Origin: Tetrapyrgos nigripes
Taxonomy: Eukaryota > Basidiomycota > Agaricomycetes > Agaricales > Campanellaceae
Assembly: GCA_013368315.1 (NCBI GenBank)
Contig: JAACJM010000009.1
Location: 310,001 to 374,000 of the forward strand
Direction: 5' to 3'
DNA: 64,000 bases
Below the pieces are notes generated by a model, which saw nothing but the letters and a program-made list of their open reading frames with translations, had not been told where the DNA came from and ran no database searches. The position numbers and the translations under genes are program-made. This document shows, piece after piece, positions 1 to 64,000 of the stretch (position 1 is its first letter; every line of letters starts with the position of its first letter).

Positions 1-2431
1 GTCTCAAACTGCTTCGACATATATCTTACCATCCGCCAGAGTGTAGACAGGAGAGTCGCCGCTGCACTGGGACACGATACTCCCAACTATCGTGTTCTTC
101 ATAGCTGTCCACCATGCTGCTATAAGGTGGGTAGTTTCTAGATGCCTCGCTTTCTTTTTTATCTAATCCCTCTATGATGTATCTTCAGCTCGTGGACGAG
201 GCACCTCTCAAGTTCTCCCGCATGTGGGTCTGTGACGGCAATAATTCACTCCGGTGCATGGGCCCACTCGGCAATCGTCGTGTTGCAGATATGCGTGTAT
301 TCAATGACAGCGACTACTACTTGCCTCGGGAATTTGTCGATCGCTTCGCGAACGAAGTCAAGTCTAGACCCGCCGAACCACGCCAAGCCGATGCCAATCA
401 CAGTGATGATGACATCGAAGATGATGGGCTAGAGGATGGCGGAGACCCCACTGATGGCTCCTCTGAGGCATTTTTGAAGGGATGTACCACGAATTGGAAG
501 GCAGCGGGTGCGGATTCAAAGAAGACAATGTGGAACATTTTCGACGAGACTGGGGTATTTGCTAGTGCTTGCCGCCATGGCTTCATTCTATGGCTTGCTG
601 ATATGGTGAGAAGCGGTGAACTGTGCGTACTCTATCTGTCTCCCTCGGTACCTTCCGTTCATGCCTCCTCTTTTTGCAGCGCAAAATATCCGCTCGCTAT
701 GGTTGCCAAAGCCCTTGAGGTCTTTGATGACGACTGGATTTTGGGATATGATATCGGATGCAGTTTCAGCCAAACCATCAACTCCAGCACACTTGGACCC
801 CGCTTCCATGCACGCAACTGCCGAACATGTGTCAACGCATTCCATGGTTACTCACATAACTTCCTCTGTCAGCTACTCTTCCACCCACTTAACATCATTG
901 GAATGGGCCTCGAAGACCTCGAAACACTTGAACGGATCTTCTCGGCATCTAATCAACTCGCTAGTATCACTCGGTACGCCACAGCCTATCGCCGACGCGT
1001 TCTCATAGACCTTTTCTTCTGCCAGTGGGACCAAGAAAAATATCAAAACCTTGCCCGCATGCTTCACAACAACTACGTCCAGGCACTGGAGACCATTGAG
1101 ATGGAGGGTCGGGATTTGGAGGAGGGTCTGAAGGCTCATGGTCTCACCACCAAGGACCTTGACGATTACTTTGCTGACGAAGCCCAACATTTTCGAGAGC
1201 TGGGTGAAGAACTACCCAAAGATATCCATGCTGTTGCCTACGTCGAACTCCTCCAGAAGTACCGGGACATAACGTGAGTCACTGCTACTCTCAAATTGGA
1301 AATACTAATTGATTACTCCCTAAGCAAGATGCATGAAAACGCCTCCACAGCATTTTGAACCCATACACCCGAGGACTATCAGCCCCTCCTTCCCGCCGAA
1401 TCCTATAATTCCAACCTGTCAAGTACACGGAAGATTGAGACCGCTCGACGCTATCTTTCCGAGAAGCGAGATCAAGTCCACTATGAGCTGGTTCAGCTCA
1501 AGTGCTCTATGAACATTAGTGAAGGTCAGCGCTGGCAGCCTACAGATCCACCATACCTCAAGACTTTGGAATACATGAACGAACGAAAGTACCGACAAGC
1601 ACTTGAGCAGCTGCACAAGCTTGTCATTCAACGCCTGTATGAGTTGCACCGGCTTAATCTTTCTCAGACAGGTAAGTCTCAGTCATTAATTCTACAGTTA
1701 TATCTTAAGATTTCACAGGTTACAAGATGCGCACCCATATCGCCAATGCTTTACAAAAACGATCCAAGGCCATTCGCAAGGCTGTCCAGAGGTACAACAC
1801 TGCTGCGTCGTCACTCAGCCCTCCTCGCCCTACACTTGACTGGCATAAAGTCTCCCACTTCACCTTCCTTGACCAGTTTGGCATCCTCCAGGATTCTCGC
1901 CACACAGTCTTCAACAAGCCCTGGGCTAAGCCCATCATTCGTGAGCTCATGAAGAAGTATCACCGCATCAGCCGAGCCCAGGAGGAGATCGTTCGTTGTA
2001 ATGTGGAATTGCGTCGACTTCACACGTCTATCGTCGACGAGGATGAGCACTTTTCTATCACCCTTACTCAGCTGGAACACGCCGGAAGCCCGATGCTCGG
2101 ACCTGTTCAAGAACATGTGGACCGGCGGCGCCAGGTCAACCTCCTCCTCCTCCAACAAATCAAGGACACCTATCAGCTTAGTGGTTTTTCTGGTGTTCCG
2201 TCTCCAGGATCACGCCGTCATCCTCAACCGGCTGCCTCCTCATCACACGTTGAACTGCCTCTAGAACCATCTACCCCGTCCCACATGGACCCAGACAACT
2301 CATGCGATGATAGGGTCGATGTGGTAGTGTCGGATGACTCAGATGGCGACTGGGAAGACGAGGAGGATGCTGTTCACGAGGGAGTGGGTGCTTTAGTCGA
2401 CTTCATATCGAACTTGTCAGTACATGGTTAG
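1..2431 (+). pseudogene. KDZ-family transposase, 5' end outside window, one in-frame stop
   Basis: This is the catalytic and C-terminal part of a Kyakuja-Dileera-Zisupton (KDZ) transposase, a DDE-type enzyme of large eukaryotic DNA transposons. Exons 1-126, 189-622, 680-1273, 1325-1671 and 1719-2431 join in one frame (738 codons) across canonical introns. Visible family marks are CPPCCYK followed by DEAPLKFS and DGNNS, then DETGVFASACRHG, GYDIGC and GLEDLETLERIFS. The D, D and E of the last three blocks are the likely catalytic triad. The C-terminal part is rich in charged helices and ends in an acidic tail. The reading frame holds one TGA at 1356-1358 just after the fourth splice junction (ASTAF-stop-THTPED), where a Trp codon would fit, so the copy is probably inactive. 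The frame is already open at base 1, so the N-terminus lies to the left of the window. Confidence 0.9.
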
Positions 2432-2518
2432 TTAGCTTTCTTACCACTCTCTCTCTGGTTCTGTTATTATATGTACTTGTGTTGTAGTTCATAAAATTTT
2501 ATTTCAAACAATTATAAT

Positions 2519-2913
2519 CTACCACTTCTCCACATATGAGGCAGTAGTCTGGGTTGCCCCGCTCGCAACCTTCTCTTCATAATATGCATGCGTCTGCTCC
2601 CAGATGAAATCATAAGGTACTCGGTAATATGTCCGAATCCTAGCAGGTTTAAGTCACTACACGCACAGTAACATAAAAAACCACTCACCATCTGTTGCCC
2701 TCAAAGTAGCTCAGTTCATCCACTTTAATCCACACGCCATGCAGGTTGCAGAACACCATTCGTGGGGGAGCAAGGGCAGAGTTACTGGAATGACTTAAGT
2801 GAGTCCTCCACTTCATTGACTATACTAACTCACCATTGATCACAGACAGTCAGAGTGTCTGGGTTGGTCTCTTTTTCACCAGGGAAAGATACGACGCGGG
2901 TCTCCTTCTCCAT
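2519..2913 (-). CDS. Small cysteine-containing protein beside the KDZ transposase
   Basis: A three-exon model (2834-2913, 2689-2784, 2519-2639) gives 98 residues from ATG to TAG with canonical splice sites and exact frame. The protein has a CDQC pair followed by a third Cys and a His in FCNLHGVW, which may form a small zinc site. An aromatic C-terminal part (RTYYRVPYDFIWEQTHAYYEEK) follows. I do not recognise the family. It is convergent with the transposase and only about 90 bp downstream of its stop, on the same strand as the dioxygenase further right. It may be an accessory gene of the element, or the 3' part of a longer gene whose upstream exons I missed. Confidence 0.5.
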
Positions 2914-3067
2914 GCTGTGGACTTGCTCAGAACAACTTACCGAGCTCCTTTTTTAAAGACTTCGGCATTGCACCCTCAAATTATGCCAAGAAATCAATGA
3001 AAATCAAAGTAATATTAGGCGAGACTGCCTATCGATATGGCACATCGGAACCTTGTTGGCCCGTACA

Positions 3068-3586
3068 CTAAGCTTGGCCCTTCTGTCTTTTGGCAAGTCG
3101 TCGCTGACGTTCCTTCCCTGCCAGTATCTCTCTTCTGCTTTCTCGGTACCGCCGCTGCGCTTCCCGATGAGCAGCTCGAAACTCCTCACGTTCCTCTTCC
3201 TCAGTATTTGCCAGGTGTTCACGACGCCTGCAGGGAGAATAGTGAGAGCAAGAAGTCTGAATATATATGCAGTTACATACCTGTCGTTGTGTAGACGAGC
3301 TTCAGCGAGCTTATGAGGCCGATTGCTTCAAGTGAACATGAATATAATGATAGACAAATGAAAAAAAACTGGCCACGCACTGCTGATAAGACTCCTTCAG
3401 CCTACGCTGTCTCTTAACCCGTTTCCGCCACTGCTGCCGCCGTTCCGTGAAATATTCGATGTTGGCAGTACTGTCTTCAGGGAAGGTGTTGGTGAGATAG
3501 TCCTGCTCAGCTTGTCCTTCCAGCCACAGATGAGGCTCTCCGAGCAGCATCTCAATTTGAGTACGAGGTGGTGGAGAAGGAGACAT
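3068..3586 (-). CDS. Small highly charged helical protein, KDZ/TET neighbourhood
   Basis: Exons 3381-3586, 3281-3325 and 3068-3227 join to 136 residues. The first ATG in frame is at 3586; the frame is open a few codons further upstream, but no ATG lies there. The N-terminus reads SPPPRTQIEMLLGEPHLW, then NTFPEDSTANIEYFTERRQQW, and the rest is a long Arg/Glu-rich helix that could form a coiled coil. No enzymatic motif is seen. Introns of 53-55 bp have standard GT-AG ends. The strand is that of the TET/JBP gene, about 0.5 kb to the right. Function is unknown; a DNA-binding or scaffold role is only a guess from its charge. Confidence 0.5.
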
Positions 3587-4120
3587 GTCGGCACTTCCCA
3601 AGGATCAGATGGCCTTCCTCTAAAAAGTATTGTGCCAATGTTCAAGTGTTGAAGAGTCCAAGGGATCTCGATTATCATTAGAATACATACTTACCGAGAT
3701 GTACCACCGCTTAAGAAAATATGCAGAATATCACCACTATAGTGCAGAATATCACCACGCAAATCGAGAGAACAGCTGTATAGCCTTCATAAGAGCCTAA
3801 CCTTTAGAAATGGCAATGTAGAAAGCAGTAAATACACTTACCTGAACATCTGGAGGTTTATTGGATTGCAAGAACAGTGATGCACAAAGACACATAGTTT
3901 GACACGAAAGAGAACACTATTACACAGTGCATACATACTCAAGGGTTACATGCATTTTGAGCAACATGCAAAAACATTGCAAAGCACACCCGTGCTCTCT
4001 TCAATGTCGTTTGACAATACCTTACAATACTTAGGCGTGGTTTCGAACATTCATATCCAAATAGTATCAAGAAAGTATAGATATTTCAAGTGACTACCTA
4101 TTTACATGCACGCAAGATAT
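3587..4120. other. Intergenic stretch, no gene seen
   Basis: AT-rich sequence between the small charged gene and the 3' end of the dioxygenase gene. A short direct repeat (two copies of an 18-base unit containing gcagaatatcaccac, near 3722-3757) is the only structure noticed. It probably includes the 3' untranslated region of the dioxygenase gene. Confidence 0.4.
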
Positions 4121-5710
4121 CTAAAGCTCTGTAACTGTAGAAAACAAACTGACCCCCATGTTCCAGCGCTCCCTCGCTGCCACTCGAAACTTGGCCATTT
4201 GTTCTTCATCAAAAGAGTCGAGTAGAGACTCCTGCATTTGGAACCCATTGTCGACCCAGCGAAACAAACCACCGGCGGTGTACTGAGTAAAAGAGAACCG
4301 GTGCTCATGTCTTTGGATGTGGGTGTTGGAGTGGCGACAAACGCCGGAAGGGATGAATATGAGGGAGCCAGGAGGAAAGCGAATGACGAGTTTGAGATCC
4401 CATAATACAAGGTGCCCCCCTTTGCACGGATCAAAGTCTCCCAGAGCATAAATACCACACCATCCAAAAGGAAGGTTGCCGTAATCGACGTGGTCACAGC
4501 AGATGGACTGCTTGCCTAGATTCCATGCTGCCCCTGCAAATACGCTGTTGGGAAACAAACGTGCAAGTTTCTTGTCGTGGTCAAGAACAGAGGTGAGGTA
4601 TTTGTGGTAGTAGTTTTGTAAACGAGGTGCCCAGGTCTGGAAGACTCCTGCTCAAACAATCAGCTGGATATCGGCGAGATGTCACAGAAGAGAGACATAC
4701 CATCGGCAAAGCCAACCATCCTCTCAAAGGCCCAGTGTGAGGTCAGACTCTTGATGACGGTGCAATTTGCTTTATTTTGGCTGAGAACGCCTGGGTGAGT
4801 TTGGCCGCCTCCATGAGAAACACCAGCTGACAGAGCAGGATGTTTGCCCCGTCTGTGGTTTCTTTGCTTTTGAGTAAAAACACACTCTCAGCGAGCTCTG
4901 GTGAGGGCGTTTGTTGCTGCATCGGTACATGCGTCCCAGGTCGGATCGTTATCGGGCCGGCCTGCGAGAAGTGCGAAGATGACGCCATTCTTGTCGACAA
5001 TCGGAGTAGCTGTGCTGGGGAGGTAATGAGCACAAGAACAAGACCAAAAAGAATGTGACGTACCGGCCATCCCACTTGTACTCTTGAAATTGGAACTTTG
5101 AGTCTGCTCCCACCAAATCCTCTAACGAATACCCATCATCACTGTAAAGACCCCCTTTCCGCTGACCTGTGTAACCAGTTGATGTAGGTGATGAATCAGT
5201 CTGGAAGCAAAATGGCGGGCTGATCTGGGGAGCATGTTTGACGTGCTTGGCGTTGGCGGAAGAAGGTGGAGCTTTCACTTTGAACTGTTTCCCTTTCTTC
5301 TTCTTGTTCTTTTTGCTTTGAGCTTTGCTGCGCTTCCATTTATGCTCGCGGGTTTTTGAGAGTGCGGGTCCTTCAACAGGCTCCTCGTCATCAAGAGCTG
5401 GAGCAGGACACTCGTAGACCGGTGACGGTGACGACGGCCGAGAAGATAGCGGAGTTGTTGTCAATGAGGACAGAGGTGAGAGGAATAGAAGGGAGTCGCT
5501 GGGCGTATCTTCATTGTCGTAGTGATCACGTGTACCCTCCTCCAGTACGAATTCGAAAAGAGTACTGGGGTAGCAAAAGTTGGGTACAGATAGCCCAGTC
5601 CTCTCGTCCCTCGAGCTTTCGGCAGTGTCTGTAGATACATTAGCTAACAAGTAACAGCTGGAATATGAAAAGTTGCAAAAGGACATCTTCCCCATTGCCT
5701 GTAGGTTCAT
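4121..5710 (-). pseudogene. TET/JBP-like 2-oxoglutarate Fe(II) dioxygenase with one in-frame stop
   Basis: Exons 5064-5710, 4701-5014 and 4121-4647 join to 496 codons in a single frame. The N-terminal third is disordered with a Lys-rich stretch. Then come WDGRTATPIVDKNGVIFALL, AGRPDND, HRRGKHPALSAGVSHGGGQ and the double-stranded beta-helix core. The core holds the iron HxD in DHVDYGN (H373, D375), LPFGWC, GGHLVLWDLKL, a second iron His in CRHSNTH, and the 2-oxoglutarate Arg in HRFSFTQYTAGG. This layout is that of the TET/JBP family that oxidises 5-methylpyrimidines in DNA. A TGA at 4888-4890, between TRAR and ECVF, interrupts the frame before the iron-binding core. No splice pair removes it, so this copy is probably dead unless the stop is a sequencing error. 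The start at 5710 is the first ATG, but an upstream exon is possible. Confidence 0.82.
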
Positions 5711-6075
5711 CAGTCAACTACATCCTGTACAACTTCAGAATTCCTGTTGCGCAGGTATTCAAAGCGTACAGTTTACATTGCTCTGATTATGCTGCAGGAA
5801 CTGGGTAGGAAGGTGGGTAGGAAGGGTAAAATCACAACGGCTTGGGGACTGCATACATCAAAAGGTAAGGACTAATGGAAACACTCACCAATATGTGGAT
5901 CCCTGGGGCCTAACAGCCTGATCTTCATGGTGTGGTCTTCATGGCAGTTGGACTTGAGATGTGAAGACGTGAAGAAAGGCTGATGAAAGCTTGATATCAC
6001 TTGTATGTAATTTGCGCGTGACTGTTATAAAATTAGCTCACTTGATTATCATTATTTTCAAATCTCCTTTTCACC
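5711..6075. promoter_or_regulatory. Divergent intergenic region between dioxygenase and right-hand gene
   Basis: About 365 bp between the 5' end of the dioxygenase gene (minus) and the next gene (plus). It would have to hold promoters for both. No clear TATA box or operator-like repeat was recognised. Confidence 0.3.
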
Positions 6076-7163
6076 ATGGGTCGTGTAGCGTGTATCGGTC
6101 CTCAAGGTAGCTCGATGACCAAGCCACCGTTGTGTATTGGGGTCAGCAATAAAATGTGCCTGTCTGGTTTATTAAATATGTATATTTTACTGACATTCTT
6201 CCAGGCAATGGCATCCTGGGGGTCTTCCGGGATCGCACCCACCCTTCCCTATGATGATCAAGTGTGATACAGATGACGAAGCCCAGCACATCTTCAGCAC
6301 CTTGCAGCCTTGGGTCCTATCCCATCTCACCCTCGCGCCGTCTGCGCTGATTAGCGCATTGCAGTCCGACACGCAAATTCAAGAGCTTGGTCGGTTGCTT
6401 GACAGGGTGCCAGGTCAGAAATATTGGGCTGTGCGTCTGGGAAGCAGGGTAGGCCTGTACCTTAACAGGTGAGTGTCAGTGTTTGCTTTTCAAGACGGTA
6501 CTGAAGACAGTACTCACAGTGTTGATGCCGTTGAGACATTGGACCAGTCTTCCAAGGACAAATTCCGCCGTGCATTCGTCTTTGACACCTTCGTGGCAGG
6601 TTTTTGCGGGATGATTACTCAGGATCCTGTCGCCCTTGAGCCCACTCACGATTACAATCCTGTCACAGACCTGGATGAGGCTACACGCCTTCGCAGTGAA
6701 GGTCTCGCATATAGGCCACAACTGTCATTGAATCCACATCCGACTGGTCCACCTCCTCCACCACTTGCAGCTCAATCACCCTCCCAGTCTAACCAGTCTA
6801 ACGTCGTCAATTTTTCGGTGGAGATTGTTCCTCCCGGTATGTGGCTTTGTTATCTTGTTCCAAGCATTGGAGCACGCGTTGATGAACACATGGTTTGCAG
6901 GTACACCCTCGCGGCGCAGCCCACTTATCTTGTGCCAAGAAACCCCAACCAGAGGGCCAGCGTCCAGTTGTACTCCTAGACGGCAGGGAACTCCGGCAAC
7001 CCCTGGGCGTACTTTGAACCGGGAGCTTGGCTACTGGCCCAGACGGTACTTGCTGAGTCATGGCTATTCCAACGATGAAGTGGCGGACATTGAGGAACTT
7101 TTTGATGGTGGTGGGTGGTGTCGAGGACTTCAGGGCTGGTTTGGAAGACGTCATCTCTGTTAG
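6076..7163 (+). CDS. Hypothetical protein with possible RNase-H-N/viroplasmin-like segments
   Basis: A spliced gene with exons at about 6076-6106, 6205-6468, 6520-6836 and 6901-7163. The middle part reads CDTDDEAQHIFSTLQPW and then QKYWAVRLGSRVGLYLN followed by FDTFVAGFCGMI. This resembles the two short segments of RNase H1 N-terminal (viroplasmin-like) domains (YAVRxGRxxGIY, then a later TF-A-ALAYM-type helix). A Pro-rich linker and a basic/acidic tail (LSHGYSNDEVADIEELFDGG) follow. The join of the first two exons does not keep frame: the stretch encoding GNGILGVFRDRTHPSL runs in a different frame from the following MMIKCDTDDEAQ, so either a frameshift near 6245 or a wrong first exon is present. 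Function is unknown; position suggests it belongs to the KDZ element. Confidence 0.42.
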
Positions 7164-7326
7164 TGACTCTGTGGCAGATTTTCTCTGGGCGATGATTCAA
7201 GATATGTAGTCGTAGTCACTCGATAACTTCGGATGTAAATTTGATCTATTGGCAAAATCCTAATATCCTGGACAAATCATAATCTAAGAAAAAAAATTAA
7301 CCCGGTCAGCCACCATCACCCCGCCA

Positions 7327-9078
7327 ATGGGAAGAAAAAAATCCAACGTACAATTCGAACGTCTGCTACGTGCTGCTCAGAAACATGGCACTTCCACCCG
7401 TCAAGCAACCAGATACCGTGCACCTCACAAGCCCATCAAGTTGACGAATGCGCAGAAGGCCGAGAAGAAACAAGCGCGGGACCTTGACAACAAACGGTTC
7501 AAAACCCGTCTTCAACAGGCCTTCACTGTAATCCAGAGCGAAGCATTGGCGATGAAGGAGGAGTTTGGAAAGCACGACCTCCAGTGGTACATGGATACGA
7601 TCATGCAATCCTACCGTCTCAAGCAAAAGAAGAAAAGTCTGGGTCCCTTTCAAGCATTTGTTCATAAGCAAATGGCGGAGATAAATTCTGGTGAGTAAAT
7701 CACACTTACCATGAGAACGCTTAAATAATGTGAAAGCGTTGCAGCGATTCCTGAGGGCCAGCCACGAAAGAAGATTCCCGAATGTATCCGTGAGATTGGG
7801 GAGAAATGGAGGTCTATGTCGAAGGATGAGCAAAGAGAGATGACGGCGGAGGTATTGGCAACTCTGGAGGTGAATAGAGAGAACCGTGAGCTTGGCGGCC
7901 ACAATAGTTCTTTGAGTGCATTCCATGACATCCGCACTACCATGGAGGATGCTAAACTATTGGTGAGCTCGAATTGGAGTTGCTCACTATGCAGTGGAAA
8001 CTAATTTTACGTACCTGAAGCTTCAACGCCTTAATGCTCGCACTGGTGCAGAGGCTGCTATTATGGTTGTGCGCTCCAACCAGGACCATTTCAACCCGCC
8101 GGATGCATGGGTCACAAGCGATCGGGTGGAATCGTTCTTTGAGATGGTGTTTAAGGAGAATCCAAATGCGATTGCTACTCGATTGGAGGGTTACTGCATT
8201 GCTGGCATTGACGGTGAGAGTTATGCTTACCTGATGGAATAGATACTGACAGACCTGGTCTAGGATGTACCCGCAATTACGTCCAAGAAACTGTTGAGAT
8301 GAAAAAGGAGTTAGTGCAAATCATCAACCAGAAACTTCGTGAGTATCAACTATCTGAAATGTGTTGCTGGTACTCACAATATGTTGCAGAGGCGGCTGCA
8401 GGCAAGACGAGGATCCCAAGGATGTATTACAAGAACTTTGATGAACACATCACTAAGAACCACGGGTTGAAATTGATTGGGTGGCCACTAGAGAAGTTCT
8501 GCAGTCCTAGTGAGCTTGCGACACGCGTTGAGATCCAGATCGTGAAGAATGCCTTCGAATCAGATACGGCGCACTTCTACAAGATGTCCAACGTCGAACG
8601 GAAGGAATGGGAGGAGAAGCGATTCCAGGCAGCGTTGCAACAGACAGAACAACAGAGTCAGACCGTAGTTGCGCCTGCTGCATTACCTGGGACTGCGGCT
8701 ATTGTTCTGCCTCCAGCCTCAGGTTTGTCTCAACCAGATCTGTCCGAACCAACACCCATGCCGTCTCCTGGTGAAGATACAAACCCAACCCAGGTGACGA
8801 CACTCGTGCCTGGTCCAGACGCAAACCCAATCCCAGTGACAACGCCCATGCCTGTGGTACCGGCTTCAAACACAGCCCCAGTCATAGCCCAGCCAGCGAA
8901 GCGTGGAAGGAAGCGTAAAGCGTTTGGTGACACGTCTGGGGCAGAAGTGAACTTCGTAAACTCAATGTCGGTGACGGGACCAAATGGCACAGTCTTGTTG
9001 CAGAAGCCCGCACGTAAACAGAGATCGGACAAAGGTGTGAAAAGAAAGGTGTCCAACGGCAATGAGATGGGGGAATAA
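7327..9078 (+). CDS. HMG-like DNA-binding protein of the KDZ/TET neighbourhood
   Basis: Exons 7327-7690, 7745-7962, 8021-8213, 8264-8338 and 8390-9078 sum to 513 codons (512 aa) with canonical introns. The N-terminus is strongly basic (GRKKSN, KAEKKQARDLDNKRFKTR). Residues about 105-155 read LGPFQAFVHKQMAEIN then PRKKIPECIREIGEKW and RSMSKDEQREM, which looks like a divergent HMG box. A conserved-looking middle region follows (NARTGAEAAIMVVRSNQDHFN, GLKLIGWPLEKFCSPSEL). The last 150 residues are Pro/Thr-rich with repeated PMP/NPI units and two basic stretches (KRGRKRKAFG, KRKV) that could be nuclear signals. No lesion is seen, unlike in the transposase and dioxygenase. A chromatin or DNA-binding role is inferred from the fold resemblance only. 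Confidence 0.6.
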
Positions 9079-9650
9079 GGTTAACGTCGTTCCTGTATTT
9101 AATGGCTGGTATAGATGTGTTTATGTCTAGCTATTAATATATAGCTATATTATGTTAGTGAAGCCTTACAGATGAAGGAACGGTTACGCACTTCGAACTT
9201 GAAGGGACTTGTAGATTTTTGGGTCAACGGATGACATAAGCAAGCGGGAGAATAGCCGAGGGGACAGCGAGCAAAGCCATTTGATGGCGGTAGCAGATGG
9301 TGGGAAGGCGTAGAGTCGGGGATATGAGCTAAGCGGCGGGAGGGACAAGCGAGGACGATGAGCGGACAGTGATGATGGTCGAGTTGATAGATGAGGATGG
9401 TGTGATGGTGACGTCGTGAGAGTGGAATGGCATCTCGGACTTGATAGCCTCCCGGGTCTTACTTCCGAAGAGGCCTCACGACATACCTACCTCATATGGG
9501 AGGAGGTGAGTGTTTCCTTACAAGAGAAATCTAGGAATTATTCATGGAATTACTGGCAGTGTCTGAGATATAACAACTTTCGTTACTGTACTAATGCCAC
9601 AACCGGGTAGGCTTGGCATGTCTATGCACGTGAAGAGTTGTGATGTTGAG
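9079..9650. other. Intergenic, purine-rich, possible right edge of the KDZ element
   Basis: From 9225 to 9420 the plus strand is rich in G and A with many gatgg/gcgg runs; no reading frame or family was recognised. If the KDZ element ends in this window, its right terminus could lie here, but its left terminus is outside, so terminal repeats cannot be matched. Confidence 0.3.
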
Positions 9651-9689
9651 GTGCCACTCTTTCTTTCTTCCTTCCTTCCGTTCTTGTGA

Positions 9690-10080
9690 CTTGTCTGTCT
9701 CCACCTCATGCTGTAACAACAATACGCATATTCATCATTGTGCACATGGATAATGACATCTTGGCAACCCCACGCAAAAATTGTAGCATGCTTCCAGATC
9801 CTAGTTGCAGCCTTTTTGCCCCTACGTGGACCGCAAGGAATTGAAGCCAGCTGATGATCGCAGCCGCAGTATGGGAGGTTAGTTGGAAATGGTAAGTACT
9901 CCTGAACCATTGTCTAAAATGCACTCACAATGCTACAGGTCCCACTCTGAGGTTCAATTACTTGCTCCCATAATTGGATTTTGCGTTGAAAATCATCACT
10001 ATTGGCAGCTGCGCAGCGTGAAGAGTCTTTCATGTAGATCAGGATGCAAATTCTGAAATGCCCGAGAAAATCTGTACAGC
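9690..10080 (+). pseudogene. Remnant of an unidentified gene upstream of the decayed oxidase
   Basis: This segment aligns by eye, in the same orientation relative to the oxidase, with the region upstream of intact oxidase copy A (53.5-54.0 kb, minus strand). Shared blocks include the bases that encode PTLxFN and LKIIxIGSCA. Both loci share an in-frame TAA shortly after PTLxFN, which suggests the gene was already broken before the loci separated. This copy has a further TGA after GSCAA. Function cannot be assigned. Confidence 0.45.
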
Positions 10081-10081
10081 T

Positions 10082-10433
10082 TTAATGTCCAGGCTTTGTC
10101 TAGTGCCAACTTGGTTCTGTCCAGGCTATTATTTCATAAGTGCTCGTGGACCTTGTCAAAACGCCCTAAAACCCAAACAGCTCTAGTTCAAAGAGATGTC
10201 GCCAGAGCCATCTTGACCATGTTCTAAACCCACCCTCCCAAGATGAAAGCTGTCTGGTGGATTGTGTCGCTGTTCACATCTGTAGTGCTTATATTGAATC
10301 TGTCCAGTCTAGAAGTGCTATTGTTCCGTAATTGCCTGTAGATCTTGTTGAACACCCTGAAACTTGAACAGTTCGCCTTAAAAGAGATGTCGTATGAGCC
10401 ATCTCAGCCACTTTCCGAACCCACCCTTCCAGG
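10082..10433 (+). repeat. Diverged tandem duplication of the oxidase promoter and first codons
   Basis: The oxidase 5' end occurs twice. A first ATG at 10243 begins with the same codons (MKAVWWIVSLFTSVVL), then jumps back into promoter-like sequence. That is followed by a second promoter copy and the second ATG at 10434. Shared blocks include aaagagatgtcg, gagccatct and acccacc just before each ATG. The first copy covers only about 48 coding bases. Confidence 0.6.
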
Positions 10434-10737
10434 ATGAAAGCTATCTTGTGGATCGTGTCTGTTCACATCTGTAGTGCTCAGCAAGGCCCAGATGTCGTTG
10501 TCTGTATGGAGACCCTTGCTGGCCCACTGAAGAGGAATTCACCCAACTACAGTCAAAGCCCTCTAAACCACTGATTTGCCCAGTGCCTCCCGAGTCTGCG
10601 TGCTATCCTGAATCCAACCCTTCTGGAAACTGTACCGACATCCAAGTGAACGCTTTGATGATTGATGGTGTTCTGACCAAGCAGGTTCTATGCAGGCTTC
10701 CAACTTTGAGACGTTCATTTTTCCGAACGAGACAATC

Positions 10738-11169
10738 TGTCACGAACTGCTACAGTTCTTTGTCCCCCTTCCTCTTCTACTACACTATTGAATCCGTTTT
10801 CTGATCATTCGTCTATTGCATTTCCTTGATAAACCTTTTAAACCTTATATTACTGACTTCAAACCTTATAGAACCTGTCAAACTCTATAATAACTGTCAA
10901 TCAATCTTCCATTCCATCAATCCTATCTTTACCCTACATTTCTCCACTTTCACTTATTCATTGTTCTTCTATATAAACCACTAGACATTCTAGCTAATCC
11001 TTTAGTTTGTTCACTTCGTCTCCGCTCCGTACTACTACTACGCAGTGTAGAGCCTAGTCAGCTTACTCTTTTCCTCTACTCATATCTCTCTTGTTCAATC
11101 TATTGTCTTGTATCTGCTCTCTGATTGTGTGACTTGGGTGGTTACTTAAGTGTATCAGCAACCATGACA
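10738..11169 (+). mobile_element. Solo LTR, 432 bp, with 5-bp target duplication CAATC
   Basis: The insert begins TGTCACGAACTG and ends ACCATGACA, so it has the TG...CA ends of an LTR with a 5-bp inverted terminus (TGTCA/TGACA). CAATC at 10733-10737 is repeated at 11170-11174. Removing the insert and one CAATC restores the oxidase reading exactly (PNETIKACYLNVTLGFPC). A TATA-like tatataaa lies near 10970, where an LTR promoter would be. No internal retrotransposon sequence remains. Orientation is taken from the TATA box and is tentative. Confidence 0.88.
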
Positions 11170-11665
11170 CAATCAAGGCATGTTACCTCAATGTGACACT
11201 TGGTTTTCCTTGTGAACAGGGAAGTGTACCTCCTGTTGGAGTGGACACTCTTTGTGTCAAAGACGTCCAGGCTGCGGTCAGATTCACAGCAGACCATGAC
11301 CTTTGCCTGGTAGTCAAAAATACAGGGTACATGATGCCTTCCATGATCCCTCCATTTTCTGGTGTTGACGTTTTTCTAGTCACAACTATTTAGGCCGAAG
11401 TACTGCCAAAGGTGCCTTCATGATATGGACTCATCATCTCAAAGACATCACCACCAACTCAGCCTTTGTTCCCAATGGTGCTCCAGAATCCAAAATGCAT
11501 AATGGTGGGTACCAATGTGCCTGCACCTCCATCTACCGCTGATCTTTGGAATAGTGCTTACTCTTCAGTCTGGTGTTCAGTGGTTTGAAGCATATGATGC
11601 TGCTCAGGCAAACAGTTGTATCATCATTGGAGGACTTTGTGGTGGAGGATCTGTTGAAGCTGCTA

Positions 11666-11918
11666 TGCTGTAAAGGACCCCTATCCTTTACAATATCTTA
11701 TCAAGTTTCTTATCTCCTTTGTTATTATTTGTTTACCAATGCCCTCTACTTTATAAGGTCATTCTTTATTTGCCTCCTCATCCTTTTCACTCTGCTTGTG
11801 TCTTGGTTGAGGAGGTAAGCTATACACTTGTTATTGATATATTCTTGTTACTAACTACCTACTAGCATATACTTACATTGCGTGTATCTACTCTAGGTTG
11901 GGATCTAAGGCCACAACA
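11666..11918. mobile_element. Second solo LTR, 253 bp, with 5-bp target duplication TGCTA
   Basis: The insert begins TGCTGTAAAGGACC and ends AGGCCACAACA, with TG...CA ends. TGCTA at 11661-11665 is repeated at 11919-11923. Excision with one TGCTA restores the oxidase frame (SVEAARGWLTGGRHGAFSPQHG). The left end holds a near-perfect hairpin (TGTAAAGGA...TCCTTTACA). The sequence is unrelated by eye to the 432-bp LTR, so two different families hit the same pseudogene. Confidence 0.82.
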
Positions 11919-13098
11919 TGCTAGGGGTTGGTTAACAGGAGGCAGGCATGGCGCCTTTTCACCTCAGCATGGGCCCAGTGACTATTTTTTGTGTCAGACT
12001 GCCTACTTACCACTGACCTGACAACCTCTGTAGGTGTCAACATTGCTATTCAAATCACAACTGTCATGGCATCCAGCAAGCATCTTACAGCCAACTCTCA
12101 TGTCAACTTTGAGCTCTTTTGGGCAGTTAGAGGTGGAGGTGAAGGCACTTACGGCGTCCTGACCTCAGTCACCTATCGCACACACAAAATCACACCTCTT
12201 ACTGTTGCCTTCCTCATCTCCAAATTTTCATTGCCTACTGTAGAGAAAGAGATCCTCACCAAATACCTCAAACTTTGGCCTGGTCTGGCCGATGTTAGTT
12301 GGGGCAGCTACCTGGAAATACCTAACTCAGGGGCATCATTGAGCACAGATCTCACTCTATTCCTGGTTGCACCTAATGTCTCTTGGGCCAATATCAATGT
12401 GACTATCAATCCTTTCTTCAATTTTATCCAAAATGCTCAGCCAGATGCTTTCACAACAACTGTTCATTTCAACACATACTATAGCTTTTATCAAGCCCTC
12501 TTTGCAGCTGCAACTAGCAAACCAGTTGGGTTTAATGTGGAAGTGGCCTCACACTTGCTTCCTCGAGAAACCTTTGACCATCCCGAGCACTTGGCTGATG
12601 TGATTATGGGCTTCCAGGAGTCTATTCAGCTAATGTGCACACCCTGCAGATTTGATTTGTGTCTGATCATACTGACTTTGTACACCGCAGTCACATTGGT
12701 GGGGGTAAAATTTCTGAAATCGATCCAGACTCTGCTGGGCTGAACCCTGCTTGGTGCAAGGTGATTGTTCATATGGTTGTTGGAAATGGATGGCTTTCTG
12801 GTTTGACAGTGGATCAGATCTGTGCTGTAGAGCAAAGTTCAGAGATGACTTGGCTATTCTGGAGAGCTTAGCTCCAGGAGGTGGTGCCTACTTCAATGAG
12901 GTTTGTCTTGTCTGATTCTGAGTTTAGCTTACTCTTACCTTCACTCTCTTGACTTAGGCGTCTTTGTATGAACTCAACCAGCAAATGTTCTTTGGGGACC
13001 ATTATGACCATTTGGAAGAGATCAAGGATCTTTTCATTGTTGCGGAAGGAGTAGGTTCTGAGAGATGGGACACTGCATTGAACTGTAAACTTTACTAG

Positions 13099-14353
13099 TT
13101 TGTGGTGCTAGTGTATGGCTTTTGTCAACAGAGACAGTGGTGGATTCCAGACGGACTTGCCATAGGAGGTTGTTTCTTTTGAAAGATTTTACTGAAGAGC
13201 AACTGTGCAGCTCTCTGTACAGAAAAGCAGTCATCCTTGTTTCCAGAAACCCAGTTGACATAACTGCAGTGTCGCCACTCTCCTTGGTCGGTTCCCTACC
13301 ACCAATATCATCATTTGTTCTTTTCTGAAGACATCGTTCTGTCCTGCGGTTCCTCTTTGAAATAAAATCATTCCTGAAGCATCAGGGGTGCAGCCTCAGG
13401 TTCTCAGACAGTGTACAGTGCAGAACAAACACTGCCAGGCGACACATGCGATTTTTCGACGACTCACACTTTCCGGGCTGGGATAGCCTTCTGGTGCATG
13501 GGACTTTGGCAGATGACATTGGTGACATGTGTTACTCGGTTTGGGTGTAACCATGTCTGCTCCAGACCTTGCAGATGTACAGTGTTCTTCTGATTTTTGC
13601 TCCGCTGGTTCGTTTTCGTTGTCCTCCCAGAGTCCAGACCGAATCTGCTCAATTCAAGCATTAAAAGAAGCGCAATCCGAGGCCACTACTTAATACTCAC
13701 GCAGCTTGCAACTCGAGCACGAATTATCCACAATCCAATTTGACTCTCCATTGAAACTGTATATCGTTGTACTGCTTTTTTTCAATCAATACCCTCTTTC
13801 TTGCTCGCACACGAATTCATGACATACAGGCCATCTGACTGCATCCGGAATGGGCAGTCTTCCGAGATTCTAATTTATCTCTCCGACGTAAGTAGCAGTA
13901 AACGAGGTAAACACGTTTTGTAACCAATGTTACAGCCTATCTTCCTCGAAAGGTACACATCACCTCGAGGTCTTGCTGCGTACGAGGCGCATGTTCGAGC
14001 CTACCCTAAACTCGCCTGACTGGGGTTTGAATTGGAAATACAGAGTTGTGAGGTAAACCGCACCTCGGAAATCGTGCGATCCTTGTTCCGTTTCCGTTTA
14101 AAAACTGGCTCTTCAAGCATGATGTCCTGTTTAGACTATCTTTCTCTGCTCATCCAGTAAGGAGCTGAGCTGTCATTTTTTCTGATTTCGAGGTGAGCAT
14201 CTATACTTAGTTTTGAGAAGTATTTTCTGTTCTGGGGCGCTCCAAGTGTATAGAGTCTAAATTCATCCCATCCGCATTGCGCGGTATCTGCTACAGGTGC
14301 TCCGATATCTTTATAAACTACCGACGTCAATTTTTTTTTTTTTTGCGACAGTC
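13099..14353. other. Intergenic stretch, no gene seen
   Basis: About 1.25 kb between the oxidase pseudogene and the next gene. Only short frames are present and none shows a recognised motif. A run of eleven or more T at about 14331-14344 lies shortly before the next start codon. Confidence 0.4.
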
Positions 14354-15328
14354 ATGGCATCCCGCGAATCCTCTACAAGATCTAGACGTCCACCACCCGG
14401 AACCCTTTTTAACCCAAACTCATCTAATCCTCCCTCAAGAAGTAACACCACTTCCACTAAACGCCATAACTCTACCAGATCCACTTCTACCGCTAACCGA
14501 AACCAAAGTCCTCCGAAATCCAAACCCTCTTCTCCACCTCTTCCTGCTGCCAATGGTGATGTGAGCCGAGAAAACAGTCGGAACTTACGTCCCAGTAACA
14601 GTACACGTCACCATTCTGGGCAGAGGAGCGCCATTCCGAATCCTCAACAACAAAGTGACAGAGATCGCCGTCCAACTCGAAGGTCCCCGGAACGTCGTCC
14701 TTCTACACGCCATAATCGCGACGGTACTGCTAATGGCACCAGCTCACGAAATCCCGACACGTCAGCAAAACCGCTTCCCAGAGTGAGACTTGAGGACCCT
14801 CCTTCCGGTTCCCAAGGATTGGAAAGGAAAGATACTGCCGCGTCGGCTCGTCGGGAAACAGATTTGAACAGGTCGGGGTCTTTATCACGGAATGATTCCG
14901 GGAGGAGTTCGCGGGAGAAGGACAGGGATTTGGCGAGAAGTGGGTCTACGAGACGCCGGGATGTACAAACTTCTGCCAATGCCACGAAAGCAAATACTCA
15001 ACCTCCAAGACAAGATTCCTCATCCCCTCCCAAAGCCTACACCCCTCCCAATCCACTATCCAATCCATACTACAAACCCTTCACGCCCTTTAAACCTTTC
15101 GACCAAGAACGACCTCGAGTGAAATATGCCGATGGGTACGAGAGACCCGTAAACGAGCATGGACAGTTTTTAGATCGAGATGCGGAGAAATTGGTACCGA
15201 TGAATACTGGTTCTACAGTTGCTGGATGGGTGATGGTTCCGGATAGAGGGTCAGTTATGGTGTGCTCGAGATGCAAGGAGCCGGTTAATCCTTTCAGACC
15301 GAAGAAATCACATAGGAGTTGTCGTTGA
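14354..15328 (+). CDS. Disordered Ser/Arg-rich protein with small C-terminal CxxC module
   Basis: A single-exon frame of 324 residues from the ATG at 14354. Residues 1-240 are low complexity, rich in Ser, Arg, Pro and Asn, and probably unstructured. The last 80 residues are better ordered: an aromatic YYKPFTPFKPF segment, RVKYADGYERPVNEHG, and then VMVPDRGSVMVCSRCKEP with a final Cys at SHRSCR. The CxxC plus final Cys could bind metal. I do not recognise a named family. Coding strand is supported by the long open frame and a C-terminus that reads like a folded domain. Confidence 0.7.
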   Translation: MASRESSTRSRRPPPGTLFNPNSSNPPSRSNTTSTKRHNSTRSTSTANRNQSPPKSKPSSPPLPAANGDVSRENSRNLRPSNSTRHHSGQRSAIPNPQQQSDRDRRPTRRSPERRPSTRHNRDGTANGTSSRNPDTSAKPLPRVRLEDPPSGSQGLERKDTAASARRETDLNRSGSLSRNDSGRSSREKDRDLARSGSTRRRDVQTSANATKANTQPPRQDSSSPPKAYTPPNPLSNPYYKPFTPFKPFDQERPRVKYADGYERPVNEHGQFLDRDAEKLVPMNTGSTVAGWVMVPDRGSVMVCSRCKEPVNPFRPKKSHRSCR

Positions 15329-15780
15329 GAGACATTTTTCTTTTCTGGTTGGACTGGGCACTTTCTGGAGTACATCTGCTATCTATGAAATGCATCATAG
15401 CACTCCGAGTATATAGTACATATCTATCCATCCACCTTGTTGTCCGTATCGTTATTGGAATCATTTATGTATCATTATGTTGCATTCTGTTCTTACTATG
15501 GCTTGTATATTCGGAATGAATATTAATGTAGAACGCGGTCAAGTAGACGAGCAGAAGAGATACATAAGTCGTACTGTACATACAATTCCTATGGATTAGT
15601 ATTACCCTGTGCTGAAAACTGCCATGTATAATCCTTCGTACCATCACCGTGCCAGCAGCGAAAAGCACGCAACGCAGTAAATAGTAATATACCAAAACGC
15701 TCCTGACGCCCACACGCCCCCAGTCCATTTACTTATCCAGGTGGAGCCCAAATTCATACCAATATACTCGCACTTCAGAC
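15329..15780. other. Convergent intergenic region
   Basis: About 450 bp between two genes that end towards each other. It probably holds both 3' untranslated regions; no feature was recognised. Confidence 0.4.
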
Positions 15781-18129
15781 TCATACCCTCGACGACCCAC
15801 GTTCCCTCACAACCATTCGCCTCGCAATAAGCATAAGAACCACACCTAACACGGCACACGACCCGCTATAGACTGCAGCAGGCCAGTACGTGTTGTGTAG
15901 ACGTATGAGAGCACCTTGAACGGGAGAGCTGGCAAGCCAGAAGAAAGATGTCGTGAAGTATAACATTCCGAGGCGAAGGCTGTTGAGAGGAGACAGCTCC
16001 TTATTAGCATGGACGCGAGGGAATTAGGTATAAAGGAGTATGCTTACCCTGTCTCTGTTGGTGTTTTCGTCAGACTTGCAACGGACGCACTGATACACGA
16101 GACGTAGGTTCCTGTGTGCCGCGAAACAGGTAGTCAGTTATCTGAGATTCCATCTGCGGACACGAACACGGACACCAGCGAGGAAAGAGGCATACCACTG
16201 AAAACCCCAAAGAAGGCATCAAAAACCAATATCCCTACATTTGATCCAGCAAGGACCCAAAGACAGATTGATATAGATGAGATAGCGCAAGATGTTATGA
16301 GGACATTTATAGGCCCGACTTTTGTTGCCAGAGCGTTAGGTATCGTGCGTCCGAGGGCTGAACAAGCGTTGAGGATAGCTAGGCTTGATGCAGTGATTAA
16401 GACGAGGCAAATGTCAGTATACTACGTATGGTGAAGGAGCAAAAGTCGAGTGACTCACGAATAGAATGCAAGATTTTGAGACATCCCATTGTCAACTGCA
16501 AAAGTAACGCCATAGCTCAGAGGTAAGTATCTATGTGCACAGGTCAGTGAGCACATTGCAGGGAAGAACAGATGTTGGACACACAAACCAAGTCCTACAA
16601 CTCCAGAACCGACAACGAGGAAAGTGTAGGCTATGTCTTTGACTAGAAAAGGCTCACGATTAGACCAGAAGTATTGGAATGAGACGACAGAATAAGGCTT
16701 ACAAACTCTAACATCAAGAACACGACTGTTCTTCCTTGGGGGCAATCTAGTCGTACAGAATAAGAAGCCCGTTGAGACGCAAACCAAAACGATAAATGCC
16801 ACTGTAGACGAATGAGGATAAATATGAGAACGCATGCATCTTAGCACACAAACTCAGAAAAAGTGACGACGAAGAAAACGCACAGATTCTAATGGACCAG
16901 GCAAAACCAACTTGGACTAGCAATCTTTGCATGGCAATGGGGAATACCTGGCAAGAGATGAAGACTTAGTATCCGGTCAAAAGCGGCGATATAGTTTCGT
17001 ACCACACCACCAACAGATGCTCCTGCGGCAACTGAAAAAAGGGCTCATGATTAGACCAGAAGTATTGGAATGAGACGACAGAGTAAGGCTTACAGATACC
17101 AAAGACAAGATTTCTGAGGCGCTTGAAATGATGTGCTAGCACCGATAGAGATGGCGTGAATAGAAGGCCCACGGAGATCTGCAAGGAAAGGTTGGTTGAG
17201 ACTTATAGATATCAAATAAACGTGAAAAAGGAGCTTACCCCGACACCAACTCCCTGAGCAAGAAGATATTGGTAATATTCTATCGTGGTTTGAGTGAAAT
17301 GAAAAGTGTCGAAGAACGAGGCATACCCATTGCGATAGAGGTCATGAACAGACAGAATACATACAATGCTCCACCGCAACCAATAAGATACCTGAAATAC
17401 TGAAAAATACAACATGGTCCTGAGAGAGTGTTGACGAGAATATCCAAACCAACGTACCCCAGCATCAAATAGTGGCCCTGATACTGAGCCCATTAGGAGG
17501 ATGAGACAAAGCTGTAGAGAACCAATCCATGAAATGTCTTGTAAAGACCTGTCGCTGAGTTGGTTGGCGCGATAATACTCTTGAAATACGCCAAACTACA
17601 AGCATCAAGGAAATTGGTAAATTTCGCGAAGAGGACATCGCCAGAATAGAATTTTGCACATACTGTATTCAGGACACCGTCTGTTGAAGCTATTCTTTAG
17701 CAGGAAACAATGGTTTAAAGGTCATTCAGGACATACAGCATACGATGGAAATCATAAAGGACTATAATCCATCGCAGCTATAGTCAGCGACACGGACGAA
17801 CACATGAAGTAATAAAAAAATTAGGGAGAACGCACTCCAAACAGACATCGCCATGCTCTTGCACCACCATCTGGAATTTCAGGTGTCGGTAGAGTAACTT
17901 CCTTTTCTTCAGTAGACGGAGAGGACACGATGACCTCTTCCTTTGCTTTTGACTCTTCCGATTCCGCTTTACTGGGAGAGTCAACCATCAAGGCCTCGGC
18001 AATTTCGATCAGACCAGCCAATGGGACGTCGTCTTGCTCCCTGAGAGTCCGAGGATGATCAAGACTTGCACTCTGAGCCTGGAGTTCGTTTTTTTCCGAC
18101 TCTTGAGCCTTTCCCTGGTGGTGGTTCAT
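15781..18129 (-). CDS. MFS transporter, monocarboxylate-permease-like
   Basis: Fourteen exons (17836-18129, 17744-17777, 17664-17689, 17458-17595, 17327-17399, 17239-17279, 17094-17178, 17003-17031, 16884-16947, 16703-16801, 16459-16642, 16196-16383, 16048-16111, 15781-15979) give 505 residues in exact frame. The N-terminal 90 residues are hydrophilic, ending in IPDGGARAW, the usual entry to this fungal family. Then come FGVFQEYY, SWIGSLQLCLILL, AQGVGVG, LVFGIFAAGASVGG, VFKDIAYTF, LAILNACSALGRTIPN and FDAFFGVFSG. These correspond to the family's helices and loops, so it should be a 12-helix plasma-membrane carrier of small organic acids or related solutes. The substrate cannot be told. The join of exons 1-3 is the least certain part. 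Two introns are nearly identical to each other (see findings). Confidence 0.85.
16643..16702 (-). repeat. Intron of MFS gene, near-identical twin of 17032-17093
   Basis: This 60-bp intron starts gtaagccttattctgtcg and ends ccttttctag. Over its first 50 bases it differs from the intron at 17032-17093 at only two positions. Both are phase 1 and both follow a T. Confidence 0.9.
17032..17093 (-). repeat. Intron of MFS gene, near-identical twin of 16643-16702
   Basis: This 62-bp intron starts gtaagccttactctgtcg and ends ttttttcag. The donor at gtaagcc gives LVFGIFAAGASVGG, which fits the transporter family. Confidence 0.9.
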
Positions 18130-18926
18130 CGTGAAGGTCGTAAAGAGGTTAGTTACAACATCCACCACCGATTGATTATTCCAAGGGAAGGTAAATGAAG
18201 AACTGCACAGTCGCACAAGCAAACCTCTATTTTGCACATTGCAATTGCCAATGTGGAAAATCAAAGTGCCGGACCCCGTTTAGCCTGGCCATCAGAATTA
18301 GTAACCAATTACAAATGAAGGAGCGCGACGCGACGCCGTCGGACCGTCCGAACGGCAGCTCACTGTCAAGTGGTCTACTAGTACCAAACCGACATTGACG
18401 CGTTTCGCAGATATTGGATTGCAGTGAAGACCACTCATGTACCTGTGCTGGCATGAGTGCCTTTCAACCCCTCCAACAACTTTCTGCCACTTACAGTGCG
18501 CTGTTTATTGTACCGTGTATTCGTCTGACCAGCTTGTAAGGGCCGCTCAAACACGATTATCTCGGGATAACAGTAATAATGGGCCCGGCTGCTGGTCGGT
18601 GTAAGCTACTGACCTCCAGACTCTACATTCCAGCTGCTGAGTGAAGGATGCTCTCCAGTGCAAAAAGAGCAAAAACAATGTCGCAAGAAGCCTAGGCCTT
18701 GGGCGACGCGCTAATATCAGATCAAGTTCTCGAGAGCAATATACTTAGTATTTCAATTTGTAGTCTTCAGTGAACAGGCATGAACAGGCATGAACAGGTC
18801 CTGCTCATTGAGGATCTCCTTCGGCCAACCTCCAATCATATTTCTCTGGTCGGAGAGTAGGTGCATCATCTATTACATCATTGCCATTGGGCCCTCTTTC
18901 AATACATCTCTTGTACGCTCACAGCC
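18130..18926. promoter_or_regulatory. Divergent intergenic region with a triplicated 10-mer
   Basis: About 800 bp between the transporter gene (minus) and the small coiled-coil gene (plus), so it should carry both promoters. Around 18773-18798 the 10-mer tgaacaggca is repeated head to tail (two full copies and most of a third). No TATA box was assigned with confidence. Confidence 0.4.
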
Positions 18927-19457
18927 ATGTCCAACGTCGTCCCAGGTCCTCCTTTTCCAAGGTTTATCAAACCTCTATGAAGTTTTGTAATGACTGACAA
19001 CAGATTCCACATTTTCCGCTACTCACCAGCGAAGACGAACCGGGTAGCAGCAGTTTATCCAAAATTCAGTCAGCTGAAGCTGGTTACAACGCGATTTGCA
19101 CGCAGGCTTTGGATACAATCCGAACGTTTCTTGATCAGCCAGAGCTAGACGCGAGTGGTCGGGATGAATGTGAGTTTGCAAGATTCCTTGCGTTTTCGTT
19201 GTCAGTGACCGTGAACGTCTTTTGTTTTATCATTTCCAGTGCGTCGGATATTCCCAATGATAGAAGAGCAGAGGGACAAGATCTTGGCCGCAGTAGCCGA
19301 AGCAGCAGATACGCTAGAGTCTGAGGATCCGAAGGAGACTGCCGCATCGAATCAGGCGTATATGGATACGCTCAACAAGTTTACGGAGACTGTGCAAGAA
19401 CTGGACAAGCATTTGATGGTCTTGACAGAAGTGGTCGCTCGAAGTCGGACGGTTTGA
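18927..19457 (+). CDS. Small coiled-coil protein, function unknown
   Basis: Exons 18927-18961, 19030-19169 and 19240-19457 join to 130 residues. The acceptor at 19029 (actcaccag) is the one that keeps frame. The protein has a short Pro-rich start (SNVVPGPPFP), an acidic/Ser segment, and then two long amphipathic helices (SAEAGYNAICTQALDTIRTF and MIEEQRDKILAAVAEAADTL, followed by YMDTLNKFTETVQELDKHLM). This looks like a subunit of a multiprotein complex built from helices. I do not recognise which one. Confidence 0.6.
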
Positions 19458-19974
19458 CGATGAGCGAGAGTGTCATTGATCGAGGACGAGCTCTATGTAT
19501 TCCTTGTACTTATGACACTGATACCAAGCATAGAAGAAAACTACTCACTTTGGCAATGGAACAGGGATAGAACAGGGATATGGACTTGTACCAGGTTTTA
19601 ACATAAAACCGTTAGAAGATGGAGGAACAGAATCAACCTTTGCTTAAGCTGACGGAAATCAAAATATTTCAAACACCTTTTTTTTGGAAAAATGCCCTTG
19701 TTCAGCTCCCACTTGGCAGGCACTTTCATTGTCAAAAACACTCATTGCAACCACTCCTACACCCCTTCTTGCAGTATACTTCAGCTTGTACTCGCTCAAC
19801 GCCACTTCTTTGTTTGGTGGTCGCAAGTCTTCGTCATCGTGACACCCTGGTGGTTTTAGCTTCATCTCGAAACGATTGAATGATGTCTTGGTTCTGCTCA
19901 TGGAAATCAATACCAAAGGGATCACCGTATAAAGGCCAGCAACACTGTTCGCTTCCTCTCATATCACCAGCACC
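19458..19974. other. Intergenic, promoter region of the GH16 gene
   Basis: About 500 bp without a supported frame. The last 60 bases before the next ATG hold gtataaaggcc near 19927, a plausible TATA box. Confidence 0.4.
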
Positions 19975-21676
19975 ATGGCATTTGGCCTGTCCATTCCTTC
20001 TCTTTTCGCTCTCTTGTCTCTAACACCAGCCATTCATGTTTGGGCCGCTGTATACGGTTGCAGTGACAGCATTGTTGGTCATCAGTTCTTAGAAAAGTTT
20101 ACTGTCGAGCCAATTGATGATCCTACCCATGGTCGAGTGTGAGTCTGTCATATACGCATCTCCCTGTAAAGATTTTGACTGATGTATGCTCAGAAAATAC
20201 GTTGACGCGGATACAGCTGCGAGGCTCAATCTGACCTACGCGACGGATGATCGTTTCATTGCTCGTGCGGATTATACAACAATTCTTGACCCCCAGGGAC
20301 CTGGTAGGAATTCTGTGAGATTGCATTCCAAGAAGCTATATGGCAACGGAGTCATGGTGTGAGTTTTGACTGGCAGCTCGTAACCTGGCTTTCGACACTA
20401 ACTATTGCACAGTTTCAACCTCAATCATGTACCCGAAGGATGTGGAACGTGCGTTTTCACTGGTCTAATGTACCCTTTCCTTATTCATGCCTCCGATCTC
20501 CTAGCTGGCCTGCCGTCTGGTCTTATGCGAAAATTTGGCCCACAAAGGTACGGCTAGATGTATTCACCCTTAGCCAGCCCCATCTCATTGCGTGAATTAT
20601 TCACTAGGGAGAAATCGACGTCGTTGAAGGTGTCAATAACCAACTGTACAATCAAGCCACCCTGCACACACTGCCAGGTACCGTAGCCCTCTTTCGTCTC
20701 GTATCCGATCTTATGTGATGCTTCCTTTCCGCAGGATGCAATATGTCGGAATACAGGTTCCAGAAAGGGTGAGCGTTATCTGCCTCGGTCAAACCTCATC
20801 AAACCGATTTGCTCATCTTCATGAAGAGAGACCCTCGCTACCATCTGTGACTCCTCCGTCAATTACAACGCAGGATGCGGCGTCTCATATTCAAACCAGC
20901 GTAGCTTTGGTCCTGGGTTCAACGATAATGGAGGCGGATGGTATGTATCTTAAGTTACTTTCTGTACCGTCAGAGTTGTATCTCACCTTGGACATGTACA
21001 TAGGTACGCAGTCGAACGAACCGACAAGTTTATCAAGATTTGGTTCTGGTCTCGCGACGATCCTACTATTCCTTGGGACGTGAAAATGGGAGCTGATATA
21101 ATCTTTACTGATACTTGGGTATGTGTTTGGCATCACAGTATCAATGCTGAAACTGACCGTACCTGCCTTTGGCAGGGTATACCTGAAGCCAACTTCCCAG
21201 ATGATATGTGTGACATCACTAGGCTCTTTGGAGACCACCACATTATCATAAACTGTGAGTTACATCTTTCTGGTCAATCTTTTCTCCACTCTAATCTCAT
21301 TTCTCCATTCTAGTGACATTCTGTAAGAAACGATCGCAATTTAACCGGAAAATGGCTTCACTCATACCTTCCTCTCCTCTTCTTTCTTTTTCTACCAGGT
21401 GGCGACTGGGCCGGAAACGCCTACACTCAATCGACCTGTCCTGCCGATCCCAAGTACACCAGCAGCACTTTGGCTTGTGAAGGTCTGTTTCTATTTCATT
21501 CTATCTCACGCAAATTGATGCTAACCAATGGATTATCATCCACAGACTACGTCAACAACAATCCCGAGGCCTTTGAAAATGCGTATTTCGACTTTTCCCG
21601 GATCAAGGTCTATGACCCTCCACCTACCTTGAACATTACCATCGACGTCGACGTTAACGTTACAACATCGTCGTAA
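19975..21676 (+). CDS. Secreted GH16 beta-1,3(4)-glucanase
   Basis: Twelve exons (19975-20138, 20194-20358, 20413-20448, 20505-20547, 20608-20677, 20735-20768, 20827-20940, 21004-21118, 21176-21254, 21314-21322, 21399-21482, 21546-21676) sum to 347 residues. A signal peptide of about 25 residues (SIPSLFALLSLTPAIHVWA) opens the protein. RNSVRLHSKKLYGNGVMVFNL then NHVPEGCGTWPAVW and GEIDVVEGVN follow. E138 (nucleophile), D140 and E143 (acid/base) match the GH16 ExDxxE active site. GCGVSYSNQRSFGPGFNDNGG and FWSRDDPTIP are also typical. Family members cut laminarin-type beta-glucans, acting in cell-wall remodelling or nutrition. Exon 10 is only 9 bases, and its placement rests on frame and on the LTFCGDWAG reading. 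Confidence 0.9.
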
Positions 21677-24600
21677 ATGCTAGGTTACTGGACCACTGCC
21701 CCCGACCATCCCTGTTCAAATACTTTTGGATCATACTGTATGTATCGTATCACTCGTTGGTGACGCTCGGCTTGCTATCTTTGTTGTACACCGAACCAGC
21801 GTTTACTCGTTCCAGTCCTTGACGATAATCCATCAATTCGTATAACTTGAGTTCTGTCTGATGTGCTCATTGCCCTGGCGCAGCCGAAATTGAAGTGTAG
21901 GTGGCAAGCACTAGATGGGCATCCAGGAGTACTGTCTATAGCCAACCTGGCCTTTCTAGCTACATATAGTACTAGTAGGGACAAAATTCTCATCAGATTC
22001 GACAGGGGTCTAAAGTTTGTGCCACATCGACTGGCAGGATCTTATTTGCCCTAGATCAGATTCTCCAGCTACTGATACAAGTAAAGTACTGGCATGTTCA
22101 TTGTGATCAACTAGCGCTATAGCCATACGAGCATATGTATATGGCATCGTAGCGCATGTTTAGATAGACTTTCCTTCCTTTTTCGGACTGCCGGTGGCGG
22201 AAATTAAGTATCTCGGAGAGTATTTTTGGAGGTAGTGCATTCGCACTGTCTCCGAACTAGTAGTACTAGTGTTGCATGTTGCTATGCAAGGATGAGTCTA
22301 CTAGGACTGAGTATCCATGTGCAATAAAATGTCAGCGCTCACCCTAAGAGTTGTCAAAGGTTGCACACGGGTCATTTCTATGATCGTCGTAAATACACCA
22401 CAGGGCCTGAGACCCTTCTGATCGGCGGAGGAATATGTAGGACGCCACGAAATGGGTGGAGATGCCTGAATAATTTTTTTGAGCCAAGGCCGCGCTGGTT
22501 AATTCAGTAATGATTCAAGCCATTGACACAGTGTACCGTGGAACATATTGAAACGGCCATTGCGACCGTGGACTGAGGACGAAGGGTCAGAGAGTAAATT
22601 CCCACGCCACATTCGAAGCAGTTCCTTGCCCGGGCCTGTCCAAGGCCTGTCACTGTGCGGCATGTATTCGTGATTTTTTATAGCGAGCCTGCCAAGGAGC
22701 CATACGGCTCATTGATGGGCTTGCTCACATTGACGCGCCAGGGTAACAAGAGAGTAAGTAATTTTAAAGACACCTCGCGGATACCTCTTTACCAATTTTT
22801 TATGTGATCCAGCACACTGGAGAAACAGAAATATTTACACTGGATAAGCACATGCAGGGGTATGTGTTCGTGGAACCTTCGCAAAATCGGTCACCTTTGA
22901 AGGCCGTGGACCGTGATGGTAGTCAATGCTTCTGAGATTGACATCAACTTGAGGCTGAGTAAATGCCTTCGTCATGAAGAGGGGCTATGTCAGTACCCTC
23001 CGCTCCGAGTCGGGGAACTGGGGTTTTCTTCTCAATGGGAAATATTTGGCAGTGCCATTGGAACGGACAAAAGTGGCACCGCCAGACAAACGCAGAATGA
23101 GCGCTTGAGCTACTCGGCAAGCGGAACTATGATATTCTGGAAAGAGCAATCTTTGAGTTTCGTTGGGGTTGTGCACATATGTAGGTTCACAGGTAGTCCC
23201 GAAACCGTATGATATGCGCTACTACTGCGCATAATCGAGCGAGGTGGCTATAGAAGAATGAGAAATATTTTTTTCTCAATGGGGTTCGGAGCCTCAAAAT
23301 CAGAAGAGAGCGAGCACACAGATATCTTTCGTCATTCGATCCGTGCTCGTACACGTGGTCATCGAGGTGAAAAATTTGTTGAAGATTTGCAGACATAGAG
23401 AAGGCAACAGTGGTACCGACGGGTTATGTCGGTTTACTTGTCGAGATAATAATACCGGCGAAGTTCCTGATACGCGGCGATCTTTTCAAAATCAAATCTT
23501 CTCATAGCAATATTGTCAATTGACGCGCAGTGCACCCGCGTCGAGTACCATATGTACCTACATACATACTTTGGTGAAGAGAATAAAATGGCAAGCGTGA
23601 AACATCCCAGAATATAATATAGTAGCCTGTAGTAATCCATGTAAGTTGCAAGAAACACCAACGTTCGAAGAAAGAACGCAGCGCATGGGACCTCAGGCAG
23701 GCCTGGCAGTGAAAACAGGCAAAAAGACGGGAATCTTGATCTTATATATGCATCAATTTAGAGCGCTCAGCGCTGTAGTGGTGTTGTTAGTTTGGAGCCT
23801 AGTTCCCGCCAGATATCTGGCATCAATAGATCCGTGGTTGAGGAAGCGGTGGCAGGCATTTCGTGTCGAAGGAAAGGCTTGACCGTGTTCGTTCAACGTT
23901 TGTTCGACCAGTACAGTTATTCGTCTTTGTGATTTGTGAAGAGGTTCCTGTTCGCGGCCTCAAAGACTGCGGTGAGAGGATGAGTCAACGGAAAGTCAAC
24001 GAGTACGAGTCCATCGGGTGCTTTGCCTGCCTACTTGCCTGCCCTGATCGTCATATACACGCGGCTTCCGCATGTGAGGAACGAAGAAGGCATACGTCCT
24101 CTCTGCAAAGGATCCTGGAGTGCCTGGTTACCCCGACTTGTTTACGAGTGTCGGGAATTCGGGAATTCGTCGTGTTGCCAGGGACAGAGCACTGAGAGCA
24201 GGCGGCCATCGCCAAGATGAGATGGACTTGTCACGGTGTTGGTACATAATCTCGTCAACATTGGTGTAGTGAAGCAATTCGCCAGAGGCAAGAAGAAAGC
24301 AAGATCTGACAAGACCCAAGCGTGTGTAAAGTTTGAAGTTGGTCAGTCCGATCAGCCAGGGAAAAGGCTTGAAGGGGAAAGCCAGTTATTTGGGATTGAG
24401 AACTTAAGAGAAGATGAGAAGCACCAAAAAAAGACAAAAGAAGGAACTTGGAGCTTATTAAATGCCGATCCACGGTCGGAAAAGCGAATCGCGATGGACA
24501 GGGAACTTGAACGCGTACGACTTGTCTTGACGTCCTCAGCATCTGGAATTCAAGAAGTTCTGAACTTTCTAGAGTCAAGCTGCCGAACAGACTTTGGGTG

Positions 24601-26084
24601 CTACATGGAAGTTGGAGAAGAGTGAAAACGAATGAAACGGATGACCGGATTGGGTGAATCAGATGGTGGAGATGAACCTGGAAAAAATGGAAGCCCTACT
24701 AGGATGATGATAGAACCCTTCACAGAACGAATGTCACTAAACATCTCCCACTGCTGTAACTCTGTTTTTCGGCCATGAACTTTCATCGAATATGGTCATC
24801 CGTTTATAAAATGACTGTGAGTGTAGCGTGTATCACATTCGGTGAGTCGGCGTCGGGATGCTCTGTAGGCCACAGTTGACAGTAATTAAGAGTTCATTTT
24901 TGGTTAATTTAGGATTGCTCACCAGGAACACTCAGAATGGTTGCTCGATTTTTGCATTTGGTGGCGCTCGTCACATCGATGAGAAGGGTGTTTCGTGTTT
25001 TAATCGATGTGCGGTGCTTATCTTGGAACTGAGGCTAGGGTGGGGCCTCCTGCATTTTCCTGCATCCGTGAGTTTGGCTCTTCAAATCGCACAGTCGGAC
25101 TCTTTAAACGTGACCGGCATCATTGAGACTAGGTTTTCCATCACATGGTACCACAGAAGCCATCAGAGTAGAACAGAGTACGTTTTGACGGTCTGTCATG
25201 ACGAAAAGGACGGTTCAATTTTGGTTCAATTGTTGGAGAAATAGGGTGTCTGACGAGCCGGACGTCATGTTTTCAACATACAACTTGACAAGGGTTAGGT
25301 TAGGTTATAAGGACAAATCAACAGACGTGGCACGGCGAAGTTCCACAACTCCTTTTGAATATGAAATGTTCTGTTTGGATTCTTGGAACACGGAGACTTG
25401 TGCCAAACAAAAGAAGCGAGACGACGGTAAGTAGGCGCCGGACAGCACAGCACCGACAAGATTTGATACGACCAGCTAGTACTATAGTGCAGAATGTTGA
25501 CCGTGAAGAGCAAGTAGAGAGGTAGAGAGCCTCATGTCTTGGGTTTTAAACGAATCTTGCTGATGTGAATCTCAGGTCCGGCAAACGCTCGCTTCGACGT
25601 CTTGTTTCTCGGCGTCATTAGGAGATCGAGTGGCACACTGGATCTGAGAAAATGAATGCCTAAATAGTAAACGGCAGTGAAGAATTCGCGAAGGGGGGCC
25701 CAGCACTAGGAAGGGGTGAGGTTTGGTACTCGAAAATCGTACAGCATGAGTCTGTCAGAGAAAGCCAGTTGAGACGAGGTAGCTACTATGCTTTCCAAAG
25801 CACTTTACTTATACACAAGAAAAGGCGAAATTTCAGCGTTTCAACGGTGATACAAATAGACCGTATAAATGCCTGGGAAGACAGGTTCGGTAAGAAAACG
25901 GAGACAAATCGAAAGTGAATCTCGCTTACATACATACTTATGGACAAAACGGCATAAAAAATGGAACCTAGGGAAGAAGGTTTCGCCTTTCCTTCGCCAC
26001 CCTGCCCGGGGTGAGTCCATGAAAGCTGTGGATCCATTCTTTTTCATCCAGATACGCCGGTGTGGATCTCCTGCTTCATAAACC
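21677..26084. other. Gene-poor 4.4-kb stretch
   Basis: No frame in this region shows a recognised motif or a coherent exon chain. Seen in passing: a perfect-looking hairpin near 22112-22158 (gcgctatagccata...), a short ggttaggttaggtta run near 25293, and a possible upstream exon region for the next gene after 25700. It may hold regulatory DNA, a noncoding transcript or old transposon debris, but nothing can be named. Confidence 0.45.
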
Positions 26085-29000
26085 ATGTCAGCGTCACCTG
26101 CTCGAAAGTTTCGCTCCAGGACCACAGAGTTCCTTCGCGGATCGTCTACCATGCAGAGTCAAGTACAAGGCGCTGATCAGAGTGATCATGAGCAAAGCCG
26201 CGCTGTGGACTCTGATACCGACCCATCTCCCAAGAAACGCGGCTCCAGGATTCCTTTTATTGGTCGTAGTCGAAAGAAGTCGATGCCGTCGAGCAGTGTT
26301 GGGCAGGATGTGCAGGAAGGGAGACTATCAACTGCGACGACGAGATCGCGGTCGCTATTGAATGAACAGTGAGTTTGAAGAGGCATCTGTACCAGGTGGA
26401 CTCTATTAACATTCTCTATGACTTTTTAGAGCCAGTGTTCTACCAGTACAATCGCGCGCGTCTACATCAAGCCCATCTTTACCTTCATCGGCCCAATCAA
26501 CATTTGGCGCCAAGTTTGCAGCGCATTTCACATCCTCGAAAACGAGAGGGTTGCTCTCAAAAAGCAAGTCGACCAAGGCACACGCGAAGGCTGCTGGGAC
26601 TGAGACGGATTACGCGTCAGACACTCGTTCGCCCATTCGTCCTTCCACGGACTCCAGACGTAGTCGTCGCCGGAGTCGCTCAGTTACACCCAGACCCTCC
26701 CAGACGCAGCCAGTCAGTCAATCTCCCGTACAACCTACGATCACGGTTTCTAGCCCTACCGACCCATATAGTCTAGACGAATTTGAGGGCCTCTTCACAA
26801 AACCTCGGCACCAAATCAAACCCAATCCTCTCACCATCTCACGAGAAAATCCTGCATCTCCATATCATTCTGATGATGCGCACCTGTCAAGTCCGACAAA
26901 CGACAGGCACCCTGCTCAGCCAAGTGGATCTCCTACATCAGATTCATATCCAGATCTGCCTGGCCCCAAGTCTGTGGTCAGCGGTGGATCGGCTTCAAGA
27001 CGCTCCTCAGCAGCATCCGCAGCCTCTGCCTCATCTGTTGGTAGCGCTGCCAGACAACCTCGTATGTCTGTTCGTCGCCCTGTGTACGCTCACGAGACGG
27101 AGAGAGACCTCGATTCTGCCGAGGAATCCGAGGCTGTCTCCATGCTCTCGGTGAAATCAGTACCGATAGCCCCATCCATGAGGTCACGACAGTCTTCATC
27201 TTCGTCGACAACCATAACCTCAATCTCGAAGGAAAAACGTCGTTCCCTTACTACGTTAACTTCAAGGTTGACTCCTTCTACTGCCGATAAGAGGCGCGCC
27301 CCTGCCGTCTCTTTAGGCTCTTCTCAACGTCCGTCCATACCACTTCCTTCACCACCTTTGGTTCCACCACCTCAACGGCCATTACCTGATTTGCCTATGG
27401 AACCTTACAGAAGAACAAGAGCTCATACCATATCGTCATCCTTATCCGGCTCCTCGCATGCTCCATCTGTCCCAGCTTCTTCAGCGGGTCCGACCGCGGG
27501 CTCTTCACTTAGACGACATAACACGACTTTATTGTCGTCAGCTCCTATCATCAGACCACCTTCTCAGTCGAGTCCGGATGAATCCCCATCCGGGCGCAAT
27601 TCCGGGTCATCCTCATCCTCCTCATCTACTCCAACGCTGACCAAGTCTTCCTCAATAACGCCATCACCTACTCTTTCCGCTGATTCCTCGGTTCTATTTC
27701 CATCCACTCCCATCACAGACTCCGAAATTGACAAAGCGTCCGTTACTGAACTGCGGAATGCTCTCCGTAAGCGCGATACTCAAATTAACGACATTACCTC
27801 GTATATCCGCAAGCAATCCGAGTATTACGAAACTGAGAGAAAAGAGTTGGAAGCTCGGGTTTTGAGTGCAGAGAATGAGAAGAAAGTGATGCAAGCCAAG
27901 TTAACTGGTTTGGAGAAAGAGGCTGTTAGGAGGGATAAGGAGATCAAGGGCCTGACATGGTTGGTGATGAACGATCGCCAGTCTCTCGGACCTGCTATAA
28001 ATGACCCAGCTGCAGCCATCAGGAGCATCAGGTTATCGGCAAGATCTGCCGCTGGTATTGGGAACGGCGCTACGTTGATGTCGAGGTCCTCTTCGACCTC
28101 TATATCTACGTCTCTTACAGGAGGGACCAGCGATGACTCGTCGGTGAGGAGTTCGGTAACGAGTGCGACAACACCGTCATCTTCTTCTGTGAAGTTACCC
28201 ATCTACAGAAAGATCCAGATTGGCATGGAGACTCCAACTGATTCGGGAGCGGAGTCTAGCAAAGGATACCTAACATCTACTTCTGGGGACGGAGAAGCAG
28301 AAATTGCCTCTGCTCCCGAGTCAACTGGCCTTTCTCAGTTCTCCTCTTTTACTTCGTCCGGATCTGGGTTGAAACCCAAGAGGACTATGAGGAGACTGAA
28401 GTTGGTAGAGAGTGTTAATAGTCGGACGTTTGGTTTCAACTCGTCTGTACCTTTACCTTCCCCTTCTAACAATTCGGACGCATCCTCTGTGCAGATACCG
28501 ATATCTATCCCAGACGACGTCCCCTACTTACTGAAGCCGAATAAACGAGCTTCCTCATCGGCTTCTTCGAATTCTTCACCGTCTCCACCCATGTCTCCAG
28601 AACCAGAATTGGCCGATTTCCCTACGGCATCGACTTCGAAGGGATCGCAGAGCCCAGTATTAACTTCCATTCCAGAAAGACCTCCTGCGTCCAGTTCCGG
28701 GCCGAATGGGGCCGACACTAGCGAAAGGACAAGAAAGCCATCTTCGACGAAAATCACATTTCCATTTTCCTCTTCAAGTTCAGCATCAAATCCTCGTACC
28801 TCATCTTCATCCAATTCCACCTCATCATCTCTTGGTTCCTCCTCGTCTCTACCGAGACTTCAGACTAAGAGTTTTAGCAAGTCCTCAAAGACGACGACGA
28901 CGACGTCATCTTCCGCTACCCCACAATCTCAACGTCTTACACCTTCAGAAGCCTATGCTCTCAATCTGAAGAAGGGTAGACCCCCATCGATCGCGCAAGT

Positions 29001-29190
29001 CTTGGATAAAGGCATAGTGGCTGGGAGTGGTTCTTCTGCGTCCAATAAAAAATCAGAGGGTTTGATGGAGGAGTCTTTTGGTGGGCGATCACGAGCTCTT
29101 TTGGGCCTAACGGGATCAAGTTCTGGGTCCAAGGGTCTGAAGGCTGTAAACAGTGCTACTCCTGGGTCAGGGTCGGAGGGGAAAACCTGA
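26085..29190 (+). CDS. Large Ser-rich protein with central coiled coil
   Basis: Two exons (26085-26368 and 26430-29190) give 1014 residues. The first ATG follows gaaacc-like context and the intron of 61 bp is canonical. Almost the whole chain is Ser/Pro/Thr-rich and probably disordered. The one ordered part is a coiled coil at about residues 525-610 (DKASVTELRNALRKRDTQIND through EKEAVRRDKEIKGLTWLVMN). A near-C-terminal segment LTPSEAYALNLKKGRPPSIAQ also looks conserved. Such proteins in fungi are often cytoskeletal or signalling scaffolds with many phosphorylation sites, but no specific function is claimed. Confidence 0.75.
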
Positions 29191-30678
29191 GGGTAACGGA
29201 ACACGGGGAAGTGAGAAAAGGCGAGTACCGCTATAGTGGACCTACATCTTCTGGACATAGGTTTCTGACTTTCTTTTTGCAGGAACTCTGTATTATTTTG
29301 ATCTGCTTCTAAAGCCCGAAGTCACTGCAATCATCGAGGCTTGCTGTACTTGCCTCGTCGTGAATAGGTCATGACTTGGCTGCTTTTCTGGGGCTGAAAC
29401 TGGAATGACAATTACGACGGCAAACAAGCAGATAGACAGGCTGCTTGCTGAGACAACAGCTCAACATTGGCTCGACGCCGTTATTCTGGTAGCGGTGCCA
29501 GGCTCGCCGGGTCAGCTACTGCCCTATGTACATAGAAACCACGGATGGAAGGATGTACATATACACTTACGGAGAATATGTGGACGGACGGTACAAAAGG
29601 AGACGAACGGCGTACATGTTGCCGACAAATCGATCAACTTACAGCTGAATACCCATCCCTGCACACGACGCATTTGCAGTTCCTCGAGGCTACCCGTCAG
29701 ACATGAAGATGTCCGACCACTCCGAATCCCCTGTCCCTTGGTCCATATTCTCGCGTTCGTCTTCACCGCTCGCCACATACCCGCCGGTTTCATAACCGAT
29801 TGCATATCCCAAGGTTTGGATCCGTTTCCTCTCTGGTCCTTTCCTGAATAAAATTTACACTCATTCTTCGCCACCGTCTGTAACCGACTGCTGACGGGAC
29901 CATGCTACTCTTTGTAGCCTGTGTATGCGGCGTGCGCACACTCCTTTGATTTTTGTTTTCGTTTTCGGCTCTTCATCTGGACGTCTTCATTTTACGGTGC
30001 TTCATCTATCTGTCTCAACATTGACCTGCATTTCCATCTTCATTGTTAGCATCAGTGTCTGTTCCGCATTGCATTCGATACCATTCACATCTCTATACCA
30101 CATTTGCATACTACCTGCTCACTTTCTGCATACTTGCGATCCATTGTCTTGTCACTTCTGGTCTCATTATTGTGCTGCCCACACCTCGCTCCTTTACTCG
30201 TCAACCACTAGGCCCTCTGTGTATAATATATTGGGTACATATCCAATGCTTTCAAGTACTGTACATTGCATCGACTACTTATATTCTTACGCCTCCCTCT
30301 AGTGCATACTGTATACCGTGTCTTACCAGTAATTTTTGGATCCATTCCTAGGAAGTGATAATGAGCATGAACATACCAATCTTGAAGCTTGACGAACCAC
30401 AACTTCAGCTCGAAGGGGTTTGTGACATACATAGTATCAATTAAGCTCACACTTTGTCACTTTGTCTCTTACCACCATCCCGCCCCATCACTACACACAA
30501 ACGCGTCTGCTATGGCTATTACGCTTAATACGAAGTTTTGAAGAACCTCACTCACGGCTATCTCATCAAAAATTCGGCTTCATCCATAAGAGGCTTGATT
30601 GGCGCTTAAAGCTGTAAACGAAGATGATGGATGGGAGTTGTACAACCGTCACTTCAACTTGTACTTGGTTGTGGCTTC
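29191..30678. other. Intergenic, no gene seen
   Basis: About 1.5 kb between two plus-strand genes. It is pyrimidine-rich from 29930 to 30300. Only short unsupported frames occur; the 3' untranslated region of the upstream gene and the promoter of the DUF6535 gene must lie here. Confidence 0.4.
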
Positions 30679-33669
30679 ATGTCGGGTGAGCAGCCAGTGT
30701 CTTCATTGCCTATGGCTCAAGATGATAATCATGATGCCTACCAGGACTTCGTTTGAACGGCAGGGGCTCCAGGGGGCGTACATCTAGCGCATTCTCAGTT
30801 AGAAAAGACGACTTGGAGCGCAACAAGGCGACCACGGAAGATACTCGAGGTGAGGCTCTCCATCTCATTCTGGAGCATTTCTGACAATCAAATGACAGAT
30901 ACGTACAGGCCCAGCGCTGATGAATATGCATGCTCAAAGTTGTGGACTGTCTACATTGGAGAAGCACAGAGATACGACCAGCATTTACTACAAGGATGGA
31001 AGAGTGACATGGACGGAATGTTGTTATTCGTATGTGATTCACTCCGCATTGGTGAAGTTGTACTGATCTTTTCTACTTAGTCTGCACTTTATTCTGCCAG
31101 TCTAACAGCTTTTATCATTGAGAGCTACAAGACTCTTCAGAACGACCCGACCGAGATGACTTTAGTCGTACTCGTACAGATATCTCGGCAGCTGAGCTCC
31201 ATGACAAATGGCACGATTTCCCCCGTGGATCCACCCTCACTGTCTGGATTCCAGCCTGCGGTTGCATCCCTCATCTGCAACGTACTCTGGTTCCTCAGTC
31301 TCGCATTGGCATTGACGTGCTCTTTGCTGGCCACCTTTGTGCAGCAGTGGACTAGAGACTTCATTCACAAGACAACCCTTAGACCATCCCCAGTCCGTCA
31401 CGCGAGGCTACTCGCCTTCATGTATTTCGGATTGCGGGACTTCGGAATGCATACCTTTGTGGATATGATCCCCATCCTGCTTCACGCCTCCCTTTTCTTC
31501 TTCTTTGCAGGCCTCGTTGCCTTCCTCACTCCAGTTAATCTCTTGCTGGCATCTCTCATGGCGGTCATTCTTGCTATATTTCTGGTCGTCTATATCGGCC
31601 TTACCTGTCTACCATTGCTTCATCTCAATGCTCCCTATCGCACACCTCTTTCCGGTACACTTTGGCGCTTTGGAAACTCCATCACTTCCTTCCTAATCCA
31701 TCGACACAACTTCACGGGACGAGAACCGAATCTCACCGACGCAATATTACACGAATCAGTGGTAAACCCACTCGAGCGTGACCAGCAAGCAATGGTCTAT
31801 ACTCTCAGCTCTTTGACCGATGACGAGGAGCTTTTACCATTCATTGAAGCCGTTCCCGAAGCCGTTTACGGTCCAAGTGGTGCCCGAACCACCAACAGAG
31901 AGCTCATTTTGCCACTGTTGCGCTCATCAAATCCCGATGTCAACATCGTCTCTCGTATCAGCGAACTCATAATGAGGAGCCGCCAATGGGCAGACCACAG
32001 TTTCCGCTCACGAAGCGAGCTTGCTTGCGCTCGTGCTCTTTGGTCATTGGCTTTCATGTTGATACAGGGACCTCAGCCGCAGATGCAGCTAGAACATGAT
32101 CACAGGCGCGTTTACTTTTTCGACTCAAAGACCGTCAGGCTTCTTTCGGACTCCCTTCATTTTCATCGTCAATATTCGCTTTCGGCCATCGCTGCAATAC
32201 ACCTGAGTCGGGAATACAGTTTGCGATATTGCATCAAGACAGTAGCAAAATTACTATCCTCTGCCGACAGTTCTCATGCTCTCCGTGAAAACCTCATATT
32301 TGCAAAGAGAATTTGGGCCCGCATCGATACAGCATATGGAGGTTCAGCATTTCCTCCACATGTTATCAGACTTTGCTCCGAGTTGTTGGACATTCTCCAG
32401 AGGGACACTTCGGATGGGCTCATGACCCAGGCTAAGGGTGTTCTCTCGCAGTTGGAGAACGACAGGCCTTGGCTGATAGCCCGCCTGTATATCTTCCTGG
32501 ATTACTTGTGGTCCAGCACTCGACAAAAAGTCTTACCGCACGAATTGGACATCATGTGCAAAGCCATTCTGTCTCACATGAAGATGGAAGTGGGTGATGA
32601 CGATTGGATGAACATTTGCCAAACTTTCTTGACGGCCTACCAATACTTGGTCGAACCTCAAGATGATCAGAGCGACGAGCTCATGTTCCAATGGATGCGG
32701 CTCATATTCTGTATGCACCAGAGCTTGGCTGACCATCCTATTTCGGCCAAGTGCAGGAGACAAATGCAGGATTACATTGCGAAGAGAGTAGTGGACAAGG
32801 AAGCTGTGCGCATTCTCTGGGGTCGTTGCGAGCTGGAGCTACTCGGTAACTCTCCCAAGTCACCCGACCAAAACAGCCTTCAAGCATGCATATTGAAGGA
32901 TTTACAAGGCAATGCTGAGCATCCAGGTACATGTCTCGGCTCGATCTGGTCACTCGCCGTTTCTCTGTATGAACCCCAAGATGACGGCTATGTCCAGTGG
33001 TTCAAACCTCCTTCTCTTCGTAATGTGCATCCAAAATTCATGGAGCATTCGACATTTCCTCTAGTCAAAACTTTACTGGATTCCGTTTCATGTGCGGAGT
33101 GTGTATCTACTCCAGTGTTCTATCTGAAGAACACAAATCATCGGGCTTCCATTCAAACGATACTGGACGAATACCTTCCCGGCTTAGGACCTATACCTTT
33201 CCCCGACTCGCAACAACGTGCCCTATGGCTATCCGGACAGTATTACATCACTTCACTGTATACCGCTGTCCTATCCCGGTTCATTTCTCTCTCATGCTCT
33301 CACAAAGCTACGAATCATCTCGATGCATGTCGCATAGTCTTCCACGCTCTCCGGCGCTACGAAGGAGAGATGCATGAATTGAGCCAAATCCAGTTTGCAG
33401 AGAGTATTTTCCAACTAGTCGATACCATGCTTTCTGGAAATTTTGAGCCATTACACCTTTCAGAAATCGTTGCTGCAGTGTGGAATATCTCCAAAACTTG
33501 GGTTTGGATCACCAGTCCAAAGTGTGCGGAAATTATTGTTGATGCGATTCGGCGACACGAGAATTCTCCGCATTGCCAGCCCTCGGAGGGAAAACAGCTC
33601 TTGTCTACGCGTTGTGAGGAAGTATTAGCCGATGGTGCGAGACTGCTACGGCTAGAGTCACTTCCTTGA
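30679..33669 (+). CDS. DUF6535 membrane protein
   Basis: Exons 30679-30685, 30745-30849, 30899-31029 and 31081-33669 sum to 943 residues. The first exon is only 7 bases (ATGTCGG) and is chosen because it supplies an ATG and the right phase. After a basic N-terminus, residues about 40-220 match the Agaricomycete DUF6535 pattern: SKLWTVYIGEAQRYDQHLLQ, WKSDMDGMLLFSALYSASLT, AFIIESYKTLQ, then VASLICNVLWFLSLALALTC, LLATFVQQWTRDF and two further hydrophobic helices. So four membrane spans are likely, followed by a long soluble helical region of about 700 residues. The family is expanded in mushrooms and its function is unknown. Confidence 0.85.
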
Positions 33670-33811
33670 CGTTCTGCACTGTGGTTGCGTTTGTCGGGGA
33701 GACTGGATGGACTAGCAGTGATGATGTATCATTGTACTTATTTTATTGTACAGTAAGCATGCTGTATGTATTTCCCAAATCTATTCCACATTGGACATCT
33801 GAGAAAGAAAT

Positions 33812-35542
33812 CTATGACTCTATGCATAAAGCAACGGAATTGTAAATGCTACGATTGCGATCTGTCAAAGGTAGGTCTAGAGCCCAGCGCAGACCGACTT
33901 CCTCAAGTTCATCTAGACGAAGTTTAACTCGAGATATGAAGACCTGGACCCATGATTCAGCTGATGCATCTCCGTGAGCGACTCGGGCAGCAAGTCCAAA
34001 ATCCCGCAGGTGTGAACCGCGACAACGCGATTTGATCATGGAGAAAAGAATCTCCTGGTCTGGTTGAGGACATCGGTTGACACCATCATGCAAAAACACG
34101 GTAAGGTCAAGGTGAGTCAAGTTCGGCAAGATGGCCGTGTCCAGAGAGGTCGAGGAAGAGTGATCCAGAGTCAAAGCCCGAAGAAAATGATTGGAGACGA
34201 AATGAAAGTGAATGAGGATGAGATGAGTGACGGTAGGAACAAGAGCTAGAATTTCCAGCAAATCCTTGTCCGCTTTTACAGCAGCCGCGCCCATTGTCAA
34301 ATTCTCTAGTCTGCAAGATGACCGTAAAAGCATTGCTTTCAAGCTCTCTTTCCAGATTCGCCATTTTGGGTCGTCCATGACCTGAGAGGCGGGTATGTCC
34401 CCCATCAGAGTCAAACTTTTGAGGTTTGGTACGGTCAGTGACGAGACGAGGGTTAACAGCGAGTCGCATCTACGCATCCTCAATGTCAGCGCGCGAAGAT
34501 TAGGATGGGTGATTTGTGGGAATGGAGAAAGGATTGTTAGGTCAAGGCCTATATAAGTAGGCTCCAGAACAAGCTCCTCGAGAGCAGGGCAAGCGGTGAA
34601 GACATGACAGATGTCTCTAGACCCAACGGCAAAAGGATCAAGGATGGTGAGTGCCTTGAGTTGTGAAAAGGGAAATGGATATTTCAGACAGAATTCGGAT
34701 AATTTTAAGGATTGCAATGACGGCGTCGAGAGGAAGAAGTCCACAAAGTCACCGTCAGAGGTGAATGAACTTTCAAGAAGGTCCAAGTCCCTGAGAGCAT
34801 CAAAGCGAACTGAGTCGTGCTTTTTAGGGATGACATTCCATATGAGTCCCGAGGTGAACCCGAACGAAACGCTCTGCCAACGAGAGGCTGTCTCCAGTAT
34901 GGAAAGAAGAGATAGAGTCAACTGACCCTGCTGTTTCGTCGTTCTGCCCCGACGCCGTCTTTCAGAATTGGTGTCCACGACCCAGCTGATATTCAAGGTC
35001 AATGGTGAAGGAGAAGACCGCTCGAGATATAGGCGTATCAGCTCAGTGATACGCTGTTTTTTGATAGCTGCCAAATTGACATCTATCCGTGACCATAGAC
35101 TCGTCCTGTTCAGACTGGTATCTCGCCAGAGTTTACAAACAGAGGAGAGCACAAGTGGTCCTATATTTTCAATTCCTCTAGAACCGACGATAAGACTCGG
35201 AGATCCCGAGCAGTAATGACTGAAAAAAATCTCCAAGATCTCCACTGGAAGCTGGCGGATAGGAGACAAGAGACCCCGACATTCATCAACATGCTTCTCG
35301 AGAACTTTTCTCTGCACCTCCAACCTCTTCTTCATCTCTTCCAAAACTGTTATTTTGGCGCCAATACGCTCCATGTCTCGTTCTGTTTGTTCCATAAGAG
35401 TGAAAAGCTGGGTAATGTCCCCCTTGGACAAATGATATCCTGAGCGCAATTGGGATCGTACGGTGTTGATTGATGGTGGGGTTTCGCTGGACTCATCGAC
35501 GAACGCAGAACGACATTTAACGCACAGGCTCGTGAAGCTCAT
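33812..35542 (-). CDS. F-box-like protein with N-terminal CxxC and coiled coil
   Basis: A single-exon gene of 576 residues. The start is the ATG at 35542, because MSFTSLCVKC matches the starts of the two related genes in this window; the frame is open a little further but with no ATG. C7 and C10 form a CxxC. Residues 40-90 form a coiled coil (TLMEQTERDMERIGAKITVL). LSPIRQLPVEILEIFFSHYC at 92-111 is the F-box-like motif. LWSRIDVNL, typical of this mushroom family, follows. The rest has leucine-rich repeats (LPNLTHLDLTVFL). It could be a substrate adaptor of an SCF ubiquitin ligase; the substrate is unknown. Confidence 0.85.
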   Translation of the reverse strand: MSFTSLCVKCRSAFVDESSETPPSINTVRSQLRSGYHLSKGDITQLFTLMEQTERDMERIGAKITVLEEMKKRLEVQRKVLEKHVDECRGLLSPIRQLPVEILEIFFSHYCSGSPSLIVGSRGIENIGPLVLSSVCKLWRDTSLNRTSLWSRIDVNLAAIKKQRITELIRLYLERSSPSPLTLNISWVVDTNSERRRRGRTTKQQGQLTLSLLSILETASRWQSVSFGFTSGLIWNVIPKKHDSVRFDALRDLDLLESSFTSDGDFVDFFLSTPSLQSLKLSEFCLKYPFPFSQLKALTILDPFAVGSRDICHVFTACPALEELVLEPTYIGLDLTILSPFPQITHPNLRALTLRMRRCDSLLTLVSSLTVPNLKSLTLMGDIPASQVMDDPKWRIWKESLKAMLLRSSCRLENLTMGAAAVKADKDLLEILALVPTVTHLILIHFHFVSNHFLRALTLDHSSSTSLDTAILPNLTHLDLTVFLHDGVNRCPQPDQEILFSMIKSRCRGSHLRDFGLAARVAHGDASAESWVQVFISRVKLRLDELEEVGLRWALDLPLTDRNRSIYNSVALCIES

Positions 35543-36952
35543 TGAAGTATTGGGAAGAGTAAAGGTCGGTTGCGAAGATGAGACTCCGATGAGAGGAAGC
35601 AACAATTTCGATTCTCACAGGTACTTGCTTTGCTAAGGACCGCAAGATTTCGTCCTGGTTTGTCCTTTCCTGCAATACTTGTGTGTGTGCGTGTGGACAG
35701 TACCATACATATGTACATTGATTCCACGAAACAATGATTGTATGAAGCAAGAAGGTCCGTAGAGAGGCGAAAGATATGACGGAAAGAAAAAAATGTAACG
35801 AGAGACTTTGTGAACGTTCACAGTAAGGAGAAGTGAATGAATGACAAGTAGTGGGCAGTGGTCAATGGGTAATAGACAATGTATGTGTGGTATGAAGTAT
35901 CCAGGAGGTATCTATGAATAAAAATGGAGATGCAAGAGAGGATGGGAAGAGTCAGTCTATGACAGTGAAATAACGACTGTATGCGAGCAGTTTGAGTAAG
36001 AAGAGAAAAAAAAAACAAAAGAAAGGGAGAAATCCTTGTCGGTTTGAGTTTGGACCAAACCGGTTGAGCAGGCGCATTCTGAACTCTGTGACACGACCCA
36101 ACGCTTGAAATGGCATTCTTTACCAGTTCACGCCAACCTCCGGACAGCTTTGTCGAGAACCGGAGACTCGTAAAACGGGAGTTTTGAGATGAAAGCACCA
36201 TGCAGGCAAGTAGCAGCATACACTGCATGCGCAAGTAAAAGTGGGCAAGAAATGAAGTACGAAAAAAAGGTTTCAGAAATCAGGATAAGAACTTTTAGTG
36301 TGTGTGGATGAGTTTGCGCATTGATTGAGATGAGAAGAACGAGAAAAGGATAAAAGAATTTCGAAGAAAATTGATTAGAACTAGGCCAAGTCGTGAACGT
36401 CATGAGCACCATCATCAAGGTGAAGAGATAACGAGGTAGGACAGCACGAAGAATAGATGGAAGGATGGAGGGTCGGAGAAAAGGGAATAAGGACAAGACG
36501 GAGAAAGATCCATCAAAAGATATGGGTGATACGGAAATACGGATATGTAGGGGGCAAATAAAGACGAAGCGAACCAAAATAAATTTATATCATAAAAAGG
36601 TCATGAACGCAAGGGGACAGAACCGATTAAAAACACAACTGTTACAACAAAAACAGCAGAACTCAACCAGACAAGGCAGACGATATTCGTGACACTTGAA
36701 GATATAAATTGAATGAATAATTTATGGTCGTGAGTCTGGAAGATATATGAGGGGAAATGTGAGTTGGCCCTATGAGAGTAACGCAAACAGTAAGCCTCAG
36801 CTCAAGATCAGAGCAAGAGATGAAAAAAAGGAAGAAAAAGACGTATAATACCCACTGAGTCAGACGCTCACCTCATAAAAACCAGCTTCGACACTTCCAA
36901 TTACAATTATCCAATTACATCAACCTCTTCTTTCTCCCAATTAAACTCAGTC
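35543..36952. other. Intergenic, purine-rich on plus strand
   Basis: About 1.4 kb between two minus-strand genes. The plus strand is rich in A and G. Frames on the minus strand are hydrophobic because of the T/C-rich composition and show no family features. It probably holds the long pyrimidine-rich promoter of the F-box gene and the 3' region of the next gene. Confidence 0.4.
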
Positions 36953-39478
36953 TCAAACAGTCCAATCATCCAACCCCGAAGAATACCCACTCAACCTTCC
37001 AGACCCAGACCCAGACCCAGACCCATACGCGGATCCAAACCCTCTCGTCTCAAGCCCAGGCCTCATTGTCGACCCACTCCCTGTACCGGGTGCAGGACCA
37101 TAAGCCCCAGAAGCACCCATCAACCAACCCATCCACCAGCTTTCTCTACTATTTTCATCTCTGGAACTAATGCTTCCACTTCCGCTTCCGTGCCTTCTAT
37201 GCCCACTCTTCCTCGAATTCTTCCTATTTCTACTCACACTCCCATTCCCACTCCCATCAGCGTTCTTCCTTCTTCTCTTCGTGCTGCTAGTACCACTGCC
37301 ACTGCCAGTGGCAGAATCACCATTATCCTTGTCTTTGTCTTTGTCTTGGTCCTTATCCTTATCTCCATTACCTGACCCCACACCAATTCCCATCCCCATC
37401 AAACTATCAATCAACGTCCTCCCTCTTCCTTTCCCATTACGACCACTAGCCCTAATCCTCCCATCCACAGGATCCATAAAACTAATTCTCTTGGGCGTCG
37501 ACATCCCCGAGGGTGTAGCACTAGTAGGACTCATCGGTGTGTTTGGTGTCCTCGGCACGCTACCCGACCCTCCATTCGAATTCGACAAAGCAGCCGAAAC
37601 AGCTCCAAACATATCTGAAAAGCTCATACTAGAAGGCGTTGGGAGGCCAGTTGCTGATGTTGATGCTGGTGCTGGCGTCGGAACTGTTGTCTTCACAGTC
37701 AAAAACGTCGACGTCGAAGCTCCAGGTGTCGACAACGCACTCTGACTCTGTTCTCCGCCTTCTACTTCCACCGGTGATGCTCTACTTCCATTCAAACTAA
37801 CCGGTAGACTCAAGGATCCACCTCTCGAATGACCCTCTCCATCAAGTCTCCCCTTACCCTTCATACTCGAAACCCTCGGCGGTGAAGGCGGCCTCGTCGA
37901 ACTCGTATGAGTAGGTTTGGTAAACAACCTCGAAATCGACGCAGTAGCTGTGGAGGTACCTGCTTCAATTGGCTGAGCTGTTCGGACTTTCATTAATGCA
38001 GGAGAAGGGCGAGGTTTCTTGGGAGGTGGTGGTGGTTGTTCGTCGAGAATTTTTCGGAGGGCAGAGATAGTCTGTTTGGCGTGACAGGCGTCTGATGATG
38101 AGGAAGAAGATTCTTCTTGAGGTGGAGTCATTGGGCGTGGATGATTATGGGAATGAGAGTGGGAATGAGAGTGAGGATGGGAGTGAGTGTGTGGAAGGTT
38201 GGTATAATAAGGTGAATGAGAACGATGAGGGCTTCCATTAACGTTAGAATTAGAGCTATTGGGGCGGTTGTTGTTGGAAGAAGTTATCGTTAAACTCGAT
38301 GACGACGACGATCCGGAAGGTCCTGCGTAAGGACTTAAATTCGAAGTAGCTGACTTGGATCTTCGACTTTGAGAGCTTGAGCGTGAGGATGTAGATCTCG
38401 AAATCGACATCGACCTCTCTGGGGAATTTCGTTTGGACTGTCGTCTAGAAGAGGTGGATGATGCTTGTCCAGCACTGGAGCTATTGGAACCTCTGCGTGA
38501 AGGTCTTTTGGATGACGATGACGAGTTGGACCTTGTTACAAATGACGAGAGCATATTGTAAGCCCTAGTCGACGGTTCGGGTAGTTTATCAGTGACGATA
38601 GGAGAGGAGGGAGCTGCATGGTGAGAAGCAGCCGACCGTAAACCCAACGTCGAAGGCAAAACAATTCCAGGATCCGGTTCACCATTCGCGTCGACTACGA
38701 CGTATTGCGTCAGAGCTCGGGGTGGATGTGCAACGAGCTGTGGACGTTCCTGAGTGTCATACCTCAAATGAGGTGCCTCTGGCGCGGTACTCCGGAAATC
38801 CAATGACGGCCGACGACGATAGTGGCCTATAGGTGCAGCCGATAAGGGAACACTACTGCTTATACTGCCCGTACTACTCTCCTTCCTCGTCCGCATAGGT
38901 TGTTCCTCGGGTGAACCATCTCCAAACAGCCTCTCGACATCTCTACCAATCTCCGCCAGATCATCAGCCCACACTTCATGCATATCCCTATCATTTGTAA
39001 TCCGTGAGGAAAGCCCTCGCGCTCTAACTTCGAGCGTGGAATCGCTTGGGGAACCGGCTGAGAAAACGTTGGAAAGGGTGTTTTGTGTCGACATGGAGGA
39101 TTGGAGGAGAGCATTGGACATTTCTAGAGCATGCACACTGCGCTCTAAAAGAGAATCCAGATAAAGATCCGAAGTTGATGGACTGGATGGTTTCCTTCTA
39201 TGACGCTTTGGACGAGCACTTCGCGGCGAATGGAGGCCGGTGAACTGAGCAACGTAAGGAGAGCGTTTGCTATGATCGAGGGTGTCGTCCGTGTCTTCGT
39301 CCGCTTCTTCTGCACTGTCTGTGTATTCTGGAGGGAGGTCGGAAGGAGTTTCTGGATCACGGTCCCAGCCACCTGTAGGGATGTATTCTGGAAGAGTAGC
39401 AGTGGTGTCGGAGGAGAGCCGGAGAGCAGAGGCACGTTTGCGATGAGTACGTCGGGGGCTGGCTGGAAATGACTGCAT
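36953..39478 (-). CDS. Large Ser/Gly-rich disordered protein
   Basis: A single-exon frame of 841 residues from the ATG at 39478. The first 200 residues look best conserved: LPEYIPTGGWDRDPETPSDL, DLPPEYTDSAEEADEDTD, LDSLLERSVHALEMSNALLQ then SSMSTQNTLSNVFS, and EVWADDLAEIGRDVERLFGD. The remainder is low complexity with a His/Ser-His run (HSHSHSHSHNH), a KDKDQDKDKDKD run and GSGSGSG tracts near the C-terminus. The PPEY motif could bind WW domains. No function is known to me. The long opposite-strand frame at 37170-37745 is a compositional shadow. Confidence 0.75.
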   Translation of the reverse strand: MQSFPASPRRTHRKRASALRLSSDTTATLPEYIPTGGWDRDPETPSDLPPEYTDSAEEADEDTDDTLDHSKRSPYVAQFTGLHSPRSARPKRHRRKPSSPSTSDLYLDSLLERSVHALEMSNALLQSSMSTQNTLSNVFSAGSPSDSTLEVRARGLSSRITNDRDMHEVWADDLAEIGRDVERLFGDGSPEEQPMRTRKESSTGSISSSVPLSAAPIGHYRRRPSLDFRSTAPEAPHLRYDTQERPQLVAHPPRALTQYVVVDANGEPDPGIVLPSTLGLRSAASHHAAPSSPIVTDKLPEPSTRAYNMLSSFVTRSNSSSSSKRPSRRGSNSSSAGQASSTSSRRQSKRNSPERSMSISRSTSSRSSSQSRRSKSATSNLSPYAGPSGSSSSSSLTITSSNNNRPNSSNSNVNGSPHRSHSPYYTNLPHTHSHPHSHSHSHSHNHPRPMTPPQEESSSSSSDACHAKQTISALRKILDEQPPPPPKKPRPSPALMKVRTAQPIEAGTSTATASISRLFTKPTHTSSTRPPSPPRVSSMKGKGRLDGEGHSRGGSLSLPVSLNGSRASPVEVEGGEQSQSALSTPGASTSTFLTVKTTVPTPAPASTSATGLPTPSSMSFSDMFGAVSAALSNSNGGSGSVPRTPNTPMSPTSATPSGMSTPKRISFMDPVDGRIRASGRNGKGRGRTLIDSLMGMGIGVGSGNGDKDKDQDKDKDKDNGDSATGSGSGTSSTKRRRKNADGSGNGSVSRNRKNSRKSGHRRHGSGSGSISSRDENSRESWWMGWLMGASGAYGPAPGTGSGSTMRPGLETRGFGSAYGSGSGSGSGRLSGYSSGLDDWTV

Positions 39479-39884
39479 TGCAACCACCCAGCTGCCGACG
39501 ACGTAAGTGGTGGTGTCTGCTTAACTTTGTTTTCTCATGAAACCTCACCAACCCTGTCTCGGGCCTAAGCCGGGCCGTTATGTCTATAAATGGAAAATCT
39601 ACAGCTATTGGGAGTGCATGAAACCACACGGAAACAGACCCCTATGTTGTCGAACGGGAAAAAGACCTCTTACAGTTCAAGAACAAGTAAAACCGAAAGC
39701 CTTCAAGTCTATAGCAATAACGTCTATGTATAATGTAGATTTACCAAAATCGAACGAGTCGCAGACACAGAACGCATAGGAACACATAGCATGACAAAAC
39801 GTTCCAGATATCGATATATCACCATTATCCCACTGCTTCTATCCACCATGGGTATACCACCCTATCCAAAGCCTAAACCCACCC
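39479..39884. other. Intergenic
   Basis: About 400 bp between the start of the Ser-rich gene and the stop of the GDPD gene. The bases tgtctataaatgg near 39578 could be a TATA box, but this lies on the plus strand, opposite to the gene to its left. Confidence 0.3.
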
Positions 39885-41906
39885 TTAAGCAACCCCAGCA
39901 ACAGCCTTGGATTCAGCAGGAGCAACTACCACCTTCCGATCAAACGGTCCTCCCAACTTGGCCAACCTCCAATTGCTGAGGTATTGGAAGGTATATATCG
40001 TTGGACTGTAGTAGAGCACCGAGGTCCAGAGGAAGGTACGGCCGTATTGGGTATCGATCTTGTCATAGTCGGCTGTACAGGGATATCAGTTAGTAAATAA
40101 ATAAAGGAGAGAACGGCAAGAAACACACCTTTCAAAGCACTCCTCAACTCAAGCCAAGTTTGCGTAACATCCGTCAGGATACAGTCTACACCCCATCGAA
40201 CAGCCTGTATTTGGAATGTCAGGAATCGTCGCCACAGAACGGAATACATGTATGCTCACCTCCATCATCTGCTCAGGCTTATTCACCGTCCACACCATCA
40301 ACGTCTTCCCAGCTTCTTTACATTCCATACGGAACCTGTGTTCGCGCGTAAATTAGTTAACGAGCCCCAAAATGATAAATGACAGGAAACGGGAAAGAAA
40401 AAACACGGTCCACAGGAAGCCACAAAACACCACACCCCAAAATTAAGCGAGGGCCCGAGATTCACGAGCTCCAATATAGTATGTAGATGCGCGGAGTAGA
40501 GAAAGGGAATAAAGTACGAAAGGGTTGAAGAAAACGCCGTCCACTTGCCGTCCATCCAACCCAACTCAACGGAATAACCTTCAAACCCAAAGCCAAAAAG
40601 AGCAAAAGAAATACCCACCTCTCCCCCTCATACGTCGCCAACACCGGAAACGCAATCGAAAAAGTATCACAATCATCCCAAAAGTACTTTTTCGCCACAC
40701 TTGGATTGATACCGATATACGACCTACGGCAATAAGGTAAAAACTCTTTCGCGTAGGGTAAGAACATCGGATGCCATAGCCCCAATACGAGACGGGGGGC
40801 TAGAGTGGTTTCCCAGTCAGGGTGGGCAGATATCGCTTTGTGCATGAGAGGAAAGGTTCGGGCAGGGTCGTTTTGGACTTTGACGTCGATATTGAATTTG
40901 ACGTGGAGGTTTTCGGGCTGTGATAAAGATTTGAAGGGAAGAAGGGAGCGAGTGGGTAAAGAAATAAAGCCATCAGCGCCCGACGTAAAATCCAATAAAC
41001 CCTTACCTTCATAAGCAGAGAAACCGTCTCTGCGAATGTAGGAATAGCTTGTTTGGGTTCTTTGGTCGTGCGGACATTTTCCATTCCGTCGGGGCCGTAC
41101 CAATTCTTCTCCTTGATTTGGCCTGCATTACATTGTATCGCATCGCATCAACAGAATGACAAAGTTCATATTGAGGGACCATGTCAGCGCCGAATAAGAT
41201 CGGGAATAGCCATTAACAAGGAGATTTCCGTACCGGAAGAATCAGTTGTTCTTGACAGGTCTATACATAGGCAGATAGATGAGCGTCAAAGTATCATCAA
41301 TAACGAGCGGGACGGGCAATGTTTCGAAACATAACCACAAAACGGCCGTTGGCCCACAGCCAACCCAACCCAACCCAACCAGAAAAAAAACCACCCAGAA
41401 AAAAAAGAAAGAAAAAAGAAAAGCCCACAACGGCCAAAAAAGAACGCAACAAGACACGTAGATAAGAAAGAGAACACAAACACCCACCTGGATCATGAAA
41501 CATAATAACAACATCGTCTAGGGAAACATGTACGTCTGCTGACGAGTGTTACGATACGAGACGGCGAGACGCCAACGCTATCAAATATGTACCGCTCTCT
41601 ATGCCTTCTGCTCCATCACGGATGGCTGCTTCGAAGCTTGCTAGGGTATTTTCGGGAAAACGAGCTGAAGCCTGTTTGGGTTGGATGCGGTTGTTGGGTA
41701 GTGAGTGGTGTGTGGGTCAATTGGGTGTAGATATGGGGAATGTGGTTGTTAGAAAGAGGTCCAGGTTTGGTACGAGACGAGATGACTCACGCCACGGTGA
41801 CCCCAACAGTCTAGACGTGCAATGGACAACGACGAGTCAGGTTTGTATTGTGGATGCTTCGAGAAGAGTAAAACACACCTGGAAGAGTTCTAGGTGAAAC
41901 AGTCAT
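39885..41906 (-). CDS. Glycerophosphodiester phosphodiesterase family protein (PGC1-like)
   Basis: Ten exons (41879-41906, 41791-41810, 41593-41671, 41488-41538, 41234-41260, 41007-41122, 40619-40917, 40260-40335, 40129-40204, 39885-40072) give 319 residues. CWGHRGASARFPENTLASFE holds the first catalytic His-Arg and the Glu; EGIESADVHVSLDD has the metal-binding acids; MFHDPDLSRTTDSSG has the second His. KFNIDVKVQND, MVWTVNKPEQMMEAVRWGVD and CILTDVT complete the TIM barrel. The C-terminus has a hydrophobic stretch. The family hydrolyses glycerophosphodiesters; the yeast relative Pgc1 degrades phosphatidylglycerol. The PGC1 assignment is by layout and less certain than the family. The intron at 41261-41487 is unusually long and contains an AACCC repeat. 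Confidence 0.85.
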
Positions 41907-42306
41907 AATTCGTCTATTGAAGAAGAGAAGAGAGAGAGAAGCAAGATGGGGTGTCGGTAACGAACGTTTGAGATACATATACAAAAAGAAGCAGCAAGTA
42001 TTTATACCCGGAGATATTCCAAACAAGAACTTTCATTACATGTACACGCGTCGCGTGCGGCGTTGCCTGTGCCACTTTGAGGTAAAATTACCTAAATTTG
42101 CCTTCGTCAGCGCAAAGAACCGACAAATCGTGAGACGCATGTGCGTGGCGCTGTGGGGAAGCCTCAAATTTTTTAAAAAGTACGTACTACGGGAATCAGG
42201 GTCCCGGCGGTGGAGGTTCGTGGTGCTTGGAATTTCATATCGTTTAATTGGAGAGTAAATATCCTGATACCTTCCAAGTCACTGTGACTACAGGGGACTA
42301 GGAAAA
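41907..42306. other. Intergenic
   Basis: About 400 bp holding the promoter of the GDPD gene (minus) and the 3' region of the acyltransferase gene (minus). No feature recognised. Confidence 0.35.
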
Positions 42307-43570
42307 CTATGCAGCCGGTCTACCAACTAAAACCATCCCTTCATCTTCTTCAGTCTCCGTTCCATTCTCCGAGGGTCTACTCTGATTATCCGACGTCGAA
42401 CTCGACGAAATGGATGCTCTCGACTCTGACCTTGCTTCTGACAGGTTTGGCGAGAGGTCACCTGCACCGACACCTGTACCTGCCCCGGGTGTAGAATCGT
42501 TTCTTTGTATAGGAGAAAAGGAGGAAGATGGGGAATCTGAATGGGAACCTGACCGCACGACCGGGGCATCCAGTTCCTTTGGTAGCGAGGCCACCCGCGG
42601 TGCAGCGCCTGCTGGTGCTCCGCCCGAAGGAACTTTAACAGAGATTTCCCGTAAAGTGTCTAGCATCTGGTTCCGAACGCGCTCAATGAGGGCAGGGACA
42701 TCGTTGGCCGTGAGGCCTTCCGTGGAAACAGGGGGAAGGACTAAGAAATAATAATAAGAGATCGAATAAACCAGGACAGACAGACGTCTGAAACGGAAAT
42801 TTACCTCGGATCTTCACGGTTCCCTTTTCGAAAACCCCATGACGGTACAAACGCCAGTAGTTTTCTGTTACAATGGGGACGATGGGGATACCAGCTTGGA
42901 TGGCTACGTGGAATGCACCCTTCTTGAAAGGAAGAAGGTCGGGAACCTCTGCCGAATGACGCGTTCCCTCGGGGTACACCCATAGTCCTACACGAGCTTG
43001 TTTGATAAACTCTCCTGCTGCTTCCAAAGACTTGACGGCGCGTGTGTTGTTCCCTCGATCAATAAAGACTGCGCCAGACATAACCATGAAAGGGCCAAGG
43101 GGTGTATACTGGATGGAACTCTTCGCCATTATCGATGCTCGTTTGGGGAACATCCTGATACACAATTCATGATCATACTCATCAGTTAAACTACTCCAAA
43201 AGAAACGACACCATACTCACCTAGCCACGAAAAGGATATCCAGAAAACTCTGATGATTACACAAAAACACCGCCGGTCTCGTCTGCATATGCTCTTCACC
43301 CTCTACTTCGATCTTTATATCCATAACCCGTCCCGCGAGATGATAAAAAGTCCTTGCAATAACCCAGTTGACATCGTATCGTTTGCCTGCAATGGTCATC
43401 GCAGCAGCGATGAAAGCACCCCAGGATGCGACAGCCGTTAGACAAGTCAAGTACATGCCTAGTCGAACATAGTACCTCCCAATAGCTGAGGAAGCAGCGA
43501 CGGAACGGAGGAGTAAGACTGGAAGAGAGAGATAGGCTACAGGTTTGAGGAAGGATGTCAAGAAGGACAT
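42307..43570 (-). CDS. 1-acyl-sn-glycerol-3-phosphate acyltransferase
   Basis: Exons 43221-43570, 42805-43154 and 42307-42740 give 377 residues. The N-terminal 60 residues hold two hydrophobic helices. NHQSFLD (H106, D111) is the HxxxxD catalytic block of the PlsC family. GAVFIDRGN, LWVYPEGTRH (substrate-binding EGTR) and GIPIVPIV follow in the usual order. The enzyme acylates lysophosphatidic acid to phosphatidic acid at the ER, the second step of glycerolipid synthesis. The last 110 residues are a Ser/Pro-rich extension not found in the yeast enzyme. The start at 43570 matches the family length. Confidence 0.92.
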
Positions 43571-43793
43571 TGTCGGGAATTGGATGAGATGGATGGGATA
43601 TCAGAAAGGTCTAGATGGTATCAGCAGGAGAGGAATAGATACGTATGTAGAGGCGCGGGCACGCTGACCAGCGTACCGCCAAAAAAGTCTTGAGAGCGTG
43701 ATTTCCTTACAGTGGATGGCCTAGACTCGACCAAGTAGGCGGACTTGCAATTTCTGGTGAGCCGTTCGGCATCCTTCTTGTCTACTTACCACC

Positions 43794-45112
43794 ATGTCAA
43801 CAGCAACCGGTACTAACTATCCTTGGATGCACTGGTTGGCGTCGTGCTGAACTACAGACAGACACCAATGGAACTTCGAGCTCAGATCCCCTTCAGGTAG
43901 CTGCACAGCTCTACCCATGGATGTACATGACGTCTACCCTGGAAGCGTGTTTCAAGACCGCTGAAGAGACTGCTAATGTCCGCTTGCGCGTTCTTCTCTG
44001 GATTGAATGCTTTCTGACAAGCAGTGCAGAAGGAACTCGATGAACGGGCAAAATCTCTGGAAGCTGGAGAAGCGGACGTCTCTGACCAGCAAGTCCGAAT
44101 GGAGGCAGAACGAACGATAGAATTCTACGACGAATTGTCTTCAGACAAGGTCCTTTTTTCCTGACTTACTCATCTTCTTGTCCTAACGGTATTCATTTTA
44201 GTTCGCTACAGTAGCACCCAAAATCATGCAATCTTTCCTCTCACACGGAGACGCTTGCACCAAACTGGAGTCAGAAGCACTTCAGCTCGCGTCGAAAGAC
44301 CTGAGCCATATTAATTTAGATGACTATGAAAATCATCCCATGCAGCCGTATAACGATATGCTAGAGCAACTAGGCAAGTCTCCTTCGTTTATGTCTTCGT
44401 GTCCTGGTGTCGTAAAAGGCCTGTGCTAACATCACCGTTTACTCCAGAATCTCTTCTGGGCCAAGCATCCGAACTCGAAACGACTATTCTTGACTTGACG
44501 ACCACCACAACGGGTAACTCTTCAGAATCACACGAAGCGCAAGTCTTCTCCGAGTCAAACCAAAATCTGGACTCAGGCCCAAAGTCAGAGCAAAACCAAA
44601 TGCCAAATCCAGAATCAGGCTCGACCCAAGGCGAAGACCAGTCAACGTCAGTATCACCCCAAAACCCGGAGTCTCAGTCAGAGTCAACCTCTCCCTCTTC
44701 TTCTCATACCACCAATACTACTGCTGCCAAACCCTCAAACTCTGAGTCTACAGCCGCGACACCCTCCGAGTCACTGGCAATGGCAGAATCAGAATCCACG
44801 GCAGCCCGCTCCCAACTTATCCCAGTCTTCACTACCTGTCTTCCAATCTTACGCGCTAGAAAAGCTAATATAGCGATGGCACAACAACTGGTGGAGGGTG
44901 CGAAGGAGATGTTGGGGATGACGTTGCATTTGGAGAGTTTGGGGTTTGAAGATGGTGACGATGCTGACAAGAGTGAAGTCGATGAAGATGAGGACGAGAG
45001 ACGAGGTGATGGAGAACATGTCGTTGTCAATGGGAATGAGCTGGTCGTGGGTGACGGGTATAGACAGTCACGGCCAGGTGGTAATTCGAGTGATGAAGAG
45101 GACGATAAGTGA
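43794..45112 (+). CDS. Coiled-coil protein of unknown function, with a GC-AG intron
   Basis: Five exons (43794-43809, 43862-43977, 44030-44149, 44202-44373, 44448-45112) give 362 residues. The N-terminal half is helical: VAAQLYPWMYMTSTLEACFK, KELDERAKSLEAGEADVSDQ, RTIEFYDELSSDKFATVAPK and IMQSFLSHGDACTKLESEAL. A Ser/Glu/Thr-rich spacer follows, then a further helix (LIPVFTTCLPILRARKANIA) and an acidic tail. The intron after exon 4 starts with GC (ctag|gcaagt) and ends in ctccag. The donor of intron 2 (gtccgc) is also weak. No named family recognised. Confidence 0.65.
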
Positions 45113-45495
45113 AGGGTTTTGAAGCGCACATTGACTTGAGCTTCTGGTTTCTTGGATTTTGTACTCGGAATTCCAGTGAGGTCTCGGTGGTAGACGTTGT
45201 GCTTCGGACAATTAGTATATTCATGATACCCAGACTAACCTCAGTACATACCTGCAATGCAACATAGACTGAGTGTTCTTGACTTTTTTTACTTCAAACG
45301 TTGCGCTTGTCAAAATGAGGGTATTCATTATCAAAAGAATCCGGTACCAGAGCGGCGATGATACACAAGGTCAGTACGTGTTGTTCATACATGGGTATGG
45401 GTAAATGAAAGCTGCCTGCTGCACTAGCGAAGCAGCGTGTAAGTATGGAGTAACAAAAACCGAGCGGATCAGTAGGCCTCAGTAGGCTCTACAGT
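45113..45495. other. Convergent intergenic region
   Basis: About 380 bp between two genes that end towards each other; no feature recognised. Confidence 0.35.
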
Positions 45496-47168
45496 TTATT
45501 GTTTGAGTTCAGCAAACCCGACCTGGTTGGTATCAAAATTGAAAGTGGTGTAGACGTTCTTCATAAAACTGTATACACAGAAAGAAAAAAAGCAAGTCAG
45601 TCAAAGCAGCAGATACCACCTGGGACAGCATAAACGTACGTGTTCCCGAGAAGCCAGACATTATCACCCAAATTGAGCTCTTGGCCAGCGATGGAACCAA
45701 CACAGTTCTCTCCAGAGTTATCAGCATGTCCGAGGTTGAGGCTTGAAAAAAGACATAAGACGAAGAAAGTTTTCATGACAAAAAAGAAAACGCACTGTTC
45801 CCCTTTGATAGGCCAATCCTTTCCTCCCCAGTTGAAAGTAATGTTGGGAGGAGTAGCACAAGGATACGACCACAATCCCCTCGCCGCCGAATACTCCTGG
45901 CTCCCATTGACCTTTGCATACAACTCCTTCACAGCATCAGGAGGTCCATACATGATAGTCGTTCCCGAATCAATAATCGTACTCAACCCATCAACAGCCT
46001 TCTTCCCATTCACCGAAACACTCGCGCCTCCCAAACTCCAGTACCCTTTATCCCCTTCTACATCGACATTATCGAAATCACCAGTGTACAAATCGGGGTT
46101 CGTTCCTCCGAGGAAGAGTTCGGAATCGTTTGAGCCTGGGGAGCCGGAAGAGAAGTAGAATGAGAATTGGTTGGATGGGACAGCGCCTTGGGTGTTGGCG
46201 GTTGTGAAGAAGGGGTCTTGCTTGATTTTGGAGAGGGGTGGGTAGGCCAAGCCGAGGATGCCGTCGATGGGGTCGTTGTCAAAGGTGCCAGAGAGATTGC
46301 GTACGGCGGCGAAGAATTGGTCCTTCGCGGTGACGCCGGCGACGGTGACTGAAATTTTTGGAAGCAATCTCAGTCTTGCTGTTTGAGGAAAGGCTGACAA
46401 TACGCACCACTGTCGGTGAAGAGGTCACCACTTGCTGTAGACCCGTCACCATAATGTATGGAAAAGTTCCCAGATTGTTCTTGGGCCGTAGTCGATGCGT
46501 TGAAGTCGTATGTGTGTTTGGAGGTGCAGACAGTGTCATTACACGACCGGCTCACTAACACCAGGTGGATAAAACGCACTGCAGCTTGAATTTTCGAAAA
46601 CTTACCAATCCAGAAATCCGCAGATCCCGCTGTGGAGCAAAGTGTATTAGTGATCTGCACGCCAAGCACAACAGAACGGCGCACTGTCAAAATCAATCGT
46701 AAACTCCTGGTTGTTGGATCCAATGCTAACGGGTCCCAACCACTCAATATCTTCTTGGTTGAACAAAGGGACACTTTGGCGTTTTCCCAAACTCAGATCT
46801 AGGTCGATGTCCAATAGATCTTCGACTTTGAGGAAAGAGCCGATTTTGGCACCCTGTATGAAAGAAGAGATTAATTGTGGGAGATACGGCAAGAGAGACA
46901 CCTGAAATGAACTGACAGTGAATGGGAGGTATCCCTTGTTCGCCTGAAAGTTGATCAAGTTCTGGGTGTGCTTGTTCTGTGTCCGGGTCATCCTTGCTAC
47001 AGCTTTGTTCAGGTCGAAGAGGCCATCTTCTGTTTGAAGACCAGCGTGTCGACGCAAAGGAATTCCTACACCTTGTGAACGTTTAGACTCCGGAACAGGC
47101 CCAGCGGTGACTTGAAGAGAAAGAGCTAGGGAGACGTAAGCGAAAAGAGTGGCTTTGGGAAAGATCAT
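45496..47168 (-). CDS. Secreted pepsin-type aspartic protease (A1 family)
   Basis: Seven exons (46902-47168, 46685-46853, 46606-46629, 46408-46554, 45796-46348, 45640-45741, 45496-45568) give 444 residues. A signal peptide (FPKATLFAYVSLALSLQVTA) and a propeptide of about 100 residues precede the enzyme. The first active-site motif is FDTGSADFW with D145, where an intron splits the Thr codon. The flap YGDGSTASG and the second motif IIDSGTTIMYG follow. C-terminal blocks GENCVGSIAGQ, VWLLGNTFMKNVYTTF and FDTNQVGFAELK are standard. It should be an acid-active endopeptidase, outside the cell or in the vacuole; no GPI or retention signal is seen. Confidence 0.92.
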
Positions 47169-47784
47169 GATGTCGGCGGGTAGTCAAAGAAAGAACGACT
47201 GAAGAAAGAGCGAAGGATTTATACAGCACTAAGCAGGCTGTCAAAGTGATGGAGAGAAAGAAAGAAGAGTTTGGGCTTCTTTGTACGAGAGTACTAACCG
47301 AAATGGATTCTCGGATAACGCAATACTCGGATTATGGAGCATTGTGCATGACTGAGGAGTGATGGTTGTTTTGGGGTACTCCCGCGGTACACAAAAGAAA
47401 AGGCTACAAGTGGACATATTCTTGCCAGGATGATAGGGTCAAGATTTCTTTGCAAATAGGAGGACTATGGAGTGATTGCCGTTTACTAGCGTTTACTCTG
47501 GTATTCCGGAAAAAGAATTGGAATTTTTGAAAGTCTTGGTATAGTCCTAGGAAATAATGTTTGTGATACTTTCCTAGATACTTTCGGCAGCTGGAAGACG
47601 GAGGAAGGGAAGGAGTATGCGCAGTACCAGCCACGAAGACTCTGTAGTTGCTCTGGAGTGAAAGATATCGAGTGTGGCTGTGCTCCTGCATTTTATCCCC
47701 GTCGTCGCCGTCAGGAAGGCTGCAAAAAGGGAAAAAGTGAACTCAGAGCGTATTTCCTTTTCATCCTATCCAGAACTCATGGGC
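47169..47784. other. Promoter region of the aspartic protease
   Basis: About 600 bp upstream of the protease start. atttatacagc near 47217 is a plausible TATA box on the minus strand reading. No other feature. Confidence 0.35.
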
Positions 47785-48012
47785 CTTATGAAAAATCTGA
47801 TTTGCAAACACAAAGCACCATTCTGTGCTTCAGATTCAGAGCGACGCTTATCACTACCAATAGAACGTCTTCACGCGACGAAGGCTCTGCTTCAGTCCGG
47901 ACGTACCCTATCCGATGCAGTTGCACAAACGAAATCCATCGTTGATGAAATGCAACATGACCTGGCCCATTTTGACGAGGAGATCGCGTCGTTGACCGAA
48001 ACTTGTCATTAG
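47785..48012 (+). pseudogene. N-terminal remnant of an F-box-like gene
   Basis: The frame encodes a start region and first coiled coil of the same family as the gene at 57321 (SGRTLSDAVAQTKSIVDEMQ, HDLAHFDEEIASLTE). It ends in a stop right after the heptads and before any F-box. No further family sequence is found to the right, where an opposite-strand F-box gene ends at 48129. It is a truncated relic. Confidence 0.6.
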
Positions 48013-48128
48013 GTTTTGGTCCGGGGAATTATGTATGAACTAAGTAAAGTACTAGTACCTCCAACATATCGGCAGACTGCCAAAAATCATTCTGACGCTC
48101 AGCCCTCAGATAAATCCTACCCGTAAAC

Positions 48129-49829
48129 TCAATCCACCCTCCTCAAAGCCTGGAACTCAGCATTGGTCGGGTCTATCATACTAGCCCACTGCTGGTGTCC
48201 TGTCTGCGCCGCACGTCCCACAAATTCGAAATGCTCCAGAACCGAATATCCTCGTGGGACGTCGAGTCGCCGAGATTTGACCATAGACAGTGCAGTCGCA
48301 GGGTCTGGGTAGAGGCTTTCGCGCTGTTCCCAGGTGAAAAGGAAATCATCCTCCTGGAACTTGATTTCGAGGTGGGTCAATTTGGACAGCATATTGACCC
48401 GCCTAGGTGAGTGCGAGTCGCCCGAAAGCAGATGAGACAACGACAATCTCGAGAGAAGGTTGTCAGTGACGAGAGACAGGTGTATGTCGAGACCAAGATG
48501 AGTGAGGTTGGGTGTTGCGGAGAGAATTTGGATGATATCGTCGTCTGCCTTGAAAGGCCGGTGATATAGTGTCAAGTGATTGAGAGAAGGGGATTGACGG
48601 AGCATGTCTACCAAGTTCTGTTGCCAAACAATAGGATCAAATCCAGGTTGTCCCACAGTATACAGATAGCCTTCTAACCGAAGTTTGGTGAGGTTGGGGA
48701 GGCTGAGCGCAGAGAAGAGCTGTAAGCCACGCAGGCATGGTTCGATCTTCATGGACAATGATTGGAGTGAATGACAATTTATCTGGGGATAGTCCTGCTC
48801 TCTTTCCGCATCCCAGGTTCCATACCATTCATCATATGCACAAATGATCTCTAGTGCCTCCATATTGGGACACTGAACAAAGAGCTTGACCATGTCGCTC
48901 TGGAAGACACTGTCGCGCAAGACGACAATCTTAACGTATTCAAAAGGTATTCCCCGATCGAAGGGCCAGAACATCTCGTCAAAGAAGTGGTTTAGTGTGA
49001 GGGTACGCAATGGAGCAAAAGAAAAGAGAATGATAAAACTGTTCCACTCTTTATTGTGTGAGAACGGGAACCATTGGATTTTGAGGTGCCGCAGACTATC
49101 GAAGTCATAATCGTCATTAGTGTGGTCCCATATTGAGCCCATCAACTTCCAGTGCATCTGGATCGACACGTCGTACCACTGCATGCAATGGGATAGCAAA
49201 GATGAGAGTACGTCCCATCTACTAGACGACATTTGCTGTGGCCAGCTATTCTCGTCATCGTCATCACCGTCCTCGCGAACGCTGATTTTCAGCGTCAGAT
49301 CCGCGCCCTGCGACCTCTCCAGATATCGATTGACCAGCCTCCCCACACTGTCGCTCGTACACGCCAGTTCCACGTCCATGCATGCCCACAATTCCGGAAA
49401 AGAAAACGCAACTTGTCGCCAATGGGAGCAAACGTGCGAGATTTTGAGCATAATCGCATTGACGCCGTTGAACGTTATCGACAAGCCGTTCTGGAAACAG
49501 CACAGAGTAAAAATTTCCAGAAGAATCTCGGTAGGAAGTCGGCGTGCTGCGGATACGAGGGCGCGTTTCTCGTGTGTAAAGCATTCGAGTTTGTCTCGTT
49601 CTTTTTCTAACCTAGCTAGAGTCTGGCGAAGAGAAGAGATCTCTGCATCGTACCGGTCGAGGTCACGCTGGCAATCCTGGACGAGGGCTGATATATGGGC
49701 TGTTTCGGATGAGGAGGGTGTGTACATGGTGCGAATTTTTCGCTTGATTTCGGGGTCGGACTGGCGCTCGAGGAAAGAGATACCGGTGCCACATCTACGA
49801 CATAGCGTTATGTTGACAGAGGACGTCAT
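48129..49829 (-). CDS. F-box-like protein with N-terminal CxxC and coiled coil
   Basis: A single-exon gene of 566 residues from the ATG at 49829. C10 and C13 (LCRRCG) form a CxxC. Residues 40-95 form a coiled coil (QDCQRDLDRYDAEISSLRQT). RRLPTEILLEIFTLC at 96-110 is the F-box-like motif, followed by VCSHWRQVAFSFPELW, also typical. Leucine-rich segments (LPNLTKLRLEGYL, TPNLTHLGLDIHL) fill the rest. Likely a ubiquitin-ligase adaptor, with an unknown partner. It is intact, unlike its relatives at 47.8, 54.6 and 57.3 kb. Confidence 0.85.
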   Translation of the reverse strand: MTSSVNITLCRRCGTGISFLERQSDPEIKRKIRTMYTPSSSETAHISALVQDCQRDLDRYDAEISSLRQTLARLEKERDKLECFTHEKRALVSAARRLPTEILLEIFTLCCFQNGLSITFNGVNAIMLKISHVCSHWRQVAFSFPELWACMDVELACTSDSVGRLVNRYLERSQGADLTLKISVREDGDDDDENSWPQQMSSSRWDVLSSLLSHCMQWYDVSIQMHWKLMGSIWDHTNDDYDFDSLRHLKIQWFPFSHNKEWNSFIILFSFAPLRTLTLNHFFDEMFWPFDRGIPFEYVKIVVLRDSVFQSDMVKLFVQCPNMEALEIICAYDEWYGTWDAEREQDYPQINCHSLQSLSMKIEPCLRGLQLFSALSLPNLTKLRLEGYLYTVGQPGFDPIVWQQNLVDMLRQSPSLNHLTLYHRPFKADDDIIQILSATPNLTHLGLDIHLSLVTDNLLSRLSLSHLLSGDSHSPRRVNMLSKLTHLEIKFQEDDFLFTWEQRESLYPDPATALSMVKSRRLDVPRGYSVLEHFEFVGRAAQTGHQQWASMIDPTNAEFQALRRVD

Positions 49830-50526
49830 TTGCGAGGAGACCGAGCAGCTACAAGCTACCGGGCTAGCGCTGGATTAAAGCAGGCCGTAATCTTCCCGTT
49901 GATAACTAGAGACCCACCTAGAAGTAATTGCAGTGGAAAGAGGTCAAGCTGTTCAGAGGATGTATGTAAATAGTTTAGGACAACCGTTGAAGAAATTGTC
50001 ACAATACCAGACGCGTCTTGGCCTGCCCTAAAGTTACGTGTCTCTCCGATTCAACTGTGACTTGTCTTTTAATGATGTATTTACACAGCTATGTACTACA
50101 GGACAATCAAATCGTATCATTACGCAGGAAATTCAGTATAACCATGAGGCCTGGTACCGTCTGGGTTGTAGGGAAGAAAAGGAGAATATTAATGGTCCAA
50201 TCGAGGAAAAGTGTCGATGGCGTTCCAGCCCATAGTGCTATGAACGGACGAGAATTAAAGCAGGTCCATGGAACGGCGCTGACGTGGTGAGGCTAGATGG
50301 GATTTTGTATTCAGAGTATTCGGGCAAGTGTTTTGAAGAATATGCCGGGAAGTATTGATGACTGAAGGGAAGGGCCTCTGAGATGTGAAGATCATCCTTG
50401 TCGATTGCCATCAATGTAGAAAAATCTGATTCAGATAACAGCTAAAACAGATAGCGCTGTTTTGCTTCGTTCTTGAAAAATCCATTATGAGTACATGGAC
50501 ACAAACCGACGACATATAAGACTCAC
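49830..50526. other. Intergenic, 3' of SEC11, no further exon found
   Basis: About 700 bp. It was searched on the minus strand for the expected last exon of SEC11 (a short hydrophobic tail beginning with Asn-Asp-Tyr/Phe-Pro-like residues) and none was found. The plus strand has a frame reading EAWYRLGCREEKENINGPI with no known match. Confidence 0.4.
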
Positions 50527-51203
50527 AAGAAATATGGATGCATAGCCAACATAAGGGAGATATCTGCTCGAATACCGTCATAGCCTGTCTACGACTAGAG
50601 AATCAAATACTCACCCGCCGACTTTCCCAACAATATGCTTCCTCTCCAACCAATCCAATCCATCATACAATGCCAAATCATCTACCGGATTATTGTCTCC
50701 TTTCGTTAACATCATTTGCCTCGAGTCATATACACCCTGCCTTCCAGTCTGTACTCCGGACTCAACGAAAGAATCCTCGTCAGACGGGAAGTCATGCGAC
50801 TCTACGACACGATGGACGATAGGAATATCTCTGCCCGGAATGTTGTACACCAGGATATCGCCTGTCTTGTAAATTTTGTCCGCTGGGTTCGTCAAGAGGA
50901 GAATGTCTCCGCGATAGAAAGCCGGTTCCATGGATCCACTGTAGGCGAAAACCGACATTAGCTTTGGATGGAATCGGGGGAAATGCTTGATAAAGAGGGG
51001 CTTACCTCAAGACAACGATAAGGGGAGATTCAGTGTTCGTTGCAAGAGAGAGACCTTTCCAAAACATGAAAGGAGAAGCTATGGTCGAGCCAATGCTTAG
51101 TGCCTGAATCAGAAACTGGTGAAACGCGTCAGTCAATACTGTAAAATTTCTTGAGGAGGCAGACAAGGACACGTACCACGCGGATCCCTAACCTTCCAAA
51201 CAT
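50527..51203 (-). CDS. SEC11: Signal peptidase complex catalytic subunit SEC11, last exon not found
   Basis: Exons 51177-51203, 51006-51115, 50615-50938 and 50527-50563 give 166 codons without a stop. After [15 protein letters not shown] comes the membrane helix [20 protein letters not shown], then PLIVVLSGSMEP with catalytic S48, IPIVHRVVE with the catalytic His that replaces Lys in the eukaryotic enzyme, and [11 protein letters not shown] with the Asp. [15 protein letters not shown] is the usual approach to the C-terminal tail. A donor (cttgtgagtc) follows, but no tail exon is seen; reading on gives a stop after about 12 more codons. The protein cleaves signal peptides at the ER. It is normally essential, so either the exon is hidden or this is an extra copy. 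Confidence 0.85.
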
Positions 51204-51438
51204 AATGTTGTCGGTGTCCTAAATGGAATAAAAGTGAGGAACGACGGAGAGTTAAGGGAAAATGATCAGACTACTTGCGTCTCGACGACACAAGATAAAG
51301 TCCATCGACGACTTACGTGGAAGTGCGTGTCATGTCCAAGTCAGATGTGGGTCACTGAATGAGAACATCAACAATGTATCATTACTGTACGTATTGTACT
51401 CGTACAAGCGAGAATGGAGAGAAAAGAACTTTCTACAG

Positions 51439-53418
51439 CTAGTAAAGCTTACAGTTCAGTGTACTGTCCCATCTCTGAGAACCTACTCCTTCTGCAACGA
51501 TGAAAAGACCCTTGGGGTCATACGTATCCTTGATCTTTTCCAAACGTTCATAATGGTCTCCAAAGAACGTATGTCGAGGGTTGATTTCATACAAAGATGC
51601 CTAAGGAAAGAGAGTAAGAGGACAACTCGGAAGACTAGAGACTTCAGACAAGACAAACCTCATTGAAATAGGCACCACCTCCTGGAGCTAAGCTCTCCAG
51701 AATAGCCAAATCGTCCCTGAGCTTTTGCTGTACAGCGCGAATTTGGTCTACAGTCGACCCAGAAAGCCATCCGCTTCCAACAATCATATGAACAATTGCC
51801 TTGCGCCAAGCAGGGTTCAGCCCAGCAGAGTCTGGATCGATTTCAGAAACTTTCCCCCCGCCGACGTGACTGCGGTGTATAAGGTCAGTATGATCAGACA
51901 CAAATCAAATGTAGGGCACGCACATCAGCTGAATAGACTCCTGGAAGCCCATAATCACATCAGCCAAGTGCTCGGGATGGTCAAAGGTTTCTCGAGGAAG
52001 CAGGCGTGAGGCCAATTCCACGTTAATCCCAACCTGCTCGCCAGATGCAAAGAAGCCTTGATAGAAGCTATAAAATCCGTCGAAAGGGATAGTTGTTGCA
52101 AAAGCATCCGGCTGTGCATTTTGGACGAAATCGAAGAAAGGATCGATAGTCGTGTTGGTATCGGCCCAAGAAACGTTAGGCGCAACCAGTAGTAAAGTGA
52201 GATCTGTACTCGATAATGCCACTGCATTGGATAACTCCAGGTAGCCGCCCCAGCCAGCATCGGATAGACCGGGCCAAAGTTTGAGGTATTCGGTAAAGAT
52301 ATCTTTCTTGACGGCAGGCGATGAAAAGTTGGAAGCGACGACGACAGCAGTAAGAGGTGTGATCTCGTGTGTGCGATATGTGACTGATGTCAATACACCG
52401 TAGGTACCTCCACCTCCACCTCTCACTGCCCAAAAGAGGTCAGAATTGATATGAGAGTTGGCTGTAAGGTGCTCGCCGGAGGCCGTGACAATTGTAATTT
52501 GAATAGCATTATCAACACCTATTATTTGATAAGTGGCAAGCGGGAAGTCTAAGCAAAAAATAATCACCGAGCCCATGTTGAGGTGCAAAGGCGCTGTGCC
52601 CTCCTCCCGATATCCAGCCTCCAGCAGCTCCAACAGAACCTCCAGCAGAAAGTCCTCCAATGATAGTACGACCGTTTTCTTGAGCAGCATCGTACGCTTC
52701 AAACCACTGAACTCCAGACTGAAGAGTAAGCGCTATTCTGAAGGTCAGCGTTAGACGCAGGTGCAGGCACATTGGTACTCACTATTATACGTGTCAGATT
52801 CTGGAGCGCCATCGGGGACAAAGGCTGAGTTGGCGGTGATGTTTTTCAGATGGTGAGTCCATATCATGAAAGCACCTTTGGCGGCGCTTCGACCTAGATA
52901 GTCATGACTAGAAAAATGTCAACGCCATAAAATGGAAGGATCATGGAAGGCATCACGTACCCTGTACTTTTTACTACCAGGCGAAGGTCATGGTCTGCTG
53001 CGAATTTGACAGCAGCCTGGACATCTTCCACGCGACGAGCGTCTACTCCAATGGGAGGTACACTTCCCTGTTGACAAGGAAAACCAAGTGTTGCATCGAG
53101 GTAGCACGCTTCAATCGTTCCATTGGGGGAAATGAAGGTCTCGAAGTTGGTAGACTGCATAGAACCTGCCTGGTCTGAACGCCATCGACCATCAAAAGCG
53201 TTCGCTTGGACATCGGTGCAGTTACCAGAAGGGTTTGATTTAGGGTAGCATGCAGACTCGGGAGGCACTGGGCGAATCAGTGGTTGAGAGAGCTTTGATT
53301 GGAGTTGGGTGAATTCCTCTTCAGTGGGCCAGCAAGAGTCTCCATACAGACAACGACATCTGGGCTTGCTGAGCACTACAGACGTGAACAGTGATGCAAT
53401 CCACCAGACCGCTTTCAT
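51439..53418 (-). CDS. BBE-like FAD-linked oxidase, copy A (intact)
   Basis: Exons 52961-53418, 52783-52907, 52568-52732, 51924-52518, 51659-51869 and 51439-51600 give 571 residues. A signal peptide (WWIASLFTSVVLS) is followed by CRCLYGDSCWPTEEEF. TGHDYLGRS carries the His (about H154) expected to bind FAD covalently. GGSVGAAGGWISGGGHSAFA is the FAD-binding loop and lacks the second linking Cys, so single covalent attachment is likely. FWAVRGGGGGTYGVLTSVTY and the C-terminal BBE domain (GGGAYFNEASLYEINPRHTF, FGDHYERLEKIKDTYDP, KGLFIVAEGVGSQRWD) complete the family. Such secreted oxidases act on alcohols, sugars or aromatic compounds; the substrate is unknown. A 5' untranslated intron (gtaagt...ccttccag just before ATG) is conserved in all copies. 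Confidence 0.92.
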
Positions 53419-53499
53419 CCTGGAAGGTTAGGTTCGGAAGGTACTTGAAGTGGCTCTGGCAACGTCTCTTATAAGTAAAGCTGTTTAAATTTCAGGGCA

Positions 53500-54233
53500 T
53501 TGGATATGGTACTTACGGAATGATAGCACTTCCAGACTGGATAGACTCAATATAACCACGTCGGCATTGATCAGGCAAAGCTGTAGAGATTTTCTCGGGC
53601 ATTTGAACATTTGCATTCTGATCCACATAGAAGACAATTCGCACTGCGCAACTGCCAATGATGATGATCTTCAGCACAAAATTGAATTATGGGGGCGAGT
53701 CATTGAACGTCAGAGTGGGACCTGTAGGGTTGAACATTAATGTGTGAGCGCGTTTTATGCGATGGGTTAAGAGTACTGACCATCTCCAACTGATCTTCCC
53801 CTACTGCGGCTGCGATCATCAATTGGCTTCAGTTCCTTGCCGGTTTCTGGGTGCCATGCAAGAGCGAGAAGCAGTTAGAATCTGGAAGCGTGCTGCGATT
53901 TTGTTACGTGGGGATTCTGGTCAAGATGCCTATCAAAGTATCCGTTTGGAAATTGGGATTCAAGTTGTAGATTGTATCTGGTTCTTCGGACAGACATGTT
54001 CGAATTTTGACCTGGTAAGAGAAGGCAAGATTTTGACCACTTTGAGTGGACTTACTATGCTCTCCAATAGTCCAATGCAAAGCTAAAGAACCGCAAGTTG
54101 AAGTTTGCTTTCCGTCGACCTCAAAAGTTACGGTGAAACTGGTGTCCTGAGAAAATCTTTCCATTTTAGGATCCATCCTCTCGAATGGTTTTTTTGAAAA
54201 CTTTTGGATCCAACCAAGATCCAACTGCTCCAA
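53500..54233 (-). pseudogene. Remnant of an unidentified gene upstream of oxidase copy A
   Basis: On the oxidase strand, an ATG-led exon reads ERFSQDTSFTVTFEVDGKQT then STCGSLALHWTIGEH and ends at a good donor near 54050. Further blocks read HPETGKELKPIDDRSRSRG and, after another intron, PTLTFND, an in-frame TAA, FNFVLKIIIIGSCAVRIVFY and EKISTALPDQCRRGYIESIQ. These are protein-like but lie in frames that need shifts and cross a stop. Parts recur at 9.69-10.08 kb. I do not recognise the family. Confidence 0.45.
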
Positions 54234-54639
54234 TTGAGCTCGTCTCCAATGTCCATCCCCACTCGTCCTTCCTTTCTTGTGGCTTGCCTCTATGTCTGTC
54301 TCTACCTCACCGTAACGAAGCTAAGCATATTCGTCATCGCCTATGAAAACGCTGGATACTGTTCTATGCCCCAAAACGTAATGCTACCTTTGTCACCATA
54401 AATAGAACCTCTTCACCAGCCACCGACAGCGGCGGCGGCACTCAGGCACAAGGAGCTGAGCCTGCCTATGTAGGGGAGTCTACAAGCAGCTAATATAAGC
54501 TAATCGAGTTACAGTCGACTCCCTCATAACCCATATTACATTTTGGGAGACGCCAAATCGTATGGGTTTCGAGAGAGTATGGGTTTACATAGATTGATTT
54601 CAAAAAAGGGCGATTCCATCGTGGTTTCTGAACCTGTGC

Positions 54640-54838
54640 TGCTGACTCTCAAAGTCGAGGTTTTGCAGTTGACACATTCTGTCTGAAGCAGACACAACTC
54701 GCCAAAAGTTTCTCACTGATGATGTCCAGCACGACCTGGACGGTTTCAATACGGAAATTGCGTCGTTGACGGAGACATGTGCCAATCTGCAGGAGCAACA
54801 TTCCATGTTGGCGCAATACAAGGACGAGCACAGAGCGC
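54640..54838 (+). pseudogene. F-box-like gene fragment fused to the 3' end of oxidase copy B
   Basis: About 200 bp that match, with a few differences, bases 57400-57600 of the F-box-like gene (SEADTTRQK, DLDxFxTEIASLTE, ANLQEQxSMLAxYKDE). The match stops abruptly near 54838, a dozen bases before the stop codon of oxidase copy B, which runs in from the other side. It marks a duplication breakpoint. Confidence 0.75.
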
Positions 54839-54849
54839 AATTTCTGCAA

Positions 54850-56832
54850 CTAGTGAAGCTTACAGTTCAGTGTACTACTGTCCCATCTCTGAGAACCTAC
54901 TCCTTCTGCAACGATGAAAAGACCCATGGGGTCATACGTATCCTTGATCCTTTCCAAACGTTCATAATGGTCTCCAAAGAATGTAGAGGGTTGATTTCAT
55001 ACAAAGATGCCTAAGGAAATAGAGTCAGAGTAAGGACAACTACCAGAGACTTCAGACAAGACAAACCTCATTGAAATAGGCACCACCTCCTGGAGCTAAG
55101 CTCTCCAGGATAGCCAAGTCGTCCTTGAGCTGTTGCTGTACAGCACGAATTTGGTCCACAGTCGACCCGGAAAGCCATCCGCTTCCAACAACCATATGAA
55201 CAATCGCCTTGCGCCAAGCAGGGTTTAGCCCAGCAGAGTCTGGATCGATTTCGGAAACTTTGCCACCACCGACGTGACTGTGGTGTACAAGGTCAGTATG
55301 ATCAGACACAAATCAAATGTGTAAGGCACTTATATCAGCTGAACAGATTCTTGGAAGCCCATAATCACATCAGCCAAGTGCTCGGGATGGTCAAAGGTTT
55401 CTCGAGGAAGCAGGCGTGAGGCCAATTCCACGTTAAATCCAACCTGCTCGTCAGATGCAAAGATGCCTTGATACCAGCTATAAAACCCGCCGAAAGGGAT
55501 AGTTGTTGCGAAAGTATCCGGCTGGGCATCTCGGACGAAATCGAAGAAAGGATTGATAGTCGCATTGGTATCGGCCCATGAAATATTAGGCACAACCAGC
55601 ACTAAAGTAAGATTCGTATTCGATATTGCCACTGCGTTGGATAATACCAGGAAGCTGCCCCAACCAGCATCGGATAGACCAGGCCAAAGTTTGAGGTGTT
55701 CGGTAAGGATGTCTTTCTTGACGGCAAGCAATGAAAAGTTAGAGGCGACGATGACAGCAGTAAGAGGTGTGATCTCGTGTGTACGATATGTTACTGATGT
55801 CAATACACTGTAGGTACCTCCACCTCCACCTCTCACTGCCCAAAAGAGGTCAGAATTAATATGAGAGTTGGCTGTAAGGTGCTCGCCGGAGGTCGTGACA
55901 ATTGTAATTTGGATAGCATTATCAATACCTATCGTTTGATAAGTGGCAAGTGGGTAGTCAAAGCAAAAAATAATCACCGAGCCCATGTTGAGGTGCAAAG
56001 GCGCTGTGCCCTCCTCCCGATATCCAGCCTCCAGCAGCTCCAACAGAACCTCCAGCAGAAAGTCCTCCAATGATAGTACGACCGTTTTCTTGAGCAGCAT
56101 CGTACGCTTCAAACCACTGAACTCCAGACTGAAGAGTAAGCGCTATTCTGAAGGTCAGCGTTAGACAGGTGCAGACACATTGGTACTCACTATTATACGT
56201 GCCAGATTCTGGAGCGCCATCGGGGACAAAGGCTGAGTTGGCGGTGATGTTTTTCAGATGGTGAGTCCATATCATGAAAGCACCTATGGCGGCGCTTCGA
56301 CCTAGATAGTCATGACTAGACAAATGCCAACGCCAGAAAATCGAGGGATTATGGAAGGCATCATGTACCCTGTACTTCTTACTACCAGAAGAAGGTCATG
56401 GTCTGCTGCAAACTTCACCGCAACCTGGACATCTTCCACGCGACGAGCGTCCACTCCAACGGGAGGTACACTTCCCTGTTGACAAGGAAAACCAAGTGTT
56501 GCATTGAGGTAGCATCCCTCGATTGTTCCATTCCGGAAAATGAAGGTCTCGAAGTTGGTAGACTGCATAGAACCTGCCTGGTCTGAGCGCCATCGACCAT
56601 CCAAAGTGTTCGCTTGGACATCGGTGCAGTTACCAGAAGGGTTTGATTCAGGGTAGCATGCAGACTCGGGAAGCACTGGGCGAATCAGCGGTTGAGAGAG
56701 CTTTGATTGGAGTTGGGCGAATTCCTCTTCAGTGGGCCAGCAAGAGTCTCCATACAAACAACGACATCTAGGCTTGGGTTTGCTGAGAACTACAGATGTG
56801 AACAGCGACGCGATCCACAAGATAGTTTTCAT
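54850..56832 (-). pseudogene. BBE-like FAD oxidase, copy B (recently broken)
   Basis: Copy B follows copy A almost base for base through exons 56369-56832, 56191-56315, 55978-56142 and 55339-55928, including the signal peptide, TGHDYLGRS, GGWISGGGHS and RGGGGGTYSVLTSV. Two lesions hit the 3' part. The donor of intron 4 is ATAAGT where GT is required (copy A has GTGCGT), giving an in-frame TAA at once. In the last exon, 4 bases are missing after AACCCT relative to copy A, shifting the frame before the end of the BBE domain. The truncated product would lack the C-terminal domain that covers the active site. Confidence 0.85.
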
Positions 56833-57320
56833 CCTAGAAGGTTGGGTTCAGAAGGTGCTTGAGGTGGCTCTTGGCGACGTCTGTTATAAGCAAAGCTGTT
56901 TGAATTTCAGGACAGGGCACTTACGGAATGATAGCACTTCCAGACTGGACGGACTCAATCTAACCACTTCAGCACTAGCCAGGCAAAGCTGTAGAGATTT
57001 TCTCGGATCTGAATAAAGAGAGAAGAAAGGTAGATATCGACATTCAGAAGAGGAGGTTAAGTTGAAGTTAGGGAATAATTCAGACAAGCACGCGCGTGCA
57101 CTAATTACTCTTTCTTCTTCTCCACCAGGCTGCCACCTGTATAGCATTTGGCATTCCATTTATTCCTTCAAGTGTCTGGTTAAACTAAACCTCTTTGTCT
57201 GGTACTCGTTTGGTATAAGGAGTAGAAGAGGTGAGCTGTGGTTGATATCTCTGCCAAACTGACTTTGATATTTAGTTGACCAACAGTTGGCCCATATCCT
57301 TCACAACTACTTGCATCGTT
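56833..57320. promoter_or_regulatory. Divergent region between oxidase copy B and F-box-like gene
   Basis: The first 180 bp repeat the promoter and 5' intron of oxidase copy A closely (cttacggaatgatagcac and following). The rest holds the promoter of the plus-strand F-box-like gene. The homology to copy A ends near 57007, which marks the other limit of the duplication. Confidence 0.55.
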
Positions 57321-59105
57321 ATGCCGGAGGAAACAGAGTCACTTTTGTGCACTAAATGTCAAGCAAAACTCATTACTGTCAAGCGACTGGCTTCTTCTAC
57401 AACGAAGAATTTACTTCGATCTGGACACACCCTGTCTGAAGCAGACACAACTCGCCAAAAATCTCTCATTGATGAAGTCCAGCGCGACCTGGACCGTTTC
57501 GATACGGAAATTGCGTCGTTGACGGAGATACTTGCCAATCTGCAGGAGCAACGTTCCATGTTGGCGCGATATAAGGACGAGCTCAGCGCTTTAATTGCAC
57601 CAATAAAGAAACTTCCTGTCGAAATCTGTACCGAAATCTTCGCTTTATGTTGCATTGCAGATGGCAGCTATAGCCTCTCAATCACAACGGAGAATTTCGA
57701 AAACAAGGTCTCTACGCAGTCTCTTGACATCGCTCAAACATGCAGTCTCTGGAGAAGTATTCTCCTGGAGAACCACTTCCTTTGGAGTCATCTGCGAGTG
57801 GATATTGGGTGGAGGAAGGTGGACCTGACGAGTTTGGTGGAGCATTACCTTCATTCTTCCAGGCCCGCACTTTTGACTCTTGAAGTCGAAGCTTACCGAC
57901 CAGATGCAAACGTCGTGGATACGAGGTTTGGCCTCGAATTGAAGGAATTAGGACCAAAATCCTGGCGTCTTCTGCGCATCCTGCTGAGTACAAGCACTCG
58001 TTGGGTTAATGTGTCTTTCAATTTGTCTTGGTACATTTTCAACAGTATCAACCACTTTCTCCCAACCCCAGACACTGTACCTAATCTCAGATTCCTCAAG
58101 CTCCAGTGGCCAGATACGATAACAAGTCCAACAATCTTTGTGGAAAGCTTTGAAGGCGCACCTTTGCACACACTGCAAATATCTTGTCTTTATTCCTAGA
58201 CTATGTGGCCCATAGAGGGACTGCGGACATTGAACGTTCTGAATGGCTACGTGGAGGTCGCACAGCTGCGTTCTGTTTTTTCGGCCTGCCCTAGACTCCA
58301 ATCATTGACAGTTGGATATTTTCCTTGGGAAGATTGGGTGGAGATGGGACTGGACGAATTATCTCATGATTCGCTCCAGTCCTTCGCAATTTAGTTTTCG
58401 GTGATAGGAGAGGAGGAGACAGATGTAAATGCTGAAAGAGCACTTCATGTATTCCAGCTCTTCAATCTGCCTCGTTTGGAATCTCTCACCCTCATTGGCG
58501 ATCGAGCACCATATTTCGACATTGCCGACAACGAGGAAGACGACGATGACTCTGCGCGTGAAGCTTTGTTCAAGAGTCTTGAAATCATGTTTTCACGCAG
58601 CCCATCTCTTCGTTCTTTAACGTTGCAGGCATGTGTGCTGCTTGAACAGAGTCTGCTTCACCTTCTGTCATTGACCCCCGAGTTGATCGATCTTGGACTC
58701 ATCACGCATGGAGAACATAGGAAAATGATGACGAAGCATTTCTTCACTTCCCTTTGTCTATCTCCTGCTCCTCCCGTGCCCGATGACTCAGATGAAACGG
58801 CGCCCTCTTCCAACCTGGTTCCTCATCTGGCGTCATTGCAGCTACATCTTGAAGAATATAACGGTTACGTCCCTCCTGGCACTATTGTGAACCACAACTT
58901 CCCTGATTCCATGGAAATCATGAAGATGCTGGAAAGTCGTCATGGAATTTTGAAAAACTTCGACTTTTTGGTCTCAGTCGATTCTGATTCAGCGCGTGCT
59001 TGGGCTCATTCATTCGAGCCCGGAGGAACTCATTGGGACAGGCGGTGTGACCTGGTTTCAAATGGTTTGGAGTGGCAGCTGGCAATTACGGATTCAGAGG
59101 AATGA
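57321..59105 (+). pseudogene. F-box-like gene with two in-frame TAG stops
   Basis: From the ATG at 57321 one frame runs 595 codons to 59105, broken only by TAG at 58197-58199 (codon 293) and TAG at 58392-58394 (codon 358). C10 and C13 (LCTKCQ), a coiled coil at 45-90, and KKLPVEICTEIFALCC at 96-111 show the same family as the intact genes at 35.5 and 49.8 kb. Frame is kept throughout, and sequence after both stops still reads as leucine-rich repeats (LFNLPRLESLTLIGD, RSPSLRSLTLQACVL). No introns fit around the stops. It is a recent pseudogene, or a read-through gene, or contains sequencing errors. Confidence 0.8.
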
Positions 59106-59308
59106 AGTTATTCTCGGTATTGAATGTGTGGATCCATAGGCTTTTGTGTACATAAGTCCGTTTATTATTACTGTTTAGATGACAGTCGGGTTTTGTACTC
59201 GGTAGAACTAGTTATACATTGTAATTGAGAAACCTTTTCATGAACTTTTCCGGCTGTCGGTGCAGGGAGAGCAAAGGGGCACATGACGGTTCTTTACTCT
59301 TTTACTTG

Positions 59309-61678
59309 ATGTCAAACATACGAGCCGCAGTCCTCACTGGTCTGTCTCCTTTGCCTTATAATCTGACTTGAAAATCCTGATCAGGACATCACAAAAGTCA
59401 GTGATACCGCCTCTTCAGATTCTTCGACAGACAAGTCTGGCCCGACTGTCAAGCAAATCATCGAGGAGCACTCTGGTTTTTTGTGTACAGAGAGTCTGAT
59501 CGTTCCCGATGATGTTACTCTCATTCAGAAGACCGTAAGGAAATGGGCAGACCAGCAGGATTGCGACTGGATCATTACGACTGGTGGAACGGGTTTTGGG
59601 GTGCGCGACCGGACGCCAGAAGTCGGTACTTGATTTTTCACCTCGTCTAACTGCAGTGTTCGTTGACCAGCCGATTTTTAGGCTATCTCACCTCTACTTG
59701 AAAGAGAAGCATCTGGAATCGTTCACCTCCTCCTGTCATCCTCGTTGAAGCATACACCGCTCGCAGCATTGTCGAGACCGGTTGCTGGGACTATTAAGAA
59801 CACCCTAGTCGTCACCTTGCCTGGAAGCGTCAAAGCAGTCAAGGAGAATTTGGACGCTTTGTTTTCGAATGGAGTCGTAGAACATGCCATCGATCTCATT
59901 AAAGGCGGTTCAGGGAAGGAGGTACATGCTGCCTTGGGATCCAGCCATGGGCACGGACACAGTCACCATCATCACCACAACCCTCGCACTCATCACCACC
60001 ATGGTCACGAACACCATGAGCCGAAATCCAGAATTTTATCGCATGATCCGTCTTTAGCAGGTCAATAGATTGCTTCGCACTCTGTTTCTACGGCTCTGAC
60101 TGGACTCTACAGTATCAACGCGTAATCGAGTTTCCCCTTATCCTCTTATCTCGCTGGAAAATGCCTTGCAAATTGTCGATGAGACCATCCAGACATTACC
60201 AGTCGTCACTCTATCAGTAAGTCTCATTCTTCACAAAGCGTCAAGTCCTCCTGACCTGATTTACAGGTCAATTCGAAAGTGACAGGCCATGTTTTAGCAG
60301 AGGACGTCTATGCACCGTCAAATGTGCCTCCTCAAGCTACCACCAGCGTTGATGGATATGCTCTGCGATGTCAGTATTTCTTACCTTCACCAAATTTTTA
60401 CCTGACTTTCGATGCAGCCTCGGACGCACCAGGAATATACCGTGTTCTGACCTCTCAAACTCATGCTCTATCCAATCCACTACCACCAGGGCACATCTAC
60501 CGCATCAATACTGGAGGCCAGCTCCCTGCCGGTACGGATAGTGTCATCATGGTAGAGGATACCAAATTAATATCGACGTATGTTGATGGGGAGGAGGGAA
60601 GCGAGGGAGAAGAAAAAGAGATTGAGACATTAGCTCAGGTAGACCCAAAAGAGAACGTCAGGGATCCAGGGTCTGATGTAAGAGAAGGCGATTTGGTACT
60701 GCAGAAGGGAGAAAAAATTACTGGGCAGGGAGGAGAGATTGGGACGTTGGCTTTTGTAGGACGGAAAGAGGTTCGTTTAAACCACCTTACCCCTTATAAC
60801 ATTTTTCACTAACTTTTTGTACCCAGATCAAAGTCTATCGCCGACCAGTAGTTGCAATTCTCAGTACTGGAAATGAAGTGATGGATCTGGAAAACCCTTC
60901 ATCAGCGAGAGACGAATCAGAATGGGGCGTTTGGGATACCAACCGACCTTCTCTTCGTGCGGCGTTGGAAAGCATGGGCTATGACGTTGTAGATTTGGGC
61001 ATTGTACTTGACGAGTTGAGTTTCAAGCACTTTCTATCAGCCAACAATCGACTAACACTTCACAGAATCCCAGCCCACGTCGCAGCCCTTAAAACCGGTC
61101 TTTCCAAAGCAGACATCATCCTCACAACCGGAGGAACATCCATGGGTCCAACTGACCTTCTCAAACCCGTCATCGAGCGCCAGTTTGGTGGGACTATCCA
61201 TTTCGGGAGAGTCACCGTCAAACCTGGAAAACCTACAACATTTGCTTCTGTCCCCTTTGAAACAACCGATTCGGTAGCTGAAGTAGGATCCAAGACCAAA
61301 CAAATCTTTGCTCTACCTGGGAACCCAGCTTCTGCTCTAGTGACGTTCTACATCTTCGTCGTTCCCGCATTAAGGAAACTGGGTGGATGGCCTCGAGACT
61401 TGTGTCAGCTGCCACGGGTACGCGTCCAGCTTCAGACTGCCATGAAGTTGGATCCGAGAACGGAGTTCCATCGGGCTATCATCAGAGCAGATGTGAAGGA
61501 AGGGGTGCTAAAAGCTTTCAGTACGGGTGGTCAGCGATCAAGCAGGGTCGCTAGCTTGAGTGGAGCCAATGGGCTGGTTGTTTTACCGCAGAAGAAGGCT
61601 GGGGATTCGGTGGATAAACTTGACGTTGGTGCAATGGCAGATGCAGTCATTATCAGCGATTTGCAGATGGTATTGTAA
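59309..61678 (+). CDS. Bifunctional molybdenum cofactor synthesis protein (gephyrin/Cnx1 type)
   Basis: Eight exons (59309-59339, 59398-59621, 59682-60060, 60113-60216, 60267-60369, 60418-60770, 60827-61014, 61066-61678) give 664 residues. The N-terminal MogA-like domain starts NIRAAVLTVSDTASSDSS and has ITTGGTGFG; it adenylates molybdopterin. A His-rich linker (GHGHSHHHHHNP, HHHHGHEHH) follows. The MoeA-like domain has PLISLENALQIV, VDGYALR, INTGGQLPAGTDSVIMVEDT, AILSTGNEV, ILTTGGTSMG and ALPGNPASALV; it inserts molybdate. This domain order (MogA first) is that of fungal and animal enzymes, reversed from plant Cnx1. It serves nitrate reductase, sulfite oxidase and xanthine dehydrogenase. Donor gtcggt of intron 2 is weak but frame-keeping. 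Confidence 0.93.
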
Positions 61679-62026
61679 AAATGTTTGGGATTTTCTGTTG
61701 TAACTGAAATTGTAAGTGTAGGTAGGTGTACGACCAATAGGATATTGATGTAAATCTGCAATGGAAGGTTGTAAAGCAGCAAATACATACTTCCGCTCTG
61801 TGGGTTGACTACATGGAGCTAGAGTAAGCGCAGGAAATACTTGTGACTTGTCGTCGACCATACCGATTTGACTTGCGCCAGGACCTCCAAACGTCAACTC
61901 AAAGTTCTGGCTCTTACCCAACTCCTGAATCAAGTATTTTAAATTTTTAAAATATCCTGAAGCTGCTATTGCACATTGCTAAATAAGCGTGGTTATCATA
62001 GTCATTGGGATTTTAAAGTAGCTACC

Positions 62027-63040
62027 TACACCTCACTAGACGGTAATCTATGAATACCATCGTACATACTTGTCTTGGTCCTGCCCGAGCATCCAAAGAC
62101 ATGAGCCCAATGAAGACGCTCTACAAATTGTTCATCCCTATGCACCGCCGCCGTGCCCTCCCTGGACTCCATGGGCAACGGATTCCAGTAGCCGTCTTTC
62201 TCAAGATAAATTCTATTCTCCAATGCCCATCCATTCTCCTACTGTGGTCGGTCCCGTGTTCCCCCTTTCTCTAGCCAAGGTAGCGCCAGCTCTCGGAGAA
62301 ACTCAACCCAATCTCCCGATACATCGCTAGAGCGGCGGCTGGACCAAAATATTGACGCCCTTCAGCCTGTGCCAAGGACCATTCCACTGGCACATCAAAG
62401 TCCTAGACGAAAGCATCGTCGGTCTCCCGACAGACTAAGCCGTTTGACCCGGCTTCCGAGGCTCAGCCAGATTTCATGCCCTCGATCGCGATCGTCGCAG
62501 TACACCAGCAGACTGGGACCGGCAAAAAAAAATCATCTGTGTCATCGGAAGTGGCATCTGGCATATACTCGAACTTGGTTACGACATGAGGAATCCAGGC
62601 CAGATGATTACATCCTGAAACTCTTTTCATCCCTTCCTTGACATCAAATGGGAACGGAAGTCCGGGCCAGAAATTTGGGATGACAGTGAGAGCCGGCCAT
62701 TCCAGTATCCAAATGAGAAAGAGCTCCGGGATCACTGTGACACTGGCTCAACGGTAGTACCTTCGGAGTCACAGTGCTGCTCGTAAATGGCGTCAATGTA
62801 TGCCCGTCGGTCAAATGGTCTGAGGTTCGCTTGGACCCAATGGCGACTCTCGATGAACGCTTGGGACTTGACACAATCCAAGTATAGATTGAACAGGTCT
62901 CGTCGAGCGGGGGGCATGTCACAAGCGCCGAGGATGAGGACTTGCCATTGAGAGTTGACCTCGCGAGCCTTCAAAGCAGCTGCAATGGGGAGGAATTTGA
63001 AGATTTCAAGCAGGGTTTCTGGGGGTATATTCAGAGGCAT
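62027..63040 (-). pseudogene. Decayed F-box protein gene
   Basis: The ATG at 63038-63040 opens LNIPPETLLEIFKFLPIAAA, an F-box, then KAREVNSQWQVL and FNLYLDCVKSQAFIESRHWV. The frame shifts near 62735, after which IWILEWPALTVIPNFWPGLP continues in another frame. Later pieces GHEIWLSLGS, GLVCRETDDAFV, a TAG at 62403-62405, then DFDVPVEWSLAQAEGRQYFG and AMYREIGLSFSESWRYLG lie in further frames. The last block (EKDGYWNPLP) reads near 62200. Together these reproduce a known kind of mushroom F-box protein with WPGLP-type repeats, but at least two frameshifts and one stop separate them. Confidence 0.65.
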
Positions 63041-63652
63041 GGTGGTATCAAGCTAAACAGCAATGTACTTAATTTAAATTATAGCCGTTTTCGAAAAAGT
63101 TCGCGCGCGCGCTACTTTTGGTTGATTTTTGAGTTTTTGGGCTTGATTTTGTGAGAGCTGCAGCTCGCTCATTTCCCCACTTTTTGCCTTCATTTTAGCA
63201 CGAAACGACATTATTTCAGTGTCTCTAGGGCCTGCTGTAAATAGCTAGATACGAAATACATTTCTTATCATGCTCAGTTTTTGGGCTCCCTCTACTGTAT
63301 TCAAGGAATTGCCTGATATCTACAGAGTGTACAGGCAAGCTAAGGGTATCTAACAAAGCATAAAGATGAATAGAGAGGTCTGAGAGAGTCTTGTAGCAGG
63401 GTGCCAGTGGAATTGAAGTGATGAAGATATGGACACCTGATGCATCTTCTCCACCTTCTTACACCTCATTCATCTCGATGAAGACCGCAAGAAAGCATAA
63501 CAAGAGACTCACTGCTTTCCTCATACAAACCACCACTTTCGTTCAGCCCTTTGGCCTTTGAGTGCCCATGCACATAAGTGAAGAGTGGTACGCTGGTCAA
63601 AGGAACTTTCATTGACAAAGACAGTGTTTTCTGGTTGATAGTGCTGCCCATA
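63041..63652. other. Intergenic
   Basis: About 600 bp between the F-box pseudogene and the MITE. A short run of alternating gc (gcgcgcgcgc near 63103-63112) is the only oddity. Confidence 0.35.
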
Positions 63653-63896
63653 CTGTACCATTTCAAATAGATGGAAAGGCATTGTGACCTGTGACATTTT
63701 TTTCCATCTGGGACCTGGAAAATTTCCAGATTTAGGTGTGACCAAGGTCAAAAATTGGAATTTTTTGGACGAATTTTTTCATGGTCACAGATTTTTCCTT
63801 GGAAAATGGTCTCAGTGACCTGTGACCAGCAGACATTTTGGGAAGGAAAATGGGGTCTGTGACCTGTGACCATTCCATCTATTCGAAATGGTACAG
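63653..63896. mobile_element. MITE, 244 bp, TA target duplication
   Basis: The ends are inverted repeats of about 27 bp with two mismatches: the left end begins CTGTACCATTTC and the right end is its reverse complement GAAATGGTACAG. A TA flanks each side (63651-63652 and 63897-63898), as expected for Tc1/mariner-type insertion. Inside are three same-way copies of GTGACCTGTGAC (63684, 63815 and 63859) and Ttt/Aaa-rich arms. It has no coding capacity, so it would depend on a transposase elsewhere. Confidence 0.8.
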
Positions 63897-64000
63897 TAGT
63901 AGATCCGGTAATTTGTCCTTTTGTTTTCATTGTGCTCCTTTGCAGCCTTGGTCAGCTGTAGACAATGTTGAATGTTGAGACATTTTTATGCAACCAGTTA

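Follow-up and report, generated by a model that had tools for sequence, protein, structure and literature searches.

A six-gene transposable element of the KDZ class spans the start of a 64,000-nucleotide stretch of the Tetrapyrgos nigripes genome (contig C8, positions 310001-374000), referred to here as the window; C-numbers denote contigs of the genome studied (98.5 Mb in 587 contigs). Between long inverted repeats the element carries genes for a KDZ transposase, a TET-like dioxygenase and four partner proteins (CYS, CHG, RNH and HMG-like), and this unit recurs in the genome, each of the six genes having a dN/dS ratio well under 1. Some copies at different sites are nearly identical, and decay of the copies is biased toward CpG. 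The explanation we favor, with somewhat better than even confidence, is that the predicted TET-fold dioxygenase oxidizes the 5-methylcytosine (5mC) of the element, sustains its transcription and slows its decay at CpG; that is, we infer for the enzyme a role against host methylation.

Fungal transposons with TET enzymes have been published. To the question of what these enzymes do for the transposons, this one genome brings a testable set: full elements of fixed content, near-identical pairs, short derivatives, sister copies in decay, and a record of mutations suggestive of methylation. Its elements also put names to conserved partner genes that a transposase-TET pair alone would not suggest; for one of them the search of a very large protein database yielded no relative.

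Boundaries and gene layout of the element

The 10 kb directly upstream of the window (L003, in which L003:9010 corresponds to C8:309010) was added to the analysis because the window begins within the KDZ gene. The element measures 11,147 bp (C8:308507-319653); its left end lies 1,493 bp before the window, its right end at window position 9653, and all genes named in the original prediction lie inside it. Its left terminal inverted repeat, of 455 bp, is upstream of the window at C8:308507-308961 (L003:8507-8961), and the right one, of 464 bp, occupies window 9190..9653 on the minus strand; the two are inverted copies with 91% identity over 474 alignment columns, 29 of them gap columns. At its termini the element has the sequence CACCTCAAC...GTTGAGGTG, with CCACTCTT, the target-site duplication of 8 bp, directly adjoining both ends (left copy at L003:8499-8506, right copy at window 9654..9661). 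It had been proposed that element ends be sought outside the first 9.1 kb, and the long repeats and target duplication are what that search found. With the joined flanks as query, no insertion-free allele of the site was found in the assembly; apart from the two positions they came from, the flanks match nothing but a diverged stretch of right flank at C8:363649.

Within these ends the KDZ gene reads rightwards, the dioxygenase, CHG and CYS genes follow one another leftwards, and RNH and the HMG-like gene read rightwards, with the starts of the dioxygenase and RNH genes head to head, 147 bp apart. The window copy has two in-frame stops, one each in the KDZ and dioxygenase genes, and a frameshift in RNH; CYS, CHG and the HMG-like gene are open. 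Because of these lesions the window copy has probably lost its autonomy. Another element in the genome, analyzed with the same spliced alignment, has all six genes open.

The KDZ transposase

The transposase gene covers window 1..2431 on the plus strand and starts 991 bases upstream of the window at C8:309010; its eight exons encode 1009 amino acids, interrupted by a single in-frame TGA at window 1356-1358. The spliced protein matches Pfam PF18758 over the whole profile (1-217 of 217, E=1.3e-76), in agreement with the KDZ assignment made earlier from the window, which lacks the 5' part of the gene. At the N-terminus a match to the Cys cluster CxC1 scores 17.6 bits, with the cut-off at 26.9.

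Zisupton elements have 8-bp duplications and inverted repeats, and both features are present here. Kyakuja elements are described, for two Laccaria families, with 7-bp duplications and without inverted repeats (Kojima 2025, PMC12730594), whereas the window element has an 8-bp duplication and repeats of 455 and 464 bp. Membership in Kyakuja was rejected on these two features, duplication length and presence of inverted repeats. The CA..TG termini of Kyakuja are also those of the window element.

The four partner genes

CYS (window 2519..2913, minus strand) is a 98-amino acid protein from three exons with a conserved CxxC...CxxH, and CHG, a charged protein of 136 amino acids, also has three exons (window 3068..3586, minus strand). 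Both had been put forward as small novel genes, and both are borne out by reading frames and splice sites conserved across other elements. A protein search with a three-sequence CYS alignment returned 51 candidates, none at E<=0.1. In Pfam, CYS had one weak match, at E=0.15, and CHG had none.

RNH (window 6076..7209, plus strand) is a conserved gene of about 330 amino acids, with its frameshift near 7107. It keeps a YWxVRLG...GxY block that by eye resembles the N-terminal domain of RNase H1. The earlier RNase-H-N-like gene stands as a gene, but its label was not confirmed and has no profile support: RNH matched neither Pfam PF01693 (Cauli_VI) nor a solved RNase H1 domain, its Pfam matches being weak and unrelated, and it was absent among the matches of a PF01693 profile search of the genome. 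A single-sequence fold of its relative gave a poor model (pLDDT 40). At four of the seven PF01693 loci (C165, C89, C45 and C557), however, a KDZ match is no more than about 4 kb away; three of these four are under the PF01693 cut-off, and they may be copies of one element.

The HMG-like gene (window 7327..9078, plus strand) has five exons and an open frame of 512 amino acids. This spliced frame upholds the gene, and again the name fares less well. Matches to Pfam HMG_box_2 (E=0.014 and 0.0086) are under the cut-off, so that no HMG box above it was found, the scores reaching at most 17.2 bits against 22.4, in two of three members. One member instead matches Leu_Phe_trans at 3.2e-5, for which we have no explanation. 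Profiles of RNH and of the HMG-like protein found no support among solved structures, with one chance match.

The TET-like dioxygenase

The dioxygenase gene occupies window 4121..5928 on the minus strand, in a homology model of four exons, and its catalytic domain is preceded by a single in-frame TGA (4890-4888); its first exons, as well as some RNH splice sites, were modeled by homology without transcripts. A TET/JBP-like dioxygenase had been predicted from HxD...H and an Arg, and the gene indeed keeps HxD, the distal H and the Arg. For a relative with 63% identity (P0001), the AlphaFold2 model predicts a TET-type double-stranded beta-helix with HxD..H..R. In the fold comparison TETs outscore the FTO, AlkB and PHD families, a difference that alone is no ground for dismissing the latter.

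Sequence profiles recognize the family poorly. The window dioxygenase matched no Pfam family, Tet_JBP included, and 6 of 68 family members match Tet_JBP at E<=0.01. Dioxygenase profile A1 gave 15 matches at E<=10 among PDB sequences, none of them a TET; the best is a capsid protein (0.00019), and the three alignments shown fall outside the catalytic domain. A single-exon query against PDB gave chance matches.

Protein relatives number 525, and the named ones among the best 120 of them come from mushroom-forming fungi; the closest among those 120 is VKT23_014056 of Stygiomarasmius scandens (63%). The sole relative found for RNH, VKT23_014055 (45%), is from the same species. A contig size of 522,027 is given for both, and the consecutive locus tags suggest that the two are neighboring genes; the comparison with S. 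scandens covered these two genes.

In an ungapped count the HxD Asp is present in 68 of 68 family members, the residue at +5 of the HxD His is Asn in 67 of 68, and that at +11 is Cys in 68 of 68. The residue at +5 bears on a rather unlikely alternative, namely that the enzyme yields a stable modified base (oxidized 5mC, a CMD1-like adduct or oxidized 6mA) which does not lead to demethylation and instead marks the element for the transposase or alters transcription. The Asn at +5, the residue that in TET2 contacts 5mC, argues against it, as does the Pfam survey of the six genes, in which no glycosyltransferase or similar partner was recognized.

In transposon TETs of the AG type, position +5 counted from the HxD His holds Gly or Ser and position +11 holds Asp; in the PE type HxE replaces HxD (Kojima, PMC12730594). 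The dioxygenase was rejected as AG type on its Asn and Cys and as PE type on its HxD. CcTET of Coprinopsis cinerea (7w5p, 8jkk, 7vpn), 11% identical to the dioxygenase, has Gly331 at +5 and Asp337 at +11, where the present family has Asn and Cys.

Recurrence and selective constraint

All counts of genome matches are lower bounds. The right repeat has at least 40 matches in the genome. Elements with paired ends occur on C404 (11,203 bp), C282 (11,201 bp), C415 (13,765 bp) and C5 (8,769 bp), with short ones of 2,246-3,136 bp on C70, C7, C204, C28, C78 and C36. None of the six proteins matched in the short elements, which, among the matches listed, resemble the DNA of the full elements at the ends (C7 and parts of C36, C28 and C70). 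In a comparison by eye, an exact 8-bp duplication flanks 7 of the 10 elements with both ends readable (C8, C36, C7, C28, C282, C415 and C78); that of C404 is displaced by one base, and C204 and C5 are without a clear one.

The C404 and C282 elements match all six proteins with order and orientation kept. The C415 element, of which about 6 kb of the middle is not covered, has the HMG-like gene, RNH, dioxygenase, CHG, CYS and the KDZ N-terminus in the same order. The idea that the neighbors of the transposase are cargo of one element is thus supported by the same order in three other elements: at other KDZ loci of this genome they were found within inverted repeats of the same kind. Neither synteny of these neighbors without a KDZ element nor their absence beside all other KDZ copies was seen in this genome. 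C505 ends in the 3' part of the HMG-like gene plus the repeat; this stretch shares 99.3% identity with the window copy and has a different flank.

Matches were merged by hand into at least 80 dioxygenase loci (96 matches), 12 HMG-like (43), 9 RNH (17), 11 CHG (15) and 4 CYS (10). Within 15-20 kb of eleven of the 12 HMG-like loci there is a match to KDZ, the dioxygenase or the repeat; the twelfth, C169, is accompanied by RNH. For nine of the 11 CHG loci the listed KDZ matches include one no more than 15 kb away, and four of these nine (C324, C22, C24 and C344) are without a dioxygenase match within 20 kb.

Constraint was estimated by the Nei-Gojobori method between the C8, C404 and C282 elements. 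The dN/dS ratios, which are rough because dS is 0.76-2.23 and partly near saturation, are 0.10-0.15 for KDZ, 0.10-0.16 for the dioxygenase, 0.15-0.19 for the HMG-like gene, 0.22-0.25 for RNH, 0.18-0.26 for CHG and 0.23-0.38 for CYS. Within the elements, then, the dioxygenase is as constrained as the transposase, which weighs against a view that we regard as improbable, that the dioxygenase is chiefly a host gene family which KDZ elements carry without using. In favor of that view, the listed KDZ matches all lie more than 15 kb from 52 of the 80 dioxygenase loci. The other 28 have one within that distance, against 3.5 expected under a uniform placement that repeats do not obey, and this linkage is underestimated because the distances used 148 of the 150 listed KDZ matches out of a total of 173. 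There is very little chance that the cluster is a fortuitous neighborhood or was put together from insertions nested in one another. The family does include nested and rearranged elements, as C415 is 2.6 kb longer than its sister elements and C5 has its gene order rearranged, but a single pair of inverted repeats and a target duplication enclose all six genes, and their order, repeated in three other elements, led us to reject chance neighbors.

Decay at CpG sites

The C404 and C415 elements align over 5,661 columns with 93.3% identity. In one direction C-to-T changes affect 113 of 374 CpG, 55 of 904 CpA, 19 of 791 CpT and 13 of 608 CpC; in the other they affect 38 of 225, 48 of 966, 21 of 817 and 9 of 565, respectively. 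The CpG observed/expected ratio is 0.39 for the C415 stretch, 0.63 for C404, 0.75 for C8 and 0.80 for C282, and 0.82-0.88 for neighboring DNA. The same bias appears between near-identical copies. The C282 and C180 copies, in different flanks, differ at four sites over about 1.85 kb of element, and the window copy and C505 at four sites over about 1.0 kb (plus three gap columns); in both pairs all four are CpG transitions. A fifth mismatch between C282 and C180 lies just outside the repeat. Among short elements the share of CpG transitions is 7/14, 30/46, 30/55 and 33/60, and for the left against the right repeat of the window copy it is 5/13.

Judged by these substitutions, the copies lose CpG in the manner of methylated DNA, in the pattern that deamination of 5mC would leave; the pattern speaks for methylation and is silent on any opposition to it by the dioxygenase. 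One host duplicate pair in the window served as control and has 31 CpG transitions among 136 changes, against 149 among 378 for C404/C415 (Fisher p=0.0005); since the host pair has them too, part of the footprint may be genome-wide. Repeats of Marasmius oreades are CpG-methylated (PMC9674265), with which the CpG record of the elements agrees. It contrasts with the statement by Kojima, citing other work, that hypermutation was not detected in Agaricomycotina (PMC12730594).

Proposed role and relation to known systems

In the explanation favored here, the host likely places 5mC on the element, and the dioxygenase, if active, would oxidize it, acting on the element's own DNA. This oxidation is predicted to keep the element transcribed and to slow its decay at CpG, so that the element would likely evade silencing by methylation. 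The KDZ protein would cut at the repeats, and CYS, CHG, RNH and the HMG-like protein may be nucleic-acid-binding helpers that bring the transposase or the oxidase to the element. Any such protection is incomplete, because the elements still decay at CpG. We count against this explanation that the window dioxygenase has no Pfam family, that its +5 and +11 residues are unlike those of CcTET, that the 52 dioxygenase loci mentioned above stand apart from listed KDZ matches, and that the window copy is broken.

A bolder version, which we offer tentatively, is that the dioxygenase is a fourth kind of transposon TET, outside AG and PE, that the four partner proteins steer 5mC oxidation to the element's own repeats, and that copies losing this contest become CpG-stripped fossils. 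If true, this would be a self-contained anti-silencing transposon, each copy of which survives only while it outruns CpG methylation.

Iyer and colleagues are said to have described, in 2014, KDZ elements in which TET/JBP is joined by a divergent HMG protein, along with the KDZ-TET linkage and the escape hypothesis; the window element likewise holds transposase, TET/JBP and HMG-like genes together. TET+ Kyakuja and Zisupton elements of Agaricomycetes, the linkage and the escape hypothesis are published (Kojima 2025, PMC12730594), and the window element resembles them in uniting KDZ transposase and TET/JBP dioxygenase in one element. The terms "HMG" and "RNase H" are absent from the main text of that paper, as far as it was available. 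The listed titles and abstract beginnings from the KDZ/TET transposon literature give no pointer to CYS, CHG or RNH cargo, which leaves absence from print unproven. Within the reach of these searches, the full element, with its six genes, long repeats and 8-bp duplications, is new. The same holds for the cargo genes CYS, CHG and RNH, for the type of dioxygenase and for the record of decay at CpG. A functional parallel is found in the plant Vandal elements, which encode their own anti-silencing protein, a sequence-specific regulator (PMC12730594); there too a transposon gene acts against the silencing of its own element, although the Vandal protein is unrelated and is not an oxidase.

Possible companions of the KDZ transposase

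The gene for the small charged protein CHG may be a more widespread companion of KDZ transposases than the dioxygenase gene, because on four contigs of the assembly (C324, C22, C24 and C344) KDZ matches adjoin CHG with no dioxygenase match within 20 kb. Matches to PF01693 (RNase H1 N-terminal) lie at most about 4 kb from KDZ matches on contigs C165, C89, C45 and C557, and three of these four KDZ-adjoining matches score below the cut-off. An AG-like dioxygenase exon resembling the Coprinopsis cinerea TET (CcTET) is found at C284:50588-51019 (L001); it carries Gly at position +5 of the HxD motif and Asp at +11, and the closest KDZ match among the matches listed is about 13 kb away.

A possible rearrangement and probable or evident duplicates

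An 8.8-kb relative of the element occupies C5:476437-485205 (L024, L026), where protein matches in the genome place HMG-like and RNH sequences at each end, in opposite orientation, with a dioxygenase match between the two ends and no KDZ match among the matches listed. From this arrangement of sequence, the locus is possibly an inverted-duplication derivative. An identical element end, together with its shared flank, is present on two contigs, at C404:20995 and C67:379781; the two show no base mismatch across 3,424 aligned columns and are likely a duplicated or overlapping assembly piece rather than two insertions.

Duplicated genes occur in the window at 51.9-53.4 kb and 55.3-56.8 kb, and also at about 10.2-12.7 kb; named by eye, they look like FAD-dependent (berberine-bridge-type) oxidases. 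The copies at 51.9-53.4 kb and 55.3-56.8 kb, which are 91% identical, served as the host control pair for CpG changes.
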